Below, piece after piece: positions 1 to 64,000 of a DNA stretch of 64,000 bases; the stretch's first letter is position 1, and the number at the start of each line of letters is the position of its first letter. The notes below the pieces were generated by a model that saw only the letters and a list, made by a program, of their open reading frames with translations, was not told where the DNA came from and made no database searches. Made by a program: the position numbers and the translations under genes. Origin of the DNA: Fimbriimonadaceae bacterium (GTDB lineage: Bacteria > Armatimonadota > Fimbriimonadia > Fimbriimonadales > Fimbriimonadaceae); NCBI GenBank assembly GCA_019638795.1, contig JAHBTB010000008.1:1-64000 (forward strand), written 5' to 3'.

Positions 1-1
1 A

Positions 2-256
2 GCATATCTCGCAACACTCACGCGGCGCATCCGATGGTCGCTATGTCCAAGTCATATCATGTTTCCACTTTGGATGACTGACATTGGGAGTCTGAATGGA
101 CGAGGCTTCATTGTGTACCCACAGAGCATTGTGGACTCGAAGTACGTGGAGTTACCGCCAATTCTAATTGATAGTGCCAGACTGATCCTGAAGTATCTCC
201 CGGTTCGTGATCTCGACCTTAAAGCAGTAATTGACAACTCAAACGGCTCCAAATGA
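2..256 (+). CDS. hypothetical protein, 5' end cut by window edge
   Basis: The frame is open from the left edge to a TGA at 254-256, so this is probably the C-terminal 84 residues of a longer gene. An internal ATG at 59 would give 65 residues. The product has alternating hydrophobic and charged stretches (VELPPILID, LILKYLPVRDLDLK) and looks like a folded small-domain tail. No family is recognised. The base composition is A/T-richer than the bulk of the window, as in the whole 1-2.3 kb stretch, which fits an accessory region. An immunity- or toxin-associated protein is possible but not shown. Confidence 0.4.
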   Translation, partial: AYLATLTRRIRWSLCPSHIMFPLWMTDIGSLNGRGFIVYPQSIVDSKYVELPPILIDSARLILKYLPVRDLDLKAVIDNSNGSK

Positions 257-282
257 CTTGGTTCTGAGCTTGCCCTGAGGTT

Positions 283-302
283 GTTACGCAAACAGGCGTA
301 AC
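283..302. repeat. perfect stem-loop GTTACGC/GCGTAAC
   Basis: A 7-bp perfect inverted repeat (GTTACGC at 283-289, GCGTAAC at 296-302) with a 6-base loop lies 27 bases after the stop of the left-edge gene. A further GTTACGCC follows at about 311. There is no T-run after it, so it is not a standard intrinsic terminator. It could still act as an mRNA 3' structure. Confidence 0.4.
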
Positions 303-398
303 CGTTGAGCAGTTACGCCCTTCAATAATCCTCTGGCATCAGCACAGTTTTGCCCGGCATCAGTTCGCAATGAGATCGTCGAGTCATGGACACCATGA

Positions 399-678
399 CC
401 TGTGTGCAAGTGGGGGCGAGCTGTGCTCCGATCTGCTGACAAAGCGAACTTCGAAACTCTGCGACGTGCATTTGAGAACGGCGACGTAGCACTCCTGGAG
501 GTACGGCGACTCTCGGCGTGAACTAGACTCGCTCTGCTTCGGCACCTGGGGTCTCAGCATTTCCGACCTGCCCGACGTGTGCTTCAGAGACGCCTACGAT
601 GACGGCACCTCAGCCGTGGAACTTTTCCATGGTGAACTTGGGACAGTCGAGGACTTGTCTCGGCTGATCCTTTCCTAA
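399..678 (+). pseudogene. decayed gene, copy A of a related pair
   Basis: Two reading frames each give protein-like sequence and join only by a frameshift near 500-520. Frame 1 (399-521) reads ...ADKANFETLRRAFENGD... and ends in TGA. Frame 2 (502-678) reads ...GLSISDLPDV...ELFHGELGTVEDLSRLI.. and ends in TAA at 676-678. The C-terminal part aligns with the tail of the pseudogene at 898-1313: GLSISDLPD versus GMSIHDLPD, and FHGELGTVEDLSR versus FHSELGTLDDLAR. No start codon is evident. The family is not recognised. This was probably once an intact accessory gene. Confidence 0.55.
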
Positions 679-681
679 CCT

Positions 682-704
682 GGCTCCAGCTTCCCGCTGG
701 AGCC
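682..704. terminator. hairpin after pseudogene A (weak terminator)
   Basis: A perfect 9-bp stem (GGCTCCAGC 682-690, GCTGGAGCC 696-704) with a TTCCC loop starts 4 bases after the stop codon of pseudogene A. It is followed by ATTCTCGTATT, which is only a poor U-tract. The position suggests a relict intrinsic terminator. Confidence 0.45.
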
Positions 705-748
705 ATTCTCGTATTGATCCGTGTGACTGGGAGGGCTAGGATGAGAGC

Positions 749-868
749 ATGATCCGAAGCTTCATCTTCGCTTGCGCCAAGGCCGTCGCGTACGCATGGC
801 TCACTGTTGCATTTCTCCGGTTCATGTCGTTGGCGACGGGCACTGACTGGCCGTTTCCGCTTGGCTAG
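749..868 (+). CDS. possible 39-residue membrane peptide
   Basis: ATG at 749 to TAG at 866-868. The product starts MIRSFIFACAKAVAYAW and carries a hydrophobic segment through about residue 28, then a short polar tail. A GGGAGG lies 13 bases upstream, which is long spacing for a ribosome binding site. The ORF ends two bases before the 39-bp repeat at 871. It could be a real small membrane protein, or debris in a decaying region. No family is recognised. Confidence 0.25.
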   Translation: MIRSFIFACAKAVAYAWLTVAFLRFMSLATGTDWPFPLG

Positions 869-870
869 CA

Positions 871-909
871 GCCCAGAAAAGTTCTAAGTGCGTCCACTTC
901 GGTGTACCA
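871..909. repeat. 39-bp direct repeat, copy 1
   Basis: This 39-bp segment recurs at 3029-3067 in the same orientation with 4 mismatches. It contains CAC-TTCG-GTG, a short stem closed by a UUCG-type loop, and a near palindrome AGAAAAGTTCT. The two copies bracket the A/T-richer block with the second pseudogene and the TIR cassette. No T-run follows either copy. Confidence 0.65.
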
Positions 910-1313
910 TCTCAATTTGAACCTACATTTACCTTCACACCGGACGGGCCTTGAACTTTCAGGTTCAAACTACTCCGGTCTGACGAAGCGGTCGTCGCTG
1001 CGATCTGCGCCGTTAGCTTCATCGGGGGAGAATATGGTTTCACTCCCTTCGCCGTCATGGTGGAGGGCAACCCATTCGATCTCTTTGACCCGCCTCTCCC
1101 TGGCGGCGGATTCCATCATGAGGTTGACGCAGGATGAGTTTTCATGACTGGATGAAGGAGCTGGATCTGATTTGCTAGTCGAACTACGGCATGTCGATCC
1201 ATGACCTACCGGACATGTTACGAGACGCCTAAGATTGCGGCAACTCACCGCTTGAGTTCTTTCACAGCGAACTCGGCACCCTCGACGACCTTGCGCGATG
1301 CATTGTCAGCTGA
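898..1313 (+). pseudogene. decayed gene, copy B of a related pair
   Basis: In the frame starting at 898 the sequence is protein-like (...AVVAAICAVSFIGGEYG..., then ...VMVEGNPFDLFDPPLPGGG...) but is broken by TGA codons at about 952 and 1135. A second frame continues with NYGMSIHDLPDMLRDA, meets TAA where copy A has Tyr, and ends FHSELGTLDDLARCIVS at TGA 1311-1313. This tail matches copy A (399-678). At least two stops and one frameshift make it a clear pseudogene. The family is unknown. Confidence 0.6.
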
Positions 1314-1363
1314 CCGACCCTCGTGCGAACTGGGTTCGGTTCTCTTCGCCTTGGGAAAAATGT

Positions 1364-1612
1364 TCAGAGCGGAGCGTCCAAGATCCTTCCTGAATGCCCA
1401 ATCTCGTGCAATGCAACTGAGTCAACCGTTTGAAGCTTGGTTGCTATCGCTGACCAAATGAGGATTTGCAGAGCCTCATTTGGATTCTGAGGATAGTAGG
1501 CTGCCCAATCATCCATGGGTTTCGACGCGTCTACCTCCTGCCGAGCAAGCTCGATTTGGTGGAGTTGATCTCCCACGGTGCAAGAGACGGTGAGGTCAAC
1601 GAGGGCTCTCAT
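1364..1612 (-). CDS. hypothetical protein, possibly 5'-interrupted
   Basis: An 82-residue product with natural composition (VDLTVSCTVGDQLHQIEL, YYPQNPNEALQIL, HEIGHSGR). The ATG at 1612 has no clear ribosome binding site. A protein-like sequence (MIQLGMYSLEIHRSVPKFR) lies directly upstream in the same frame, separated by one TAG codon, so a longer gene with an internal stop is plausible. It follows the 194-residue gene on the same strand after 68 bases. No family is recognised. Given the decaying surroundings it may be a pseudogene. Confidence 0.4.
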   Translation of the reverse strand: MRALVDLTVSCTVGDQLHQIELARQEVDASKPMDDWAAYYPQNPNEALQILIWSAIATKLQTVDSVALHEIGHSGRILDAPL

Positions 1613-1680
1613 CAGTTGGGCCTACCGGAATTTTGGGACAGAGCGATGGATTTCGAGTGAGTACATTCCAAGTTGAATCA

Positions 1681-2265
1681 TTAGACGGGAAGAGAAATCT
1701 CATCACCAGCAAGTTCCATCCGCGTGAAGTAAGCAAGGTATGCAACCGCACGGAGAAGCTCAGTCACGGTCCAATGAAACTCGGCTTCAATCATAGGGAA
1801 CCCAAGGGGATTTCCGCTCCAGAGTGCATACTGCTTCGCTTTTTCAGCGTTCGAATGAGCCAAGTGTCCATACAGAAACACCTCGAAGATTTCGCGATGT
1901 GAATATATTTTGCCGTCTATGTTGAGAATTGAGTTTCCATCCAAGAAGGCGTTGAGTTTTTGCCTAACCTCAGTGAATCTGGCTTTCCAACCATCACTTA
2001 TGTCTGGATCATCAATCAACTTTGAAAGGCTGCCAAATGAGACCTTATCGTTGTTTTGGACAAACATTCGAGCGGTCAACATGAGTGCGTCAATGGCTTC
2101 TTCTTCAGGGAAGTTGTGGGAGAATCCGCCACCAACTCCCTTGGTCCAGCTAAATTTGATTTGCGTCCCTTCGTGTTCGACCACTTTCTTGAGGTACGCA
2201 GACCGTTCAACGCGATCCGCCTTCTGGACGAACAGCTCTAACTGCTCCTTGGATTCCACTTTCAT
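1681..2265 (-). CDS. hypothetical 194-residue helical protein, TIR-cassette partner
   Basis: The protein is mostly alpha-helical by inspection and has no signal peptide or membrane segment. It begins MKVESKEQLELFVQKADRV, with a central DALMLTARMFVQNND and a later LNAFLDGNSILNIDGK. It resembles a class of uncharacterised bacterial proteins of similar length known to me only as hypothetical. It starts 23 bases after the TIR gene on the same strand, so the two are probably co-transcribed. Its role could be partner or regulator of the TIR protein, which is inference from adjacency. It appears intact, unlike the genes to its left. Confidence 0.7.
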   Translation of the reverse strand: MKVESKEQLELFVQKADRVERSAYLKKVVEHEGTQIKFSWTKGVGGGFSHNFPEEEAIDALMLTARMFVQNNDKVSFGSLSKLIDDPDISDGWKARFTEVRQKLNAFLDGNSILNIDGKIYSHREIFEVFLYGHLAHSNAEKAKQYALWSGNPLGFPMIEAEFHWTVTELLRAVAYLAYFTRMELAGDEISLPV

Positions 2266-2287
2266 ACAAGCATTTTGGCAGGGAGAG

Positions 2288-3001
2288 CTAGACGGCTACT
2301 AGCTCGGCGAGTTTGGCGGCGACGTCTGCCATCGGCTCTTCGGCAGTGCTGAGGCCACTTCGCGAGCCGAGTAGAGGACTCACATCGCGGAGAGCTTCGT
2401 AAGTCGTCTCGTGCACGATGGGAACAAGACGGTCAAGTGCAAGGAGGGCAGAAAGTTCTTTGTCGGCAATGCCCTCCGCCGGAAGGCGGCGTAATAGTGC
2501 TGGGGTCACCAGCACGATCCCGATTCGCGAGTTCGCCAATCCCTTGTCGATGGCGCGCATCAACGGCACGCCCAGAGCAACGTCCTTCTCGCTAAACCAG
2601 ACCGAGACGCCTCGCGATTCGAGTAGATCGTGAAGCTCCTTGGCGGCGCCTTGTCGGTCGTCCCACGCGTGGCAGAGGAAGACGTCCCGTAGTTCAGGCT
2701 TCGTCGCTAAGCTCTCGACACTATTGCGGACTGGTGTGAGCGACACCACTTCGGCAGGCGTGTACAACTGAGTCGAACCGCTTCGCGACCAGCGCGGCCT
2801 TGTGCTACGGCTCGACCCGCCACTACTTCTGGAGCTTCCACCAGTGCCTCCACCGCTCCCAACCGACGGGTAGGACGGGGATGAGTAAGAGCTGTAACCT
2901 CCATATCCGCCGTAACCGGGACCACTGCCGCCGCATGCAGGACAATTAGCTCTACCACTAGCTGTTCGGTGACCGTGTACCGGTGCTGTGCATCTAGCCA
3001 T
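2288..3001 (-). CDS. TIR-domain protein with N-terminal Cys/His motif
   Basis: This 237-residue protein has an N-terminal C4-H9-H11-C20-x2-C23 cluster that could bind zinc. A Gly/Ser/Tyr-rich linker covers about 25-75, and a TIR fold covers about 104-237 (DVFLCHAWDD, VSVWFSEKDV, GLANSRIGIVLVTPALL). Glu138 in WFSEKD sits where catalytic NADase TIR domains carry their glutamate, so enzymatic NAD cleavage is plausible. Bacterial TIR proteins commonly act in phage defence or signalling. The downstream 194-residue gene is probably in the same transcript. The 39-bp repeat copy 2 lies just upstream of the start. Whether it acts in defence is inference. Confidence 0.85.
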   Translation of the reverse strand: MARCTAPVHGHRTASGRANCPACGGSGPGYGGYGGYSSYSSPSYPSVGSGGGTGGSSRSSGGSSRSTRPRWSRSGSTQLYTPAEVVSLTPVRNSVESLATKPELRDVFLCHAWDDRQGAAKELHDLLESRGVSVWFSEKDVALGVPLMRAIDKGLANSRIGIVLVTPALLRRLPAEGIADKELSALLALDRLVPIVHETTYEALRDVSPLLGSRSGLSTAEEPMADVAAKLAELVAV

Positions 3002-3028
3002 CTGTCTACATGATACCAGGGGTTATGC

Positions 3029-3067
3029 GCCCAGAACAGTTCTAAGCGCGTACACTTCGGTGCACCA
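3029..3067. repeat. 39-bp direct repeat, copy 2
   Basis: This is the second copy of the repeat at 871-909 (35 of 39 identical). It contains the perfect palindrome AGAACAGTTCT (3034-3044) and the CAC-TTCG-GTG hairpin. It lies 28 bases upstream of the TIR gene start, where a promoter or operator would be expected on the minus strand. Repeat function is unknown. Confidence 0.65.
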
Positions 3068-3131
3068 GCCCGCTCTTCGCTGAAGGACTCTCGGCACGGT
3101 GACCGTCGCGCCCATAATGCTCGTTCGACAG

Positions 3132-3479
3132 TCACCCGTCGGATCCGAGGAAGCCGCGAAGGACGACCGCCTCGTTATGTTCCTCGTCCCGAGCGCCGAA
3201 GAGGAGGGTGACGGTCTGGCCTGACGCCAAATCGCGCAGGCGAGAGACCGCTTCATCATTCGCCTGCAACTCAAGCCGGTAACGCTCCTGAAACTCAGGC
3301 CATTTCGCGAGGTCGTGGGCAAACCACCGACGGAGGCCGTCGGACGGGGCGATGTCCTTCAGCCAGAGGTCCAGTGCGGCTCGTTCTTTGGAGACGCCAC
3401 GTGGCCACAGCCGGTCGACAAGGACCCGAACCCCGTCGTCGGGGCCCGGCGGGTCATACACCCGCTTGAGCTTCAGCAC
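3132..3479 (-). CDS. DUF488 family protein
   Basis: A 115-residue product with the family hallmarks VYDPPGPDDGVRVLVDRLWPRG near the N-terminus, then LWLKDIAPS, LRRWFAHDL and TLLFGARDEEHNEA. DUF488 proteins are small cytoplasmic proteins of unknown activity, often found near stress or redox genes. The GTG start at 3479 is chosen because GGAGGA lies at good spacing and the family begins just before the conserved RVYD. An upstream in-frame start at 3512 would lengthen the overlap with the preceding gene. It is the last gene of the Rrf2-globin operon and overlaps the membrane protein gene by 26 bases. Confidence 0.85.
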   Translation of the reverse strand: MLKLKRVYDPPGPDDGVRVLVDRLWPRGVSKERAALDLWLKDIAPSDGLRRWFAHDLAKWPEFQERYRLELQANDEAVSRLRDLASGQTVTLLFGARDEEHNEAVVLRGFLGSDG

Positions 3480-3894
3480 GCTTTCCTCCGCCGTCCCGGA
3501 GCACCACCACAAAGAGGAGCACGATCTTCACCGTCTCCAGTAGGATATACGCGACGTGCCAGGGTGGGCCGCTGACGGGCGTCCCCGCCACGACCGCGTC
3601 GGTGCGGGCGTTGAGGAGGGGCATCACGCCGACCCACTGGACGGCAAGGACGGCGACGGCCAGCCAGAAGAACGGGCGGCGTTGCCGAAGCCACAGGACC
3701 AGGCCGGCGCCGACGACGACCAAGGCAATCTCGGCCATCACCATGGAGCGGAACGTGACCCGGCCCACCTCCAGCGCGGTCGGTAGCGACAACGACGCGG
3801 CCTGGAACTTGGCCGGAGTCGCGATGAAGGAACACCCGAGGACGACACCCGCCCAAAGGAGCGCCACACGCTGCACCCAGGGAGCGTTTCTCAT
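3454..3894 (-). CDS. small four-helix membrane protein
   Basis: A 146-residue product with about four transmembrane segments (near residues 8-26, 50-67, 74-92 and 116-135) and the sequence FIATPAKFQAASLSLPTALEVGR between the first two. Its start overlaps the globin stop by four bases (ATGA), so it is translationally coupled. Small membrane proteins of this type occur beside respiratory or NO-detoxification genes, but the function is not known. The operon context (Rrf2 regulator, truncated haemoglobin) suggests a role in nitrosative or respiratory stress, which is inference. Confidence 0.8.
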   Translation of the reverse strand: MRNAPWVQRVALLWAGVVLGCSFIATPAKFQAASLSLPTALEVGRVTFRSMVMAEIALVVVGAGLVLWLRQRRPFFWLAVAVLAVQWVGVMPLLNARTDAVVAGTPVSGPPWHVAYILLETVKIVLLFVVVLRDGGGKRAEAQAGV

Positions 3895-4316
3895 GAGAAC
3901 ATCGCCTTGGAGAGCCGCTCTCCCATCACGTCGGCATAGCCCATGAAGTAGTCGACCACCTCTGGGTTAGGGGCGGTCTCTTCCAGGGTCTGGCGGAAGA
4001 GGTCGAGCCAGATCGGGAAGTGTCCGGGCTTGGCATTGGTCAGGGCGGTGTGGGCGACCATGGGGTTGCCCCGATAGGTGCCCGTGCGGAGGGCGATCGA
4101 GTTCCAGAACAGCTTCATCCGGACCAGGTGCTCCGGCCAGTGGTCCAGGATGACCTCGTCGAAGACGGGGCCAAGCTCGGGGTGCGCGCGCACTTTGTCG
4201 TAGAAGGCGTCCACCAAGACCGACACATACTCCTCCGAGATGCCGATGGAACGGGCCTGTTCCTGCAGTTGGGCCCGTGTCTCCAGGGCTTGGTGCGCCG
4301 CGACTTCGATCCTCAT
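3891..4316 (-). CDS. group III truncated haemoglobin
   Basis: A 141-residue globin with the features of group III truncated haemoglobins: YVSVLVDAFYDKVRAHPELGPVF at the B helix, HWPEHLVRMKLFW in the E region, and a HFPIWLDLFRQTLEET segment with the proximal His. These proteins bind haem and are linked to NO or oxygen chemistry. The ATG at 4316 overlaps the stop of the Rrf2 gene (ATGA). A longer in-frame extension to 4769 is only the Rrf2 gene read in another frame. Coupling with an Rrf2/NsrR-like regulator supports an NO-detoxification role. Confidence 0.92.
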   Translation of the reverse strand: MRIEVAAHQALETRAQLQEQARSIGISEEYVSVLVDAFYDKVRAHPELGPVFDEVILDHWPEHLVRMKLFWNSIALRTGTYRGNPMVAHTALTNAKPGHFPIWLDLFRQTLEETAPNPEVVDYFMGYADVMGERLSKAMFS

Positions 4317-4747
4317 CGCGCCTCCACCAGCTTGAGGATCTGGGAGTTGCCGCGCATGAGGTCGTCCAGCGTGCTGCCGTCCAGGATGTGGAAGAAGGCG
4401 GCGGTCGCCCGGCGGAACAAGCTGGGCAACCGGCACCCGCCGACGAGCGGGCAACCCGAGACCGCTTCGCGCATGCACTCCACCAGGGCGGTCTCGCATT
4501 CCAGCGTCCGGACGGCGTCGCCGACGCGGATGTCGTGGGCTGGTTTGGCGAGCCGGAACCCGCCGGAGCGGCCGCGCACGGGCTCTAGGAGCCCGGCCTT
4601 GGCGAGGTTCTGGGCGACCTTCATCAGATGGTTTCTCGAGACATTCAACTGGGAGGCGACCGCACTGATCGAGACCGCCTCGGGGCTGGCGTCCGCGCTG
4701 AGCATGAGCAGGCGCAGGCCATAGTCGGTGTGGGTGGTCAAACGCAT
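4313..4747 (-). CDS. Rrf2 family regulator (NsrR-like)
   Basis: A 144-residue winged-helix repressor beginning MRLTTHTDYGLRLLML, typical of Rrf2 proteins, with the recognition helix VSRNHLMKVAQNLAKAGL and RGRSGGFRLAKP. A C-x7-C-x5-C cluster (ECMREAVSGCPLVGGC) is suited to an iron-sulfur cluster, as in NsrR and IscR. It is the first gene of a four-gene overlapping operon with the haemoglobin. NO sensing is therefore the most likely input. A palindromic operator overlaps its own start codon, which implies autoregulation. Confidence 0.9.
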   Translation of the reverse strand: MRLTTHTDYGLRLLMLSADASPEAVSISAVASQLNVSRNHLMKVAQNLAKAGLLEPVRGRSGGFRLAKPAHDIRVGDAVRTLECETALVECMREAVSGCPLVGGCRLPSLFRRATAAFFHILDGSTLDDLMRGNSQILKLVEAR

Positions 4748-4776
4748 AAACTGGCATTTGATATACCACTTTATGC
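4744..4776 (-). promoter_or_regulatory. palindromic operator over the Rrf2 start codon
   Basis: This is a 33-bp dyad. The outer arms GCATAAA (4744-4750) and TTTATGC (4770-4776) are perfect inverted repeats. The inner arms TGGCAT (4752-4757) and ATACCA (4763-4768) match at 5 of 6 positions around a TTGAT centre. The ATG of the Rrf2 gene (4747-4745 on the minus strand) lies inside the left arm. A TATATC -10-like hexamer on the minus strand ends about 12 bases before the ATG, so the mRNA would be leaderless or nearly so. The site also faces the divergent gene at 4816. Confidence 0.65.
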
Positions 4777-4815
4777 CACCGCCGGGTGGGCAGGGGTCAC
4801 GTGCAGAATGGGGGC

Positions 4816-5250
4816 ATGGACACGGAACGGCAGGTCGAGGCCCTTCTCGCCAGCCAAGGCGAGCCCAAACAAAGTGAACTGCGACGGTTGCACGCGCTGT
4901 TCCGGGCGGTGGCACCGTCGGCCAAACTCTGGTTTCACGACGGCCGGGACGAATCAGGCAAGGTGGTGGCGAACCCCAGTGTCGGCTATGGTTCCTACCT
5001 CATCCGGTACGCCGACGGGAAGACCAAGGAGTTTTATCGGGTGGGCCTGAGCCCCAACAAGACCGGCGTCTCCGTCTACGTCCTCGGTCTTGACGACAAG
5101 ACGTACCTGGCCCGCACCTACGGCGCGTCGTTGGGCAAGGCGAGCGTCACGGGCTACTGCATCAAGTTCAAATCGACCGAGGATATCGACCTAGACGTCC
5201 TTGAGGCGGCCGTCCGGCACGGGCTCAGCCTGCCAAGTCAGCCGACGTAG
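4816..5250 (+). CDS. DUF1801 domain protein
   Basis: A 144-residue protein of the DUF1801 (YdhG-like) fold: FRAVAPSAKLWFHDGRDE, then VGYGSYLIRYADGKTKEFYRVGLSPNKTGVSVYVLG and a C-terminal CIKFKSTEDIDLDVLEAAVRHGL. These are small cytoplasmic proteins of unknown biochemical role. The start at ATG 4816 is preferred over the upstream in-frame start at 4786, because the preceding residues (MGRGHVQNGG) are not family-like. It is divergent from the Rrf2 operon and its 3' end overlaps the convergent DinB gene by 13 bases. Confidence 0.85.
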   Translation: MDTERQVEALLASQGEPKQSELRRLHALFRAVAPSAKLWFHDGRDESGKVVANPSVGYGSYLIRYADGKTKEFYRVGLSPNKTGVSVYVLGLDDKTYLARTYGASLGKASVTGYCIKFKSTEDIDLDVLEAAVRHGLSLPSQPT

Positions 5251-5720
5251 ACCTGTTGGTCGCCCCAGCATGTCTGGAGGTAGTCGATCTGCCCGGTGTG
5301 CAGGGTGGCGTGCCATCCCGGCAGTCTGATCAACTGACCCATGGTCATGGTCCAACCTTGACCCGAGTCCAACTCGATGGCGACGTCTTCCGGCGTCAAG
5401 TCGTCGAGGGCGGCGATGACTTCGGCGGTACCTGCACGGAACGCCGTCACGACCTGGTCCCGGCTGGTCATGGCGGTCTCCTCCGCCTCACACTGGGCCA
5501 CCCACTCGTCCATGGTGTCCGGAGCCGGCAGCTTACGGTCACGGATCATTGCGGCAAAACGGCCGGAGAAGAGGGCTGTGTGGGCGGCTACCCTCAAGGG
5601 AGACTTCGATGTCGGTGTCGGTCGGTAGTCGAGCTTGTCGTCCGGCACATGAGAGAAGTTGCGGAGGAACATTTCCATGTTGGCCTGGGCTTGCTGTTTG
5701 GCCAGTACGATCGCGTCCAT
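5238..5720 (-). CDS. DinB-like putative metal-dependent protein
   Basis: A 160-residue four-helix DinB/YfiT-type protein. The possible metal ligands are His in VAAHTALFSGR and the paired His of GWHATLHTGQIDYLQ near the C-terminus. DinB-like proteins include thiol transferases and many proteins with no known substrate. ATG at 5720. It is convergent with the DUF1801 gene and divergent from the YdeI-like gene at 5774. No operon partner is visible. Confidence 0.88.
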   Translation of the reverse strand: MDAIVLAKQQAQANMEMFLRNFSHVPDDKLDYRPTPTSKSPLRVAAHTALFSGRFAAMIRDRKLPAPDTMDEWVAQCEAEETAMTSRDQVVTAFRAGTAEVIAALDDLTPEDVAIELDSGQGWTMTMGQLIRLPGWHATLHTGQIDYLQTCWGDQQVYVG

Positions 5721-5773
5721 GCGGCATTATTGCCTTGGGGCCAAGGCCAATGTTCGGTCAGAATAGGGTGACG

Positions 5774-6301
5774 ATGGCCACCGTAGCCAGTCCGATGCGT
5801 TTCAGTGGGCGTGTCCAGGACGCCGCCCCGGGCGAGCCGTTCCGGATACTGAGGCTCCCGCAGGGAGTCAGTGACGCTTTGTCGACCCGGAACCAGGTCG
5901 CCGTCAGGGTGCAGGTTGCGGGTGCCGACTTCCTGTCGGTCGCGTGGCCGGACGGCGAGGGAGGGCACTACTTGAAGGTGACCCCTGCCATGGCCGTCGC
6001 TGGTGACGCCGTAGACGTCGAGATTGTCCGGTCCAAGGACTGGCCCGAGCCGGACGTCCCCGCCGAGGTGGCCGCCGCCCTCGAAGACAATCCCAAGGCC
6101 CTGGAGTTGTGGAAAAGTATCTCAGCCGCGACGAGGACGGACTGGCTCTATTGGCTCGACACCGCCAAGAAGGCGGAGACGCGCCTCAAGCGGATCGAGA
6201 ACATGTGCGACATGCTGGCCAAGGGGAAAAAGAAGGTGTGTTGCTTCGACCGTTCGGGCATCTACGGCAAGGTCATCACCTGCCCGGTCCGCGAGGAGTA
6301 G
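5774..6301 (+). CDS. DUF1905/YdeI-like protein
   Basis: A 175-residue protein with an N-terminal beta-barrel DUF1905-like segment (about 9-95, MRFSGRVQ...) and a C-terminal YdeI/OmpD-associated motif (DWLYWLDTAKKAETRLKRIE). The C-terminal region has a Cys pair (KKVCCFDRSG). ATG at 5774 is preferred. An earlier ATG at 5750 is in frame, but the divergent promoter space would shrink further. The function is unknown, and family members are often annotated as antibiotic-resistance or envelope associated without evidence. Confidence 0.8.
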   Translation: MATVASPMRFSGRVQDAAPGEPFRILRLPQGVSDALSTRNQVAVRVQVAGADFLSVAWPDGEGGHYLKVTPAMAVAGDAVDVEIVRSKDWPEPDVPAEVAAALEDNPKALELWKSISAATRTDWLYWLDTAKKAETRLKRIENMCDMLAKGKKKVCCFDRSGIYGKVITCPVREE

Positions 6302-6337
6302 CCGCCGGACCCTGAGGTCAGGGTTTCTCCGCCAGGG

Positions 6338-6365
6338 TTGACACCTTGGAGAATGTCCGTATAAT
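6338..6365 (+). promoter_or_regulatory. consensus sigma-70 promoter
   Basis: An exact -35 TTGACA (6338-6343), a 16-base spacer and an exact -10 TATAAT (6360-6365). Transcription should start near 6372, a few bases before the GAGGAGG ribosome binding site (6377-6383) of the secreted metzincin gene. This is the strongest promoter match in the window. Confidence 0.85.
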
Positions 6366-6388
6366 TGCGGGCGTTCGAGGAGGATTTC

Positions 6389-7693
6389 TTGACATATCGT
6401 TCTTTGTCCCGTCGTGTCTTCGTGCTTGCCGTCGCCATGTTCGCCGCCTCGTCGGCGCTGGCCCAGCACCCCGTCGCGCCCCAACTGAGCAGCAATCCAG
6501 GGGCCCGCTACACCGTCTTTCTTAACTTCACCGGGTTCAACTACAGCGGGACGTGGGCAAACCGGACGCCGGGCAACGTGCCGGCGTACACCCTTGACAG
6601 CGACGCCACGACCTTCAGCAATGCGGAGGTTTCGTCCATCAAGGAAGCTTGGGCGCGGGTGGCGACCGCTTACGTCGGGTTCAACATCAACGTCACGACG
6701 GTCGACCCGGCCGGGTCGGGCATGACCGACAGCCAGCGGAAGACGTTCTATGACGGGCACCAGTACATGACCCACACGATCTTGGGCGGTACGTACAACT
6801 GGTACGGCGCGGCGGGCGGGGTTTCCTACGTGGGCATCGCCCAGCAAGCGACGACGACCAACGGTCGCCGGACAAACTGGGTCTTTCCTGTCAACGGTTC
6901 GGGGACTGCGCCCAAGACCATGGCGGCCGCGGCGGTTCACGAGGACGGGCACCACTTGCGCCTTTCCCACCAGCACGACGAGCATAACGGCAACGAATAC
7001 AGCACCAACAACAACGCCCAAGGCTACGGCAGTTACGCTCCGATCATGGGGGCGAGCTACTACTCCCAGCGTGGGACATGGCGCCGTGGTAAGCCGGGCA
7101 CCAACGCGAACGACGTCGAAATGCTCCAGGGCAACCTGAACATCGGGCCGCTGCTGGACAGCGGTGTCGGCCACTCGTTTGGGACGGCCTCGGCCCTCGC
7201 CGTGCTGGACGACGGCACCGTCGACCCCACTGTCTCGAAGGGGTTCATCATGCCGACCGCCGAGTCCGGATACAGCCCTGACGTCTACACGACGGACTTC
7301 TTCAAGTTCAACGCGGCAGGCGGCACGGTGAACCTGACCGCTCACGACGGGTCGCAGTTCCTGGCCCCAGGGGTCGCCGACCCCGGCGCGACGATGCGGT
7401 CGGTGTTGAAGATCTACGACGCCAACGGGAACTACATCGGCACATCGACCGAGGACAACACCACCCTCGTCCACCACTGGAGCGGCCAACTCGCCATGGG
7501 CACCTACTACGCCCAGGTCCTCAGCTATGGCGCGTACGTTTCCGCATGGGAACCCTCCTCGAAGTACTTCAATATGGGGCCTTACTTCCTGACGGGTTCA
7601 GGGTTCGCCCCTGGTGCGGTGCCCGAGCCGGTCTCATTGGCGGTGCTGGCTTGCGGTGCCTTGGCCCTGGTGCGTCGGCGTCGCGTTTTGTGA
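6389..7693 (+). CDS. secreted metzincin-type metalloprotease with VPEP anchor
   Basis: A 434-residue secreted protein. The TTG start at 6389 is set by GAGGAGG five bases upstream and by the signal peptide that follows (VFVLAVAMFAASSALAQ). The zinc motif H184-E-D-G-H188-x5-H194 (HEDGHHLRLSH) fits metzincins, except that Gly of the HExxHxxGxxH motif is Arg. A Met-turn candidate, PIMG, lies near residue 220. A beta-rich domain follows. The C-terminus VPEP, a hydrophobic helix, then RRRR is a PEP-CTERM sorting signal, processed by an exosortase in species that have one. It is probably a surface or extracellular peptidase. Confidence 0.85.
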   Translation: MTYRSLSRRVFVLAVAMFAASSALAQHPVAPQLSSNPGARYTVFLNFTGFNYSGTWANRTPGNVPAYTLDSDATTFSNAEVSSIKEAWARVATAYVGFNINVTTVDPAGSGMTDSQRKTFYDGHQYMTHTILGGTYNWYGAAGGVSYVGIAQQATTTNGRRTNWVFPVNGSGTAPKTMAAAAVHEDGHHLRLSHQHDEHNGNEYSTNNNAQGYGSYAPIMGASYYSQRGTWRRGKPGTNANDVEMLQGNLNIGPLLDSGVGHSFGTASALAVLDDGTVDPTVSKGFIMPTAESGYSPDVYTTDFFKFNAAGGTVNLTAHDGSQFLAPGVADPGATMRSVLKIYDANGNYIGTSTEDNTTLVHHWSGQLAMGTYYAQVLSYGAYVSAWEPSSKYFNMGPYFLTGSGFAPGAVPEPVSLAVLACGALALVRRRRVL

Positions 7694-7756
7694 CGGCCCG
7701 GCGGGCTATGGGGCTAGACTGAGTCGGCCCCAAGGGCCTCCCACGGGCAAGACGCG

Positions 7757-9412
7757 ATGAGGAGCAAGACCGACCCGACCCTGCCGCCCATGTCCGGCGT
7801 CCGGTGGACCGTCGCCGCGTTGCTCTTCTTCGCGACGACGGTCAACTACCTGGACCGCCAGATCTACGCCCTCCTCGTGCCCAAGTTTGAGGGCGACCTC
7901 AGGCTTGGCCCCTTGGACCTCGCCTTCATCAACGTCTGCTTCCTCTTGCCCTACGGCTTTGGCATGGTGTTCGTCGGCCGTTTCCTGGACCGCGTCGGGG
8001 TCAAGAAAGGTCTTGGCGTCACCTTCATGCTATGGAACCTGGCGTCGATGGCCCATGCTCTGATCGGCAACCTCGGTTCGTTCGCCTTTGTCCGGGCGTT
8101 GCTGGGGGTCGGGGAGGCGGGCAATTTTCCCGGGTGCACCAAGGCGGTCAGTGAGTGGTTCCCCAAGAAGGAACGGGCCACCGCCTTCGGCATCTTCAAT
8201 TCGGGCTCGAACATCGGTTTTGTCCTCGCCTCGGTGGCGACGCCGTTCCTCACCGAGGCCCTGCACTGGGGGTGGCAGGCGTGTTTTGCCGTCCTCGGCG
8301 GCATCGGCGTGGTGTGGATCTTCTTTTGGTCAAGGCTCTACCACCGTCCCGCGGAACACAGCAAGGTGTCGGCGGCCGAACTGGCCCATATCGAGAGTGA
8401 CGACGACCCGCCGGCCGAGACGTTCACCTACGCGCAGGTGTTGGGAATGCGCCCGTTGTGGGGGGTGGCTGTCACCAAGGCGTTGACCGAAGCGCCGTGG
8501 TGGCTGTACATCACGTGGCTGCCCAAGTTTCTCACCGACCAGTACCACCTTCCGCCCGCCTTCATGGCCCTGGCGATCCCGCCCGTCTTCTTGCTCGCCG
8601 ATGTCGGCGCGGTAGGAGGCGGCTGGCTGTCCTCCACCCTCATCAAGCGGGGCTGGTCTGTCGGCCGGGCGCGCAAGACGGCGATGACGGTCTGCGGGGT
8701 CTGCGCCCTGCCGATCATGTTCGTCGGGCTCATGCCCGCGAGCATGGTGGGGGTCGCCGTCGCCCTCATCGCGCTGGGGGCTTCGGCCCACCAGGGATGG
8801 AGCAGCAATGTGTACACACTGCTCTCCGACACCCTGCCGAAAGGGGCCGTGGGCATGGCGGTCGGCGTCATCACCGCCGTCGGCGTCACCGGGGCGGCCG
8901 CCTTCCAGTTCTTCATCGGCGCCTCCGTCCAGGCCGGCTCCTATGCGCCGCCGTTCATCCTCGCGGGCACCCTCTATCTGGTGGGCGTCCTCGTCTTCCA
9001 TCTGATCGTGCCGAAGGTGGAGCCGGTACGACCCGGCAAGCCGGTGAACATGGCGTGGATCGGCGTCTTGGCCGCGTGTCTTCTCGGCGGGCTGCTCACG
9101 ATCCAATACGTGACCAGCAAGCCGCCCTACGCGGACATGGCGGCTTACGAGGCGCACCGGGCCGCCGAGATCAAGGTCGACGGAGGCGTCGCCACCCTCG
9201 GCCCGAAAGCCAAGGTCGGCTGGATGGACGCCCGCTGGGTTGGTTGGTCCGTGCCGGGTCAGTCAACGCTCGCCAAGGTCGAATTGGTGAAGTTCGACGC
9301 CCACGGCCATCCGTTTGTCGAGGGGAAGGGCGACAAGGCGGACAAGTATGTCGGACCCTCCCTCGACGTGGTGCGCCAAGAGCTCGGTCCGCGTCCACCT
9401 GACAAGAATTGA
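7757..9412 (+). CDS. MFS transporter (ACS family) with C-terminal extension
   Basis: This 551-residue membrane protein resembles hexuronate/galactonate anion:cation symporters: TTVNYLDRQIYALLVP at helix 1, GRFLDRVGVKKGL in the loop 2-3 motif, VRALLGVGEAGNFPG, and EWFPKKERATAFGIFNSGSNIG. About 12 helices end near residue 455. A roughly 95-residue hydrophilic tail follows (after TIQYVTSK) that is not part of the standard fold and has no recognised domain. The substrate is probably a sugar acid or other organic anion, by family. No catabolic neighbour is present to specify it. Confidence 0.88.
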   Translation: MRSKTDPTLPPMSGVRWTVAALLFFATTVNYLDRQIYALLVPKFEGDLRLGPLDLAFINVCFLLPYGFGMVFVGRFLDRVGVKKGLGVTFMLWNLASMAHALIGNLGSFAFVRALLGVGEAGNFPGCTKAVSEWFPKKERATAFGIFNSGSNIGFVLASVATPFLTEALHWGWQACFAVLGGIGVVWIFFWSRLYHRPAEHSKVSAAELAHIESDDDPPAETFTYAQVLGMRPLWGVAVTKALTEAPWWLYITWLPKFLTDQYHLPPAFMALAIPPVFLLADVGAVGGGWLSSTLIKRGWSVGRARKTAMTVCGVCALPIMFVGLMPASMVGVAVALIALGASAHQGWSSNVYTLLSDTLPKGAVGMAVGVITAVGVTGAAAFQFFIGASVQAGSYAPPFILAGTLYLVGVLVFHLIVPKVEPVRPGKPVNMAWIGVLAACLLGGLLTIQYVTSKPPYADMAAYEAHRAAEIKVDGGVATLGPKAKVGWMDARWVGWSVPGQSTLAKVELVKFDAHGHPFVEGKGDKADKYVGPSLDVVRQELGPRPPDKN

Positions 9413-9468
9413 TCAGAAACCACCACCTACCTGGGAACCTGACGGGGGCGATGTCGGTCGGAAAACTA

Positions 9469-9498
9469 GCGACACTACGAGGTCGTTGGCCCTATACT
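9469..9498 (+). promoter_or_regulatory. probable promoter of the subtilase gene
   Basis: -10 TATACT (9493-9498) and -35 GCGACA (9469-9474, 4 of 6 consensus) with an 18-base spacer. Transcription would start near 9505. A CTGGAG ribosome binding site precedes the ATG at 9525. The -35 match is weak. Confidence 0.5.
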
Positions 9499-9524
9499 AA
9501 CGAGTCATCTGGAGTTTTTCACCT

Positions 9525-12026
9525 ATGAAGCTTAGGTTCCTGTCTCTTACTCTCGCGGTGGCGACAGCCGCCGTTTCCTGCGCCTTCTTCAAGAACCGCC
9601 CCAGCGTCCCCGTCGGGGCCAAGAACGAGATCGTCAGGGGGCAACTCCGGGTCAAGCTCCGGCAGGGGCAAAGCCAGGCCCGGCTGACCGGACTCCCCCG
9701 CGGGTCGCACTTCATGAACTGGGTCGGACCGGGCGGATGGAGTGTTTGGCTGATCCCGAAGTCGGTCGATCCCCGCCAGGCCGCGCGCGAGGCGATGCAG
9801 GACCCGATGGTCGTCTGCGCCGAACCGGTCAACAAGGTGTACACGCTGATCAACGAGCCGAACGACGCCGACTGGCCGGTCGAGGAGACCGACCCGGAGG
9901 TCGTCCTCGACCTAGGCGACGTCAGTCCGTCGTTCCGCCGGATGTGGAACTTGGTGGACACCGACGCCCTGAATGCGTGGGACATTTACCCCGGTACCTA
10001 CTACACGTCGTTGACGAAGCCGAACGGGCCGATCATCGCGATCATCGACTCCGGCTGCGACCAGAACCACCCCGACTTCATCAACGCCGGCGGGTCGACC
10101 ACCGACACGGCCGGAGGCGGACAGCTGAACTGGTCGCTGAGCCGCCACTTCAGCTTCGGCGCTCCCGACGGCCTATCCTGGAACGACGACAACGGCCACG
10201 GGACCCACGTGGCCGGCTTGGCCTTGGCCGCCGCCAACAACGGTGCGTTCAGCGGCCACGGTGTGCCGGGCCTGGGCTACAACGCCCAGGGGATGATCCT
10301 GAAGATCATCGACCAAAGCGGCGGTGGCACCGACACCGACGCGGCCGGCGCGATCTACTACGCCGCCGACAACGGCGCGGACATCATCAACCTGAGCTTG
10401 GGAACGGAGAACTTCTCCCAGGCCTTCCAAGACGCCGTCACCTACGCCTGGCAGAAGGGAAGCCTCGTCATCGCGGCAGGCAATGAGAACGGTAACGGGG
10501 GCGGCGACCTCGGCCCGATCTATCCGGCCGCCTGCAGCGGAGCCTTGGCGGTCGAGGCGAACGGCCCCGACTATTTCCCCGCGACATCGACCTATGCGGG
10601 CTTTGGCCACTATGTCGACATCGCGGCCCCCGGCGGCGACATTGTCCAAGACCCAGACTTCTTCCTGATCCAATTCGTCTGGTCGACGGCGATGCGTGTG
10701 CCGGGCGGCCCGGGGAGCCTGTACGACCTGAGCTCCCAAGGCGTTCTCTACCCGCCGTACAACCTGAACTACGCTTACCTTGCGGGGACCTCGATGGCGT
10801 GCCCGCAGGTGGCCGGTGCCGCCGCCCTCTACTACGGGCGGTTTGGCCTGCGCCAGAACCAGGGCCACGTCAACATCCGCGCCTATCGCGCCCTCGAAAG
10901 GACAGCGTTTGGGGCGATGGGCGCGCCGTTCGGCGCATGGGAGCCCTATCAAGGATACGGGAGTCTGGACGCCTACAGCCTGATGTTCGACGGGAACCCG
11001 CGTGGCGCGACCGTCGGGTCGATCGAGGGCATCGTCTACTTTGGCGGGACGCCGGTCTCCAATGTCCAGGTACGGGCCCAGAAGACGACCGGCGGCACGA
11101 TCTTCTCCACGACGACCCAGGCCGACGGCACGTATCGGTTCGACAGTATGCCGACCGGCACCTACAACGTCACCGCCGCCCCGTTTGGGAACAGCAAGAC
11201 AAAGAAGGCGTTGGTCAGTGCAGGCAGCGACGCGACGGGACTCGACATTTGGTCGGGTGGTGACCCGTGGGATTCGAACCCGCCGGTCGTCCCGGTCTTC
11301 ACCGTCAATTCGGTCACGTCGTCTACCGTCGCCCTTTCCCAGTGGGGCTACGACACCGAGAGCAGCATCGACAGCCTTACCTTCCGGATCGGCACGACGC
11401 TGGGTGGCCAGGACGTCTATCCCGACACCGAGATGGTCACGGAATCGACCGACGTCAGCCTCACCGGACTCTCGTTGGCCTCGGGGACGACGTACTACCT
11501 CCGCGCGACCTACACGAACGGGGCGGGCATGGCGACATCGGTCGACCGCCAGATCTCCTTCGGGTCGCTGACGTCGGTGCCGCCTTCGTCGTACCAGCTG
11601 TTCCGCGGGACCCTTGTCTCCGGCGGGCTGAGCGAGTTGCTGAACAGCGACGACCAAAGGCTCGTCGCCAAGCAGGGCCTCGTGCTCACGAAGGCCGAGC
11701 CTCCCGTCCAGTTGATTGTCACCGGCACGTCGCCGACCTCGAACCCGACCACGTTCAAGGTGCGGGTGGAGGCCCAGGCGTCGGTGTCAGGGTTGGTCCA
11801 GACCATCGAACTGTGGGACTACGTCGCCGGTGCCTATGTCCAGGTCGACTCGCGGAGCCAACCCAAGACGGACACCGTCGTCGAGGTCAGCCCGACCAAC
11901 CCGGCCCGGTTCATCAAGGCGTCGAACAAGGAAGTGAAGGCAAAGTTCACCTACAAGGCGTCCGGGCCGGTGTCCGAGTTCCCGTGGAAGGTCAGCTTCG
12001 ACCAGACCACCTGGCTCGTGCAGTGA
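9525..12026 (+). CDS. secreted S8 (subtilisin-like) serine protease
   Basis: An 833-residue exported protease. The signal sequence ends with AAVSC, which could be a lipoprotein cleavage site. An inhibitor-like prodomain (about 35-110) precedes the S8 domain with Asp175 (AIIDSGCD), His225 (NGHGTHVAG) and Ser423 (GTSMACPQVAGAAA), a complete catalytic triad. From about 503 there is a carboxypeptidase-regulatory-like beta domain (GSIEGIVYFGGTPVSNVQV...DGTYRFDSMPTGTYNVTA). A fibronectin-III-like region follows, with a final beta-rich domain. It probably degrades extracellular proteins. It is monocistronic, with its own promoter and a strong hairpin after the stop. Confidence 0.93.
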   Translation: MKLRFLSLTLAVATAAVSCAFFKNRPSVPVGAKNEIVRGQLRVKLRQGQSQARLTGLPRGSHFMNWVGPGGWSVWLIPKSVDPRQAAREAMQDPMVVCAEPVNKVYTLINEPNDADWPVEETDPEVVLDLGDVSPSFRRMWNLVDTDALNAWDIYPGTYYTSLTKPNGPIIAIIDSGCDQNHPDFINAGGSTTDTAGGGQLNWSLSRHFSFGAPDGLSWNDDNGHGTHVAGLALAAANNGAFSGHGVPGLGYNAQGMILKIIDQSGGGTDTDAAGAIYYAADNGADIINLSLGTENFSQAFQDAVTYAWQKGSLVIAAGNENGNGGGDLGPIYPAACSGALAVEANGPDYFPATSTYAGFGHYVDIAAPGGDIVQDPDFFLIQFVWSTAMRVPGGPGSLYDLSSQGVLYPPYNLNYAYLAGTSMACPQVAGAAALYYGRFGLRQNQGHVNIRAYRALERTAFGAMGAPFGAWEPYQGYGSLDAYSLMFDGNPRGATVGSIEGIVYFGGTPVSNVQVRAQKTTGGTIFSTTTQADGTYRFDSMPTGTYNVTAAPFGNSKTKKALVSAGSDATGLDIWSGGDPWDSNPPVVPVFTVNSVTSSTVALSQWGYDTESSIDSLTFRIGTTLGGQDVYPDTEMVTESTDVSLTGLSLASGTTYYLRATYTNGAGMATSVDRQISFGSLTSVPPSSYQLFRGTLVSGGLSELLNSDDQRLVAKQGLVLTKAEPPVQLIVTGTSPTSNPTTFKVRVEAQASVSGLVQTIELWDYVAGAYVQVDSRSQPKTDTVVEVSPTNPARFIKASNKEVKAKFTYKASGPVSEFPWKVSFDQTTWLVQ

Positions 12027-12034
12027 CATAGTGA

Positions 12035-12066
12035 CGGGGCCGGGCGGCCTGCGCCGCCCGGCCCCG
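12035..12066 (+). terminator. strong GC hairpin after the subtilase gene
   Basis: A perfect 13-bp stem (CGGGGCCGGGCGG / CCGCCCGGCCCCG) with a 6-base loop begins 8 bases after the stop codon. There is no T-run, so it is an atypical terminator or an mRNA 3' stabiliser. Confidence 0.55.
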
Positions 12067-12124
12067 CGCAACCGGCGCCTGAACCTGGCCGTGTTACAAT
12101 GCGGGGCGTAGGGGTGCCCGAGGA

Positions 12125-12715
12125 ATGTTCCTTCTATACGTCACGTCCGCATTAGTGGCCGGCGTCTTGGTCTTGCTCAGCTTTCTGGGCGCAGACCATG
12201 GCGCTGACCACGAGGTCGGGGTCGATCATGAGGTCACGGCCGACCATGACTCCGGCACTGACGTCCACGGCGCTTGGTTGCCCTTTTTCAGCCTCCGGTT
12301 CTACATCTACTTCTTTGCCGGACTCGGCACGACCGGGCTTCTCTTGACCCTCCTCGCCAAGACCCCTGAACCTTGGGCGGGCATCATCTCCGGCTGCGTG
12401 GGACTTGGGACGGGGCTCGCCGTCTCGATGCTCATCCGCGCCCTTCGTGTCTCCGAGTCGACGAGCGGGGCCCGCCAGACCGATATGCTGGGCAAGGAGG
12501 CCGAAGTCATGGTCACGATCCGTGGCGGTACGCCGGGGCGGATCCGCTTGTCGGTGAAGGGTGACATCCTCGATGTCCTCGCCGTCACCCAGGACGGCGA
12601 GACGATCGACCCGGGAGCCTCCGTCGTGGTGCTGGAGATGGCCGACGACAAGGCCGTGGTGGCACGAAGAGAGAACATACTGGGAGACGACCACGTCGAG
12701 GTGACAACAAGCTGA
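12125..12715 (+). CDS. NfeD/YuaF-like membrane protein
   Basis: A 196-residue protein with an N-terminal helix (about 1-24), a His/Asp-rich extracytoplasmic loop (DHGADHEVGVDHEVTADHD), and further helices near 52-76 and 82-105. A C-terminal OB-fold domain (about 115-185, GKEAEVMVTIRGGTPGRIRL) follows. NfeD-type proteins accompany flotillins, and in Bacillus YuaF is co-transcribed with FloT. The stop overlaps the start of the first flotillin gene by one base (TGATG), so the two are translationally coupled. The His/Asp-rich loop might bind metal, which is inference. Confidence 0.85.
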   Translation: MFLLYVTSALVAGVLVLLSFLGADHGADHEVGVDHEVTADHDSGTDVHGAWLPFFSLRFYIYFFAGLGTTGLLLTLLAKTPEPWAGIISGCVGLGTGLAVSMLIRALRVSESTSGARQTDMLGKEAEVMVTIRGGTPGRIRLSVKGDILDVLAVTQDGETIDPGASVVVLEMADDKAVVARRENILGDDHVEVTTS

Positions 12716-14016
12716 TGGGACTTGACCAATTGCAAACACCCAACCTGATGCCGGCGCTGTTTACGGCCGGCGGGATTCTGATCGCCCTGTTGGCGTTCGT
12801 CGCCTTGTTCCGCAACATCCTCTACATTTGCCCGCCGAACGAGGTGCTCATATTCTCGGGACGCAAGCGTAAGCTTGCCGACGGCAGCACCCGCGGTTTC
12901 CGCGCGATCTTCGGCGGTCGGGGGATCAAGGTCCCCGTGCTGGAGACGGTCTCCCGGATGAGCCTCAACATCATGGAAGTCCCCATCGCCATCCGTGGGG
13001 CGTATTCCAAGGGTGGCGTCGCCCTCAACGTCGACGCGATAGCCAACGTCAAGATCAGCAGCGACCCCGTGGTCGTCGGCAACGCGATCGAGCGATTTTT
13101 GGGCCGTAACCCCAATGAGATCAGGCGGGTCGCCAAGGAGACGCTGGAAGGGCACCTCCGCGGCGTCCTTGCCAAATTGACTCCGGAAGAGTGCAACGAA
13201 GACCGGCTCAAGTTCGCCGAAGAGCTGAGCCAGGAGAGCGAGCAAGACCTCAAGAAGCTCGGCATCCACCTAGACACTTTTAAGATCCAGCACATCAGCG
13301 ACGACAAGCACTACTTGGACTCTCGGAGTAGGGAAGCGATCGCCAACGTGATCCGTGACGCCGAGATCGCGGAGAGCGACGCCCAGCGGTCGGCCGAGCA
13401 AGCCGAGGCGGAGAACCGTGGCCGGGCTAACGTCATCCAGGCCAACGTCGAGGCAAGCATCTCGGCGATGGAGAACGAGCTGCGGCGTGTCAAGGCAGAC
13501 CTGGAGGCCCAGGTCAAGTCCGAGGAAGAACGGACCCTCGCCGCCGCCCGTGAGGCTCGGGCGATCGCCGAGCAAGAACTCCAGCAGATCCGTACCGAAC
13601 TTGAGTCCCTACGCCTGCAGGCCGAACAGGTGTTGCCGGCCTCCGCGGCCCAGAGGGCTCAAGAGTACAAGGCGAAGGGTGACGCCGCGATCCTGCGCGA
13701 GCGTGGTATCGCCGCGTCCCAGGCCCTAGAGGTGCTGAGCGCGGCTTGGCGCGAGGCGGGGAACAGCGCCCTGACGATCTACTTGATCGAAGACTTTGAG
13801 AAGATCCTTGCCAGCGCGTCGGCCGGCGTCGCCAAGGTCAAGGTGGACGGACTTTCGATGATCGACGGCGGTGACGGCAAGACTCTTTCGGGATACGTCA
13901 GCAGCTATCCCGCCATGCTCGGTTCGATCTTCGAGGCGGTCAACGTCTCGACCGGTATCAACATCCCGGCCGCGATCTCGGGCCGAGGACAGGCCCAGCA
14001 GGAGAAGCAATCGTGA
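12715..14016 (+). CDS. flotillin-like SPFH protein 1
   Basis: A 433-residue protein with an N-terminal membrane segment (about 17-38), an SPFH/band-7 domain (about 38-210, YICPPNEVLIFSGRK...GGRGIKVPVLETVSRM), and a long Ala/Glu-rich coiled coil (about 215-345). A C-terminal region (DGLSMIDGGDGKTLSGY) follows. Flotillins scaffold membrane microdomains and oligomerise through the coiled coil. It forms an operon with the NfeD-like gene and a second flotillin, whose GTG start overlaps its stop by four bases. The two flotillins clearly derive from one duplication. Confidence 0.9.
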   Translation: MGLDQLQTPNLMPALFTAGGILIALLAFVALFRNILYICPPNEVLIFSGRKRKLADGSTRGFRAIFGGRGIKVPVLETVSRMSLNIMEVPIAIRGAYSKGGVALNVDAIANVKISSDPVVVGNAIERFLGRNPNEIRRVAKETLEGHLRGVLAKLTPEECNEDRLKFAEELSQESEQDLKKLGIHLDTFKIQHISDDKHYLDSRSREAIANVIRDAEIAESDAQRSAEQAEAENRGRANVIQANVEASISAMENELRRVKADLEAQVKSEEERTLAAAREARAIAEQELQQIRTELESLRLQAEQVLPASAAQRAQEYKAKGDAAILRERGIAASQALEVLSAAWREAGNSALTIYLIEDFEKILASASAGVAKVKVDGLSMIDGGDGKTLSGYVSSYPAMLGSIFEAVNVSTGINIPAAISGRGQAQQEKQS

Positions 14017-15320
14017 ACGTGGCCATCATCGCCCTTGGCGTCCTTGTATTTTTTGTTTTCATCGGCTTCATGGCCATCAAGGGCCTGATCTACATCTGTG
14101 CGCCGAACGAGGTGCTGATCTTCTCGGGCGGCAGGCAGCAGGAGGGCGCCCGTAGCTTTGGTTACCGCCTGATCAAGGGGGGCCGGGGCATCCGTGTGCC
14201 CTTGCTCGAACGGGTCGACCGCATGGACCTGACCAACATGGGCATTGACATCCAAGCGGTCAACGCCTATGCGAAAGGGGGCATCCCCTTGACCGTCCAG
14301 GGCGTGGCCAACGTCAAGATCGCCGGCCACGAGCCGCTCATCCACAATGCCATCGAACGGTTCCTTGGCAAGACGCGCGAAGAGATCATGGCGATCGCCA
14401 AGGCGACTCTGGAAGGCTCCTTGCGCGGCATCTTGGCCACGATGACCCCGGAGCAGGTGAACGAAGACAAGCTGCTCTTTGCCGAAAGGCTGGTGCAAGA
14501 GGTCGAACAGGACATGACCGCCCTCGGGCTCGTCGTCGACACGATGAAAATCCAGAACGTCCAGGACGAGGTCAAGTACCTGGACAGTCTCGGTCGCAAG
14601 CGGAATGCCGAAGTCATTGCCACCGCGCGAATCGCCGAGGCCATCGCCCGGGCCGACTCGGACATCCAGACGGCCGAGAACCTGGAGCGACAGCGCAAGG
14701 CCCAGATCGAGGCGGACACGAACATCGCCAAAGCCGACGCCCAACGACGCCTGACCGAGACGCTGACCCGTCGCGAAGCGCTGGTCGCCGAAGAGAAAGC
14801 CCAGGTCATGGCCGCTGTCGCGCAGTCAAAGGCCGACCTCGACGTCCAGAAGGCGCGGATCGAACAGGTCCGGCGTAAGTTGGAGGCCGACGTGGTCGTT
14901 CCGGCCAAGGCCAGCCAAGAGGCGTCGGAGGCCAGCGCCCGCGCCCAGACCGCCGCGATCATTGAGAACGGCCGGGCCCGCGCCGAAGCCCTGCGCCAAC
15001 TGGTCGACACCTACGAAAAGGCCGGGCCAAGCGCACGGGAGGTCCTGCTGACCCAAAAGCTCACGTCGGTGATCAACGCCTTGACGGCGACGATCCCCGA
15101 GACCACGGTGGACAAGGTGACGATGATCGACCCTCGGGCAGGAGGCGGCGGAGTGACCGCGGCCCTGCCTCTCTTGGAGCAGGTGAAGCAGCTCTTTGGG
15201 ATCGACGTCGTGCAGAAGTTGAACGATTTCGGCCGAGCCCCCGAACCGGCCAGCCAGCCCGTGACAGTGGTTCCGGTGGAGCCGGTGGAGCCCATACCGC
15301 CGCCTAAGTCCAGACCCTGA
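14013..15320 (+). CDS. flotillin-like SPFH protein 2
   Basis: A 435-residue paralogue of the preceding gene: an N-terminal membrane helix (about 3-25), an SPFH domain (YICAPNEVLIFSGGR...GGRGIRVPLLERVDRM), a long coiled coil rich in Ala, Glu and Arg, and a Pro/Val-rich C-terminus (VVPVEPVEPIPPPK). The GTG start at 14013 is supported by the GTGA overlap. Tandem SPFH paralogues suggest a hetero-oligomeric membrane scaffold with the NfeD-like partner. That is inference from operon structure and known FloT/FloA biology. Confidence 0.9.
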   Translation: MNVAIIALGVLVFFVFIGFMAIKGLIYICAPNEVLIFSGGRQQEGARSFGYRLIKGGRGIRVPLLERVDRMDLTNMGIDIQAVNAYAKGGIPLTVQGVANVKIAGHEPLIHNAIERFLGKTREEIMAIAKATLEGSLRGILATMTPEQVNEDKLLFAERLVQEVEQDMTALGLVVDTMKIQNVQDEVKYLDSLGRKRNAEVIATARIAEAIARADSDIQTAENLERQRKAQIEADTNIAKADAQRRLTETLTRREALVAEEKAQVMAAVAQSKADLDVQKARIEQVRRKLEADVVVPAKASQEASEASARAQTAAIIENGRARAEALRQLVDTYEKAGPSAREVLLTQKLTSVINALTATIPETTVDKVTMIDPRAGGGGVTAALPLLEQVKQLFGIDVVQKLNDFGRAPEPASQPVTVVPVEPVEPIPPPKSRP

Positions 15321-15346
15321 CGCGGGGGGAACTTCTGGCTGAATCG

Positions 15347-16519
15347 TTGAGGCTGTCTAAGGCGGAGTTGAGGCGTGCGCTCGCCCACCATCACTTTGCC
15401 TTGGCTGACTCGGTGGAGGAGGTGTTCGACCGGGTTCGCAGCGTCCAGATCGACCCACTGGCCCCGTGCGGGTGCAACCACGACCTGGCTATCCAGGCGC
15501 GCCTGCCGGGCTACAAGGTCGGGGACTGGCAAAAGTACGCCTACGACGACCACTACCTCCACGACGGCTGGGACAAGATGGCGTCGCTCGTCCCCTGGTC
15601 CGGTTGGGGTTGGCGGCGCGCCTTTTATCGGTGGAACGCCCGCTACTACGACCGGGTCGCCGCCCAGCACCCCCAAGCCCTGCGCGAGGTGATGGCCGAA
15701 CTGAAAGACCGGGGGCCCCTGGCCAGTAAGGACTTTGTCTACCAGGAACGGCGCCCCGAGTGGAACGGCAGTTGGGACGGTTCGAGCGTCACCAGGGCGG
15801 CGATCAAGGCCCTGTGGTCGACCGGGCAGGTCATGACGTGCCGCCGGAACGGTGGGCAGCATGTCTACGACCTGGCCGAGAGAGTCGTGCCACCGGGTTT
15901 CGGGAACGAGCCGGTGCCCGACGACGAGACCGCCGTCCGGGAGTTGGTGATGGAGCGCCACCGGGCCGCCGGACTCTTGCGGCCCCAGGCACCTCCCGAG
16001 GTCTGGTCGTACCGCGTGAACGCCAAGCAACGGAAGCAGGTCGTCTTGGAACTCGTCGAAGACGGTCTCCTGACTCCGGTCGACTTGGCCGGGACGACCG
16101 GGTACGCCACGGACGAGTTTCTCGCCCTTCTGGACGCCCCCCCTCCCGAACCCCGCGTCGTCTTCGTCGCCCCCCTCGACCCATTTATGTGGGACCGGAA
16201 GCTCGTCCACCAACTGTTTGATTTCGAGTACGCCTGGGAAGTGTTTGTGCCCGAAGCCAAGCGACGCTGGGGCTACTATGTCTTGCCTGTCGCCTACGGC
16301 GACCGCTTGGTGGCAAGGGTGGAGTTCTGGTCCCGGCATGGCGTCCTTGAAGTGCGCCGTTGGCATTGGGAACCGGGCGACCTTGGGCCTCGTTTCTGGC
16401 GCGCGTTCGAAGCCGCCTTGGTCGAGTTCATGGCCTACTGCTCGGCCGGTCGCGCCGTCGCGTCCGACGGCGTGGACGACGAGGTCCGGCGTGTCGTCGC
16501 CTCGGTGCGAAGAACCTGA
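15347..16519 (+). CDS. YcaQ-type winged-helix DNA glycosylase
   Basis: A 390-residue HTH_42 superfamily protein. Hallmarks are LSKAELRRALAHHHF, the VQIDPL segment carrying the Q-x-D motif of YcaQ-like glycosylases (catalytic in that family), HDLAIQARLPGY, and DPFMWDRKLVHQLFDFEY near residue 285. The family unhooks interstrand DNA crosslinks and removes bulky alkylated bases. The TTG start at 15347 places LSKAELRRA at the N-terminus as expected, but no strong ribosome binding site is seen, so the start is uncertain. It stands alone, after the flotillin operon. Confidence 0.85.
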   Translation: MRLSKAELRRALAHHHFALADSVEEVFDRVRSVQIDPLAPCGCNHDLAIQARLPGYKVGDWQKYAYDDHYLHDGWDKMASLVPWSGWGWRRAFYRWNARYYDRVAAQHPQALREVMAELKDRGPLASKDFVYQERRPEWNGSWDGSSVTRAAIKALWSTGQVMTCRRNGGQHVYDLAERVVPPGFGNEPVPDDETAVRELVMERHRAAGLLRPQAPPEVWSYRVNAKQRKQVVLELVEDGLLTPVDLAGTTGYATDEFLALLDAPPPEPRVVFVAPLDPFMWDRKLVHQLFDFEYAWEVFVPEAKRRWGYYVLPVAYGDRLVARVEFWSRHGVLEVRRWHWEPGDLGPRFWRAFEAALVEFMAYCSAGRAVASDGVDDEVRRVVASVRRT

Positions 16520-16538
16520 CCAGTGCTAGCATCAGGGG

Positions 16539-17023
16539 ATGGATGTCCGATCTGCGCTCAAGGGCCAGTACCACGCCGCATTCAGAATGCTACGCGAGTG
16601 CGTCGAGAAGTGTCCCGACGACCTTTGGCTCACTGGGGTGTTTCCTCGGACGTTCTGGCGTATTTCCTACCACGCAGCATTCTACGGTCACTTGTACCTG
16701 GGGCAAGGCGAGGCGTCATTCGAGCCTTGGCCCAAACAACGTGACCAGGCCGCCAATTTGTGGGTCGAGGACGCAGAAGAGATCAAGCCATATATGAGGG
16801 CCGACGTGGTGGAGTACATCGACCACGTCCGTGGCTTGGTAGACCCCACCGTTGACGCCTTGGATCTCGACACTGACGACAGCGGGTTCCCGTGGTACAA
16901 GGAGATCACCAAGCTTGAGCACGAGATCCTCAGCGTCGGCATGTCCAAGGGCATGTCGGCCAGTTGTCCGAGTTGCTGATGGCCCGTGGCATCGAAACCG
17001 ATTGGATCTCTAGGCGGGTGTGA
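16539..17023 (+). pseudogene. DinB-like gene with a 3' single-base frameshift
   Basis: The first 133 codons are a normal DinB-like protein (YHAAFRMLRECVEKCPDDLW, FWRISYHAAFYGHLYLG, WYKEITKLEHEILSV). The frame then slips into GMSKGMSASCPSC and stops at 16977-16979. The next frame continues exactly what the family expects (HVQGHVGQLSELLMARGIETDWISRRV) to TGA at 17021-17023. Adding one C in AGCGTCGGCATG near 16935 restores the frame. It is either a recent inactivating deletion or a base-calling error. The lost part carries one of the metal-ligand His motifs. Confidence 0.8.
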
Positions 17024-17960
17024 CCGGCCGATGGGTTCTGAGCCGCTTCACCATGCTGAGGACGGTCGGGCCACGGACGAAGCCAAGCCGTCCGTTGACC
17101 GTCAACATCGGCTCGTTCAGGGTGTCGTTGTCGGTTAGGACGCGAGAAAAGCCGAGTCTCTGGAGGGCGGTGATGCTCGCCACCTTGAGGGCCAGGGCGA
17201 TCCCGTGGCGACGGTGGCTCCTCTTGACGCCGGTGAGCCACTGGTGCGCCTCTCCCGCCGTCTCGGTGCGGAAGCACCCGGTGAACCCGACCAGTCCACC
17301 ATGGTCTATGGCGAAGCACGTCGCCTCGCGGACGAGGTCAGCGTGACCGGCCACCTGTCGGTCGAAGAAGGGAAAGTCGATCGGCGACGGGGGCTGGGCC
17401 CGGGGGACGTCCATCCTGACCTCGGAAAACGTCGCGTGCCACGCCCGCCGGAGGTCCGGTGTGTCGACTTGGTCGAAGGGGACGACGGTCACGGGGACCC
17501 TTTGGGTGAACTGCACAGGGTCGAACCTAGTCACGTCGAGAGCCGACACAAAGTCCTTCTTGGTTGTCTCAAAGCCCCTTGCCCGGGCAAAGGCCACCGC
17601 ACCGGCCCTGCTTTCCCTGACTTGGACTCTCAGGCTTTCGAACTGGGACCGGGCCGCGTCGGCGAGTACACGGTCGAACAGCAGGCCCCCGGTCCCTTGG
17701 CGGCGTCGGTCGGGGCGGACAAAGAGTTCCACGACGACGTGCCTGGGGTGGTAGCTACCGGCGTCGGCCTGGAGGCCCGACCAACCGACGACCTCACCGG
17801 CGTCGTCCGCGACCACGATGTGGGGGACCAGGTGGGGAGGGAGCGTCTGGAGGTCGTCACGGAGTTCCGCCTCGTCAAGCCGGTAGGTGACCGGGTCCAA
17901 GTTCTGGACCGCCACGACGGAGCCGATGTCTTCGACCGTGAACGGACGCAAGACGACCAT
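17010..17960 (-). CDS. tandem GNAT acetyltransferase
   Basis: A 316-residue protein with two GNAT folds. The first is about 1-145 (LFVRPDRRRQGTGGLLFDRVL, a clear acetyl-CoA P-loop of R/Q-x-x-G-x-G/A type). The second is about 160-310 (TGVKRSHRRHGIALALKVASI). Fused GNAT pairs occur in antibiotic acetyltransferases and mycothiol synthase, but the substrate cannot be assigned here. The start ATG at 17960 (MVVLRPFTVEDIGSV) is typical. It converges on the DinB pseudogene, overlapping its reconstructed end by 14 bases. Confidence 0.85.
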   Translation of the reverse strand: MVVLRPFTVEDIGSVVAVQNLDPVTYRLDEAELRDDLQTLPPHLVPHIVVADDAGEVVGWSGLQADAGSYHPRHVVVELFVRPDRRRQGTGGLLFDRVLADAARSQFESLRVQVRESRAGAVAFARARGFETTKKDFVSALDVTRFDPVQFTQRVPVTVVPFDQVDTPDLRRAWHATFSEVRMDVPRAQPPSPIDFPFFDRQVAGHADLVREATCFAIDHGGLVGFTGCFRTETAGEAHQWLTGVKRSHRRHGIALALKVASITALQRLGFSRVLTDNDTLNEPMLTVNGRLGFVRGPTVLSMVKRLRTHRPVTPA

Positions 17961-18008
17961 GGCGACGATTCTGGCAGTTAGCCGGGGGAGTTGCGGCAAA
18001 CTGGCGGG

Positions 18009-19589
18009 GTGGACCACGAATACCCGACCTACCGGCGTCCGGTGTATGCGCGTAACGTCGTCGCGACGTCTCAGCCCTTGGCGGCCCAGGCCGGGCTGCG
18101 TATGCTGGCGCGGGGCGGGAACGCGGCCGACGCAGCGGTGGCGACGGCCATCGCCCTCACCGTGGTCGAACCGACGTCCAACGGCATCGGCAGCGACGCC
18201 TTCGCGGTCCTGTGGGACGGCAAGGCGGTGCACGGCCTGAACGCCTCGGGACGGTCACCCGCCGGTTGGACGGCGGACCGGTTCGCCGGTCGCGAGACCA
18301 TGCCGGTGCGGGGTTGGGACGCCGTCACCGTCCCGGGCGCGGTCTCCGCTTGGGTCGAGGTCTCCAAGCGGTTCGGCAAGCTACCTTTCGAGCAGCTCTT
18401 CGAGCCGGCGGTGGGCTACGCCCGGGACGGCTTTGCCGTCTCGCCGGTCATCGGGGCCAGTTGGGCCCGCGGGGCCGAGGTCTTGTCAGGCGAACCAGGC
18501 TTTGCCGAAGCGTTCATGCCCGGCGGGGCCGCACCGGCGGTCGGCTCGGTCTTCTGCCTTCCTGCCATGGCCGAGACTCTGGAACAGATCGCGGTGACGG
18601 GCGGGGCGGCCTTCTATGAAGGCAGCCTCGCTGAGAAGATCGTCGCGTTCTCCGACCGGTGCGGCGGCGTCATGTCGCGTGACGACCTGGCTTCGCACCG
18701 GGCGGACTGGGTCGGGACGGTCACGGGCCGTTTCTGCGGGCACGACATCCACGAGATCCCTCCGAACGGGCAGGGTGTGTCCGCCCTGGTCGCCCTTGGC
18801 ATACTGGACACCTTCGCCGACCTAAAGGACCTCGACCCCGACAGCCCCGAGGGCACGCACCTCCAGGTCGAGGCGATGAAGCTGGCCTTCGCCGACCTGC
18901 ACCACCACGTCGCTGACCGCGACCACATGACCGTGGCGACAGAGGACCTCCTGGACAAGGCGTATCTCCGTGACCGGGCCAGACTCGTGGACCGTTCTCG
19001 GGCGGGGAGGTTCGAGCACGGCACCCCCGGCCCCGGGGGCACCGTGCTTCTCGCCGCCGCGGACGCCTCGGGCATGATGGTGAGCTTCATCCAGTCGAAC
19101 TACATGGGCTTCGGCTCCGGGGTCGTCGTGCCGGGGACAGGCATCAGTCTCCAGAACCGGGGCCATGGGTTCCGGGCGGTGCCGGGCCACCCGAACTCGG
19201 TGGGGCCCCGCAAGCGTCCGTTCCACACCATCATCCCCGCGTTCGCCACCCGTGGCGGGGAGCCCGTGATGGCCTTCGGCATGATGGGCGGGCCGATGCA
19301 GGCGCAAGGGCATGTCCAATTGGCCCTCCGCATCTTGGCCCACGGACAGGCACCGCAGTCGGCGAGCGACGCCCCTCGGTGGCAGGTCATGGACGACGGC
19401 ACTTTGGCGGTTGAGGAAGCGATGGCTCCGACGACCGTCGCGGGACTGCGCGGGTTGGGCCATGACGTGGTCGTGCATCCCGGAAACGCCAACCAGGCGT
19501 TCGGTGGGGCCCAGGTCGTCTTGCGGCGGGACGGTTTCTACGAGGCGGGGTCCGACCATCGGAAGGACGGTGGGGCGGCCGGCTTCTAA
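18009..19589 (+). CDS. gamma-glutamyltransferase family protein
   Basis: A protein of about 526 residues of the Ntn-hydrolase gamma-glutamyltransferase family: YRRPVYARNVVATSQPLAAQAGL, LARGGNAADAAVATAIALTVVEPTSNGIGSDAF, and the autoprocessing threonine Thr345 in PGGTVLLAAAD, followed by the small subunit (FIQSNYMGFGSGVVVPGTG). It would self-cleave into two chains and transfer or hydrolyse gamma-glutamyl groups. No strong signal peptide is seen, so a cytoplasmic location is likely. GTG 18009 puts the family N-terminus in place. TTG 17991 is the alternative start. Confidence 0.88.
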   Translation: MDHEYPTYRRPVYARNVVATSQPLAAQAGLRMLARGGNAADAAVATAIALTVVEPTSNGIGSDAFAVLWDGKAVHGLNASGRSPAGWTADRFAGRETMPVRGWDAVTVPGAVSAWVEVSKRFGKLPFEQLFEPAVGYARDGFAVSPVIGASWARGAEVLSGEPGFAEAFMPGGAAPAVGSVFCLPAMAETLEQIAVTGGAAFYEGSLAEKIVAFSDRCGGVMSRDDLASHRADWVGTVTGRFCGHDIHEIPPNGQGVSALVALGILDTFADLKDLDPDSPEGTHLQVEAMKLAFADLHHHVADRDHMTVATEDLLDKAYLRDRARLVDRSRAGRFEHGTPGPGGTVLLAAADASGMMVSFIQSNYMGFGSGVVVPGTGISLQNRGHGFRAVPGHPNSVGPRKRPFHTIIPAFATRGGEPVMAFGMMGGPMQAQGHVQLALRILAHGQAPQSASDAPRWQVMDDGTLAVEEAMAPTTVAGLRGLGHDVVVHPGNANQAFGGAQVVLRRDGFYEAGSDHRKDGGAAGF

Positions 19590-19604
19590 GGGATACTTTC
19601 CGAC

Positions 19605-20210
19605 GTGAGCGCGGCATTCAAGCGGTTCCGTGACAGCATGGTCATGGACTACGAAAAGTGGCACGACGGGACCGGCTACGACCTGGACGCGATCGCCGAG
19701 TTTGACGACCAAGACCGCCGAGACTGCGAGGCGGTGCTCGTCCCGCGGGCCGGCCAGGATTGGCGTGACCTAGAGGCCCTGGAAAGGCTGGGGACGCCGA
19801 AGGCGGTCGAAGCGATCCTGAGGGTGCGGCAGTCTCCGGACCCCGAGACTCGCCTTCGGGCCCACGACTACGGCCCGGCCCCGACCCAGGCGGAGTGGGA
19901 CGCTGTGCTCGCCTACGCCTGGCCTCATGTCGAACCGTTCTCGGGATTGACTGTGGCCCAACGGTGTAGCATCGACCACCCGAGCAAGGCGGTGGTCCAA
20001 GCCATTTGGAAACAGGTGCGCCAACCCAGTAAGAACGCCTACCACGCCGCCGAGACCCTCTGCCTCATTGCGGGAGTGATCGCCCACGAGTTTGACTTTA
20101 CGTACCGCGACACCTTTTTGGCCCTGGAGCACGCCAAGGGGCCGGAGCGAGAGGCGGCCGTGGCCCAGACCGAGGCCTTGTGCCGTGAAGGGCTCCGCGC
20201 CTATGAATGA
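19605..20210 (+). CDS. hypothetical protein (KWHDGTGYDLDAI family)
   Basis: A 201-residue cytoplasmic protein starting at GTG 19605, 15 bases after the gamma-glutamyltransferase gene and probably co-transcribed. The N-terminal MDYEKWHDGTGYDLDAIAEF and the following EAVLVPRAGQDWRDLEALERLGTPKAVEAIL resemble a helical-repeat protein. I know proteins with similar N-termini only as uncharacterised. A second part (CSIDHPSKAVVQAIWKQVR, AHEFDFTYRDTFLALEHAKG) is helical too. No catalytic motif is recognised. Confidence 0.75.
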   Translation: MSAAFKRFRDSMVMDYEKWHDGTGYDLDAIAEFDDQDRRDCEAVLVPRAGQDWRDLEALERLGTPKAVEAILRVRQSPDPETRLRAHDYGPAPTQAEWDAVLAYAWPHVEPFSGLTVAQRCSIDHPSKAVVQAIWKQVRQPSKNAYHAAETLCLIAGVIAHEFDFTYRDTFLALEHAKGPEREAAVAQTEALCREGLRAYE

Positions 20211-20225
20211 AGGGTCGGGGGCCGA

Positions 20226-20792
20226 CTACAGGGAGGTCAGGTGCATGTCGCGGAACTCGACGGTCATATCCATTCCGCCGTGCAGTTGTAGGGCGACCCG
20301 GCCCTCTTTCCGCCCCTGAGGGTCGCGGATGTCGACCGTCGTCACGCCGTTCAGCTTGACCGTGTAGTGGTCGCCCACGGCGCTGACGTCCATCCGCGTC
20401 CATTCGCCAGGCTTGAACTTGGTCTTGGCGTGGAGGGTGGCGTCGGGCTTGCTCACCCAGCCCCGCCCCGCGGTCTCCCAGATGCCGCCGACGTCTTCGA
20501 TGGCGTCGATCTCGGCCTGCATGCCCTTGACCAGCGGTTGCCCTTCGATACGCTCGGTCCGGAAGTAGAACCCACTGTTGCCCCCCGAGATCTTGAACTC
20601 CAGGTGGGCTTTGAAGTCCTTGACCGGCTTCTCGTAGACGAGCACGCCCTGTTCGTCGGCCGCGGCACAGGTGCCGCGCAGGACACCCTTTTCAACCGTC
20701 CACTTTCCGCCGCCCACGACTTCCCAGCCTTTGAGGGTCTTGCCGTCGAAGATGGCGTCGGAGAGGGCGAGGGCGGCGACGAATGTGAGCAC
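20226..20792 (-). CDS. secreted DUF1080 (3-keto-disaccharide hydrolase-like) protein
   Basis: A 188-residue protein with a short signal peptide (LTFVAALALSDA) and a concanavalin-like DUF1080 fold: IFDGKTLKGWEVVGGGKWTVEKGVL, LEFKISGGNSGFYFRTE, and ARGWVSKPD-like and KPGEWTRMDVSAVGDHYTVKLNGV segments. The domain is frequent in planctomycetes and related bacteria, where members act on sugars or bind glycans. The GTG start at 20792 is selected because it immediately precedes the signal peptide. The upstream extension to 20858 is compositionally unlike a protein N-terminus. Confidence 0.85.
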   Translation of the reverse strand: MLTFVAALALSDAIFDGKTLKGWEVVGGGKWTVEKGVLRGTCAAADEQGVLVYEKPVKDFKAHLEFKISGGNSGFYFRTERIEGQPLVKGMQAEIDAIEDVGGIWETAGRGWVSKPDATLHAKTKFKPGEWTRMDVSAVGDHYTVKLNGVTTVDIRDPQGRKEGRVALQLHGGMDMTVEFRDMHLTSL

Positions 20793-20943
20793 GCCCCCAT
20801 TGTGGCCGTCTGGCCCCCGGTCTGGCAAACGCGGTGGGCCCCGACCGATCTGACACAATCTTGACCGACCAAATGCCCACCTGTCCAGAAATCTGCAATA
20901 TCGTTATGGTTTAATCCGCCTATCGCAGGCGATTCTGCCGGAT

Positions 20944-21021
20944 ATGCGGGGAACAGGTACCAAACACGACAGTTTTTCATCAAAAATGACGAGCGCCTAC
21001 AGGCGACGCAAGAGCAAGTGA
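20944..21021 (+). CDS. possible 25-residue basic peptide
   Basis: ATG at 20944 to TGA at 21019-21021, 15 bases before the terminator stem. The product is MRGTGTKHDSFSSKM followed by a basic tail TSAYRRRKSK. There is no good Shine-Dalgarno sequence. It may be a leader peptide or chance. The position just ahead of a perfect terminator is the only support. Confidence 0.25.
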   Translation: MRGTGTKHDSFSSKMTSAYRRRKSK

Positions 21022-21035
21022 GCAATCCCCTCTCC

Positions 21036-21066
21036 CCCGGCGGCCGCAAACCGCCGGGTCTTTTTA
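21036..21066 (+). terminator. intrinsic terminator
   Basis: A perfect 8-bp stem (CCCGGCGG 21036-21043, CCGCCGGG 21051-21058) with a CCGCAAA loop, followed by TCTTTTTA. There is no annotated upstream gene on the plus strand, so it implies a short transcript initiating between about 20860 and 21000. Confidence 0.85.
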
Positions 21067-21172
21067 TCAGTCTTCCCAGCTTGCCTTGGAGCCAAGCTAG
21101 CTGCCCCGGCGGTAGCATCGGTCAATCAATCCGGACCAACCGCCCCTGATACCGGCACCTGCCGACCCCGCC

Positions 21173-22981
21173 ATGTGGCCGCAGTGGCGGCAAGACCTGC
21201 ACCGCTGGCGCGACGAAGCCCGTCGAGCCCAAGGCTATGACGGGAAGCCCTATGACGACCCCGCCTACGAATGGGTGCAACGGGCGTTCTGCGTCGCGAA
21301 GGTGATGCTCTTCGACCGGGAGTGGGTCGATCCGGCCCGAAGCGAGTTCAAGGTAGAAGCATGGCTCGACCGGATGGACCGGGACTTTGGCGGCATCGAC
21401 GCCCTGGTCTTGTGGCAGGCCTACCCGCGCATTGGGGTGGACCAGCGCAACCAGTTCGACCACTACCGCGGCGTGCCGGGTCTGGCCCAGGTGGTCGACC
21501 GGATCCACCGACGCGGGATCAAGACGGTCCTGGCCTACAACCCGTGGGACACGGGCACCAGACGCGAAGGTAAGCCCGACGAGGCCGTGCTTGTCGACAT
21601 GGTCGAAGAGTTCGGGTTCGACGGGGTGTTCCTCGACACGCTCCGCGACGGAGGCCGGACCCTGAGACCGGCGCTGGACCGGGCCAAGCCGGGCGTCGTG
21701 CTGGAGAGCGAACTCGACCTGCCTGTCACCGCCATCAAAGACCACCACGCGAGCTGGGCGCAGTGGTTCGGCGACAGCGAGGCCCCCGGAGTCATGCGAA
21801 ACAAGTGGTTCGAGCCGAGGCACATGATGCACACGGTCCGCCGGTGGGACCGCGACCATACGGGCGAGACCCAGATGGCTTGGATGAACGGGACCGGCCA
21901 ACTGGTTTGGGAGAACGTCTTCGGCACCTGGAACGGGTGGAGCGAACGCGACAAATCTGTCCTCCGGTCCGTGCGGGAGATTCAAAAGCGCTATTGGAAG
22001 CACCTGAGCCGGGGCAAATGGACGCCGCTGGTGGAGACCCACGGCGAAGGCTTTTATGCGTCCCGCTGGGAACTGGACGGTATCAGCCTGTGGACGGCGG
22101 TCAACCGTAGTGACAAGCCGGTGGACGGCATTGTCGAGCACGTCGCCAGCGACGGGGCCCGCCGACTGTTCGACCTGGTCCGTGGTGAAGAGGTCGACCA
22201 TGGACACCTCGCCTTGGCACCGCGCTGGGTCGGCTGCCTGGCGTCGGTCCCGTCGCGCCTGGTCGACGAGGATTTCCGACGGTTCTTGGCGTCACAGGCC
22301 GAACGCCACGCCCGGGCGACGTTCGTGCCCCGCCGGGTGGAGCGGTTGCCTTCGCGTGTCCCGGCCCCCGAGTCGCGGCCGGTCCCCCAAGCGCCGCCAG
22401 GGTTTGTCCTTGTCGCGGGCGGCGGTCGTGACCTCGAGTCGGTCGTCCGTGTTCGCGAATGCGGCGACTATGAGCCGGGGAGGTTTGCCGACGTCGCTTA
22501 TCCTGGCCTGCACTCGGACAAGCCGGTGGTGCGGCATGTGCGGCTCCGCCGGTTCGCCCTAGCGGAGCGGGAAGTCACCAACCGCGAATACGACGCCTTT
22601 TGTGCCGCCACCGGCCGACCGAATCCGGCTCCGGGGGCCGACCCTTCCGGCGCCATTGTGGGCGTCAGCCTCGCCGACGCCCGGGCCTATGCGGCCTGGA
22701 AGGGTTGGCGGTTGCCGACCGAAGACGAATGGCAAGTCGGGGTCCTGGAGCATCGGTTGCCCCATGGCCAGGTGTGGAACTGGACGGAGAGCGAGCACGA
22801 GGACGGCCGCACCACTTTCTCGTTCCTGAAAGGCGGGTGTGCTTGGCGGGCGGTCGGTTCGGACTGGTACGTGGAGACGGGGCCGATGGCGCCGCAACGG
22901 AGCGTGAAGCTCATCCACTTCTGGCCTGAGATGGACCGGAGCGCGACAATCGGGTTCCGGTGCGCCGTCGACGTGGACTAG
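21173..22981 (+). CDS. TIM-barrel / formylglycine-synthase-like fusion protein
   Basis: A 602-residue protein. The N-terminal half (about 1-300) looks like a glycosidase-type TIM barrel: LVLWQAYPRIGVDQRNQFD, IKTVLAYNPWDTGTR and GFDGVFLDTLRDGG. The segment about 300-385 resembles a C-terminal beta domain. The last part (about 400-602) is an FGE-sulfatase (SUMF1-like) domain: RFALAEREVTNREYDAFCAATG, AYAAWKGWRLPTEDEW and ATIGFRCAVD. The active-site Cys pair of true formylglycine synthases is not evident, so a binding role is likely. No signal peptide is seen. The substrate is unknown, possibly a polysaccharide. Confidence 0.8.
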   Translation: MWPQWRQDLHRWRDEARRAQGYDGKPYDDPAYEWVQRAFCVAKVMLFDREWVDPARSEFKVEAWLDRMDRDFGGIDALVLWQAYPRIGVDQRNQFDHYRGVPGLAQVVDRIHRRGIKTVLAYNPWDTGTRREGKPDEAVLVDMVEEFGFDGVFLDTLRDGGRTLRPALDRAKPGVVLESELDLPVTAIKDHHASWAQWFGDSEAPGVMRNKWFEPRHMMHTVRRWDRDHTGETQMAWMNGTGQLVWENVFGTWNGWSERDKSVLRSVREIQKRYWKHLSRGKWTPLVETHGEGFYASRWELDGISLWTAVNRSDKPVDGIVEHVASDGARRLFDLVRGEEVDHGHLALAPRWVGCLASVPSRLVDEDFRRFLASQAERHARATFVPRRVERLPSRVPAPESRPVPQAPPGFVLVAGGGRDLESVVRVRECGDYEPGRFADVAYPGLHSDKPVVRHVRLRRFALAEREVTNREYDAFCAATGRPNPAPGADPSGAIVGVSLADARAYAAWKGWRLPTEDEWQVGVLEHRLPHGQVWNWTESEHEDGRTTFSFLKGGCAWRAVGSDWYVETGPMAPQRSVKLIHFWPEMDRSATIGFRCAVDVD

Positions 22982-22987
22982 TACCGC

Positions 22988-23467
22988 TCAGCCGGCGAGA
23001 CTTGTGGACGATTCCGCGTCACCCGGGCCGCACGCTGGGTCGTTGATCGTCGGGTGCAACTGCCGGAGAAGGTCGCATAGACAAGTGGTGGCTTCAGGGT
23101 CCAGGGCCGACATGGCCGCTTCGATCCGGGCGATGTGGGCCGGGTAGACGCGGTCAAAGGTGTCGCGACCCGACGGGGTGAGGTCGACGTCCACGACGCG
23201 GCGGTCGTCGGTCTGGCGCTTGCGTGTGATCAGTCCGCGCTTTTCCAGATTGTCAAGGACCAGGGTGACGTTTCCGGCCGTCTTCAGCAGGTACGAGGCA
23301 ATGGCCTTTTGAGGCATGACGCCGTTGAACCTCAGCGCCTTGAGTGCGCTAAATTGGCTCGCCGTCAGGTTCTCGGCGACAAGGCCTCGGCTGACTTGGG
23401 CGTGCAACGCCTCGGCCGTACGGACCAACTTGACGTAGGCCTCGACCTGGGGGCTGGGGGAAGACAT
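22988..23467 (-). CDS. MarR family transcriptional regulator
   Basis: A 159-residue winged-helix repressor: LTASQFSALKALRFNGVMPQKAIASYL, LVLDNLEKRGLITRKRQTDDRRVVDVDLTPSGRDTF, with the usual dimerisation helices at both ends. ATG 23467 (MSSPSPQVEAYVKL) gives a family-like N-terminus. ATG 23506 would add 13 residues. The target is not evident. It converges with the fusion gene at 21173 and diverges from the gene at 23624. A TATATT -10-like hexamer on the minus strand lies about 23512. Confidence 0.85.
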   Translation of the reverse strand: MSSPSPQVEAYVKLVRTAEALHAQVSRGLVAENLTASQFSALKALRFNGVMPQKAIASYLLKTAGNVTLVLDNLEKRGLITRKRQTDDRRVVDVDLTPSGRDTFDRVYPAHIARIEAAMSALDPEATTCLCDLLRQLHPTINDPACGPGDAESSTSLAG

Positions 23468-23623
23468 AAGGGGGACAGTCGGGCCGTCGGGCCGCTCCTC
23501 AAACATCTGAATATACCATGTTGAACGGACTCACTCCCGATGACCGGTGCAGTCGGCGGTGGTCAGGACATTGGCGTCAAGACGAGAACACAGGCCACGG
23601 CCAGGTTGTATGCTCAACAGCGT

Positions 23624-23899
23624 ATGGAACAGATCATCGAGTTCTTGAAATCGAAGGGGATGAGCGAGGAGCAGGTGCAGGGTGCCCTCGACATGGTGAA
23701 ACAGCATGTCCCTAATGTCGAAAACCTGGTGGGCGAGCACGGTCCGGAGGGGATCATGAACATGATCCCTGGCGGGCTGGAGGGCGTGACCAACATGCTC
23801 GAAGGCTTCGCCGACAAGATCCCCGGACCGGTCGGTGAAATGTTAGGTGGTCTCTTGGGTGGCCACCAAGATCAGCCCACGGAAGAAAGCAGCGACTAG
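23624..23899 (+). CDS. small helical protein (DUF2780-like)
   Basis: A 91-residue product beginning MEQIIEFLKSKGMSEEQVQGAL, followed by a glycine/proline-punctuated amphipathic region (NMIPGGLEGVTNMLEGFADKIPGPVGEMLGGLLGG) and an acidic tail. It resembles DUF2780/VcgC-like helical proteins of unknown role, but this assignment is tentative. The frame is open back to 23540. ATG 23624 is chosen since residues before it are unstructured. No ribosome binding site distinguishes the two. Confidence 0.65.
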   Translation: MEQIIEFLKSKGMSEEQVQGALDMVKQHVPNVENLVGEHGPEGIMNMIPGGLEGVTNMLEGFADKIPGPVGEMLGGLLGGHQDQPTEESSD

Positions 23900-23919
23900 A
23901 CCGGTCTAGAATCAGGACG

Positions 23920-24789
23920 ATGTTTTCGACACGGACGGGCGGCTTTCCCATTGGGTTCCGACGTGGCTGGAGCCCTTGGCAACAGGATTTGGCCGCGCTG
24001 ACCGGCTGGGCGACCAGTCATGGCATGGCCTGTGTCGACCTGGGGGCGGACGCCGGCCAAGTCGCTGCCGTCGTGGCGGCCGGGCTGAAGGTCGGCTCTG
24101 CCGACCTCAAGGCGTGGCAAGCCCTCCTGAGCGAGGACCAAGGCAAGCAAGCCGCCGCCGTCGAGGAGAACGCCGCCCACGTCGCCGCGTGCGCGGCCCA
24201 TGGGGTCAAGTGCTTCTTTATTGTCATGCTGCCCGAAGACCCCGACAAACCTCGTCCCGAGAACTTCGCCCACATGGTGAGGGGCATGCAGATGCTCGCC
24301 CCTCACCTGGAGCGACATGGCGCGGCTGTTGTGGTGGAAGGCTGGCCGGGGCCAGGCGCCCTGGCGTGCACTCCCGAAGGGTACCGGCGCTTGTTCCAGG
24401 AAGTCCCCAGCCCGGCGATGGCGGTGAACTTCGACCCCTCGCACCTGATCCGGATGGGGATTGACGCGACGCGGTTCCTGGAAGAGTTTGCCCCCCGGGT
24501 CAAACACGTCCACGGCAAAGACACGGAGTTGATCGCGGAAGGACTGTATGAGTACGGCCACGAGCAACCCCCCACCTTTGGCCGGCCGCACGGCTTCGGC
24601 AACATGTCGTGGCGCTACACCATCCCGGGTCACGGATGCTTCCGGTGGGTGCGTGGCTTTGAGATCCTGCGCGACGCCGGATACGGCGGCTTTGTCAGCA
24701 TCGAACTTGAGGACGAGAACTTCAACACCGACGAGGCGGGCGAGATGGCCGGGCTCCTCGCCGGGGCCCAGTTCCTGTCGACTTGCTGA
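23920..24789 (+). CDS. sugar phosphate isomerase/epimerase-like TIM barrel
   Basis: A 289-residue xylose-isomerase-like AP-endonuclease-2 fold. The probable metal ligands are Glu in VVVEGWPGPG, Asp/His in VNFDPSHLIRMG, His in VKHVHGKDTE and Glu in FVSIELEDE near the C-terminus. These enzymes isomerise or epimerise sugars or dehydrate inositols. The substrate is not predictable from this context. It starts 20 bases after the small helical protein gene and is followed by the phosphatase gene after 39 bases, so a short operon is possible. Confidence 0.88.
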   Translation: MFSTRTGGFPIGFRRGWSPWQQDLAALTGWATSHGMACVDLGADAGQVAAVVAAGLKVGSADLKAWQALLSEDQGKQAAAVEENAAHVAACAAHGVKCFFIVMLPEDPDKPRPENFAHMVRGMQMLAPHLERHGAAVVVEGWPGPGALACTPEGYRRLFQEVPSPAMAVNFDPSHLIRMGIDATRFLEEFAPRVKHVHGKDTELIAEGLYEYGHEQPPTFGRPHGFGNMSWRYTIPGHGCFRWVRGFEILRDAGYGGFVSIELEDENFNTDEAGEMAGLLAGAQFLSTC

Positions 24790-24828
24790 GGGCCGTCCCG
24801 GGCTCGCCGGGCCCGCCATAATGGGCGG

Positions 24829-25314
24829 ATGGCGAGACCGGTCAGTGTCCTGTTTGTCTGCACGGGAAACATTTGCCGGAGCCCGATGGCCGAGGCGGTC
24901 TGTCGCCACCTGGCTGCCGCCCGCGGGATGGACGTTGTGGTGGACGGGGCCGGGGTTGCCGCGTACCACATCGGCGAACGCCCCCACCGTCTGACCCTCA
25001 AGACCCTTGCCGACCATGGGGTGACGCCCCCGGGGGTGGCGCGACAAGTCCGGTCTCAAGACTTCGAGGACTTCGACCACATCGTCGCGATGGACCGTGG
25101 CCACCGGGCGGAGCTCCTCGCTTGGCCAGGAGCCGACCCCGAAAAGGTCACCCTCCTCCATGACTGGTCGCCGGCCGAGGTGCCGGCCGACGTCCCTGAC
25201 CCCTACTACGGGCCTCCGTCCGAATACGAGACGGTTTACCGGCTGGTCACAGCCGGGAGCAAGGCGATTCTGGATCGGATCGAGTCGGGCGAGTTGCCCG
25301 GGCGGAGCCGCTGA
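24829..25314 (+). CDS. low-molecular-weight protein-tyrosine phosphatase
   Basis: A 161-residue phosphatase with the P-loop C11-TGNICR-S (CX5R) and the general-acid Asp in VPDPYYGP near residue 125. Length and fold match the LMW-PTP family, which dephosphorylates tyrosine kinases of exopolysaccharide export or arsenate in some cases. No kinase or ars gene is nearby. ATG 24829. It converges with the LacI gene, 9 bases apart. Confidence 0.93.
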   Translation: MARPVSVLFVCTGNICRSPMAEAVCRHLAAARGMDVVVDGAGVAAYHIGERPHRLTLKTLADHGVTPPGVARQVRSQDFEDFDHIVAMDRGHRAELLAWPGADPEKVTLLHDWSPAEVPADVPDPYYGPPSEYETVYRLVTAGSKAILDRIESGELPGRSR

Positions 25315-25323
25315 GACTGGCCC

Positions 25324-26355
25324 TCAGACGAGGGTCGAATCCCGTTCGACAAAGCTCATGGGGAACATGTGCAGGCGGTTCTCGTCGGGAGCCTTGCCTT
25401 CGATCCGCTCGATCAAGAACTGCCACGCGTGCTGGATGATCGGTGTGATCGGTGCGGAGATCGTGGAGATCGGCACATTGAAGTCCATGGCGGTGGGGTA
25501 GTCGCCGACCCCCCAGACAGCGATGTCCTCGGGGATACGGAGCCCTGCTTTCAGGGTCGCCTTGGCCGCGCCGACGGCGCAGGTGTCGGTGAACCCGAAG
25601 AATCCGTCCGCCGTGTTGCCCTCGGCAAGCCACCGGGCGACCGCTTCATGGGCACCGGGGCTCGCTTCGTCGTCGCACGGGATGAAGCGAGGTTCAAGTC
25701 CGGCCTCCTCCATCGCGGTCGTATAGGCCAGGCGTCGTTGTTCACGGGGGAACCCGTCCATGATCCAGCGGGGCGTGACGTGCACGACACGCGTCCTGCC
25801 TCGCTCGATCATCGTCTTGACCGACTGTTCGACGGACGAGCGCAGGTCCCAGCACACGCGGTCGCCGTTCGCGACCTGCTCAAGGCCCAGCACACAGATC
25901 GGTGTGGAGAGCGTCGACCCGTCGGAGCGGTAGCGTTCGGCGGCTTTGCCGGAGTCGATGGTCATGATGCCGTCGACGGGCCAGTCGGCGGGAATGGAGC
26001 CGTTGGGACGGACCGCCTCCGAACGGTCGAGCCCGACGATCATGAGCTCGTAGCCGGAACTGTTCGCGCACTCGCTGACCGCTTGTAGCATGCGCAGGTA
26101 GGTGATGATGGGACGGTTGATCGGCATCCAGATGCCGATGACGTCGGTCTTTCCGCGGCGGATCGCCACGGCGTGGCGGTTGGGACGGTAGTGGAGGGTC
26201 GCCGCCGCCGCCCTCACCCGCTCCCTGGTGGACTCCGGAAGGCGGACGGTCATGTTGCCGGCCATGACGTGGCTGGCGGTTTGGACAGACACCCCGGCCA
26301 AGGCGGCGACGTCGCGCAATGTCACGCGGCCAGGCTTGTCGTTCCGAGCGTTCAT
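25324..26355 (-). CDS. LacI family transcriptional regulator
   Basis: A 343-residue regulator. The N-terminal HTH is VTLRDVAALAGVSVQTASHVMAG with the hinge LHYRPNRHAVAIRRGKTDVIGIW, then a periplasmic-binding-protein-like effector domain (GFFGFTDTCAVGAAKATLKAGLRIPEDIAVWGVGD). It should bind an operator in response to a sugar or related ligand. No sugar catabolic genes are adjacent except the isomerase-like gene at 23920. ATG 26355. The 205 bases upstream to the trpE stop hold its promoter region. Confidence 0.92.
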   Translation of the reverse strand: MNARNDKPGRVTLRDVAALAGVSVQTASHVMAGNMTVRLPESTRERVRAAAATLHYRPNRHAVAIRRGKTDVIGIWMPINRPIITYLRMLQAVSECANSSGYELMIVGLDRSEAVRPNGSIPADWPVDGIMTIDSGKAAERYRSDGSTLSTPICVLGLEQVANGDRVCWDLRSSVEQSVKTMIERGRTRVVHVTPRWIMDGFPREQRRLAYTTAMEEAGLEPRFIPCDDEASPGAHEAVARWLAEGNTADGFFGFTDTCAVGAAKATLKAGLRIPEDIAVWGVGDYPTAMDFNVPISTISAPITPIIQHAWQFLIERIEGKAPDENRLHMFPMSFVERDSTLV

Positions 26356-26560
26356 CCCTGTTGATCCGTCCGTTTGGCCAAACTAGGCAGGGCCACCCGT
26401 CGTCGGACGGACAAGCCACTTAGGCGATTGTCGTGGCATGGCCGCTCGATAATATGTCTCATCCTACCATGGCGACGATGCGTTTTTGAACAGGTTTGCC
26501 GGACACAGTTCCACTTCCTTATTGATTCTCTCTATTCAATGGATAGCATGAAGTTGAACC

Positions 26561-28027
26561 CTAGAGGCCAGCCTGGGCCGACTCGATGGCACGCAGGCAT
26601 GCTTTGGCCTTGTTGTGGCATTCCCGCCATTCGTAGTCGGGCTTGGAGTCCCAGACGATCCCCGCCCCCGCCTGGACATAGGCAGTCCCGTCCTTGACCA
26701 GCACCGTCCTGAGCGCGATGGCCGTGTCTAGGTCACCGTTCTGGCTGAAGTAGCCGACGGCCCCCCCGTAGAGTCCGCGGCGGGTCCGCTCCAGCTCTTC
26801 GATAATCTGCATGGCCCGCACCTTAGGTGCGCCGGTCACGGTGCCTGCAGGGAACGCCGAGCGTAACAAATCCACGGCGTCAAGCCCGTCACGCAAACGA
26901 CCGTGGACTTGGCTGACAATGTGCATGACGTGGCTATACCGTTCGACGACCATCATGTCGTCGACGACGACCGTACCAAAGTCGCAGACCCTGCCGAGAT
27001 CGTTACGGCCAAGGTCGATGAGCATGACGTGTTCCGCCCGTTCCTTCTCGTCGGACAGGAGTTCTTCGGCCAGCTTGTTGTCTTCCTCTTGGCTGGCACC
27101 GCGCCACCGTGTCCCCGCGATCGGTCGGACCCGGGCGGTCCGGCCTTCCAGACCGACGAGGAGTTCGGGCGAGGCGCCGACGATGTCGAAGTCCCCCATG
27201 CGGAACGTGAACATGTAGGGGGAAGGGTTGAGCGACCGCAAGGCCCGGTACAGGGTCAGGGGGTGGGCGTCAAGTTGGGTCTTGAACCGGACGCTCGGCA
27301 ACATCTGCAGGCCGTCACCGGCCCCGATGTAAGCGATGATCCGCGTGACGTTGGCCTCGAACTCTTCTTGGGTGACATTGGCTTCGACGGTGTGCACGGG
27401 GAACTGCCCGCTCGGCAGCTTGGGCAACGGGCCGAGGAGGCGGCTACGAAGTCGCTCCACTTCGGCCACGGCACGGTCATAGCCGTCTGGAGTGCCGTCG
27501 GCCAGGGCGATGATCCGATAGAGGTTTTTGGCGTGGTCGAAGGCGACCACCGTGTCGGTGACGAGCATCGCCACGTCGGGCACGTGGAGGTCGTCTTCGG
27601 TGGAGCGGTCGAGCTTCTCGATGGTGCGGACGTAGTCGTACGCCACCATGCCGACGGCTCCGCCCAAGAACTTGGGTAGCCCGGCGGTGAGCTCGTCGGC
27701 GACCCGGGGCAGGAGGTCGCGGAGCAGGGCCAGGGGGTCTTGGACGTCGTCACGGTTGACGGCGACATGGCCGTCGGCGGTGACGACCGTCGCATGGCCG
27801 TCTTTGGCGCGCAGCACCGAACGCGGTCTCGCGCCCATGAAGGAGTAGCGGGCGATCTGTTCGCCACCGGTGACGCTTTCCAGGAAGAAGGAGTACTTCT
27901 CGTCGTGCGAAATCTTCCAGTAGGCGCCGAGGGGCGTGGTCGTGTCCGCCAGGACGTCCAGCGTGACTGGGACGGGGCCGCCGAGTCCGGCCCATTTCGC
28001 GTATTCGTCACGCGACGGTGAGACCAT
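26561..28027 (-). CDS. trpE: anthranilate synthase component I
   Basis: A 488-residue chorismate-utilising enzyme: YSFFLESVTGGEQIARYSFMGARP at the N-terminal tryptophan-binding region, YMFTFRMGDFDIVGASPELLVGLEGRTARVRPIAGTR, HVMLIDLGRNDLGRV, and FPAGTVTGAPKVRAM. It makes anthranilate from chorismate with the TrpG glutamine amidotransferase, which is not in this window. Start ATG 28027. In-frame codons further upstream belong to the divergent gene. It is alone, which is unusual for trp genes but common in scattered pathways. Confidence 0.93.
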   Translation of the reverse strand: MVSPSRDEYAKWAGLGGPVPVTLDVLADTTTPLGAYWKISHDEKYSFFLESVTGGEQIARYSFMGARPRSVLRAKDGHATVVTADGHVAVNRDDVQDPLALLRDLLPRVADELTAGLPKFLGGAVGMVAYDYVRTIEKLDRSTEDDLHVPDVAMLVTDTVVAFDHAKNLYRIIALADGTPDGYDRAVAEVERLRSRLLGPLPKLPSGQFPVHTVEANVTQEEFEANVTRIIAYIGAGDGLQMLPSVRFKTQLDAHPLTLYRALRSLNPSPYMFTFRMGDFDIVGASPELLVGLEGRTARVRPIAGTRWRGASQEEDNKLAEELLSDEKERAEHVMLIDLGRNDLGRVCDFGTVVVDDMMVVERYSHVMHIVSQVHGRLRDGLDAVDLLRSAFPAGTVTGAPKVRAMQIIEELERTRRGLYGGAVGYFSQNGDLDTAIALRTVLVKDGTAYVQAGAGIVWDSKPDYEWRECHNKAKACLRAIESAQAGL

Positions 28028-28067
28028 AGGCGGCAGTTTAGCCGTTGGCGACATGCACAATCCGGGC

Positions 28068-28721
28068 ATGGACGGATTGGCGGGCCGCCTCAAGGCCGTC
28101 AAGGACAGGATCGCGCGGGCATGCGACGTGTGCGGCCGCGACCCGGCGTCCGTCACCCTTGTCGCGGTCAGCAAGACAGTGGGCGTCGAGGCGGTCCTCG
28201 CCGCCTACGATTTGGGGGTCCGTGACTTTGGCGAGAGCAGGTGGCAGGAAGCGCAGACAAAGGTCCACGTCGTGCCGACGGACGCCAGGTGGCACTTCAT
28301 TGGGCGTCTGCAATCAAACAAGACCCAGGCTGTCGCGGGGTCCTTTGATGTGCTCCATACGCTCGAAAACGATCGCCAGCTGGAACAATTGGACCACGCA
28401 AGCCGCGTTGTGGACGGATTGGTCCAGGTCAATCTGGGACGAGAACCACAAAAGTCCGGTGTTTTTTCGGAAGACCTTGACGATATGGTCCGTCGTGTGT
28501 CAAAACATCGTCAGGTTCGCTTCCGTGGGTTGATGACTATCGGCCCGGCGGAGGCAAGTCCGGAAGAGACGAGGCGCTTGTTTCGCGACTTGGCTGAGAT
28601 GAACCACCGGTTGGGTGGCGAGTGGCTGAGTATGGGAATGAGCCACGATCTGGAGTCGGCGGTCCAAGAGGGATCGACCCACGTGAGGATCGGCACGGCG
28701 CTCTTCGGGGGCAGGGCCTGA
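28068..28721 (+). CDS. YggS family PLP homeostasis protein
   Basis: A 217-residue TIM-barrel PLP-binding protein: PLP lysine Lys36 in LVAVSKTV, YDLGVRDFGESRWQEAQTK, WHFIGRLQSNK, and SMGMSHDLESAVQEGSTHVRIGTALFG. It buffers pyridoxal phosphate. ATG 28068 is chosen, and ATG 28053 would add MHNPG. Only about 40 bases separate it from the divergent trpE start. It is followed by sepF after 27 bases, the same order as in many Gram-positive and cyanobacterial genomes, where yggS/ylmE precedes sepF. Confidence 0.93.
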   Translation: MDGLAGRLKAVKDRIARACDVCGRDPASVTLVAVSKTVGVEAVLAAYDLGVRDFGESRWQEAQTKVHVVPTDARWHFIGRLQSNKTQAVAGSFDVLHTLENDRQLEQLDHASRVVDGLVQVNLGREPQKSGVFSEDLDDMVRRVSKHRQVRFRGLMTIGPAEASPEETRRLFRDLAEMNHRLGGEWLSMGMSHDLESAVQEGSTHVRIGTALFGGRA

Positions 28722-28748
28722 GTCTAAGGAAGGACGACGCGACGCATC

Positions 28749-29162
28749 ATGGAAGAGACGATCGAGAAACCGGGGATTTTCACCCGCTTGGCCAACTGGA
28801 TGGGCCGTCACCACGACGACGAGCTGACCGACGAGGCCGAACCCACCACCCCCAACGGTAACTCACCGTTCCGCGTGCACACGATGCACCGTTATGTGGT
28901 CACGGTGCGGAGGCAGATCGAACAGTTCCAAGACGCCGTCGCCGCGGCCGACGGTCTGAAGAGGGGCGAGCAACAAGTGCTCAACCTTTCAAAAGCTTCG
29001 CCGGAGTTACGCGAGAAGATCAAGGATTTTATGTGTGGTGTCAACTACACTGCTGAGGGCACCTGGGAGGAACTGGGTGAACACGTTTTCCTTCTCGCCC
29101 CCGCGAGCGCCTTTGTCGAGGTCGCTCCGTCTTCGCCACGGTCTGACGCCGCCCGGAATTGA
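28749..29162 (+). CDS. sepF: cell division protein SepF
   Basis: A 137-residue protein with an N-terminal amphipathic helix (IFTRLANWMG), an acidic linker and the SepF domain (YVVTVRRQIEQFQDAVAAADGLKRGEQQVLNL, then CGVNYTAEGTWEELGEHVFLLAP). SepF tethers FtsZ to the membrane. AAGGAAGG upstream is the ribosome binding site. A terminator follows at 29227. The YggS/sepF pair forms an operon. Confidence 0.93.
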   Translation: MEETIEKPGIFTRLANWMGRHHDDELTDEAEPTTPNGNSPFRVHTMHRYVVTVRRQIEQFQDAVAAADGLKRGEQQVLNLSKASPELREKIKDFMCGVNYTAEGTWEELGEHVFLLAPASAFVEVAPSSPRSDAARN

Positions 29163-29226
29163 TCCGGACATAGCAATTATCTCCATACAGGAATAGGACA
29201 AGCGAAGACAACGAGGGAACACCATT

Positions 29227-29259
29227 GGCCCCGCAGACGGCAGTCGCGGGGCCCTTTTT
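29227..29259 (+). terminator. intrinsic terminator of the YggS gene-sepF
   Basis: A perfect 8-bp stem (GGCCCCGC 29227-29234, GCGGGGCC 29246-29253) with an 11-base loop, then CTTTTT. It lies 64 bases after the sepF stop and ahead of pepA. Confidence 0.88.
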
Positions 29260-29298
29260 GTTGGCGGACCCTCGGCTTGGATAAGGTCAAAATGTGGT

Positions 29299-30747
29299 GT
29301 GCCAACGACGTTCACCCACGGCCGGGCAGGCCGACCCGACGCCATCGTCATCCTCCAGTTCGCCGATTCCCGTCCTTCCATCGGCTTTGAGCCCGAAGTC
29401 GTCGAAGCCCTGCGACGCCTCGAATGGGACGGTGACCCAGGCCAGGTCGTCGAGGCCTTTCCCGCCAACGGGCCGCGGGTGTTCGTCTTGGGGCTCGGGA
29501 AGTCCGCTGCGTTCACGCTCAAGTCCGCCCATAAGGCGTTCGCCGCCCTTGGACGGCGGCTCGCCAAGGCCAAGCTAGAGGCTGTCCACATCGAATCTGA
29601 CGCCGTCGAGTCGGCCGATATGGCGGGCCGCGTGTGCGGCGAGGCGCTGGGCCTGCTCAGCTGGACCCCCGCCGAGCACAAGGGGACGGGCACACCGGCG
29701 GACCCCGCCGTCGAAACCAAGGTCTGCGGCCTGCAGGAGGCCTTTGACCGTGCGCTCACGACTGGGTTCGCCCTGGCGGCCTCAGCCAACTACGCCCGCA
29801 GCCTGGCTAACACCCCGCCCAATGTGGCCACGCCACTCTGGATGGCTGAGCAGGCGACAAAACTGGCCGGCCAATTCGGCTTGGACGTTAAGGTCGTCGC
29901 CGGTGACGCGTTGGCCAAGGAGGGGCTTGTCGGCCTGGAGACGGTCGGCCGAGCCAGCGTCAACCCACCCTGCCTGGTGCAAGTCACCTACACTCCGCAA
30001 GGCGGCAGTGGGGCGCCCGTCGTCCTCCTTGGCAAGACGATCACCTTCGACACCGGGGGCCTCTCCATCAAAGACCGGATGGGCATGCGGGGAATGAAGG
30101 GCGACAAGGCGGGCGGTTGCGCCGTGCTGGGGGCGATGCACGCCGTGGCGACCGTCGTCAAACCGTCGTTTCCTGTCGTCGGGCTTCTTGTTTGCGCCGA
30201 GAACTCGGTCGGGTCCGACGCGGTCAGGCCCGACGATGTCGTGACCTACCGTGACGGGACCACCGTCGAGGTCACCAACACGGACGCCGAGGGCCGGCTC
30301 GTCCTGGCCGACGGCCTCTGCTGGGCGCAAGACCTCTTGGCTCCGGCATGTGTCGTCGACATCGCCACGCTGACCGGCGGCGTCGTGGTTGCCTTGGGAA
30401 ATGTCCGCGGCGGAGTCTTTGCCAACGACGACGCTTTGGCCCGACAGTTGGAGGACGCCGGCGAAGCGACCGGAGAACGGTTGTGGAGGTTGCCTCTTGA
30501 CCCCGAGTACAAGGACCAAATGAAGTCGGAGGTGGCCGACCTCGTCAACTCAAACCTCGGCAAGGGTGCCCACGCTCCTTGCGCGGCGGCGTTCCTCGGC
30601 GCGTTTGTCAAGCCCGAGACCCGCTGGGGCCACATCGACATGGCGGGCATGGGCAAGGTCGACAAGCCGACCGGCGCGATCGCCCCCGGCCCGACCGGCT
30701 ACGGCGCGAGGCTTCTCGCCCAGTTTGTCAAGGAGTGGAAAGCGTGA
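29299..30747 (+). CDS. pepA: leucyl aminopeptidase (M17)
   Basis: A 482-residue cytosolic aminopeptidase. The N-terminal macro-like domain covers about 1-160. The C-terminal catalytic domain has metal ligands in VVLLGKTITFDTGGLSIK, the GDKAGGCAVLG loop, and the family signature NTDAEGRLVLADGL, with CVVDIATLTGG after it. It removes N-terminal residues from peptides using two metals. GTG 29299 is the start. The stop overlaps the next gene's ATG by one base (TGATG), so the two are coupled. Confidence 0.93.
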   Translation: MPTTFTHGRAGRPDAIVILQFADSRPSIGFEPEVVEALRRLEWDGDPGQVVEAFPANGPRVFVLGLGKSAAFTLKSAHKAFAALGRRLAKAKLEAVHIESDAVESADMAGRVCGEALGLLSWTPAEHKGTGTPADPAVETKVCGLQEAFDRALTTGFALAASANYARSLANTPPNVATPLWMAEQATKLAGQFGLDVKVVAGDALAKEGLVGLETVGRASVNPPCLVQVTYTPQGGSGAPVVLLGKTITFDTGGLSIKDRMGMRGMKGDKAGGCAVLGAMHAVATVVKPSFPVVGLLVCAENSVGSDAVRPDDVVTYRDGTTVEVTNTDAEGRLVLADGLCWAQDLLAPACVVDIATLTGGVVVALGNVRGGVFANDDALARQLEDAGEATGERLWRLPLDPEYKDQMKSEVADLVNSNLGKGAHAPCAAAFLGAFVKPETRWGHIDMAGMGKVDKPTGAIAPGPTGYGARLLAQFVKEWKA

Positions 30748-31766
30748 TGAAGCGGGCCGTCATCGTCGGGGCGGGGAGCATGGGCCGCACGTGGGGCCAC
30801 AACCTCAACCGGTGCCCGGACGTCCAAGTCGTGGGCTGGGTCGACCTGGACGTCGCCCGCGCCGGAGACGCGGCCAAGGAAGTCGGGTTTGAGCACCTCA
30901 ACATCGGCGGCGACCTGGGCAAAGTCCTTGCCGAAACCAGACCAGACTTCGTCGTCGACGTGACCGTCCCGGAAGCGCACCGAGACGTCACTGTCCAAGC
31001 TTTGGAGGCAGGATGCCCGGTACTCGGTGAAAAGCCGATGGCCCTGACGATGGCCCACGCCAAAGACATGGTCGCCGCGAGCGAGAAGACCGGCCTTCTC
31101 TACATGGTCAGCCAAAGCCGTCGGTACAACCCGGACATGGTCACCTACCGTGAGCTTGTCCGGCAGGTCGGCCCGCTCGGTGTCTTGAACGTTGACTTCT
31201 ATCTGGGCCCCCACTTTGGCGGCTTCCGCGACGAGATGGGCAGCCCTCTTGTCGCCGACATGGCGATCCATACCTTCGACCAGGCCCGGTTCCTGTCGGG
31301 GTCGGACGCCGTCAGCGTGTACGCGGAGGAGTACAACCCGGCGTGGAGTTGGATGAAGGGCGACGCCAACGCGACTTGTCTCTTTGAGATGGAGGGTGGT
31401 CTGCGGTTCACTTACCGGGGCAGTTGGGTGGCGGAAGGTTGCAACACCAGCTGGGAAGGCGATTGGCGCGCCGTCGGCGCGAAGGGGTCGGCGACTTGGG
31501 ACGGTGCCCAGGGATTCGCGGGAGAGGTGGCCGAGGGCGACGAGGGGTTCATGCGGCCCCAGCGAAAGCTCTCTCCTTCGTCCCAGCCGGCCGGGTTCAA
31601 GCAAGCGATCGAAGGGTCGCTGGCCGAGTTCTTGGCCGCACTGGACGGTGGCCCCACGCCGCAGGGGGAATGCCACGACAACATCCAAAGCGTGGCGATG
31701 GTCTGCGCGGCGATCGAGTCGGCCCGTCGGCGGGAACGGGTCATGGTCGGCGAGATGCTTGCTTGA
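30747..31766 (+). CDS. Gfo/Idh/MocA family oxidoreductase
   Basis: A 339-residue NAD(P)-dependent enzyme: the Rossmann motif VIVGAGSMGRTWGHN, the conserved GEKPMALTMAHA (the EKP motif), SQSRRYNPDMV, and the substrate-domain HTFDQARFL. Substrates in this family are sugars, inositols and their derivatives. Here the substrate is not known. It overlaps the pepA stop by one base and is probably co-transcribed with it. Confidence 0.92.
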   Translation: MKRAVIVGAGSMGRTWGHNLNRCPDVQVVGWVDLDVARAGDAAKEVGFEHLNIGGDLGKVLAETRPDFVVDVTVPEAHRDVTVQALEAGCPVLGEKPMALTMAHAKDMVAASEKTGLLYMVSQSRRYNPDMVTYRELVRQVGPLGVLNVDFYLGPHFGGFRDEMGSPLVADMAIHTFDQARFLSGSDAVSVYAEEYNPAWSWMKGDANATCLFEMEGGLRFTYRGSWVAEGCNTSWEGDWRAVGAKGSATWDGAQGFAGEVAEGDEGFMRPQRKLSPSSQPAGFKQAIEGSLAEFLAALDGGPTPQGECHDNIQSVAMVCAAIESARRRERVMVGEMLA

Positions 31767-31836
31767 CCCGGTAGTTCAACCAGACTTGCCAGTCATTGCC
31801 CGGACATGGCACGAGTTTTGTCGGTTGGTGTGTCGC

Positions 31837-32040
31837 ATGGACCGCATCGACCGCACGCAGATGGAATGGGCCGCGACGCAAGGCCCGGATGCACCTCGCC
31901 GGGTGACGCCGGTGTCAAGGACGTCTGCTGCGATCCTGCGGGCCCGCGACAAGTTTCGCAACTCCTACCCCAACCCAACCCCAACACCAACCCATCGCCA
32001 AAGGCTCCTCGCCCCCAAGCGATTGGACATTCTCGCCTAA
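31837..32040 (+). CDS. possible 67-residue protein
   Basis: ATG 31837 to TAA 32038-32040, seven bases ahead of the terminator stem. The product starts MDRIDRTQMEWAATQGPDA, has SAAILRARDKFRNSY, then a NPTPTPT run and a basic end (HRQRLLAPKRLDILA). No convincing ribosome binding site is present. It could be a true small gene because the terminator sits directly after the stop. It could also be an open frame in the oxidoreductase 3' UTR. Confidence 0.3.
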   Translation: MDRIDRTQMEWAATQGPDAPRRVTPVSRTSAAILRARDKFRNSYPNPTPTPTHRQRLLAPKRLDILA

Positions 32041-32046
32041 GCGATC

Positions 32047-32074
32047 GGCCACCCGACCCCGGGTGGCCATTTTT
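32047..32074 (+). terminator. intrinsic terminator
   Basis: A perfect 8-bp stem (GGCCACCC 32047-32054, GGGTGGCC 32061-32068) with a 6-base loop, followed by ATTTTTA. It ends plus-strand transcription from pepA and the oxidoreductase, or from the small ORF. Confidence 0.85.
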
Positions 32075-32089
32075 ATGTCGGGACAACCC

Positions 32090-32926
32090 CTAGGGCGAAG
32101 TCAAGTGCCGTTTGAGAAAGGCCACGCCGTCCTTCACCGCCTGGACGCAGGAGGGGTTCTTTAAGTCGATCGTGTGTCCGAGTTTAGGCACCAGAAACGT
32201 CACGCACTCGACTCCGACCTTGCTGTACGCCTCGGTCAAACGGTCGGCCTGGCGGACCGGCACAAGGGGGTCGACCATGCCGTGGAGCGTGAAGACGGGG
32301 GCCGACGTCGCGCTGACGTAGGTGATCGGACTGAACTCCTTGGCCTCTTCGACCGCCTCGGAGAATGCCTTGCCGATCACCTGCTTGGACAGCATGTCGG
32401 CGATGGCCTTGTTGAAATCCTGACTGACGTCGACGGGCCCGAAGATGTTGAAGACGGCCTGGACACGGCTCGACTGGTCGGCGTTCTCGGCCCCTTTCTC
32501 CAGCGTGTCGCGCATGCCGAGGAGCAAGCTCAGGTGCCCGCCGGCGCTGGCCCCAGCCGCACCGGCCTTCTCCGTCGACAGGTTGTATTTGGCGGCGTTG
32601 GCCCGCAGGAAGCGGACGGCCGCCTGGCAGTCCTCGAAATGGGCGGGCCATCGGAACGCAGGAGACAAGCGGTAGGTGAGGGTGGCGGCGGCCAAGCCTT
32701 CGTTGGCCATCATCTCACACAGGGGGGCCATCTCCTCGCGCTTGCCGCCCGTCCATCCGCCGCCGTGGACCACCAGCACGACAGGGACCTTGGCGTCCCC
32801 GGCGGGGCGGTAGAGGTCGAGGGCGAGCTCGACGCCGGCGACCTTCCGGTATACGATGTTCTTGGTGACGGTCGGGGCCCGGGCCGAGGTGAGAGCCAGC
32901 GCCGCGACAAGACTGACCAGTGCCAT
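32090..32926 (-). CDS. secreted alpha/beta hydrolase (esterase-like)
   Basis: A 278-residue protein with a signal peptide (VSLVAALALTSARA). The alpha/beta hydrolase fold of the BD-FAE/HSL type has the oxyanion HGGGW, the nucleophile elbow GASAGG, and Asp/His in HGMVDPLVPV and KLGHTIDL. It probably hydrolyses acyl esters outside the cytoplasm. It is transcribed in the same direction as the hspR/dnaJ operon 32 bases upstream, but these are not functionally linked by any obvious feature. Confidence 0.88.
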   Translation of the reverse strand: MALVSLVAALALTSARAPTVTKNIVYRKVAGVELALDLYRPAGDAKVPVVLVVHGGGWTGGKREEMAPLCEMMANEGLAAATLTYRLSPAFRWPAHFEDCQAAVRFLRANAAKYNLSTEKAGAAGASAGGHLSLLLGMRDTLEKGAENADQSSRVQAVFNIFGPVDVSQDFNKAIADMLSKQVIGKAFSEAVEEAKEFSPITYVSATSAPVFTLHGMVDPLVPVRQADRLTEAYSKVGVECVTFLVPKLGHTIDLKNPSCVQAVKDGVAFLKRHLTSP

Positions 32927-32958
32927 GCCCCGATGATACTTGGGACGGGCCGCCGACG

Positions 32959-33363
32959 TCAGATGTCCGGCTTGCGGACGGCCCTCACCTTGGGAACAGG
33001 GAAGAGGGTGTGGTCGGGACGGACAGGGGCGTTGCTGCTCGCCATATGGGCCTGCATCCTGACCTCCACGTCGCGGACAAACTCCTGGAACTGGTCCTCA
33101 AACTCGGTGCGCATGGCGTCCATGTCGTCGAGAAGACGGAGGATGATCTCGACTCCGGCCAGGTTGACGCCAAGTTCTTGGGTCAGGCGCTGGATCCGGC
33201 GCACCCGGTCGATGTCGTCCATGCTGTAGAGCCGGTTCTTGGCCCCGACCCGGGCCGGGATGACAAGGCCGAGGCGCTCGTACTGGCGCAATGTCTGGGG
33301 GTGGACACCACACAATTCGGCAGCGACGCCGATCATGTACACCGGACGGCGTTTCTCGCTCAT
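32959..33363 (-). CDS. hspR: HspR-like MerR regulator of heat-shock genes
   Basis: A 134-residue MerR-type protein: VYMIGVAAELCGVHPQTLRQYERLGLVIPARVGAKNRLYSMDDIDRVRRIQRLTQELGVNLAGVEIIL. HspR is a repressor that binds HAIR elements with DnaK as co-repressor. It overlaps the dnaJ stop by four bases (ATGA) and is the second gene of the dnaJ-hspR operon. A HAIR-like site lies upstream of dnaJ, so autoregulation is expected. Confidence 0.92.
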   Translation of the reverse strand: MSEKRRPVYMIGVAAELCGVHPQTLRQYERLGLVIPARVGAKNRLYSMDDIDRVRRIQRLTQELGVNLAGVEIILRLLDDMDAMRTEFEDQFQEFVRDVEVRMQAHMASSNAPVRPDHTLFPVPKVRAVRKPDI

Positions 33364-34331
33364 CGTCCCGCCACCTTGGTGCGGATCTGCTCCAACAGTT
33401 TTCGTTCCGCCGGGTCGAGTCGCTTGGGCACGGTCACCTTGGCCCGGGCCATAAGGTCGCCGCGGCCCGCGCCGCCCATTTTGGCCAGTCCCCTGCCTTT
33501 CAGTCGGAACAGTTGGCCTGCTTGGGTGCCTTCGGGAACCCGGATCGTGCCCGAACCGGTCAAGGTCGGCACCCTCACCTCACCGCCAAGCGCGGCGGTC
33601 ACGTAGTCCACTTCAACATCGACTTCCAGGTCGTCGTCACGGCGGCGGAACCGAGGGTGGGCGAGGACGCGGACAGCCACATAAAGGTCGCCGCTCTTGC
33701 CGTTGCTACCCGTCACACCCCGCCCGGACAGGCGCAGCTTTTTGCCGTCGGCGATCCCGGCGGGCACCTTGACCTCGACTCTCCGGTCGTTACGCACCGT
33801 GCCCGAACCCCGGCACGTGGGGCAGTCGCCCGGTTGGCCGTTCGTCAGCTTGACGGTGCCGGACCCCCGGCACTGGCCGCAGGCGTCCCTGGTCTCGTAA
33901 TGCAGTTTGCGCGTCGTGCCCGTGTCCACCTCTTCCAGGGTCACGTCGAGATGAGTCTCGACGTCCGACGGGGCAACTTGGCGCGGTCGATGGCTGGAAA
34001 ACGGCGTCTCGACGCCCATGCCGCCGAAGAACTGCTCGAAGATCGACTCGAACCCGTCGCCGGCCCGGTATTGGGTGCCTCCCCCCGGGCCGCCGCCCCC
34101 GAAGCCGCCGTGCTCCCAGTTGGCGCCGAACATGTCGTACTTTTTGCGCTTTTCGGGGTCGCTCAAGACTTCGTACGCCTCGCCGACTTCCTTGAACTTG
34201 GCCTCGGCAGCCGGGTCGTTGGGATTCAAGTCGGGGTGGTACTTGCGGGCCAAGCGTCGGTAGGCCGACTTGATCTCCTTGTCGTCGGCCCCCTTCTTCA
34301 GTCCAAGTGTGGCGTAGTAGTCCTGCGGCAT
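33360..34331 (-). CDS. DnaJ/CbpA-type co-chaperone with reduced zinc-finger
   Basis: A 323-residue J-protein. The J-domain is about 4-68 with HPD at 32-34, then a Gly-rich region (76-90). Only two CxxCxGxG motifs follow (C151-x2-C154, C170-x2-C173), rather than the four of canonical DnaJ. The C-terminal peptide-binding domains (about 185-310) follow. It stimulates DnaK ATPase and delivers substrates. DnaK and GrpE are not in this window. One zinc site at most could be formed, so the architecture is intermediate between DnaJ and CbpA. Confidence 0.92.
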   Translation of the reverse strand: MPQDYYATLGLKKGADDKEIKSAYRRLARKYHPDLNPNDPAAEAKFKEVGEAYEVLSDPEKRKKYDMFGANWEHGGFGGGGPGGGTQYRAGDGFESIFEQFFGGMGVETPFSSHRPRQVAPSDVETHLDVTLEEVDTGTTRKLHYETRDACGQCRGSGTVKLTNGQPGDCPTCRGSGTVRNDRRVEVKVPAGIADGKKLRLSGRGVTGSNGKSGDLYVAVRVLAHPRFRRRDDDLEVDVEVDYVTAALGGEVRVPTLTGSGTIRVPEGTQAGQLFRLKGRGLAKMGGAGRGDLMARAKVTVPKRLDPAERKLLEQIRTKVAGR

Positions 34332-34351
34332 CGCGTCGTGAGGCTCAAGTC

Positions 34352-34372
34352 TATGAGTCTCCTGCTATCAAG
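34352..34372 (-). promoter_or_regulatory. HAIR-like operator upstream of dnaJ
   Basis: On the minus strand the sequence reads CTTGATA-N7-ACTCATA. The HAIR consensus bound by HspR is CTTGAGT-N7-ACTCAAG, so each half matches 5 of 7 bases with exact spacing. It lies 21 bases upstream of the dnaJ start. A second ACTTGAG on the minus strand lies at 34344-34350, between the element and the gene. The operon encodes HspR itself, which makes this a convincing autoregulatory site. Confidence 0.7.
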
Positions 34373-34457
34373 TGACGTCAATGATCCGAAGAAGGTTGCT
34401 TGACCCGACCGTGAGGCCCTATCGGGTGACGGCCCTTGAACCGAGAATCCCGATGAG

Positions 34458-35312
34458 ATGGACTTGGCGAGCCTGGAGATTCGGATGACTCGGGGTGAAA
34501 ACCTGCCGATGTTGCCCCAGGCGGTCAGCGCGACCTTACGGCTTGTCGACGACCCGAACAGCTCGCAACGCGACCTTGAGAAGGCGCTGGAGACTGACGT
34601 CGCCATCACCGCCAAGATCATCCGCGCGGCAAACTCGGCGTACTACGGCGGAAACGACGTCAGCAGCGTGGGCCGAGCGATCAGCTTCCTTGGTATGACG
34701 GCAGTCCGCTCCATCGTCGTCGGCATCGCCATGCAGCAGATGATGTCGGGCAAATCACAAGTCCGCAACTTCGACAAGCTGGCCTTTTGGCGGCATTCCC
34801 TTGCGACGGCGGTCGGCGGGCGGATTCTCGGAAAGCTGAGGATGCCGGCCAAGTCAGAGGAGTTGTACTGCGCGGGGATGATCCACGACATCGGCCTGAT
34901 CGTCTTTGAACGGTATCTGCCGTCCGATTTGGACGAGTGTCTCGCGCGGTCGAAGACGACGGGAGTGCCCTTGCACCTGACCGAGATGGAGGTCCTTGGA
35001 TACAACCACGCCGAGGTCGGTGGCCTGCTCGCCAAGAAGTGGCAGATGACCGAGGCGATCCAGAACGCGGTCCGCTGGCACCACGAGCCGTCGTCGGACA
35101 CGAAGAACTACAAGACGTCCATCCTCGTCGCCGCGGCCAACGCCTTGGCCCACGAGTGCGGGTTCGCCAACAGCCAACGCGAGAACTGCCAGGAGCTTGA
35201 CTACGAGATGGCCAGCGGCATCGACATGCCGATGGAACAGGTGGACGTGATACGCCAAGTGATGATGACTGAGGTCGGCAAGGCTCAGGAAAGCTTCCAG
35301 ATCGCCGCCTGA
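34458..35312 (+). CDS. HDOD-domain signalling protein
   Basis: A 284-residue protein consisting of an HDOD fold: LPMLPQAVSATLRLVDDPNSSQRDLEKAL, DVAITAKIIRAANSAYYGG, ISFLGMTAVRSIVVG, GMIHDIGLIVFERYLP and NAVRWHHEPS. HDOD domains are degenerate relatives of HD phosphohydrolases and serve as signalling or scaffold modules in chemotaxis and stress. There is no attached GGDEF or receiver domain. ATG 34458 is the start. The neighbour to the right, across a hairpin, is the convergent EF-G paralogue. Confidence 0.88.
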   Translation: MDLASLEIRMTRGENLPMLPQAVSATLRLVDDPNSSQRDLEKALETDVAITAKIIRAANSAYYGGNDVSSVGRAISFLGMTAVRSIVVGIAMQQMMSGKSQVRNFDKLAFWRHSLATAVGGRILGKLRMPAKSEELYCAGMIHDIGLIVFERYLPSDLDECLARSKTTGVPLHLTEMEVLGYNHAEVGGLLAKKWQMTEAIQNAVRWHHEPSSDTKNYKTSILVAAANALAHECGFANSQRENCQELDYEMASGIDMPMEQVDVIRQVMMTEVGKAQESFQIAA

Positions 35313-35317
35313 TGGTG

Positions 35318-35343
35318 GGCCCTGGGCGGTGAAGCCCAGGGCC
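35318..35343. terminator. bidirectional hairpin between convergent genes
   Basis: A perfect 10-bp stem (GGCCCTGGGC 35318-35327, GCCCAGGGCC 35334-35343) with a GGTGAA loop sits between the HDOD stop and the EF-G paralogue stop. T-runs are poor on both sides. Location and symmetry suggest a shared terminator. Confidence 0.55.
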
Positions 35344-35350
35344 ACAGGCT

Positions 35351-37417
35351 TCAGTCTTCTTCTGCCGCCCGGCTGGCCTGGTACGCCTTGACCAAAGCGT
35401 CGGCCTCGTGGGCGGGAAGTTCCTCGTAGTGGGAGAACGTCGCCCCAAACCTGCCCCGTCCCTTGGTGATCGACCTGAGGTCGAGGGCATAGCGCAACAT
35501 CGTCGCCTGCGGGACGGTCGCGTTGACCCTTGTCTTGCCGCTGGTCGTCTGTTCCAGCCCCGACATCTGTCCCCGACGCGTGTTCAAGTCGCCGACCACG
35601 TCGCCGACCGCTTCCTCGGGGACCTCGACCCAGAGCTTGACGATCGGCTCAAGGATGACGGGGTTCGCCTGCGCGGCCGCAGCCTTGAACCCGATGGCCG
35701 CCGCGGTCTTGAACGCCTGTTCCGAGGAGTCGACGTCATGATAGGAGCCGTCGTAGACGGTGGCCTTGACATCGACGACCGGATATCCGGCGAGAAAGCC
35801 CTTCGCCATCGTCTCCACGACGCCCTTTTCGACGGCGGGGATGAAGTTCTTCGGGATCGCCCCGCCGACGACCTTGTTCTCGAAGGTGAACCCTTCGCCC
35901 CGCGCAAGGGGTCCGACCTCGAGCCAGCAGTCACCGAACTGGCCCTTGCCGCCGGTCTGACGCTTGAAGCGCCCCTGGGCCTTGGCCGACTTGCGGACGG
36001 TCTCGCGGTAGGGCACCCGGGCGTCTTCGGTGGTCACGTTCACTCCGAAGCGGGCCTTGAGCTTCTCGATCGCGGTCTCGATGTGGATGTCACCCATGCC
36101 CTCTAGCACCTCTTGGTGGACCTCGGCGTCGCGGGTGTAGTGGAGGGTCGGGTCTTCCTCAAGGAGCTTTTCGAGTGCAGCGCCCAGTTTGTCCTCGTCC
36201 GATTTCGCGACCGGCTTGATCGCCACGCGGTAGATCGGCGCAGGGAACTCCACTGGATCGAGTTGAAGCTTGTCCTTGGCGGTGGAAAGGGTGTCCCCGG
36301 TGTGGGTGTCGGCCAGTTTGGCGACGGCGCAGATGTCACCGGCACCCACCACGGTGGCCGGTTCCTGTTGTTTGCCGTGCGGCCAAAACAGGTTGTGGAG
36401 CCTCTCGTCGCGTCCCCGGGTCGTGTTGAGGACGTGGTCGTCGGCCTTGAGCGTGCCGCTGAAGACCCGGACATAGTTAATCTTGCCGACGTAGGGGTCG
36501 GCAGTGGACTTGAAGACGAAGCCGGCAAGAGGCCCGTTCGGATCCTCAGGCATCTTCTTGCCGCCCACGGTGAACGGGTGGTACACCGGCGAAGGCATCT
36601 CGCCGACGATCCGGTCGAGGAGGGTGGCGACACCGATCCCGCTGGCGGCGGAACCCAGGAGGACCGGGACGACCTTGCCGTTCTTGGTGCCTTCCAACAG
36701 CCCATGCTCGATCTCGGCCTCGGTCAGTTCTTGGCCGTCGAGGTACTTCATCGCGAGCTCGTCGTCGCCCTCGGCGGCGGCGTCCATCATCTTCTCGCGC
36801 CGCTCTGCCGCCTCTTCGGCATACCCGGCGGGGACTTCCTCGATCTCGACGCCGCGGTCCTTACCCTTGTAGACCTTCATGTTGACGAGGTCCAGCACAC
36901 CGCTGAAGGCGGCCTGGTGCCCGATCGGAATCTGGACAAGGACGATGCGTCGGCCGTACCGCTTGTCCAGGCTTTCGATCAGCCCCTCGTAGTCAGCGTT
37001 GTCGCGCTCCAGTTTGTTGACGAACACGCACCGGGCAAGTCCTTCCTGCTCGGCCACGTCCCAGGCGAGGTCGAACCCCACGTCGAGGTCGTGCTTGGCC
37101 TCGCAGACGATGACCATGGCGTCGACGACTCGGGCGATCGCGTGGAGGTCGCCGATGAAGTCCGGGTAACCGGGGACGTCGATCAGGTTGATCTTGTGGC
37201 CGTGCCACTCGACCGCCATCACGCTGGCGCTCACGCTGATCTTGCGGCGGACTTCCAGCGGGTCGAAGTCGCTTTGGGTGTTCCCGGCTTCCACCGTGCC
37301 GACGCGCTCGACGGCGCCGGCGGTGTAAAGGAGGTGCTCGACAAGCATGGTCTTGCCTGAGCCACCGTGACCGACGATAGCGACGTTGCGGATCTGGTCA
37401 GGGGTGTACTGTTTCAC
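35351..37417 (-). CDS. elongation factor G-like GTPase (EF-G2 type)
   Basis: A 688-residue EF-G paralogue. The P-loop is AIVGHGGSGKTMLVE, where canonical EF-G has [16 protein letters not shown] replaces DTPGHVDF and NKLERD replaces NKMDR. Switch I lacks RGITI (it reads RRKISVSAS). All EF-G domains II-V are present (GFVFKSTADPYVGKINYVRVFSG, VDSSEQAFKTAAAIGFKAA). Such EF-G2 paralogues bind ribosomes but their role differs from translocation. GTG 37417 is preferred because residues upstream are not conserved-like. The canonical EF-G is at 61700. Confidence 0.92.
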   Translation of the reverse strand: MKQYTPDQIRNVAIVGHGGSGKTMLVEHLLYTAGAVERVGTVEAGNTQSDFDPLEVRRKISVSASVMAVEWHGHKINLIDVPGYPDFIGDLHAIARVVDAMVIVCEAKHDLDVGFDLAWDVAEQEGLARCVFVNKLERDNADYEGLIESLDKRYGRRIVLVQIPIGHQAAFSGVLDLVNMKVYKGKDRGVEIEEVPAGYAEEAAERREKMMDAAAEGDDELAMKYLDGQELTEAEIEHGLLEGTKNGKVVPVLLGSAASGIGVATLLDRIVGEMPSPVYHPFTVGGKKMPEDPNGPLAGFVFKSTADPYVGKINYVRVFSGTLKADDHVLNTTRGRDERLHNLFWPHGKQQEPATVVGAGDICAVAKLADTHTGDTLSTAKDKLQLDPVEFPAPIYRVAIKPVAKSDEDKLGAALEKLLEEDPTLHYTRDAEVHQEVLEGMGDIHIETAIEKLKARFGVNVTTEDARVPYRETVRKSAKAQGRFKRQTGGKGQFGDCWLEVGPLARGEGFTFENKVVGGAIPKNFIPAVEKGVVETMAKGFLAGYPVVDVKATVYDGSYHDVDSSEQAFKTAAAIGFKAAAAQANPVILEPIVKLWVEVPEEAVGDVVGDLNTRRGQMSGLEQTTSGKTRVNATVPQATMLRYALDLRSITKGRGRFGATFSHYEELPAHEADALVKAYQASRAAEED

Positions 37418-37513
37418 GAGAGCCTTCTTGGGTTCTTCCCGGGCCGGTGCGGCCCGTAGACTTTCAGCATATCCGAACCGCAAACCATTCGGCGTGGTGC
37501 CCGTCGATATACA

Positions 37514-38392
37514 ATGAGGCAGAACATGTCAAGAGCCGCGAAAAAGAGTTGGTGGGACGACCAGACCCTGTGGGGTTGCTTTGCCGCTGTGGCAGGGCTC
37601 GCCGTCGTCTACGGCATCGAGCGAGGGATCGACCGGTTCATCGGGCGAGACTCGGGACTCGACTATCTGTACCTCCTGCCCGTGTGGGTCGCGGTCAGCA
37701 TCGGGGGGCGCAAGGCGGGTTGGTTTGCCGCCGCGGTGTGCGCCGTCACAGTGGCCGGTCTGCACGACCGGGGCCCCTTCGCCGAGCCCCGCCACCTTGC
37801 CGCCGTCGCGGTGAACCTGATCGCCCTGACTCTGGTGGCGTCGTTGTTCGACACCTTCGGCCGCACTTTGGCGCGGGCGCGGACGGCGGCGGTGACTGAC
37901 CCCTTGACGGGCATCGCCAACCGCCGGAGCGGCTTTGCCGTCGGCCGGGCGATGGTCCGGTCGGCGAACGTCTCGGGAGGGCGGGTCGCCGTCGTGACGA
38001 TGGACTGTGACAATTTCAAGCGGATCAACGACGAACGCGGCCACAGTGCCGGTGACGAAGCCCTGAAGGCGGTCGCCAAGGCGCTGGCCCAGTCCGTGCG
38101 GGCCTCCGACAAGGTCTTCCGCCTCGGCGGCGACGAGTTCGTGATGGTTTTGGCCGACGCGGGCCAACTTGAGGCAGAGGTGTGCCTGGGCCGGGTGCGG
38201 TCCAAGTTGGAGAAGTCTTCCGCGACCCTGGGCTATGAGGTCATGGTCTCCTCGGGGTCGGCGGTCGCCTCCCGCGACGGCGCGACGTTTGACGAACTCC
38301 TCGACAAGGCCGACGCGAGGCTCTACCGTCAGCGGCGGCTGACCCGCGATTTCCCCCTGGGGACCGAGGGCGAGGCGGCGGCTTCGTCATAA
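37514..38392 (+). CDS. membrane-bound diguanylate cyclase
   Basis: A 292-residue protein. It has about three to four N-terminal membrane helices (near 19-35, 50-66, 69-83 and 95-112, a small MASE-like sensor) and a GGDEF domain (about 130-280) with DPLTGIANRRSG and the active site RLGGDEFVMVLADAG (GGDEF at 205-209). The intact signature suggests cyclic-di-GMP synthesis. An RxxD inhibitory site is not obvious. ATG 37514 follows the divergent EF-G2 gene. Confidence 0.92.
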   Translation: MRQNMSRAAKKSWWDDQTLWGCFAAVAGLAVVYGIERGIDRFIGRDSGLDYLYLLPVWVAVSIGGRKAGWFAAAVCAVTVAGLHDRGPFAEPRHLAAVAVNLIALTLVASLFDTFGRTLARARTAAVTDPLTGIANRRSGFAVGRAMVRSANVSGGRVAVVTMDCDNFKRINDERGHSAGDEALKAVAKALAQSVRASDKVFRLGGDEFVMVLADAGQLEAEVCLGRVRSKLEKSSATLGYEVMVSSGSAVASRDGATFDELLDKADARLYRQRRLTRDFPLGTEGEAAASS

Positions 38393-38419
38393 AGCCGATA
38401 GCGATTTCCCATAAAATGG

Positions 38420-38448
38420 TTGGGCAGAGTCTGACCTGTGAGCATAAT
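38420..38448 (+). promoter_or_regulatory. probable promoter of the RRM protein gene
   Basis: -35 TTGGGC (38420-38425), a 17-base spacer and -10 CATAAT (38443-38448). A start near 38455 leaves an approximately 60-base G/C-rich leader, which could be structured, as in cold-responsive RNA-binding proteins. Confidence 0.5.
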
Positions 38449-38514
38449 AGGTCGGGAGCGGTGGGGACCGGCCCGCGCGGGCGTCCGTGAGCGGACTGCC
38501 CGTGAAGTACATAC

Positions 38515-38925
38515 ATGTCTAAGCGACTCTACGTTGGCAATCTGCCTTATTCAACAAACGAAGCCGAATTGATGGACGCCTTCAAGGCGTTCCAGCCGAT
38601 CTCGGCGATGATCATCGAGGGTAGGGGCTTCGGCTTTGTCGAAGTGCCGGACGAACAAATGGACGCCGCGATCGAGGCGATGCACGAAAGCCCGGTCGGA
38701 GGACGCCGGATCGTTGTGAACGAGGCAAAGCCACGGACAGAACGTCCGCCACGCGAGGGAGGAGGCGGCTTTAGCCGTGGACCCCGAGAGGGCGGTGGCG
38801 GCGGCTACGGCGGTGACCGGGGCGGCGGTGGTGGGTTCCGCGACCGCGGCGGCGACCGTGGCGGTGACCGCGGAGGCTGGCGCGACGACCGTCGCGGCGG
38901 CGGAAAGGGCGGCGGACGCTGGTGA
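38515..38925 (+). CDS. RRM RNA-binding protein with RGG-like tail
   Basis: A 136-residue protein: one RRM (about 3-75) with RNP2 LYVGNL and RNP1 GRGFGFVEV, followed by a tail of Gly, Arg and Asp repeats (GGDRGGGGGFRDRGG type). This is the layout of the small glycine-rich RNA-binding proteins of cyanobacteria and related phyla, which act in cold and RNA metabolism. The tail codons are repetitive and favour GGC/GGT. A 5-base gap separates its stop from the convergent NUDIX gene. Confidence 0.93.
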   Translation: MSKRLYVGNLPYSTNEAELMDAFKAFQPISAMIIEGRGFGFVEVPDEQMDAAIEAMHESPVGGRRIVVNEAKPRTERPPREGGGGFSRGPREGGGGGYGGDRGGGGGFRDRGGDRGGDRGGWRDDRRGGGKGGGRW

Positions 38926-38929
38926 CCGC

Positions 38930-39391
38930 CTAAGGTCGGGCCAAGCCGGCCATGTGACCGAAGAGCGCCTCGTAGAAGGGGCCCCATCGGTAGTAGACGG
39001 CAGGTAGCCCGCCGATCTCGACGGCCCTCCGGCCTTGGGAGTCAGTCCCGGTCGGGGGGCCCTCTTCGTTTGCCTTGGTGGTGACGAACGCCTCAGCCCA
39101 ACTGTCGATGCCACCTGCCCTTGTCCGAAACGACCCCACCGGCCTCAGGGCCAGCGGACGGTAGCCGGTCTCTTCGACGGTCTCACGTTCGGCGGCGTCC
39201 AAGGGGGTCTCGCCGGCTTCGACCCGGCCGCTGGGCACGCACCAGCCCCGTCCCCGGATGTCGGCAAGGAGGAACCCCTCGGCGAGGAGCACGAAGACGA
39301 CGACAAACTGTACCGGGGCGTCCGGAGGAGGAGGTCCGGGAAAGTATTCGAGGGAAACCCCGTCGCGCACGTCAGCGGGAAATGGGCTCAC
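38930..39391 (-). CDS. NUDIX hydrolase
   Basis: A 153-residue protein with the NUDIX box GRVEAGETPLDAAERETVEETGY matching Gx5Ex7REUxEExGU. It would hydrolyse nucleoside-diphosphate derivatives, substrate unknown. It overlaps the upstream lepB stop by four bases (ATGA), so it is translationally coupled to signal peptidase I. Confidence 0.93.
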   Translation of the reverse strand: MSPFPADVRDGVSLEYFPGPPPPDAPVQFVVVFVLLAEGFLLADIRGRGWCVPSGRVEAGETPLDAAERETVEETGYRPLALRPVGSFRTRAGGIDSWAEAFVTTKANEEGPPTGTDSQGRRAVEIGGLPAVYYRWGPFYEALFGHMAGLARP

Positions 39392-39870
39392 TGCACGGCG
39401 GCGGCGGGGAAGCCGAACCTGACGACGACGACCTTGCCCAACACGTCCTTGGTGTCGACGGGGCCAAAGAGACGGCTGTCGTCGCTGACGGGGCGGTTGT
39501 CGCCGAGGATGTAGAGGTGGCCGGCGGGCACGACATAAGCCCCCTTGCTGAAATCATACGACTCGGGGACGTTGAAGAAATCGACGGTCTGGCCGGGCAA
39601 GGCATAGACCCGCTTGATGATCGTGTCGCCCCCCTCGATGTTCTTGACCACCACGATGTCGTTCTTCTTGATGTCGCCGACAAGCCAGTAGGCCTTGCTG
39701 ATCAGGAGGCGCTGGCCGTTGTGGAAGGTCGGCTCCATGGAGTCGCCCTTGACCTCGATCGTGTTGAAGTTCCAGTAGAAAAAGACGACGAAACCGAGCA
39801 CGAACAGGAGGAAGACACCGAACCCGGTGAAGACCACTTTGCGTGTCCTGCTTTTGCCGCCTCCGCCCAT
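39388..39870 (-). CDS. lepB: signal peptidase I
   Basis: A 160-residue membrane protease. One N-terminal transmembrane helix (about 15-33), then the catalytic Ser44 in VKGDSMEPT, the base Lys86 in IIKRVYALPG, and box E GHLYILGDNRPVSDDSR. It cleaves signal peptides of exported proteins, including the secreted proteins in this window. ATG 39870 is chosen, since the longer upstream frame lacks protein-like sequence. The gene is short for the family but retains all catalytic motifs. Confidence 0.93.
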   Translation of the reverse strand: MGGGGKSRTRKVVFTGFGVFLLFVLGFVVFFYWNFNTIEVKGDSMEPTFHNGQRLLISKAYWLVGDIKKNDIVVVKNIEGGDTIIKRVYALPGQTVDFFNVPESYDFSKGAYVVPAGHLYILGDNRPVSDDSRLFGPVDTKDVLGKVVVVRFGFPAAAVQ

Positions 39871-39943
39871 CGTCGTCCAACCACCCAGCCGGCCAGGATG
39901 GTTATACTTGGGATTGTCGGTCGAGTGGGCCGCATTTTTACCT

Positions 39944-40465
39944 ATGCCTCGTCTCTTCGATGTGCTCGGGCCCGTCGGCGTCGGCCTCCTTTCTGTCCTG
40001 TTCCTGCTGGTCCTCGTGCTTGCCGTCTGGGTCGCCGTGCTGTCGCGCCGCATGCGTCAACTCCGGCAGGGTTGGTCGGGGCTGTTGGAGGGGGCGGACG
40101 GCGCGAACGTCGAGAAGCTCCTCCGTGACCATCATCACCGCGCCGACACCACCGACAAACGGTTGGCGACCCTCGAGGGGCGGATGGACACGTCGGAGGC
40201 CAAGATGAAGACGGCCAAGCGGTACGTCGGGCTCGTGCGCTTTGACGCGTTCAACGACGTCGGAGGGCAACAAAGCTTCTCTCTGGCCGTCTATGACGAA
40301 GACGGCAACGGCGCGGTGCTCACGAGTCAGATCGGCAGGGAACAGGGCAGGGTCTTTGGCAAGCAGCTCTTCGGAGGAAAGTCCGAGGTTAGCCTGTCGG
40401 CCGAGGAACAGCAGGCCATCGAGGCGGCCGCGTCGGCAAAGAGCCGGCCCCGGATCGGGACATGA
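39944..40465 (+). CDS. DUF4446 membrane-anchored protein
   Basis: A 173-residue protein: an N-terminal helix (about 10-33), a coiled-coil linker (about 35-85, DKRLATLEGRMDTSEAKMK), then the DUF4446 core YVGLVRFDAFNDVGGQQSFSLAVYDEDGNGAVLTSQ. The function is unknown. It is divergent from lepB and overlaps the ECF sigma gene by four bases (ATGA), forming an operon with the sigma/anti-sigma pair. Confidence 0.88.
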   Translation: MPRLFDVLGPVGVGLLSVLFLLVLVLAVWVAVLSRRMRQLRQGWSGLLEGADGANVEKLLRDHHHRADTTDKRLATLEGRMDTSEAKMKTAKRYVGLVRFDAFNDVGGQQSFSLAVYDEDGNGAVLTSQIGREQGRVFGKQLFGGKSEVSLSAEEQQAIEAAASAKSRPRIGT

Positions 40466-41055
40466 CGCAAGCCGCCGAGGACCAGGTCCTCGTCACCCAG
40501 GCGCAAAAGGGTGACCGTACCGCCTTCGACGCGCTGGTGCGGCGGTACGAGGCCCGCGCCTACCAGTTCGCGTTCCGCTTGACCCACGACCAAGACCAGG
40601 CCAGCGACATCGTCGCCGACGCCTTTGTCCGGGTCTACTCCGCCATTAACAACTTCCGCGGCCAGAGCGCCTTCGGCACCTGGCTCTACCGCATCGTCAC
40701 CAACTGCTATCTCGACGCCCGGAAGAAGGAGAAGAACAAGCAGACGGTGAGTTTGGATATGTCGATCGGGGACGAGGGGGCCGAGACCGAGCGTCAGATC
40801 GTCGACGAGTCCGACGGCCCGTCCGAGATCGTCGAGCGGAACGCCAAAGAGGAGGCCGTCCAGACCGCCCTGGCCGTCCTTCCCGAACACCAGCAGGCCA
40901 TGCTCGTGATGTATCACGTGCAAATGCTGTCGTACGAGGAGATCGCCGAAGCCCTTGACTTGCCGATCGGGACAGTCAAGAGCCGCCTGAACCGGGCGAG
41001 GCTGGCATTGCGCGAGGCCCTCAAGGACCAGACGGAACTTTTTTCCACCGCATGA
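40462..41055 (+). CDS. ECF RNA polymerase sigma factor
   Basis: A 197-residue ECF sigma-70 factor: region 2 (FDALVRRYEARAYQFAFRLTHDQDQASDIVADAFVRVY, GTWLYRIVTNCYLDARKKEK) and region 4 (YHVQMLSYEEIAEALDLPIGTVKSRLNRARLALRE). The ATG at 40462 overlaps the DUF4446 stop, and its stop overlaps the start of the membrane anti-sigma gene (41052). Sigma and anti-sigma are therefore coupled. The target regulon is not visible. Confidence 0.93.
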   Translation: MTQAAEDQVLVTQAQKGDRTAFDALVRRYEARAYQFAFRLTHDQDQASDIVADAFVRVYSAINNFRGQSAFGTWLYRIVTNCYLDARKKEKNKQTVSLDMSIGDEGAETERQIVDESDGPSEIVERNAKEEAVQTALAVLPEHQQAMLVMYHVQMLSYEEIAEALDLPIGTVKSRLNRARLALREALKDQTELFSTA

Positions 41056-41936
41056 AGTCACATGACGAGAAAGCCATGAACGCGAACCGAGCACGCGAGG
41101 TGTTCTCTCAAATCTATGAGGGGGTGGCCGACGACCACACCCGTAGAGTGTTTGAGCGGGCCCTGGAACAAGACCCGGCTCTCCGCGAGGAGTACGCCGA
41201 GTTTGTCCGTGCCTGTGCAGTCCTCTCCGAAATGGCCCATGAGCCCGTGGAAGTCCCCGCCGACCTGCACGAGACGATCTCGGCACGGCTGGACAAACAC
41301 ATTTGGGAGACACGCGACGCAAAGAAGAAGTTTTTCGGCCTCCCCAGTTGGTCTCTCGGCGGTCTGGCGGCTGTCGCCGTCGCCGCGACTGTCTTCGCCG
41401 CCGTGAACCGGCCCCAAGACGGCCGTAGCATCGCCCCCATGATCCCCGTGCCGGCGGCAAAGGTTTTGCCCGCCAAGGCTGGTTTCACATACGTCGGTGG
41501 CCGGGTGCACCTGACCGCGACGTCGGAGCGTCCTGTCCGTTTGACGGTCAAGCGCACCGACGACGACGTGGTGCAACAGACGTACGACGTCCGTGACGCC
41601 AAGTCGGAGGTCGACGCGCCCCTCATCAACAACGGTGCGGAGCCCGTCGGCCTGACCGTCAAAGTCAGTGACGGCCAGACCCCGCTGTACATCATGTTGC
41701 CCGGCACCCAGCGCGACACGTCCCTGACCGGCGAGGGAGACCTCACCGCCGTCGCCAAAGCCGTCGCCGCCCACTATGGCACCCCGATCGTCCTGGTCGA
41801 CCCTTACACGGTCGCCAAGACCTATCGGTGGACGTTCCAGGAAGGCGACACGGCCCAAGACGTCCAGGCGCGGTTGGTCGCCGCCGGGGTCAGCGTGGAG
41901 ATCATGCCGACGGGAATCCTGCGGATCAGCCCTTAG
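41052..41936 (+). CDS. anti-sigma factor with C-terminal STN-like domain
   Basis: A 294-residue protein. The N-terminal cytoplasmic helical part (about 10-90, FSQIYEGVADDHTRRVFERALEQDPAL) resembles anti-sigma domains, with one transmembrane helix at about 100-118. The periplasmic part has a beta-sandwich-like region (FTYVGGRVHLTATSERPVRLTVK). The C-terminal VAKAVAAHYGTPIVLVD plus DTAQDVQARLVAAGVSVEIM is STN/DUF4974-like, as in FecR and TonB-linked sensors. It should sequester the coupled ECF sigma factor and receive a periplasmic signal. Confidence 0.85.
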   Translation: MKSHDEKAMNANRAREVFSQIYEGVADDHTRRVFERALEQDPALREEYAEFVRACAVLSEMAHEPVEVPADLHETISARLDKHIWETRDAKKKFFGLPSWSLGGLAAVAVAATVFAAVNRPQDGRSIAPMIPVPAAKVLPAKAGFTYVGGRVHLTATSERPVRLTVKRTDDDVVQQTYDVRDAKSEVDAPLINNGAEPVGLTVKVSDGQTPLYIMLPGTQRDTSLTGEGDLTAVAKAVAAHYGTPIVLVDPYTVAKTYRWTFQEGDTAQDVQARLVAAGVSVEIMPTGILRISP

Positions 41937-42759
41937 GGGCCAGCTTCCGCAGGAGTTCCGCCCGGCTGGCGCCGAGCTCATTGGTCGCCGCATAGGAAGC
42001 GTCTGCCAGGCTGACGATGGTCAGTTCGTCCGTCGTCATGTCGGGCGTCACGGGCAGCTTTGACCCCGCCTTCAGCGAGACCGGCGACATTTCCGTGGAG
42101 GCGTAACGCTTCAGCGATTTGGCGGTCGCCTCGACCTCGCGCGTCGCCTCAAGGAGGTTGTCGGCGCATGTCATGACGACATCCGGACGGGCGGTGACCT
42201 TGCCCAAGGCAAGGTTCAATTCGGCCAGCGACTTGTCGTCCAGGTCGCCCAGGCCCTTTCCAATGGTCCGGATGACTTCCCGTTGGACGTCGGTGGCGGT
42301 CCCAATGCTGTTCAAGGACGAGTACTTGGCGACCTCGGCGACCTGGAGGGCCAACGAAGCGAAGTGGGCCGCTTTGGCGCCGTCACCGTCGTCCGCGCTG
42401 CGGCAGGCCACACGCAAAAGGTTCATGCAGACCAACTGCCGGGCCCGTTGGACGTCGTAGAAGGGGCCCTCAAGACCCGAGGCGGGCGTCATCCCCGTGG
42501 AGAGAGGGGGCAAGTCGGCGTCCAGCCAGGCCCCGGTGACGGCTTCGAGCTTGTCGGCGTCAGGGTGCATGGAGGCGGGGACGTCGTGAAGGGTCCGCTT
42601 GACCAAGGGCGCGTAGGCCAGCAACGCCTTGTTGGTCTTGTCGCCGAACTCGGGCGTCGTCCAGTCCATTGGCGTGAGCCGCGTCCCGACGGCGATAGCC
42701 GCCGTGAACATCACGGGGAGCGTCGCCAGCAGGGTGTAAATGAGCCTCCGTGCCCACAT
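41926..42759 (-). CDS. hypothetical membrane-anchored protein
   Basis: A 277-residue protein with an N-terminal membrane helix (LIYTLLATLPVMFTAAIAVG) and an otherwise helical extracytoplasmic domain (RQLVCMNLLRVACRSADDGDGAKAAHFASLALQVAEVAK, TPDMTTDELTIVSLADASYAATNELGASRAELLRKL). The repeated Ala/Leu helices resemble TPR-like packing, but no family is recognised. It converges on the anti-sigma gene with an 11-base overlap. A hairpin (CCACGA/TCGTGG) near 42811-42830 lies upstream. Confidence 0.75.
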   Translation of the reverse strand: MWARRLIYTLLATLPVMFTAAIAVGTRLTPMDWTTPEFGDKTNKALLAYAPLVKRTLHDVPASMHPDADKLEAVTGAWLDADLPPLSTGMTPASGLEGPFYDVQRARQLVCMNLLRVACRSADDGDGAKAAHFASLALQVAEVAKYSSLNSIGTATDVQREVIRTIGKGLGDLDDKSLAELNLALGKVTARPDVVMTCADNLLEATREVEATAKSLKRYASTEMSPVSLKAGSKLPVTPDMTTDELTIVSLADASYAATNELGASRAELLRKLAPKG

Positions 42760-42888
42760 ATGGAGATGTATCGGTAGGAACGCGGGGCTTCCTCTGCGGT
42801 TCTGGTAGAACCACGAGGGGACCCAATTTTCGTGGGCATTTTAGGGAAACTGACCTAGGCAGCCAGAAATCCTTCATAAAATGAATGC

Positions 42889-43467
42889 GTGGAACGCAAT
42901 AGTTCACAAATCTTGAAGAAGATCCCTGGGTGGGAGGAACACCTGGTGGCCCGCGCCCAAGCGGGCGAGGCCGTGGCCTTCGAGCTGTTGGTCGACATGC
43001 ACCGTCCCTCGGTGTTCGCCAACGCCCTCCGCATGCTTCGTGACGTGGAGGACGCCCACGACGCGACGCAGGACACCTTCTTAAAGGCTTGCAAGGCTTT
43101 GCATTCGTTCGAGTCGGGCCGCCCCATGCTGCCTTGGCTGCTTCGGATCTGCACCAACTGCTGCGTGGACATCATCCGGTCCCGGCGTACCCACCTCGAG
43201 AACATCGACGACCATGAGTACAGCCTGGCCGACAACCGGGCCGACGTGGGCGAAGGGGTCGAGAGTTCGATCGGTATGGACTCGCTGTTCGAGGCGATCG
43301 GCCGCCTGCCCGCCCGGTACCGCGAGATCGTCATGATGCGCCACTGCCGCCACATGGACGTCAACCAGATCGCCGCCGAACTGGGCAAGCCCGAAGGGAC
43401 GATCAAGAGCTGGTTGTTCCGGGCCAGGGCCATGCTTCGCAAAGACCTGGGCATGGCCATGGGCTAG
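42889..43467 (+). CDS. second ECF RNA polymerase sigma factor
   Basis: A 192-residue ECF sigma factor: region 2 (FELLVDMHRPSVFANALRMLRDVEDAHDATQDTFLKACKAL, LPWLLRICTNCCVDIIRSRR) and region 4 (MRHCRHMDVNQIAAELGKPEGTIKSWLFRARAMLRKDLG). GTG at 42889. No anti-sigma gene follows. A terminator lies 25 bases after the stop, so it is monocistronic. It differs from the sigma factor at 40462 and is likely an independent ECF group. Confidence 0.93.
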   Translation: MERNSSQILKKIPGWEEHLVARAQAGEAVAFELLVDMHRPSVFANALRMLRDVEDAHDATQDTFLKACKALHSFESGRPMLPWLLRICTNCCVDIIRSRRTHLENIDDHEYSLADNRADVGEGVESSIGMDSLFEAIGRLPARYREIVMMRHCRHMDVNQIAAELGKPEGTIKSWLFRARAMLRKDLGMAMG

Positions 43468-43491
43468 CAAGGCGCACCGGGGGGTCTAGGG

Positions 43492-43522
43492 GCGAGTCGC
43501 TGGGCAGCGACTCGCTTTTTTT
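43492..43522 (+). terminator. intrinsic terminator of the second ECF gene
   Basis: A perfect 10-bp stem (GCGAGTCGCT 43492-43501, AGCGACTCGC 43506-43515) with a GGGC loop and seven T residues. It is one of the best terminators in the window. Confidence 0.92.
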
Positions 43523-43554
43523 GGTTCAAACAGTTGCTGTGGCATACTTCCAGT

Positions 43555-45855
43555 GTGAAGTTCGGCCCGACGTTGGCGGTGGTGGCAGGGTTGACGCCTT
43601 GGTGTGTGACCGCGTTCGGAGGCACCCAACAGGCAAAGAAGGCCCCGACGTTCGCCGACGATGTGAGGCCGATTTTCAAGACCCATTGCTTCACCTGCCA
43701 TGGGCCCGAGAAGCAAGAGGCGGGCCTCCGCCTTGACACCAAAGAGGGCGTCGAGAAGGGGGGCTTCTCGGGACCCTTGTTCAAGCCGGGCGACCCCAAG
43801 GCGAGCCTCCTTTACCGCCGCGTCACGAGCGACGAGGACGGCACCCGGATGCCCATGGGCTTTGCGCCCCTGAGCAATGAGAAGACGGACACCATCGCGG
43901 CATGGATCGCCGCCGGGGCCAAGGTGACCGGCGCGACGCCGTCAGCTCCGCATTGGTCTTACGTCAAACCCGTCAAGCCGACCCCTCCGGTGGTGCCCGA
44001 CCACGAATGGGGACGGCAACCCCTTGACGCCTTTGCCGAGGAGACGATGGCCAAGCACGGCGTGCGGCACGCCGGCGAGGCTGACCGGGCGACCCTGGTG
44101 CGCCGGGTCACGTTTGACCTGACCGGGCTGCCGCCGACCTATGAGGAGGCGCAGGCCTTCATCGACGACCGGAGCCCCGACGCCTATGAGAAGGTCGTCG
44201 ACCGGCTCCTGGCCTCACCGGCCTACGGGGAGAGGATGGCGTCGCTGTGGCTCGACCTGGCCCGGTACGCCGACAGCAACGGTTACGAAAAGGACGCCAA
44301 CCGGACGATGTGGCCCTTCCGCGACTGGGTCATCAAGGCGTTCAACGCGGACATGCCGTTCACCGAGTTCACCATCGAGCAGGTCGCCGGCGACCTCCTG
44401 CCCAACGCGACCAAGGACCAGATCGTCGCGACCGGGTTCCACCGGAACACGATGCTCAACGAAGAAGGTGGGGTGGACCAGGGCGAGCAGCGTTGGTTGA
44501 CCCTTGTCGACCGGGTCGCGACCACCGGGACGGTGTGGCTGGCGACCACGATCGGATGCGCCCAGTGCCATGACCACAAGTACGACCCGGTTACTAACGA
44601 CGACTTCTACCGGATGCTCGCCTTTTGGGAAAGCACCAGCGAACCGACCCTCGACCTGGCCCCTAAGCCGGTGCAAGAACTCCGGGCCAAGCTGGCCGCG
44701 GCGCAAACGAAGGTCGACGGGACGAAGGACAAGACCCCTGAGCGGGAAGCCGCGGTCAAAGAACGCGACACCCTTGCCGCTCTCTCGGCCAAATACCCCG
44801 ACTACGGCACCGCCCTGGTGATGAAGGAGCAACTGTGGAAGAGGCCCCAGACCAACGTGCGGGTCAAGGGCACCTATCTGGCCCTCGGCAAGTTGGTCAC
44901 CGCCGAGACCCCCGCCTTCCTGCCGCCTCGGCCCAACCCGAGCCCCGACAACCGGATGGGCCTGGCCAAGTGGCTGGTGAGCCGTGACAACCCGCTCACC
45001 GCCCGGGTCACCGTCAACCGGATTTGGGAACAGGCCTTTGGCATCGGCTTGGTCAAGACGAGCGACGACTTCGGCACCCAAGGCGAGAAGCCTGAGAACC
45101 AGAAGTTGTTGGACTGGCTGGCCGTGGAGTTCATGGACCAGGGTTGGAGCTTCAAGAAGCTCTGGAAGACGATCGTCATGAGCAACACGTACCGCCAGTC
45201 GTCCCTCTGTTCCGCCGATCTCCGCGACAAGGACCCCGAGAACCGGTGGCTGGCCCGCGGCCCGCGGTTCCGGTTGAGCGCCGAGGCGATCCGCGACAAC
45301 GCCTTGGCGGTCAGCGGGCTGCTCAGCCGGAAGGTCGGCGGGCCCAGCGTCATGCCCGACCAACCGGCCGGTGTGTGGCGGACACCTTACAACGGTGAGA
45401 CGTGGACGACGAGCAAGGGAGCCGACCGGTACCGGCGCAGTGTCTACACCTGGTGGAAGCGGTCGAGCACCTACCCGGCGTTCGTCACCTTTGACGCGAC
45501 GAGCCGGGAGACCTGCACCGCCAAGCGGATCCGCACCAACACGCCGCTCCAGGCCCTGGTCCTCCTGAACGACGACCAGATGCTCGCCGCCGCCCGACAT
45601 TTGGGCCGGCTGATGGAGGAGAAGGGTGTCGAACGCGGATTCGCCCAGGTGCTGGTCCGACAGCCGACGGCGGCAGAGACCAAGACCCTGGTCCAGATAT
45701 ATGAGGAGGCCCTCGTCCGCTACATGGCGAGGCCGGGAGACGCCGCCAAGTTGCTCGGCGAAGCCCAACCGACCGCTCACAGCCCGGTCGAGGCCGCGTG
45801 GGCCGTCACCGCCCAGGTGCTGCTGAACCTGGATGAAACGATCACCAAGGAATGA
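43555..45855 (+). CDS. PSCyt1/PSCyt2/PSD1 planctomycete-type cytochrome protein
   Basis: A 766-residue exported protein. The signal peptide is [19 protein letters not shown] cytochrome-like CxxCH (CFTCHGP) lies near residue 46, and PSCyt2/DUF1549 (about 145-360) contains a second CAQCHDH. PSD1/DUF1553 (about 470-735) follows, with [42 protein letters not shown]. Such proteins are abundant in Planctomycetes and allied phyla, paired with DUF1501 proteins. The role is unknown, possibly electron transfer or polymer turnover. GTG 43555 fits the signal peptide. It overlaps the next gene by four bases. Confidence 0.9.
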
Positions 45856-47300
45856 ACGCCATGAACGAAGAACGCCTGAAGGACATCACCCGCCGCCACC
45901 TGCTGAAGATGGCGGGCTACGGGGTGGGGAACCTGGCTTTGGCCTCCATGCTGGCAGAGACGGGGATGGCGGCCGGAGGCCCTGACGGCCAGCTTCGGCC
46001 GGTCGGCCCCGACTTTGCCCCGAAGGCCAAGCGCATCGTGTTCCTGTTCATGGCCGGGGCTCCGTCACAGCTTGACCTCTACGACCCTAAGCCGATGCTG
46101 AACAAGCACGACGGCGAGCCGTGCCCCGAGGAACTGATCAAGGGCGAGCGGTTCGCGTTTATCAAGGGGCGCCCGAAGCTGCTGGGTTCGCCCCACACCT
46201 TTGAGAAGGTCGGCCAGAGCGGCATCGAACTAGGCGACAACCTTGTCCACATCAAGAAGATCGCCGACGAAATGTGCCTCGTGCGGTCGATGCACACCGA
46301 CCAGTTCAACCATGCCCCGGCGCAAATCTTTGCCAACACCGGCTTCCAGATTCCGGGCCGGCCCTCGATGGGCTCGTGGTTGACTTACGGCCTCGGCACC
46401 GAGAGCAAGGACCTGCCCGGGTTTGTCGTGCTCATCAGTGGACAGAACAACCCTGACGGCGGCAAGTCGTGCTGGGGCAGCGGTTTCTTGCCCACCCAGT
46501 ACCAGGGCGTGGAGTTCCGGTCGAAGGGCGACCCGGTGCTTTTCGTCACCGACCCGCCCGGCCTGGCCCGTGAGCTGCGCCGCAAGCAACTTGACGCCAT
46601 CGGTACCCTGAACCGTGCCCACAACAAGGTGGTGAACGACCCTGAGATCGACACGCGCATCGCGAGCTACGAGTTGGCGTACCGGATGCAATCAAGCGTC
46701 CCTGAACTGATGGACGTCAGCAAGGAGTCGCCGGAGACCCACGCCCTCTACGGCACGACCCCCGGCCAACCGAGCTTCGCCAACAACTGCCTGCTGGCAC
46801 GCCGCCTGCTGGAGCGGGGCGTGCGGTTTGTCCAGCTGTACCACTGGGGCTGGGACCAGCATGGCGACTCGGAAAGCAACGACCTTACCCATGGACTGGG
46901 GCGCCAGACCTTGGCGACCGACCAGGCGAGCGCCGCCCTGGTCATGGACCTGAAGCGGCTTGGCATGCTGGAGGACACGTTGGTCGTGTGGGGCGGCGAG
47001 TTCGGTCGGACGCCGATGAACGAGGGACGCAACGGGGTCCCGTTCAAGGGCCGCGACCACCACCCCCGGGCATACTCGGTGTGGCTTGCCGGCGGTGGCG
47101 TCAAGCCCGGCACCATCGTGGGACAAACGGACGACTTTGGTTACAACATCGTCGAAGACCCCGTGCATGTCAACGACCTGAACGCCACGATCTTGCACCT
47201 GATGGGCATCGACCACACGCGGCTGACGTACAAGTCGCAGGGCCGCGACTTCCGGCTGACCGACGTCAGCGGTGAGATCATCGACAAAATGCTGAAATGA
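45852..47300 (+). CDS. DUF1501 family protein (Tat-type leader)
   Basis: A 482-residue protein with a twin-arginine-type leader [20 protein letters not shown]. The sulfatase/alkaline-phosphatase-like DUF1501 fold has [63 protein letters not shown] and [17 protein letters not shown]. The pairing with the PSCyt/PSD1 gene, translationally coupled by ATGA, is the standard arrangement. The substrate is unknown. Confidence 0.92.
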
Positions 47301-47383
47301 CCGTCATTGGTGACGGCGAGCTTATGCCCACCATGCCGACCCAACTTGAGTAGTTGTGACCATGTTCTTTTGGGACAACAGCG

Positions 47384-48001
47384 TCAGCCACTGGTCGTGC
47401 TTAGCCTCTCTAGAAGATCAGCCAAAGGCAGCTTCTTGGCGGTACCCGAGAAAGTGTCTAATTTTACGAGTGTATCAAATCCCAACTCCTTCAGCCTCTT
47501 CGCGTCAGCACTTATCCCTTCTATTTGGGCCCTCACCCCGACTTTGCCTGAGTAAGGCTCGTCATGCTTGGACATATAGTCCACTAACCACGCGCCAATG
47601 AGTTGCTCGCTCAACGTAAGTTTTGCCTTACCTGAGAGACTGTAGCAGGTGACCATGAACATGTAACTATGCCCGCTCCTGGTGTGAAGGTCATACCCAC
47701 AGACACCCTGGTCTGTATTCAGTCGACACCATGTAGGCTGACTGCTGACTCCGGCCGCAACTAGTCTGGGACGTATCAGGGATTCCACTATCTCCTTGAC
47801 ACCCTTGGCCGATAGATTTGGGTTTGCCTGAAGCTCATCTGGCCATGTCATGTCGTAAAGGGCCGCGGCGTTTCCATTCAAGCACAGATCGTACGCATTT
47901 GCTGCACTGACGTCAAGTGGTTCGACTCTCTTGAAGAACATAACAGAGGCCACGAAAGCTACGACGCAGAGCAGAGTTCCCCATAGAAGTCTCTTGTCCA
48001 T
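47384..48001 (-). CDS. hypothetical membrane-anchored protein of the A/T-rich island
   Basis: A 205-residue protein from ATG 48001 (MDKRLLWG). One N-terminal membrane helix (about 7-24) is followed by an extracytoplasmic domain with four Cys (YDLCLNG, TWCRLN, VCGYDL, TCYSLSG). A C-terminal charged tail follows. An upstream in-frame start at 48052 would add 17 residues. It is last in the minus-strand cluster with the Cys-rich peptide, pseudopilin and CxxC protein. Its A/T-richer codon use is shared with that cluster and unlike both flanks. No family is recognised. Confidence 0.7.
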   Translation of the reverse strand: MDKRLLWGTLLCVVAFVASVMFFKRVEPLDVSAANAYDLCLNGNAAALYDMTWPDELQANPNLSAKGVKEIVESLIRPRLVAAGVSSQPTWCRLNTDQGVCGYDLHTRSGHSYMFMVTCYSLSGKAKLTLSEQLIGAWLVDYMSKHDEPYSGKVGVRAQIEGISADAKRLKELGFDTLVKLDTFSGTAKKLPLADLLERLSTTSG

Positions 48002-48122
48002 TGGGCTTCTACACACATTCGATGTAGTCGATTGATTTGTTGGGATCATCACTTTGAGCTAGGGAGGATCATCTGGGACACACTTGCTCGAAGACCCGCA
48101 AGACGCGGCCTGTTGGGTTGTC

Positions 48123-48413
48123 TTAATTTGCTTTAACTCGTCTGACACAGGCATGATGGTCGAGCCCGCACTCATAGGTGTTGTCTTGATACTCGCACTG
48201 GCAACAGCCCGATCCATTTTGATAGCAGGACCACTTTGTAATGCCAATTCCAGTAAGACCACAGTCTATGCCGCAATTGCCGTCGGATTGACAACCTCCG
48301 ATCGACGTGAAACCGCCACCGGGGCCACCTCCGAAATTGCAAACTTCACTGTGAATGGTACAGGTAACCCCTATAACACTAAAGACCATAAGTAGCTTGA
48401 ATTTCGTATACAT
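48123..48413 (-). CDS. secreted cysteine-rich small protein (10 Cys after signal)
   Basis: A 96-residue precursor: signal peptide MYTKFKLLMVFSVIGVTCTIHS, then a mature part with Cys at 25, 41, 47, 51, 63, 70, 71, 73, 82 and 89 and a Gly-rich start (NFGGGPGGGFTSIGG). The ribosome binding site GAGGGA sits well before ATG 48413. An overlapping frame continues to 48059 with two more Cys (AASCGSSSKCVPDD). A one-base slip near 48146 would join it to the Cys-rich part, so the true protein may be longer. It is probably disulfide-bonded and extracytoplasmic. Confidence 0.7.
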   Translation of the reverse strand: MYTKFKLLMVFSVIGVTCTIHSEVCNFGGGPGGGFTSIGGCQSDGNCGIDCGLTGIGITKWSCYQNGSGCCQCEYQDNTYECGLDHHACVRRVKAN

Positions 48414-48446
48414 ATATCCCTCATCCAGTGAGCTGCATTAGTACAC

Positions 48447-48995
48447 TTACTCCCAAAATTCATACCCGGCGACGCTTGACCTGCCCGTCCGCTCAGTGGC
48501 ATGTCCGTCATAATATACGCCAATGCCTCGCTTTAGCCGAAAAAACACACTCGTGGAGTCTGCGAGCATGTCATGCGTGATGTCTATGAGAAGAATCGGA
48601 TTCCCGGAGGTACCCGATATATGATCTTGCCATCTGGCAAATGATGACACGTCGTCTCCCGCATTAGGCGGCGCATAGACGTAGACATCTGAGTTAGGAT
48701 CATCGTCGTACACTGGTCGACCGCCAGTATGGAAGAGTGCATTGGGAAGTTTGTAGACTCGCTTTATATCGACCAGATTGGATGCGACTCCGACGATGAG
48801 TCGAGGGTCATGTCCATAGTCGTCCGAGTAAAGGATCGAAGCTTGATGGAGTTGCCGCATTTGCGCCACTGACTTCGTGATCGTCGACTTCTCATGAACT
48901 TTGCTCATCAGCGGTTGGAGTAGAGCAACAAGGAGGCTCACAATCGCAATCACACAAAGAACTTCTACTAACGTGATTCCTCGCTTACGGTCCAT
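48447..48995 (-). CDS. pseudopilin (type II secretion/type IV pilin-like)
   Basis: A 182-residue protein with the prepilin motif RG|ITLVEV and a hydrophobic alpha-1 helix (VLCVIAIVSLLVALL), then a globular domain (SVAQMRQLHQASILYSDDYGHDPRL, FFRLKRGIGVYYDGHATE). The prepilin peptidase would cleave after Gly and methylate Ile. The HQASILYSDDYG segment resembles the pilin-like proteins of planctomycete/armatimonad DUF1559-type families. ATG 48995 is used. The gene overlaps the upstream CxxC gene by 11 bases. Confidence 0.88.
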   Translation of the reverse strand: MDRKRGITLVEVLCVIAIVSLLVALLQPLMSKVHEKSTITKSVAQMRQLHQASILYSDDYGHDPRLIVGVASNLVDIKRVYKLPNALFHTGGRPVYDDDPNSDVYVYAPPNAGDDVSSFARWQDHISGTSGNPILLIDITHDMLADSTSVFFRLKRGIGVYYDGHATERTGRSSVAGYEFWE

Positions 48996-49431
48996 GTGGC
49001 TTCTCGGCGTCGTCTCTTGAGTAGTCCTTAAGCAACCCATCAACGAAGATGTACCAGCGCCCTGTCCATTGGGGTGCCAGAGGCTCAAGTGCCTTGGGAG
49101 TCTTGCTCAATACCGGTACGTCTGGCGGGCAGTGGGTTGCACTCCATGTTTCGGGAATGTCTGCGTGAGTGAATACGACAAGTCTTTCATTGTATGGACC
49201 ATTCACTAGGTTATTGGGAACAGTGCTATGCAGCTCACAAATGGCGCAACTACCACCATAAACAACCAATACGGTGCCGCTCCACGAGATTATCCGCCCA
49301 TTCCTATCCGAATTCTCCGTAAAGACGCTCATGGCGTTCGTTACCGTTGGTCTGGTCGTTTGGATTTGGTCACGCCGCTGCTGTTGCCTTGGAGGCATCC
49401 ATACGATTCCGAAGAGGGCTGTGATAACCAT
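48985..49431 (-). CDS. thioredoxin-like membrane-anchored protein with CxxC
   Basis: A 148-residue protein with a short N-terminal hydrophobic segment (MVITALFGIVW), then a thioredoxin-fold signature: GTVLVVYGGSCAICELHS with C62-x2-C65, and a late strand GRWYIFVDGLLKDYSR. It may anchor outside the membrane and catalyse disulfide exchange. ATG 49431 is preceded by GAGG at 7 bases. It is the first gene of the cluster with the pseudopilin and the Cys-rich protein, which suits an oxidative-folding role, an inference. The family assignment is by motif only. Confidence 0.65.
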   Translation of the reverse strand: MVITALFGIVWMPPRQQQRRDQIQTTRPTVTNAMSVFTENSDRNGRIISWSGTVLVVYGGSCAICELHSTVPNNLVNGPYNERLVVFTHADIPETWSATHCPPDVPVLSKTPKALEPLAPQWTGRWYIFVDGLLKDYSRDDAEKPHGP

Positions 49432-49587
49432 CAACACACCTCAAATGATGAAGTCTTGATGTCTCACATGTGACAAATACATCTGGACGAGGCCACATGG
49501 TGCCCACGAGAACCTGTCGAGTCGGAATCGTCCAGCAATGTGACGGAATTGTTTTCGTCCCGCTTCCTGCCGGACACCCGTGCAACT

Positions 49588-50190
49588 CTAGAGGATCACT
49601 TTGCTTTTGACGGTGCCGTCCTGTTCGATGTCGTAGACCAGGGGCACACCGGTGGCGAGTTCCAGACCGACCACTTCGTCGGGGGTCAGGTCTTCCAACC
49701 TCATGGCGATGGAGCGGTTGGAGTTACCGTGGGCGACGACGAGGACGTTCTTTCCCTGGCGCAGGTCGCCCATGATGCAACGCTCGAAGAAGGGGACGGT
49801 GCGGGCGGCGGTGTCCTTCAGGCTCTCACCGCCGGGCGGGGCGATGTCGTAGCTCCGACGCCAAATGTGGACCTGCTCGTCACCATACTTGGCCCGGGTC
49901 TCGTCCTTGTTGAGGCCGGCGAGGTCGCCGTAGTCCCGTTCGTTCAGGGCCTGGTCGCGGATCGTCGGGACGGCCAAGGGGATCGTTTCCAGGATGAGGC
50001 GGAGGGTGTTCTGGGCCCGGGTCAGGGCACTGGTGTAAGCGACGTCGATGTCCTGGCCGGTGAGCTTGGCCCCGGCAGCCCTGGCCTCCTGTTCACCCTG
50101 GGCGGTCAGGGGGACGTCCACCCATCCGGTGAAGCGGTTCTCAAGGTTCCAAAGTGACTGTCCGTGCCGGACGAGGATGAGCTTGGCCAT
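49588..50190 (-). CDS. gpmA: 2,3-bisphosphoglycerate-dependent phosphoglycerate mutase
   Basis: A 200-residue glycolytic enzyme: [24 protein letters not shown] with the phosphohistidine His9, then [26 protein letters not shown] and [12 protein letters not shown]. It interconverts 3- and 2-phosphoglycerate. Slightly shorter than the E. coli enzyme but all active-site motifs are present. It lies downstream of rpsT on the same strand, past a terminator-like hairpin. Confidence 0.95.
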
Positions 50191-50229
50191 GCCTGGCTAG
50201 GTTACCTTTCGGCTTGAGAACGATATGAA

Positions 50230-50261
50230 ACCGGCCCGGGCTCCAGGGAGCACGGGCCGGT
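50230..50261 (-). terminator. intrinsic terminator of rpsT
   Basis: A 9-bp stem (ACCGGCCCG 50230-50238, CGGGCCGGT 50253-50261) is followed on the minus strand by TTTCAT. It separates rpsT from gpmA. The T-run is short. Confidence 0.6.
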
Positions 50262-50287
50262 CTGTAGACAGGACGAATCTGCGGCGC

Positions 50288-50674
50288 TCAGGCGTCGGCT
50301 TTCTTGGCCTTGGGGGCGGCCTTCGGCTTTGCTTCGGCCTTGGGTTTCGCCTCAGCCTTGGGCTTGGCGGCCGCCTTGGCCTTCGGCTTGGCTTCCGCCG
50401 GTTTGGCCTGGGCAAGCAGACTGGCGGCCTTGCCGATGATCCGGCTCTTGCGGCGGGCGGCCTGGTTCTTGTGGATGATGCCGCGCTGCACGGCCTTGTC
50501 AAAGTTCTTCTGCGCCAAGGTGACCGCTGCGGCGGTCGCCTCCGGGTCGCCTGAGGCGACGGCTTCGCGGACCTTCTTGGCGTAGGTCTTCAGCGAGGTC
50601 TTGACAGATTTGTTGACCGCCGCCTTTTCGCTGGAGCGGCGGATGTCTTTCTTGGACGATTTCAGGTTTGCCAT
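50288..50674 (-). CDS. rpsT: 30S ribosomal protein S20
   Basis: A 128-residue S20: MANLKSSKKDIRRSSEKAAVNKS, then KTYAKKVREAVA and GIIHKNQAARRKSRI. The conserved body ends near residue 90. A low-complexity tail of Ala, Lys, Pro and Glu (KPKAEAKPKA repeats) adds about 38 residues not found in most S20 proteins. It binds 16S rRNA in assembly. ATG 50674. Confidence 0.95.
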   Translation of the reverse strand: MANLKSSKKDIRRSSEKAAVNKSVKTSLKTYAKKVREAVASGDPEATAAAVTLAQKNFDKAVQRGIIHKNQAARRKSRIIGKAASLLAQAKPAEAKPKAKAAAKPKAEAKPKAEAKPKAAPKAKKADA

Positions 50675-50740
50675 GCGTGCGTTGTCCTGTCGGGCCCCCT
50701 ATGATGGCAGAATCCGGCCATCGCGGCAGGGCCCTCTTGG

Positions 50741-52561
50741 TCAGTCTTTCTTAATGAATTTCTTTTTGGTCTTGTCGAACCCTTGCTCCACCTTTTTGTG
50801 GTCGTAGTGCCAGACCGGCGAGCCGGAGCGCTGGTAGAAGCAGAGGTAGCTGCTCAGCAAGGAGGCGAGGAGCCGGCGGCTGGTGCGTCGGACGACGTTG
50901 ATCTCCCAGAGGACGGTGAGGAAGTCCGCGCCCTTGGGCCAGTGGGTCATCACCTCGCGCAACAGGTCGAACGTCGACAGGTCGTCGGCGCGGGAGGCGA
51001 GCTCGCGGAGCTCTTCCATGCGCTGGTTGGAGATATAGACGACCGGGTCGGTCTGCTCCTCCCAGCTGAACTCAAAGACGTTGGGCTTGTGCGTCCGGGC
51101 CAGGTTGAAGACCGCGCCCGACTCGATGGGTTGGTCAAGCCACCAGTCGAAGAGGTTGAACAACAGGCGGACCTTGTTGTTCATCCACACTTGGAGTTCG
51201 TGGCCGTCGGGGGCGACAAAGATGAGCTCCTGGATGGCAGGCTCGTCTTCGAACCAGCCGGTGGGGAACTGGGACATCGGGAACGTGCCGAGCTCACGGT
51301 GGATCGGCTTGAGCACTAGGCGCAACCGCTCGGGCAACTGCTTGAGCGCGGGGATGGACTCTTCGTCTTGGACGTCAGTCGCCAACGGGTGGACGATGAG
51401 CTTGCGCAGGCTGCTGCTCAGGCCGTCGTCGGTGAGTTCGACGTCGACGGGGTCGCCGTCCTCCTGCAATTGGTCGCTCTTGACGAACTGCAACGCGTCG
51501 GGCAGGGTGTAGATGAAGTCGGGGGCGTCGTTGGGCTTCCGGAACCGGTCGCCGCCGACCCACCACACCCGCTCGTCCTTCTTGAGGGCGGCCATCACGT
51601 TGCGGAGGTCGTCGGGGAAGGTCTTGACTGTCGGGGTGATCTCGAACTGGTTTTCCAAGATCGTCGTGGCGGTCTTGGTGCCGTCGGCGGCGAGGATCCG
51701 CTTGATCGCGGCCTCGGTGTCCTCTGGCTTGAGCTCAAGCGGCGCGGCGTCTTCGATCTCGACGGTCGGGGCCAGCTTTTCCGCGACCTTGACGGCGGTC
51801 GAGATCCACTTCTTGGCATCGGCCTCGGGCGACAGGACGCCGTCCGACGAGAGGACGAACCCGGGAATGCTGAGGAGCTCGGCATTGAACGCCCGCCAGT
51901 CGTAGAGCAGCACGCTGTGGCCGTCTTGCGGCGACAGGACGGACCAGGCGACCGCGCCAAGGGTCTTCACGTGGACCGGCGCAGTCTTCTCCAGGGCCTT
52001 GATCGTCGCGTCGGGGTCGCGCCAGTCAAACCCCTTGAGCTTGGCGGCCAAGGCTTGGACGTCGTCGGCGTCGACACCGTTCAGGGCGTGGGCGCGGGCG
52101 ACCGGCTCGTCGTGGGCCTTGAAAACCCACGCGGAAAGGGCGAGCTCCTCACGGCGGGTGAGGAGGAAGCGGCCGTCGGACTGGACGAGGCGAGGGATCG
52201 CCGTCTCCAGGGCCTCCGGCGACATACCGTGGGCACCGGTGAGTTCCAGGGTGAGGAGGGAAAGGGGCATCGGGCCGCCGAAGCGGTCCAAGGTGAGCAG
52301 CACGATCTCGCTGAAGGGCCTCCCCATGCCTTCGATGCGCGACGACGGCACCCACCGGCGCTCGGAGTAGGCGAACTTTTCGGGGTTCGAGGCAAGCAGG
52401 GAACGGACGGCGGCGAGGCCGACACCGGCGGGTTGCAGTTTCTCCGCGACCTCGCTGGGCTTGACGACTTCGCGAAGCTCCGTCAGCTTCTCCAGGATCA
52501 GCCGGTCGACGTACGCGCGCGCGGCGGCTTCTTCGGGCTTGAGTGGGGTGGGTTTGGCCAA
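50741..52561 (-). CDS. large unrecognised protein with winged-helix-like repeats
   Basis: A 606-residue cytoplasmic protein. The N-terminal segment about 10-70 (YVDRLILEKLTELREVVKPSEVAEKL, VRSLLASNPEKFAYSERRWV) and the segment about 285-350 (AIKRILAADGTKTATTILENQF, ERVWWVGGDRFRKPND) look like winged-helix modules. The C-terminal third is helical with many aromatics (LLFNLFDWWLDQPIESGAVFNLA, LLASLLSSYLCFYQRSGSPVWHYDH). No catalytic motif or family is recognised. It is upstream of rpsT on the same strand, with possible co-transcription. It is probably a lineage-specific nucleic-acid-binding protein. Confidence 0.8.
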   Translation of the reverse strand: MAKPTPLKPEEAAARAYVDRLILEKLTELREVVKPSEVAEKLQPAGVGLAAVRSLLASNPEKFAYSERRWVPSSRIEGMGRPFSEIVLLTLDRFGGPMPLSLLTLELTGAHGMSPEALETAIPRLVQSDGRFLLTRREELALSAWVFKAHDEPVARAHALNGVDADDVQALAAKLKGFDWRDPDATIKALEKTAPVHVKTLGAVAWSVLSPQDGHSVLLYDWRAFNAELLSIPGFVLSSDGVLSPEADAKKWISTAVKVAEKLAPTVEIEDAAPLELKPEDTEAAIKRILAADGTKTATTILENQFEITPTVKTFPDDLRNVMAALKKDERVWWVGGDRFRKPNDAPDFIYTLPDALQFVKSDQLQEDGDPVDVELTDDGLSSSLRKLIVHPLATDVQDEESIPALKQLPERLRLVLKPIHRELGTFPMSQFPTGWFEDEPAIQELIFVAPDGHELQVWMNNKVRLLFNLFDWWLDQPIESGAVFNLARTHKPNVFEFSWEEQTDPVVYISNQRMEELRELASRADDLSTFDLLREVMTHWPKGADFLTVLWEINVVRRTSRRLLASLLSSYLCFYQRSGSPVWHYDHKKVEQGFDKTKKKFIKKD

Positions 52562-52652
52562 GGCTGGTCACCAAGGCGCAAGGTGCGCCAGAACCCACAG
52601 TATGGCACGGAGCAGGCGTCGACCGGACCTTTCGGGCCGAATCCGACCTGAC

Positions 52653-53192
52653 TCAGGGGGACTCGGTTCGAAGCTCGGTGCGGAACCGGGGGGCTGGCCC
52701 GGGGACGTCGATTTGGTCGGGTCGGGGCACTGACTCGAACCGGAGGGCCAAATGACCGGCCTTGTCACGGACTTCGGCGAAGTCTTTGCGGCTGTAGCGG
52801 TAGACCACGGCGCGCCAAAAGGCTCGGGCGACCTCGTTGTTCTCGTTGTACGGCACGCTCCACGCACCGGGATGCTCGGAGAAGATGAGGCGGGCGACCT
52901 CTTCGCCGACCCCAAGGCGGCGGAACGGCCAGAGGACAAAGAAGTCGGTCATGTGGCGTTGGTCGCCAAGGTCTTTGACGACGGCAAAACCCGCCAAGCG
53001 CCCGGCAAGGTGGAACAGGTAGGCACGACAGGGGCCGTCGCCGACGAGTGACCGGGCGTCTAGGCCGGAGAACAGGCCGTTGTCGTCCACGGTTTGGTGG
53101 GAGTACTTGCTACTGTCGTGCAGATACAGTTGGACGAGACGTCCAAGGACGTTTTCGTCTTCCTCTGTCGCCTGCCGCAGCTTCAAGGGCAT
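52653..53192 (-). CDS. GNAT acetyltransferase
   Basis: A 179-residue acetyltransferase: KLRQATEEDENVLGRLVQLYLHDSSKY, DFFVLWPFRRLGVGEEVARLIF with the acetyl-CoA loop, and NENNEVARAFWRAVVYRYSRKDF. The substrate is unknown. A Pro-rich tail (PGPAPRFRTELR) extends the family core. It is upstream of the 606-residue gene on the minus strand. Confidence 0.85.
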   Translation of the reverse strand: MPLKLRQATEEDENVLGRLVQLYLHDSSKYSHQTVDDNGLFSGLDARSLVGDGPCRAYLFHLAGRLAGFAVVKDLGDQRHMTDFFVLWPFRRLGVGEEVARLIFSEHPGAWSVPYNENNEVARAFWRAVVYRYSRKDFAEVRDKAGHLALRFESVPRPDQIDVPGPAPRFRTELRTESP

Positions 53193-53325
53193 GGTTCAAT
53201 CTCCCAACGGGCATGGCCCCTAAGGACTTTAGACTGTCAAGGGACGCCTAAAGTTCTCTTGGACACACCTATTTCTTCCATATTTCGAGGCCCGTTGTCA
53301 CGACCTCTGGCAGAAACACGTGGTG

Positions 53326-53574
53326 TCAGCCCTTGTTCTGCTGGCCAGCGTAGCGGCGCATGAACTTCTCGACACGTCCGGCGGTGTCGACGATGCGCTT
53401 TTGACCGGTGTAGAAGGGGTGGGAGAAGGCGCTGATATCGACGTGGACCACGTAGTGCTCCACACCGTCGATCTTCCGCGTCTCGTTCGTCTTGATGGTT
53501 GAAACGCCCTGCCACTCGTGCTCACCGTCGATGAAGAGCACGGGGTAGTTCACGGGATGGGTGTCAGCTTTCAT
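53326..53574 (-). CDS. rpmE2: 50S ribosomal protein L31 type B
   Basis: An 82-residue L31 type B (zinc-independent): MKADTHPVNYPVLFIDGEHEWQG, TRKIDGVEHYVVHVDISAFSHPFYTGQKRIVDTAGRVEKFMRRY. No zinc Cys motif is present, so it is the C-minus form, usually used when zinc is scarce. ATG 53574 is used, and four upstream codons are not family-like. It is divergent from ppdK. Confidence 0.95.
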   Translation of the reverse strand: MKADTHPVNYPVLFIDGEHEWQGVSTIKTNETRKIDGVEHYVVHVDISAFSHPFYTGQKRIVDTAGRVEKFMRRYAGQQNKG

Positions 53575-53794
53575 GGGCGTCTCCAAGAGGCGGATTCGGA
53601 TTATGGCCGGTCGGGGCCCCGGACTGGAAGCCCGGGTGGGACCGTGCCGCGGACTTCGCGCCGAGAACGTCCGCTGCGGAACAGACGCCCGGACCCTCGT
53701 CTGCGGACCGGATAGACTCGGTCACGTTTGATTTCACGGCGCGCGTCGTGCCACCGACGCCACGCACACCCGCCGCCGAAACGCCGGTACCACC

Positions 53795-56500
<2,706 letters not shown>

Positions 56501-56532
56501 TCGTCTCACGGTCGGACTTGACATAACGAGAA

Positions 56533-56562
56533 CCGGCGCCCGTCGGCAAGACGGGGCGCCGG
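56533..56562. terminator. hairpin after ppdK
   Basis: A long, nearly perfect stem (CCGGCGCCCGTC / GACG-G-GGCGCCGG, one bulged G) with a GGCAA loop lies 33 bases after the ppdK stop. It is followed by ACTTTGTTTGG, a moderate T-rich tract. It probably terminates ppdK, and also transcription from the convergent M56 gene. Confidence 0.65.
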
Positions 56563-56582
56563 ACTTTGTTTGGCCCGCCGGG

Positions 56583-58694
56583 CTACCGGCCGGTGGCGGA
56601 CCCGGACGCCTTGTTCTCGGCCTTCGGCGTGCGCGGCGAGATGATCCAGGTCTTGCCGTCGCGGCGCAAGACGCCGTTGGCAGCCCTGACGATGAATGAC
56701 AAGGCCTCCTCCGCCTTCAGCCCTCGGGAGAACAGGGTCACCCGTCGGTAGTCGCCAGGTTCGATCAAGACGGAGACGTCGGATTGGAGGACAAGGTCGT
56801 GGACAGCCTGGCTGATGGAGACTCCGTCAGCCATCAGAGTGATCCGTGGATCGCCTTCTTCGGCCTGCGTCGGGCTCCCGGCGACAGCCACATACCGGGC
56901 TTCGGGTGCCGGCGCGTAGGGGACACTTGCCGACGCCGCGACCGCGCTTGAAGTGTTGCTTGCTTTGGCGGCCCTCGCCCGGGGTGCCTTGGCGGGTCGT
57001 GCCTTTGCGGGGACGGCTTGGACTTCGGCAACCGGGGCGGTCGTTGCCGCTCCGGGCACCAGCACAAAGTTGGCCCGGGGCACGAAAATGTCGTCGGGAA
57101 GGGGAGCCGGAGTCCCCGGTACGACCCGGGCCGTCCGCTTTCCCTTCACGGTCGCCGCCCTTGTGGCCCGGGGTGCCAGGGGGGAGCCGTCGGGTACACC
57201 CTCAAATTGGACGGTGCCACCAGTGGGACTTGGTGAGAGTGAGGGACGAAGGATCAGAGTCGATCCGTCGGAGGAGAGCTCGACGGCGAAGTGCACGAGC
57301 GACCCTGCGTCCAACTCTTCTTTAGACTCCAATAGGGCGCCTGGAAGCGACAGAGAGTATGAGTCGCCGTGCGGATCGTTTGGTATGGCGGTCACGACAA
57401 GGGTCTTGTCGCCATCAGGACTGACCAGCCGTCCATCGAGGAAGACAATCGCTGACTTGCCGTCATCGCCTGAGACATATGACAGCTCAATGGCTTGGCC
57501 CTTGACCGTGCCTGGTTTGCGGACGACAAGGTCCGGAGACAGTGCGACCTTGACGACCGGAACGGGCTTTCCGGTGTAGTCTGACTCCTTTACCGTCCGG
57601 CCGATCGAGCCGATGTCGCCGACCGGGGCGGCGAGGGCGAAAAGGTCGCCCGGCACATCCTTGGTGACCTTGGTGTCTGGCCCGTGGTCGGTGGTCGTCC
57701 GATGGGTCTGGGGGTTGGCCAGGACAGTCGCGGCCAAAGCCATCATGGCGACGGTGACGACAAGGGCGGCCGGGCGGGCGGCGGGGGCCGGATCGGCCGG
57801 GGCGTTGATGTTGAGGATGCGTCGGATGCGTTTCATGAGGTGGCCTCCTGAGGCTGGGACGGCGAGCGCCATGACGCGGCGCTCTTCGAGCATGGTCAAG
57901 GCCCGGGCGTAGCTGGCGCTGTCGCCCGTGGCTCCAACGGCGATGTCGTCGCAGCAGTTCTCACGTTCGGCGCGGACCACGTGCGACACCCACCAGACGG
58001 CGGGATGGTAGAAGAGGACGGTCTCGACGACCGTCTGGACGATGTTGAGAAGGTAGTCGTGACGGCGGATGTGGGCCAGCTCGTGGAGGAGCAGGGCCTC
58101 GACCGCGTCCTCGGGCATCTTGGAAAGGAAGCTGCACGGCACGAGCACGACGGCCCTCCAGACGCCGACCGTGGCTGGTGCTTCAACGGCCTCCGAGGCG
58201 AGGATGCGGACAGGGCGGGTGATCCCCAACTCTTCGGCGAGGACAGCAAGTCGTTCTTGCCAATCAAAGGAGACTTCGCACGTCCGCCGGCGCGTGACTT
58301 GGCGGGCACGGAGCACCCCAGCGGCTAGCCGGAGCCCCAACACGACGACACCTGCCGCCCAAACGAAGGTCGCCGTGGTGGGCAAGTCGAAAGAGGCCGT
58401 CGTTGTCAGCGTCCCAGGTTGTCGGGTGAAAGCCAGTGCTTCTCGCTGGACCGCCGCCACTGCCCCCGTGAGCATGCCGCTTGGACGGACGGCCGCGCCC
58501 CGCATCCAGGCAAATGTCGCGACGGGGAGCAGACAGAGCATGGCCATGGCCCCCAGGGCCAAAGCATAGCGGACGTCCGCCCGGCGCACCGGCACGACGC
58601 ACAGCACGGCCCACAGACAGACGGCGACTGCCGCCCCCTGCCACAGAAAGTGGAGCAGCGTCAAGCCAGTCTGGTGGAGTAATCCGGGGTTCAT
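56583..58694 (-). CDS. M56 (BlaR1/MecR1-like) sensor protease with STN-like tail
   Basis: A 703-residue membrane protein. Four transmembrane helices span the first 320 residues (near 17-31, 42-62, 108-124 and 309-325). The zinc protease motif HELAH (204-208) precedes HRRDYL-like IRRHDYLLN, and CCDDIA marks the M56 domain. The long extracytoplasmic part is Ala/Pro-rich. The C-terminus (ITLMADGVSISQAVHDLVLQSDVSVLIEPG) resembles an STN short secretin-like domain, also seen at 41052. It replaces the beta-lactam-binding domain of BlaR1. It overlaps the BlaI gene by four bases. Confidence 0.88.
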   Translation of the reverse strand: MNPGLLHQTGLTLLHFLWQGAAVAVCLWAVLCVVPVRRADVRYALALGAMAMLCLLPVATFAWMRGAAVRPSGMLTGAVAAVQREALAFTRQPGTLTTTASFDLPTTATFVWAAGVVVLGLRLAAGVLRARQVTRRRTCEVSFDWQERLAVLAEELGITRPVRILASEAVEAPATVGVWRAVVLVPCSFLSKMPEDAVEALLLHELAHIRRHDYLLNIVQTVVETVLFYHPAVWWVSHVVRAERENCCDDIAVGATGDSASYARALTMLEERRVMALAVPASGGHLMKRIRRILNINAPADPAPAARPAALVVTVAMMALAATVLANPQTHRTTTDHGPDTKVTKDVPGDLFALAAPVGDIGSIGRTVKESDYTGKPVPVVKVALSPDLVVRKPGTVKGQAIELSYVSGDDGKSAIVFLDGRLVSPDGDKTLVVTAIPNDPHGDSYSLSLPGALLESKEELDAGSLVHFAVELSSDGSTLILRPSLSPSPTGGTVQFEGVPDGSPLAPRATRAATVKGKRTARVVPGTPAPLPDDIFVPRANFVLVPGAATTAPVAEVQAVPAKARPAKAPRARAAKASNTSSAVAASASVPYAPAPEARYVAVAGSPTQAEEGDPRITLMADGVSISQAVHDLVLQSDVSVLIEPGDYRRVTLFSRGLKAEEALSFIVRAANGVLRRDGKTWIISPRTPKAENKASGSATGR

Positions 58695-59080
58695 TTCCCC
58701 TCCTCCAGCGAACGGATAAGCGCCTTGATCTCGGCAAGTTCTTGGGTCGTGGCCCTTTGGCCGCCCAGGGCGTGCAGGACGAGGTCGGCAGCCGACCCGT
58801 CGAACACCCGTTCGATCACGTCGGCGAGGATCGCCGTTTTTGCGACTTTGGTCGACTCGGCGGGAGAGTAGACGTGGGCTTTGCCTGACTCGTCACGCCT
58901 CAGACTCTCCTTGTCGACCATGATCTGCATGACCTTGAGGGTCGTCGTGTATCCGACGTTGCGCGTCTTGGCGATCTCGTCGTTCACTTCCCGGACGGTC
59001 GACGGGCCGTGCTTCCACAAGACCTGGAGGACTTCCATCTCGGCGTTGGTGGGCCGGTGGCTCTTGTCCCTGGTGTCCAT
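58691..59080 (-). CDS. BlaI/MecI family repressor
   Basis: A 129-residue winged-helix repressor: RPTNAEMEVLQVLWKHGPSTVREVNDEIAK, VGYTTTLKVMQIMVDKESLRRDESGKAHVYSP. It pairs with the M56 sensor, which would cleave or inactivate it to derepress targets. Two TACGA-N6-TCGTA operators lie just upstream of its ATG, so it is autoregulated. No beta-lactamase gene is nearby. Confidence 0.93.
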   Translation of the reverse strand: MDTRDKSHRPTNAEMEVLQVLWKHGPSTVREVNDEIAKTRNVGYTTTLKVMQIMVDKESLRRDESGKAHVYSPAESTKVAKTAILADVIERVFDGSAADLVLHALGGQRATTQELAEIKALIRSLEEGK

Positions 59081-59092
59081 ACAGGGAGTATA

Positions 59093-59127
59093 TACGAAGA
59101 GTATCGTAGATTACGATCTTTTTCGTA
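59093..59127 (-). promoter_or_regulatory. twin BlaI operators TACGA-N6-TCGTA
   Basis: Two perfect dyads are present: TACGA 59093-59097 / TCGTA 59104-59108, and TACGA 59112-59116 / TCGTA 59123-59127. They have the same N6 spacing and their centres are 19 bases apart. A TATACT -10-like hexamer on the minus strand overlaps the first dyad and lies 6 bases before the ATG. The mRNA would be leaderless or nearly so. They are related to the BlaI/MecI-type dyad, but with a different core. Confidence 0.8.
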
Positions 59128-59151
59128 GATTTCTTCTTGTACGGCGCTTCT

Positions 59152-59598
59152 TCAGCCGAGTCCTTGGAGGACAGACTCCAGTTGGATGTTGCTGGACCTC
59201 AGCCGGTCGCAAAGGGTCCGCCCCAGGTTCCTCAGGATGACGACGCCGATAGCGGGCCGGCTGTCCATGAGGGCGTTAAGCGACTTGGCGCTAATGCGGG
59301 CCAAGTGACCCTCGCCCCGGCCGATCACCTGGGCCGAACGCCGGCCTCCCTCAAAGAGGGCGATCTCGCCGAACAGTTCGCCGGTCTTCAGGCGGGCGAT
59401 CAGTTCTCCCGTCATCGTCGTCACCTCGACGCGCCCGGACAGAAGGACGTACATCGACTCGGCCGAGTCGTCGTCCTCCAGAACCGTCTCCATGTCGGTG
59501 AAGGGGACGAGCTCGGCAAGGGACGCGACGGCCCCGACTTCTTCGTCCGAGAGACCGGCGGCAAAATAGCTGTCCCGAATACCGGCAAACACGTCCAT
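59152..59598 (-). CDS. cyclic nucleotide-binding domain protein
   Basis: A 148-residue protein comprising only a cNMP-binding (Crp-like) fold: VLEDDDSAESMYVLLSGRVEVTTMTGELIARLKTGELFGEIALFEGGRRSAQVIG. The phosphate-binding cassette GELFGEIALFEGGRRSAQV retains the Glu and Arg ligands. It lacks the winged helix of Crp, so it is a stand-alone sensor or partner module. It is upstream of the BlaI operators and transcribed the same way, with no evident partner. Confidence 0.88.
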   Translation of the reverse strand: MDVFAGIRDSYFAAGLSDEEVGAVASLAELVPFTDMETVLEDDDSAESMYVLLSGRVEVTTMTGELIARLKTGELFGEIALFEGGRRSAQVIGRGEGHLARISAKSLNALMDSRPAIGVVILRNLGRTLCDRLRSSNIQLESVLQGLG

Positions 59599-59634
59599 GG
59601 CTTGTAGTCTACTTGTGGCCGGGATCAGGCCCGG

Positions 59635-60549
59635 TCATTTGACGAAGCTTCGGAGGATAAACAGGAGGTTGGCGGGCCGCTCGGCCAGGCGCCGGGTGAA
59701 GTAGGGGTACCACGCCGACCCGAACGGCACGTAGATCCGGACGTTATGGCCCATGTCGCGGAGCTTGGCCTGCAAGTCTCTTCGGATGCCATACAACATC
59801 TGCCACTCGAAACGGCCGGGATGGACACCGTTGTCAGCGGCAAAGGCAAGGAGTTCGTTGATGACCGCCTCGTCGTGGGTGGCGATGGCGGGGTAGCGTC
59901 CACGGAGCAAGAGCTTTTTGGCGCACTCCAGATAGTTGGCGTCGACGTCGGCTTTACTTTGGTAGGCGACTGATTCGGGCTCCAAATAAGCCCCTTTGAC
60001 CAACCTGACCCGGCTGCCGAGGCGGACAAGCCGGTCAACATGCGAGCCACAACTGTAGAGGTAGCTCTGCAGGACCGTGCCGGTGTTGTCCAAGTCGGGG
60101 AAGACCCGCTCGATCATCTGTACGGTCCGCTCCGTGTATTCCGAGGCCTCCATGTCGGCCCGGACAAAGGTGTCGCTGGCCTGCGCGGCGGCGAGGAGCC
60201 GGCGGAAGTTCGCCTCGGCGACATCGTCGCCTTGGTCGAGCCCCAGGGCGGTCAGCTTGATCGAGATGTTGATCTGGGACCGGCGGCTTGATTGGGAGAT
60301 CTGGTCGACAAGGCGGACATAGGACTCCAACTCCCGTGTCGCTGCTTCGACGTCGGCGACGTTTTCGCCGAGTTGGTCGAGGGTGACGAAGAACCCTTCG
60401 TCGGCCAATCGTTCGGCGACCTGAATAGCTTCCTCGACGGTGTCCCCGGCGATGAACCGGGTGACGACAGGGCGGAAGAGGGGGGTGTTCTTGACCGCCG
60501 CCTTCACCGGAGGCAGGGAAGCAGTGCGGAGGATTGTCGTCCGAAACAT
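59635..60549 (-). CDS. proline dehydrogenase
   Basis: A 304-residue monofunctional proline dehydrogenase (TIM barrel, FAD): FVTLDQLGENV, NISIKLTALGLDQGDD, VRADMEASEYTERTV, RLVKGAYLEPESVAYQSK, and FEWQMLYGIRRDLQ with YVPFGSAWYPYFTRRLAERPAN, all hallmarks of PutA-type catalytic domains. It oxidises proline to pyrroline-5-carboxylate. The P5C dehydrogenase is not in this window. ATG 60549. Confidence 0.93.
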   Translation of the reverse strand: MFRTTILRTASLPPVKAAVKNTPLFRPVVTRFIAGDTVEEAIQVAERLADEGFFVTLDQLGENVADVEAATRELESYVRLVDQISQSSRRSQINISIKLTALGLDQGDDVAEANFRRLLAAAQASDTFVRADMEASEYTERTVQMIERVFPDLDNTGTVLQSYLYSCGSHVDRLVRLGSRVRLVKGAYLEPESVAYQSKADVDANYLECAKKLLLRGRYPAIATHDEAVINELLAFAADNGVHPGRFEWQMLYGIRRDLQAKLRDMGHNVRIYVPFGSAWYPYFTRRLAERPANLLFILRSFVK

Positions 60550-60619
60550 CGTCGTCGTCGGTAGCGGAGTCTAGCCCTATCAACCGTTTCGGCTAGGTAT
60601 TGTGCTGTCCCGAGGGACG

Positions 60620-61561
60620 ATGCGCATCATTTTGGTCGGACAAGGCAGTCTTCCGATCCCGCCAAAAGGATGGGGGGCGGTCGAGCATATCATCTGGGAA
60701 TATGCCGTCCGGCTACGTGCCAAGGGACATGACGTCCAGATCGTCAACTCGAAGTGGAGGCTGGCCGCCCTGCGCTGTGCCGTCCTGGTCCGGCTCCGGC
60801 CCGTCGATGTGGTCCATGTCCACCAGGCCCGGGCCCTCCGCTGGGTGGTGCCCCTGGTCGGGAAGCGGAGCCAGGTGGTGGCCACATGCCATGAACCGGT
60901 GGACATTGAGCGCGACGCCCAGACCGAGGCCGACCTCGCCCGGGCGCGCCATCATCTGGTGCTCAACGACGGGGTAGGGCGGCTGGTCAAGTCGTTGCGT
61001 CCCGACGCGTCGGTCGCGGTCTTGCGAAATGGTACGGAAACCAATGAGTTCGGTGACCATAGAGACGGCGACGGCCGGGCGGTCTGTGTGGGCAAAGTGC
61101 AGCGCAGGAAGCGGCAGCGGGAACTCGCCCGAGTCTTGTGGGACGCCGGTGTCCCCTGCGATTTTGTCGGGCCGAGAGGCGACGACACCCTTGAGGAGGG
61201 GACGTACGAGCTCTGGACTGAGTTTGACCGCGAGACGCTGCGGCGAGAACTCGGGAGATGGTCGTGTCTCGTCCTTGTCAGCCACGCCGAGGGCCAGGCG
61301 CTCGTCGTCGCCGAGGGGTTGGCCGCGGGGCTGTGCGTCGTCGTCTCACCCGAGGCTAGCCAGAACCTGGACACGTCGCGACCGTTTGTTTTCGTGGTCG
61401 ACAGGCCCGAGCAGTGGCCCGGTGCGGTGCGGCAGGCGATCGAGGCGAACCCAGGCCTCCGCGACCAAGCGCGGGCGTATGCGCGGGCCAACTTCGACAT
61501 GGACGCGGTCGTCGACGGCTATGTGAGACAGTTGCAAGAATGGCGTGAAGCCCAAGCATAG
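60620..61561 (+). CDS. glycosyltransferase (GT4/GT1-like)
   Basis: A 313-residue protein: an N-terminal Rossmann domain MRIILVGQGSLPIPPKGWGAVEHIIWEYAVRLRAKGHDV, DVVHVHQARALRWVVPL, and a C-terminal GT-B donor-site region (CLVLVSHAEGQALVVAEGLAAGLCVVVSP, with E-x7-E). The GT-B fold is typical of GT4 glycosyltransferases for cell-surface sugars. The acceptor is unknown. ATG 60620 with GAGGG upstream. It is divergent from the proline dehydrogenase. Confidence 0.85.
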   Translation: MRIILVGQGSLPIPPKGWGAVEHIIWEYAVRLRAKGHDVQIVNSKWRLAALRCAVLVRLRPVDVVHVHQARALRWVVPLVGKRSQVVATCHEPVDIERDAQTEADLARARHHLVLNDGVGRLVKSLRPDASVAVLRNGTETNEFGDHRDGDGRAVCVGKVQRRKRQRELARVLWDAGVPCDFVGPRGDDTLEEGTYELWTEFDRETLRRELGRWSCLVLVSHAEGQALVVAEGLAAGLCVVVSPEASQNLDTSRPFVFVVDRPEQWPGAVRQAIEANPGLRDQARAYARANFDMDAVVDGYVRQLQEWREAQA

Positions 61562-61699
61562 AGCCGCCGGGGTTGTCAGGTCCGGCCTGCGTCAGCCTCC
61601 CGTAGGCCCGTCCTGAGGTCAGAGAAGCAGTGACCGACATAATACGTCGGTTGCGTGGGCGCCGTGTGCCGCGCAAACTCCAAGAAAGACGAGTCAAAT

Positions 61700-63826
<2,127 letters not shown>

Positions 63827-63837
63827 GTTCGTGGTGC

Positions 63838-63872
63838 GGCTCTTGAGGCCCGTGGGCCGTGGTTCAAGAGCC
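63838..63872. terminator. hairpin after fusA
   Basis: A 9-bp outer stem (GGCTCTTGA 63838-63846, TCAAGAGCC 63864-63872) encloses an inner GGCCC/GGGCC stem. There is no T-run. It follows the fusA stop by 12 bases. It may be a factor-dependent terminator or a 3' stabiliser. Confidence 0.5.
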
Positions 63873-63886
63873 GTAGAATCTTGTCG

Positions 63887-64000
63887 ATGAGCGTCGACTG
63901 GAAGGGCCTGGGCGCCGCGGCGGCATGGACGGCCGTCGCGTCGTTCGTCTCCGAGTTCTTCTATCGAAGAGTCGGACTCCCTGACGTCTCGATCCTCTAT
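63887..64000 (+). CDS. membrane-type protein, 3' end cut by window edge
   Basis: ATG 63887 opens a frame to the window edge (38 codons): MSVDWKGLGAAAAWTAVASF then VSEFFYRRVGLPDVSILY. A hydrophobic segment at about 8-20 suggests a membrane or exported protein. The rest lies outside the window, so no family can be assigned. Confidence 0.55.
   Translation, partial: MSVDWKGLGAAAAWTAVASFVSEFFYRRVGLPDVSILY

Follow-up and report, generated by a model that had tools for sequence, protein, structure and literature searches.

Locus and gene content

The window (the whole stretch of DNA analysed, 64,000 nucleotides in length) carries four consecutive minus-strand genes at 47,384-49,437, in the order TrxL (a thioredoxin-like protein), pilin, Cys-rich peptide, and anchored protein (anc). 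These genes and their surroundings are listed below in the direction of transcription of the cassette, with the insert and the flanking genes last.

48,985-49,437, minus strand: first cassette gene, TrxL, a membrane-anchored thioredoxin-like protein of 150 aa with a GTG start and a CAIC motif
48,447-48,995, minus strand: pseudopilin of 182 aa with prepilin cleavage motif RG/ITLVEV (slash marks the cleavage point), above the cut-off of PF07963
48,123-48,413, minus strand: Cys-rich secreted peptide, 96 aa as read, with an N-terminal signal peptide
48,059-48,185, minus strand: probable +1-frame extension of the peptide gene, which includes the C-terminal Cys pair conserved in the family
47,384-48,001, minus strand: anchored protein (anc), 205 aa, with one membrane helix, a predicted extracytoplasmic NTF2-like domain and a C-terminal extension
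47,301-49,587: low-GC insert of 2,287 bp, bounded by the DUF1501 gene on one side and the phosphoglycerate mutase-like gene on the other
45,852-47,300, plus strand: flanking DUF1501 gene (PF07394), outside the cassette
49,588-50,190, minus strand: flanking gene of the histidine phosphatase family (PF00300), phosphoglycerate mutase-like, outside the cassette, with its 3' end at 49,588

The initial annotation of this DNA had described four minus-strand reading frames of lower GC content than both flanks. All four are present, with a GC content of 0.49-0.52 compared with 0.61-0.68 in the flanks and about 64% in the region, and the 11-base overlap that it gave for TrxL and pilin is exact (48,985-48,995). 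Only the pilin among the cassette proteins matches a curated family (PF07963). The genome containing the window comprises 18 contigs and 2.7 Mb. Next to the cassette, the DUF1501 gene adjoins a PSCyt1/PSCyt2/PSD1 (DUF1549/DUF1553) gene, forming a pair of planctomycete type (43,534-47,300, plus strand); five more DUF1501 paralogues lie elsewhere in the genome. The sole other open reading frame of the window that combines a hydrophobic N-terminus with at least six cysteines is found at 34,646-35,101 (minus strand; 152 aa, 7 Cys).

Recurrence of the cassette

Relatives were first collected by single-protein searches of the 113 genomes of the order, and then with profiles run against 291 genomes from the little-studied phylum Armatimonadota. 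The surroundings of the first relatives displayed the order TrxL-pilin-peptide-anc in most cases. The anc profile found matches in 81 of the 291 genomes, often several per genome. Among 85 anc genes that did not belong to the seed, a pilin stands directly upstream of 72, and in 51 cases the space between pilin and anc holds a secreted reading frame with at least six cysteines; the background frequency of such frames elsewhere in the same DNA, 0.015 per 700 bp, would predict about 1.3. Searching in the opposite direction, from the peptide profile, recovered loci missed by the anc search, most of which again lie beside a pilin. The combined count for the 291 genomes is 90 distinct peptides in 57 genomes, with a pilin directly upstream of 84, anc downstream of 80, and TrxL accompanying 63. 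The complete order is present at 61 loci in 45 genomes that belong to several classes of the phylum. Some of the loci counted had also served as training data for the HMMs; gene order is not contained in these profiles. The recurrence of this order bears out the earlier proposal that the four genes form one linked unit and rules out a chance neighbourhood.

The same annotation had named peptide homologues without the CxxC gene as evidence against its proposal, and such homologues do occur: 27 of the 90 peptides have no recognised TrxL; some of these are at contig ends or have diverged TrxL genes, but not all (loci L233, L237 and L238 are examples). TrxL is a frequent partner of the peptide, not an obligatory one, and, since some peptides lack it, it is the pilin and the peptide that form the constant pair at the core of the cassette. 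The association of the redox gene with the Cys-rich peptide, which had also been noted, holds: a recognised TrxL is found in 41 of the 59 cassettes that have peptide-sized room between pilin and anc, versus 3 of the 15 that do not (Fisher p=8e-4), and inspection by eye added seven diverged CxxC frames to the former and one to the latter. This difference connects TrxL with the peptide, as would be expected if the peptide is a substrate of TrxL. At least a dozen loci encode pilin and anc without room for a peptide, indicating that these two proteins also work without it.

Two close pairs of cassettes (L104/L106 and L112/L103) display purifying selection on all four genes, with pN/pS of about 0.1-0.4; for the mature peptide of L104/L106, pN is 0.034 and pS is 0.75. 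Substitution rates of this kind, with pN well below pS throughout, indicate that all four are real, maintained genes.

The Cys-rich peptide

An alignment of 71 homologues reveals a common core of eight cysteine columns, each conserved at 90-100%, and the number of cysteines in the mature peptide is even in 56 of the 71. The peptides carry ordinary Sec-type signal peptides, not prepilin leaders, and contain no recognisable binding domain. Searches of Pfam, NCBIfam and the PDB with 67 members returned no PDB match and otherwise only single-member noise. Two resemblances of the peptide, a weak one to a Shiga-like B-subunit Pfam model (E=0.086; score 13.3 bits, cut-off 27) and one to an antibody light-chain PDB entry, were dismissed as chance in view of this outcome with 67 members. 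As judged by these and the corresponding anc searches, the 8-Cys peptide family and the anchored protein match no described family in the libraries searched.

The window peptide as read contains ten cysteines after the signal peptide and lacks, in that frame, the last conserved Cys pair of the family. When compared with a profile built without the window, the match in frame 0 covers positions 6-76 and is followed collinearly by a frame-1 match of the tail to positions 82-100. The tail match is weak when taken alone; a frameshift is the likely reading because its collinearity, length and position add to that match: the +1 frame, which ends at 48,059, holds the Cys pair missing from frame 0 and supplies a tail of the right length. 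The window gene is thus probably frameshifted at its 3' end, by mutation or by assembly error. Accordingly, the ten cysteines originally counted stand for the frame as read, and are in part the product of the probable frameshift. Interrupted peptide genes occur elsewhere: in-frame stop codons interrupt the signal peptide or follow it closely in L039 (TAG; 5,562-5,852, minus strand) and in L041 (TGA; 4,325-4,657, plus strand), with the pilin, TrxL and anc genes open in both, and L101 has an early stop in its peptide gene.

The thioredoxin-like protein

The CAIC motif of the window TrxL comprises residues 64-67. Within the family alignment (n=49), C67 is invariant and C64 is present in at least 90% of members; identity per column averages 18%. 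The family profile detects CcmG (3k8n, E=1.8e-6), DsbE (3kh7, 1.7e-5) and ResA (4e-4) in the PDB, and the Redoxin model PF08534 is matched by 10 of the 49 members with E up to 0.1. The CxxC active site stands after the first core strand, as in proteins of the CcmG/ResA/TlpA type. As judged by profile, TrxL is a thioredoxin of the CcmG/DsbE/ResA type. In the window protein, the membrane anchor is short (about 14 hydrophobic residues), and glycine stands where several relatives have the cis-proline (WTGRWY versus WTPRFY in subgroup members). An AlphaFold model of the window TrxL, which the initial annotation had proposed as a check, reached a pLDDT of 41 from a shallow alignment of five sequences, a quality insufficient to reveal the fold; the assignment to the thioredoxin superfamily is for this reason based on the family profile, by which the earlier description of the CxxC protein as thioredoxin-like is borne out. 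A scan of named genomes with the TrxL alignment returned four Armatimonadetes/Fimbriimonadales MAG loci, in keeping with the armatimonad affiliation suggested in the initial annotation.

The pseudopilin and the host pilus machinery

The window pilin passes the cut-off of the N_methyl model PF07963 (27.0 bits; cut-off 21.2). Its best full-length resemblance is to GspG (TIGR01710), at 36.7 bits and below the cut-off of 88.85, while both Verru_Chthon models are matched far below theirs (TIGR02596, 19.3 versus 70 bits; TIGR02599, 11 versus 256.5 bits). As a query in the scan of named genomes, it produced no match. The genome that contains the window encodes one prepilin peptidase, three secretin domains and several PilC/GspF homologues. 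Judged by these gene assignments, the host could supply what the cassette pilin needs for processing and assembly, and no additional genes would be required. The same genome contains 46 pilin-type N-terminal motifs above the Pfam cut-off, and only one of these 46 genes belongs to such a cassette.

The anchored protein

The anchored protein is predicted to consist of an NTF2-like domain behind a single membrane helix (residues 3-25). The AlphaFold model (pLDDT 86.9, pTM 0.78) has NTF2-like 3k7c as its best structural match (a middling Z of 6.7; Foldseek E no better than 0.0019), and the predicted fold covers residues 27-131 approximately. A comparison of 52 family members with Pfam yielded nothing above chance. 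The window protein has one cysteine inside the membrane helix and four outside it, so that the count of four given previously is correct for the latter; these cysteines are not conserved in the family. A penicillin-binding function was rejected, because the structural matches to PBP2a and PBP5 concern mostly the NTF2-like N-terminal part of those proteins, and a role in known anti-phage defence was rejected for want of a PADLOC match to the anchored protein.

Composition, mobility and arrays

In a genome of the same genus (G052, locus L175), both flanking genes are present 287 bp apart and the cassette is absent, while the interval in the window is 2,287 bp. Thus, the unit was either inserted in the lineage of the window or lost in G052. 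The flanking genes of relatives vary from locus to locus. Across 79 cassettes, the GC content is 4.3 points below that of the surroundings, and it is lower in 70 of the 79 (Wilcoxon p=1e-12). The cassette recurs at different chromosomal sites, its own sequences differ greatly between them, and it is best read as mobile. TrxL and peptide queries found no relative on viral contigs, and viral cargo was rejected on this ground.

Several loci contain more than one unit or depart from the usual order. Three cassettes are located within 5.7 kb in L194; one peptide gene is followed by four anc genes in tandem in L192; L195 is an array of pilin-anc-pilin-anc; and in L200, two pilin-peptide pairs precede one anc gene. 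At L032 (3,459-4,594, minus strand), a second pilin with its own Cys-rich frame lies beside a rearranged cassette in which TrxL comes after anc.

Proposed function and alternatives

In our opinion, these genes are best read as a horizontally mobile biosynthesis-and-export cassette, in which a disulfide-rich secreted peptide is folded and then exported or displayed via the type II/IV pilus machinery of the host; we would assign this reading a probability of about 0.5. The peptide, which has a signal peptide, would cross the inner membrane by Sec, and the inner-membrane TrxL, being of CcmG/ResA type, would act in the periplasm to set or correct its disulfides. The GspG-like pseudopilin dedicated to the cassette would depend on the host, whose prepilin peptidase would cleave it and whose type II/type IV pilus machinery would polymerise it; it would then either push the folded peptide through a secretin or display it on a pilus. 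The NTF2-like anchored protein may act as an adaptor or chaperone that holds the peptide or the pilin at the inner membrane. The peptide as the substrate of TrxL, the pilin as the component that moves or carries the peptide, and anc as adaptor are roles that we infer. The same applies to the pilin-assisted export suggested at the outset and to the suggestion that TrxL oxidises the peptide instead of reducing or isomerising its disulfides.

The main rival to export or display is a toxin-immunity arrangement. The peptide would be an antibacterial, bacteriocin-like toxin, TrxL the oxidoreductase of its maturation, the pilin its means of reaching or crossing the outer membrane, and anc a membrane-bound immunity protein. 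Cassettes that are patchy, multi-copy, low in GC and highly diverged would fit an antagonistic role, and the extra tandem anc genes (four after one peptide in L192, and pilin-anc units without a peptide) resemble spare immunity genes. The peptide may be broken or missing while the rest is kept (the stops in L039, L041 and L101, the absence of room in L038, and the probable frameshift in the window), and sublancin is an earlier case of a disulfide peptide that is served by dedicated oxidoreductases. The close pairs, on the other hand, reveal strong purifying selection on the mature peptide and not diversification, and anc accompanies the pilin even where no peptide fits. PADLOC has no match, and a double-glycine leader and a dedicated ABC exporter are lacking; no ABC exporter is present in the cassettes examined, so that the leader and exporter of sublancin-type systems are not found there. 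On balance, we consider antagonism unlikely.

It is somewhat less likely still that the peptide is a small disulfide-stabilised cap or adhesin subunit of a specialised pseudopilus, which serves attachment and is not released. The most constant feature of the cassettes, a pilin beside the peptide (84 of 90), would suit such a pilus-tip or surface structure, as would the biology of Fimbriimonas, which is non-motile and piliated, has 79 pseudopilin genes and bears pili that were interpreted as attachment structures (PMC4072686), together with the 46 pilin-type genes of the window genome. Against this, the peptides have ordinary signal peptides instead of prepilin leaders and no recognisable binding domain, and the tandem pilin-anc units without a peptide would need a separate explanation. 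Finally, that four unrelated genes travel together as cargo without a shared function is very improbable: patchy presence and low GC would agree with it, but the order is kept across several classes at very low identity, genes overlap, searches are reciprocal, and TrxL is associated with the peptide.

Significance

No description of the TrxL-pilin-peptide-anc combination was found in a literature search. The present analysis adds two or more protein families that are absent from the libraries searched, among them the 8-Cys peptide and the NTF2-like anchored protein. Unexplained pseudopilins number in the dozens in genomes of this phylum (Fimbriimonas, 79, PMC4072686; window genome, 46). The cassette provides a subset of these with a specific partner, a diversified family of putatively disulfide-rich secreted peptides, and with a candidate role, namely one pilin per exported or displayed product, and represents a compact natural set-up for the choice of substrate by pseudopilins. 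Tentatively, and with the odds against it, one may picture a phylum-wide mobile secretion or antagonism system of a new kind, in which each highly diverged 8-Cys peptide has its own oxidoreductase, pseudopilin and membrane partner, and in which a change of pilin would redirect the shared type II/IV machinery. If the peptides are antibacterial, the cassettes would offer disulfide-rich antimicrobials from a new source.

Comparison with known systems

Like CcmG/DsbE, ResA and TlpA, TrxL combines one N-terminal anchor with a C-terminal thioredoxin-type domain that bears the CxxC motif, with profile matches of 1e-6 to 1e-4. Unlike in those proteins, column identity in the family is about 18%, the cis-proline is often replaced (by glycine in the window), and no cytochrome c maturation genes lie nearby. 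Analogously, the predicted fold of anc over residues 27-131 or so resembles the NTF2-like extracytoplasmic domains of the MecA N-terminal type, from which it differs by a Z below 8, the lack of a significant sequence match and of a transpeptidase domain, and an unmatched C-terminal extension.

Sublancin-type operons encode a small disulfide peptide beside its own thiol-disulfide oxidoreductases (BdbA/BdbB). The cassette likewise pairs a small, putative disulfide peptide with a neighbouring oxidoreductase gene; unlike these operons, it has a Sec signal peptide in place of the leader, no glycosyltransferase, a pilin in the middle, and an anchored NTF2-like protein. Verru_Chthon pseudopilin cassettes (TIGR02596-TIGR02599) are multi-copy and contain prepilin-type proteins, both of which are also true of the present cassette, but the latter has one pilin per cassette and the window pilin falls far below the cut-offs of those models.

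The closest parallel for the pilin is with the pseudopilins of type II secretion and type IV pili (GspG), with which it has in common the prepilin motif, a GspG-like full-length profile match and the presence of the machinery in the host. It differs in scoring below the equivalog cut-off, in belonging to a cassette without an assembly ATPase or secretin, and in being matched one to one with a small Cys-rich partner. We file the cassette, which is not a member of any named system, under pseudopilin-linked secretion.
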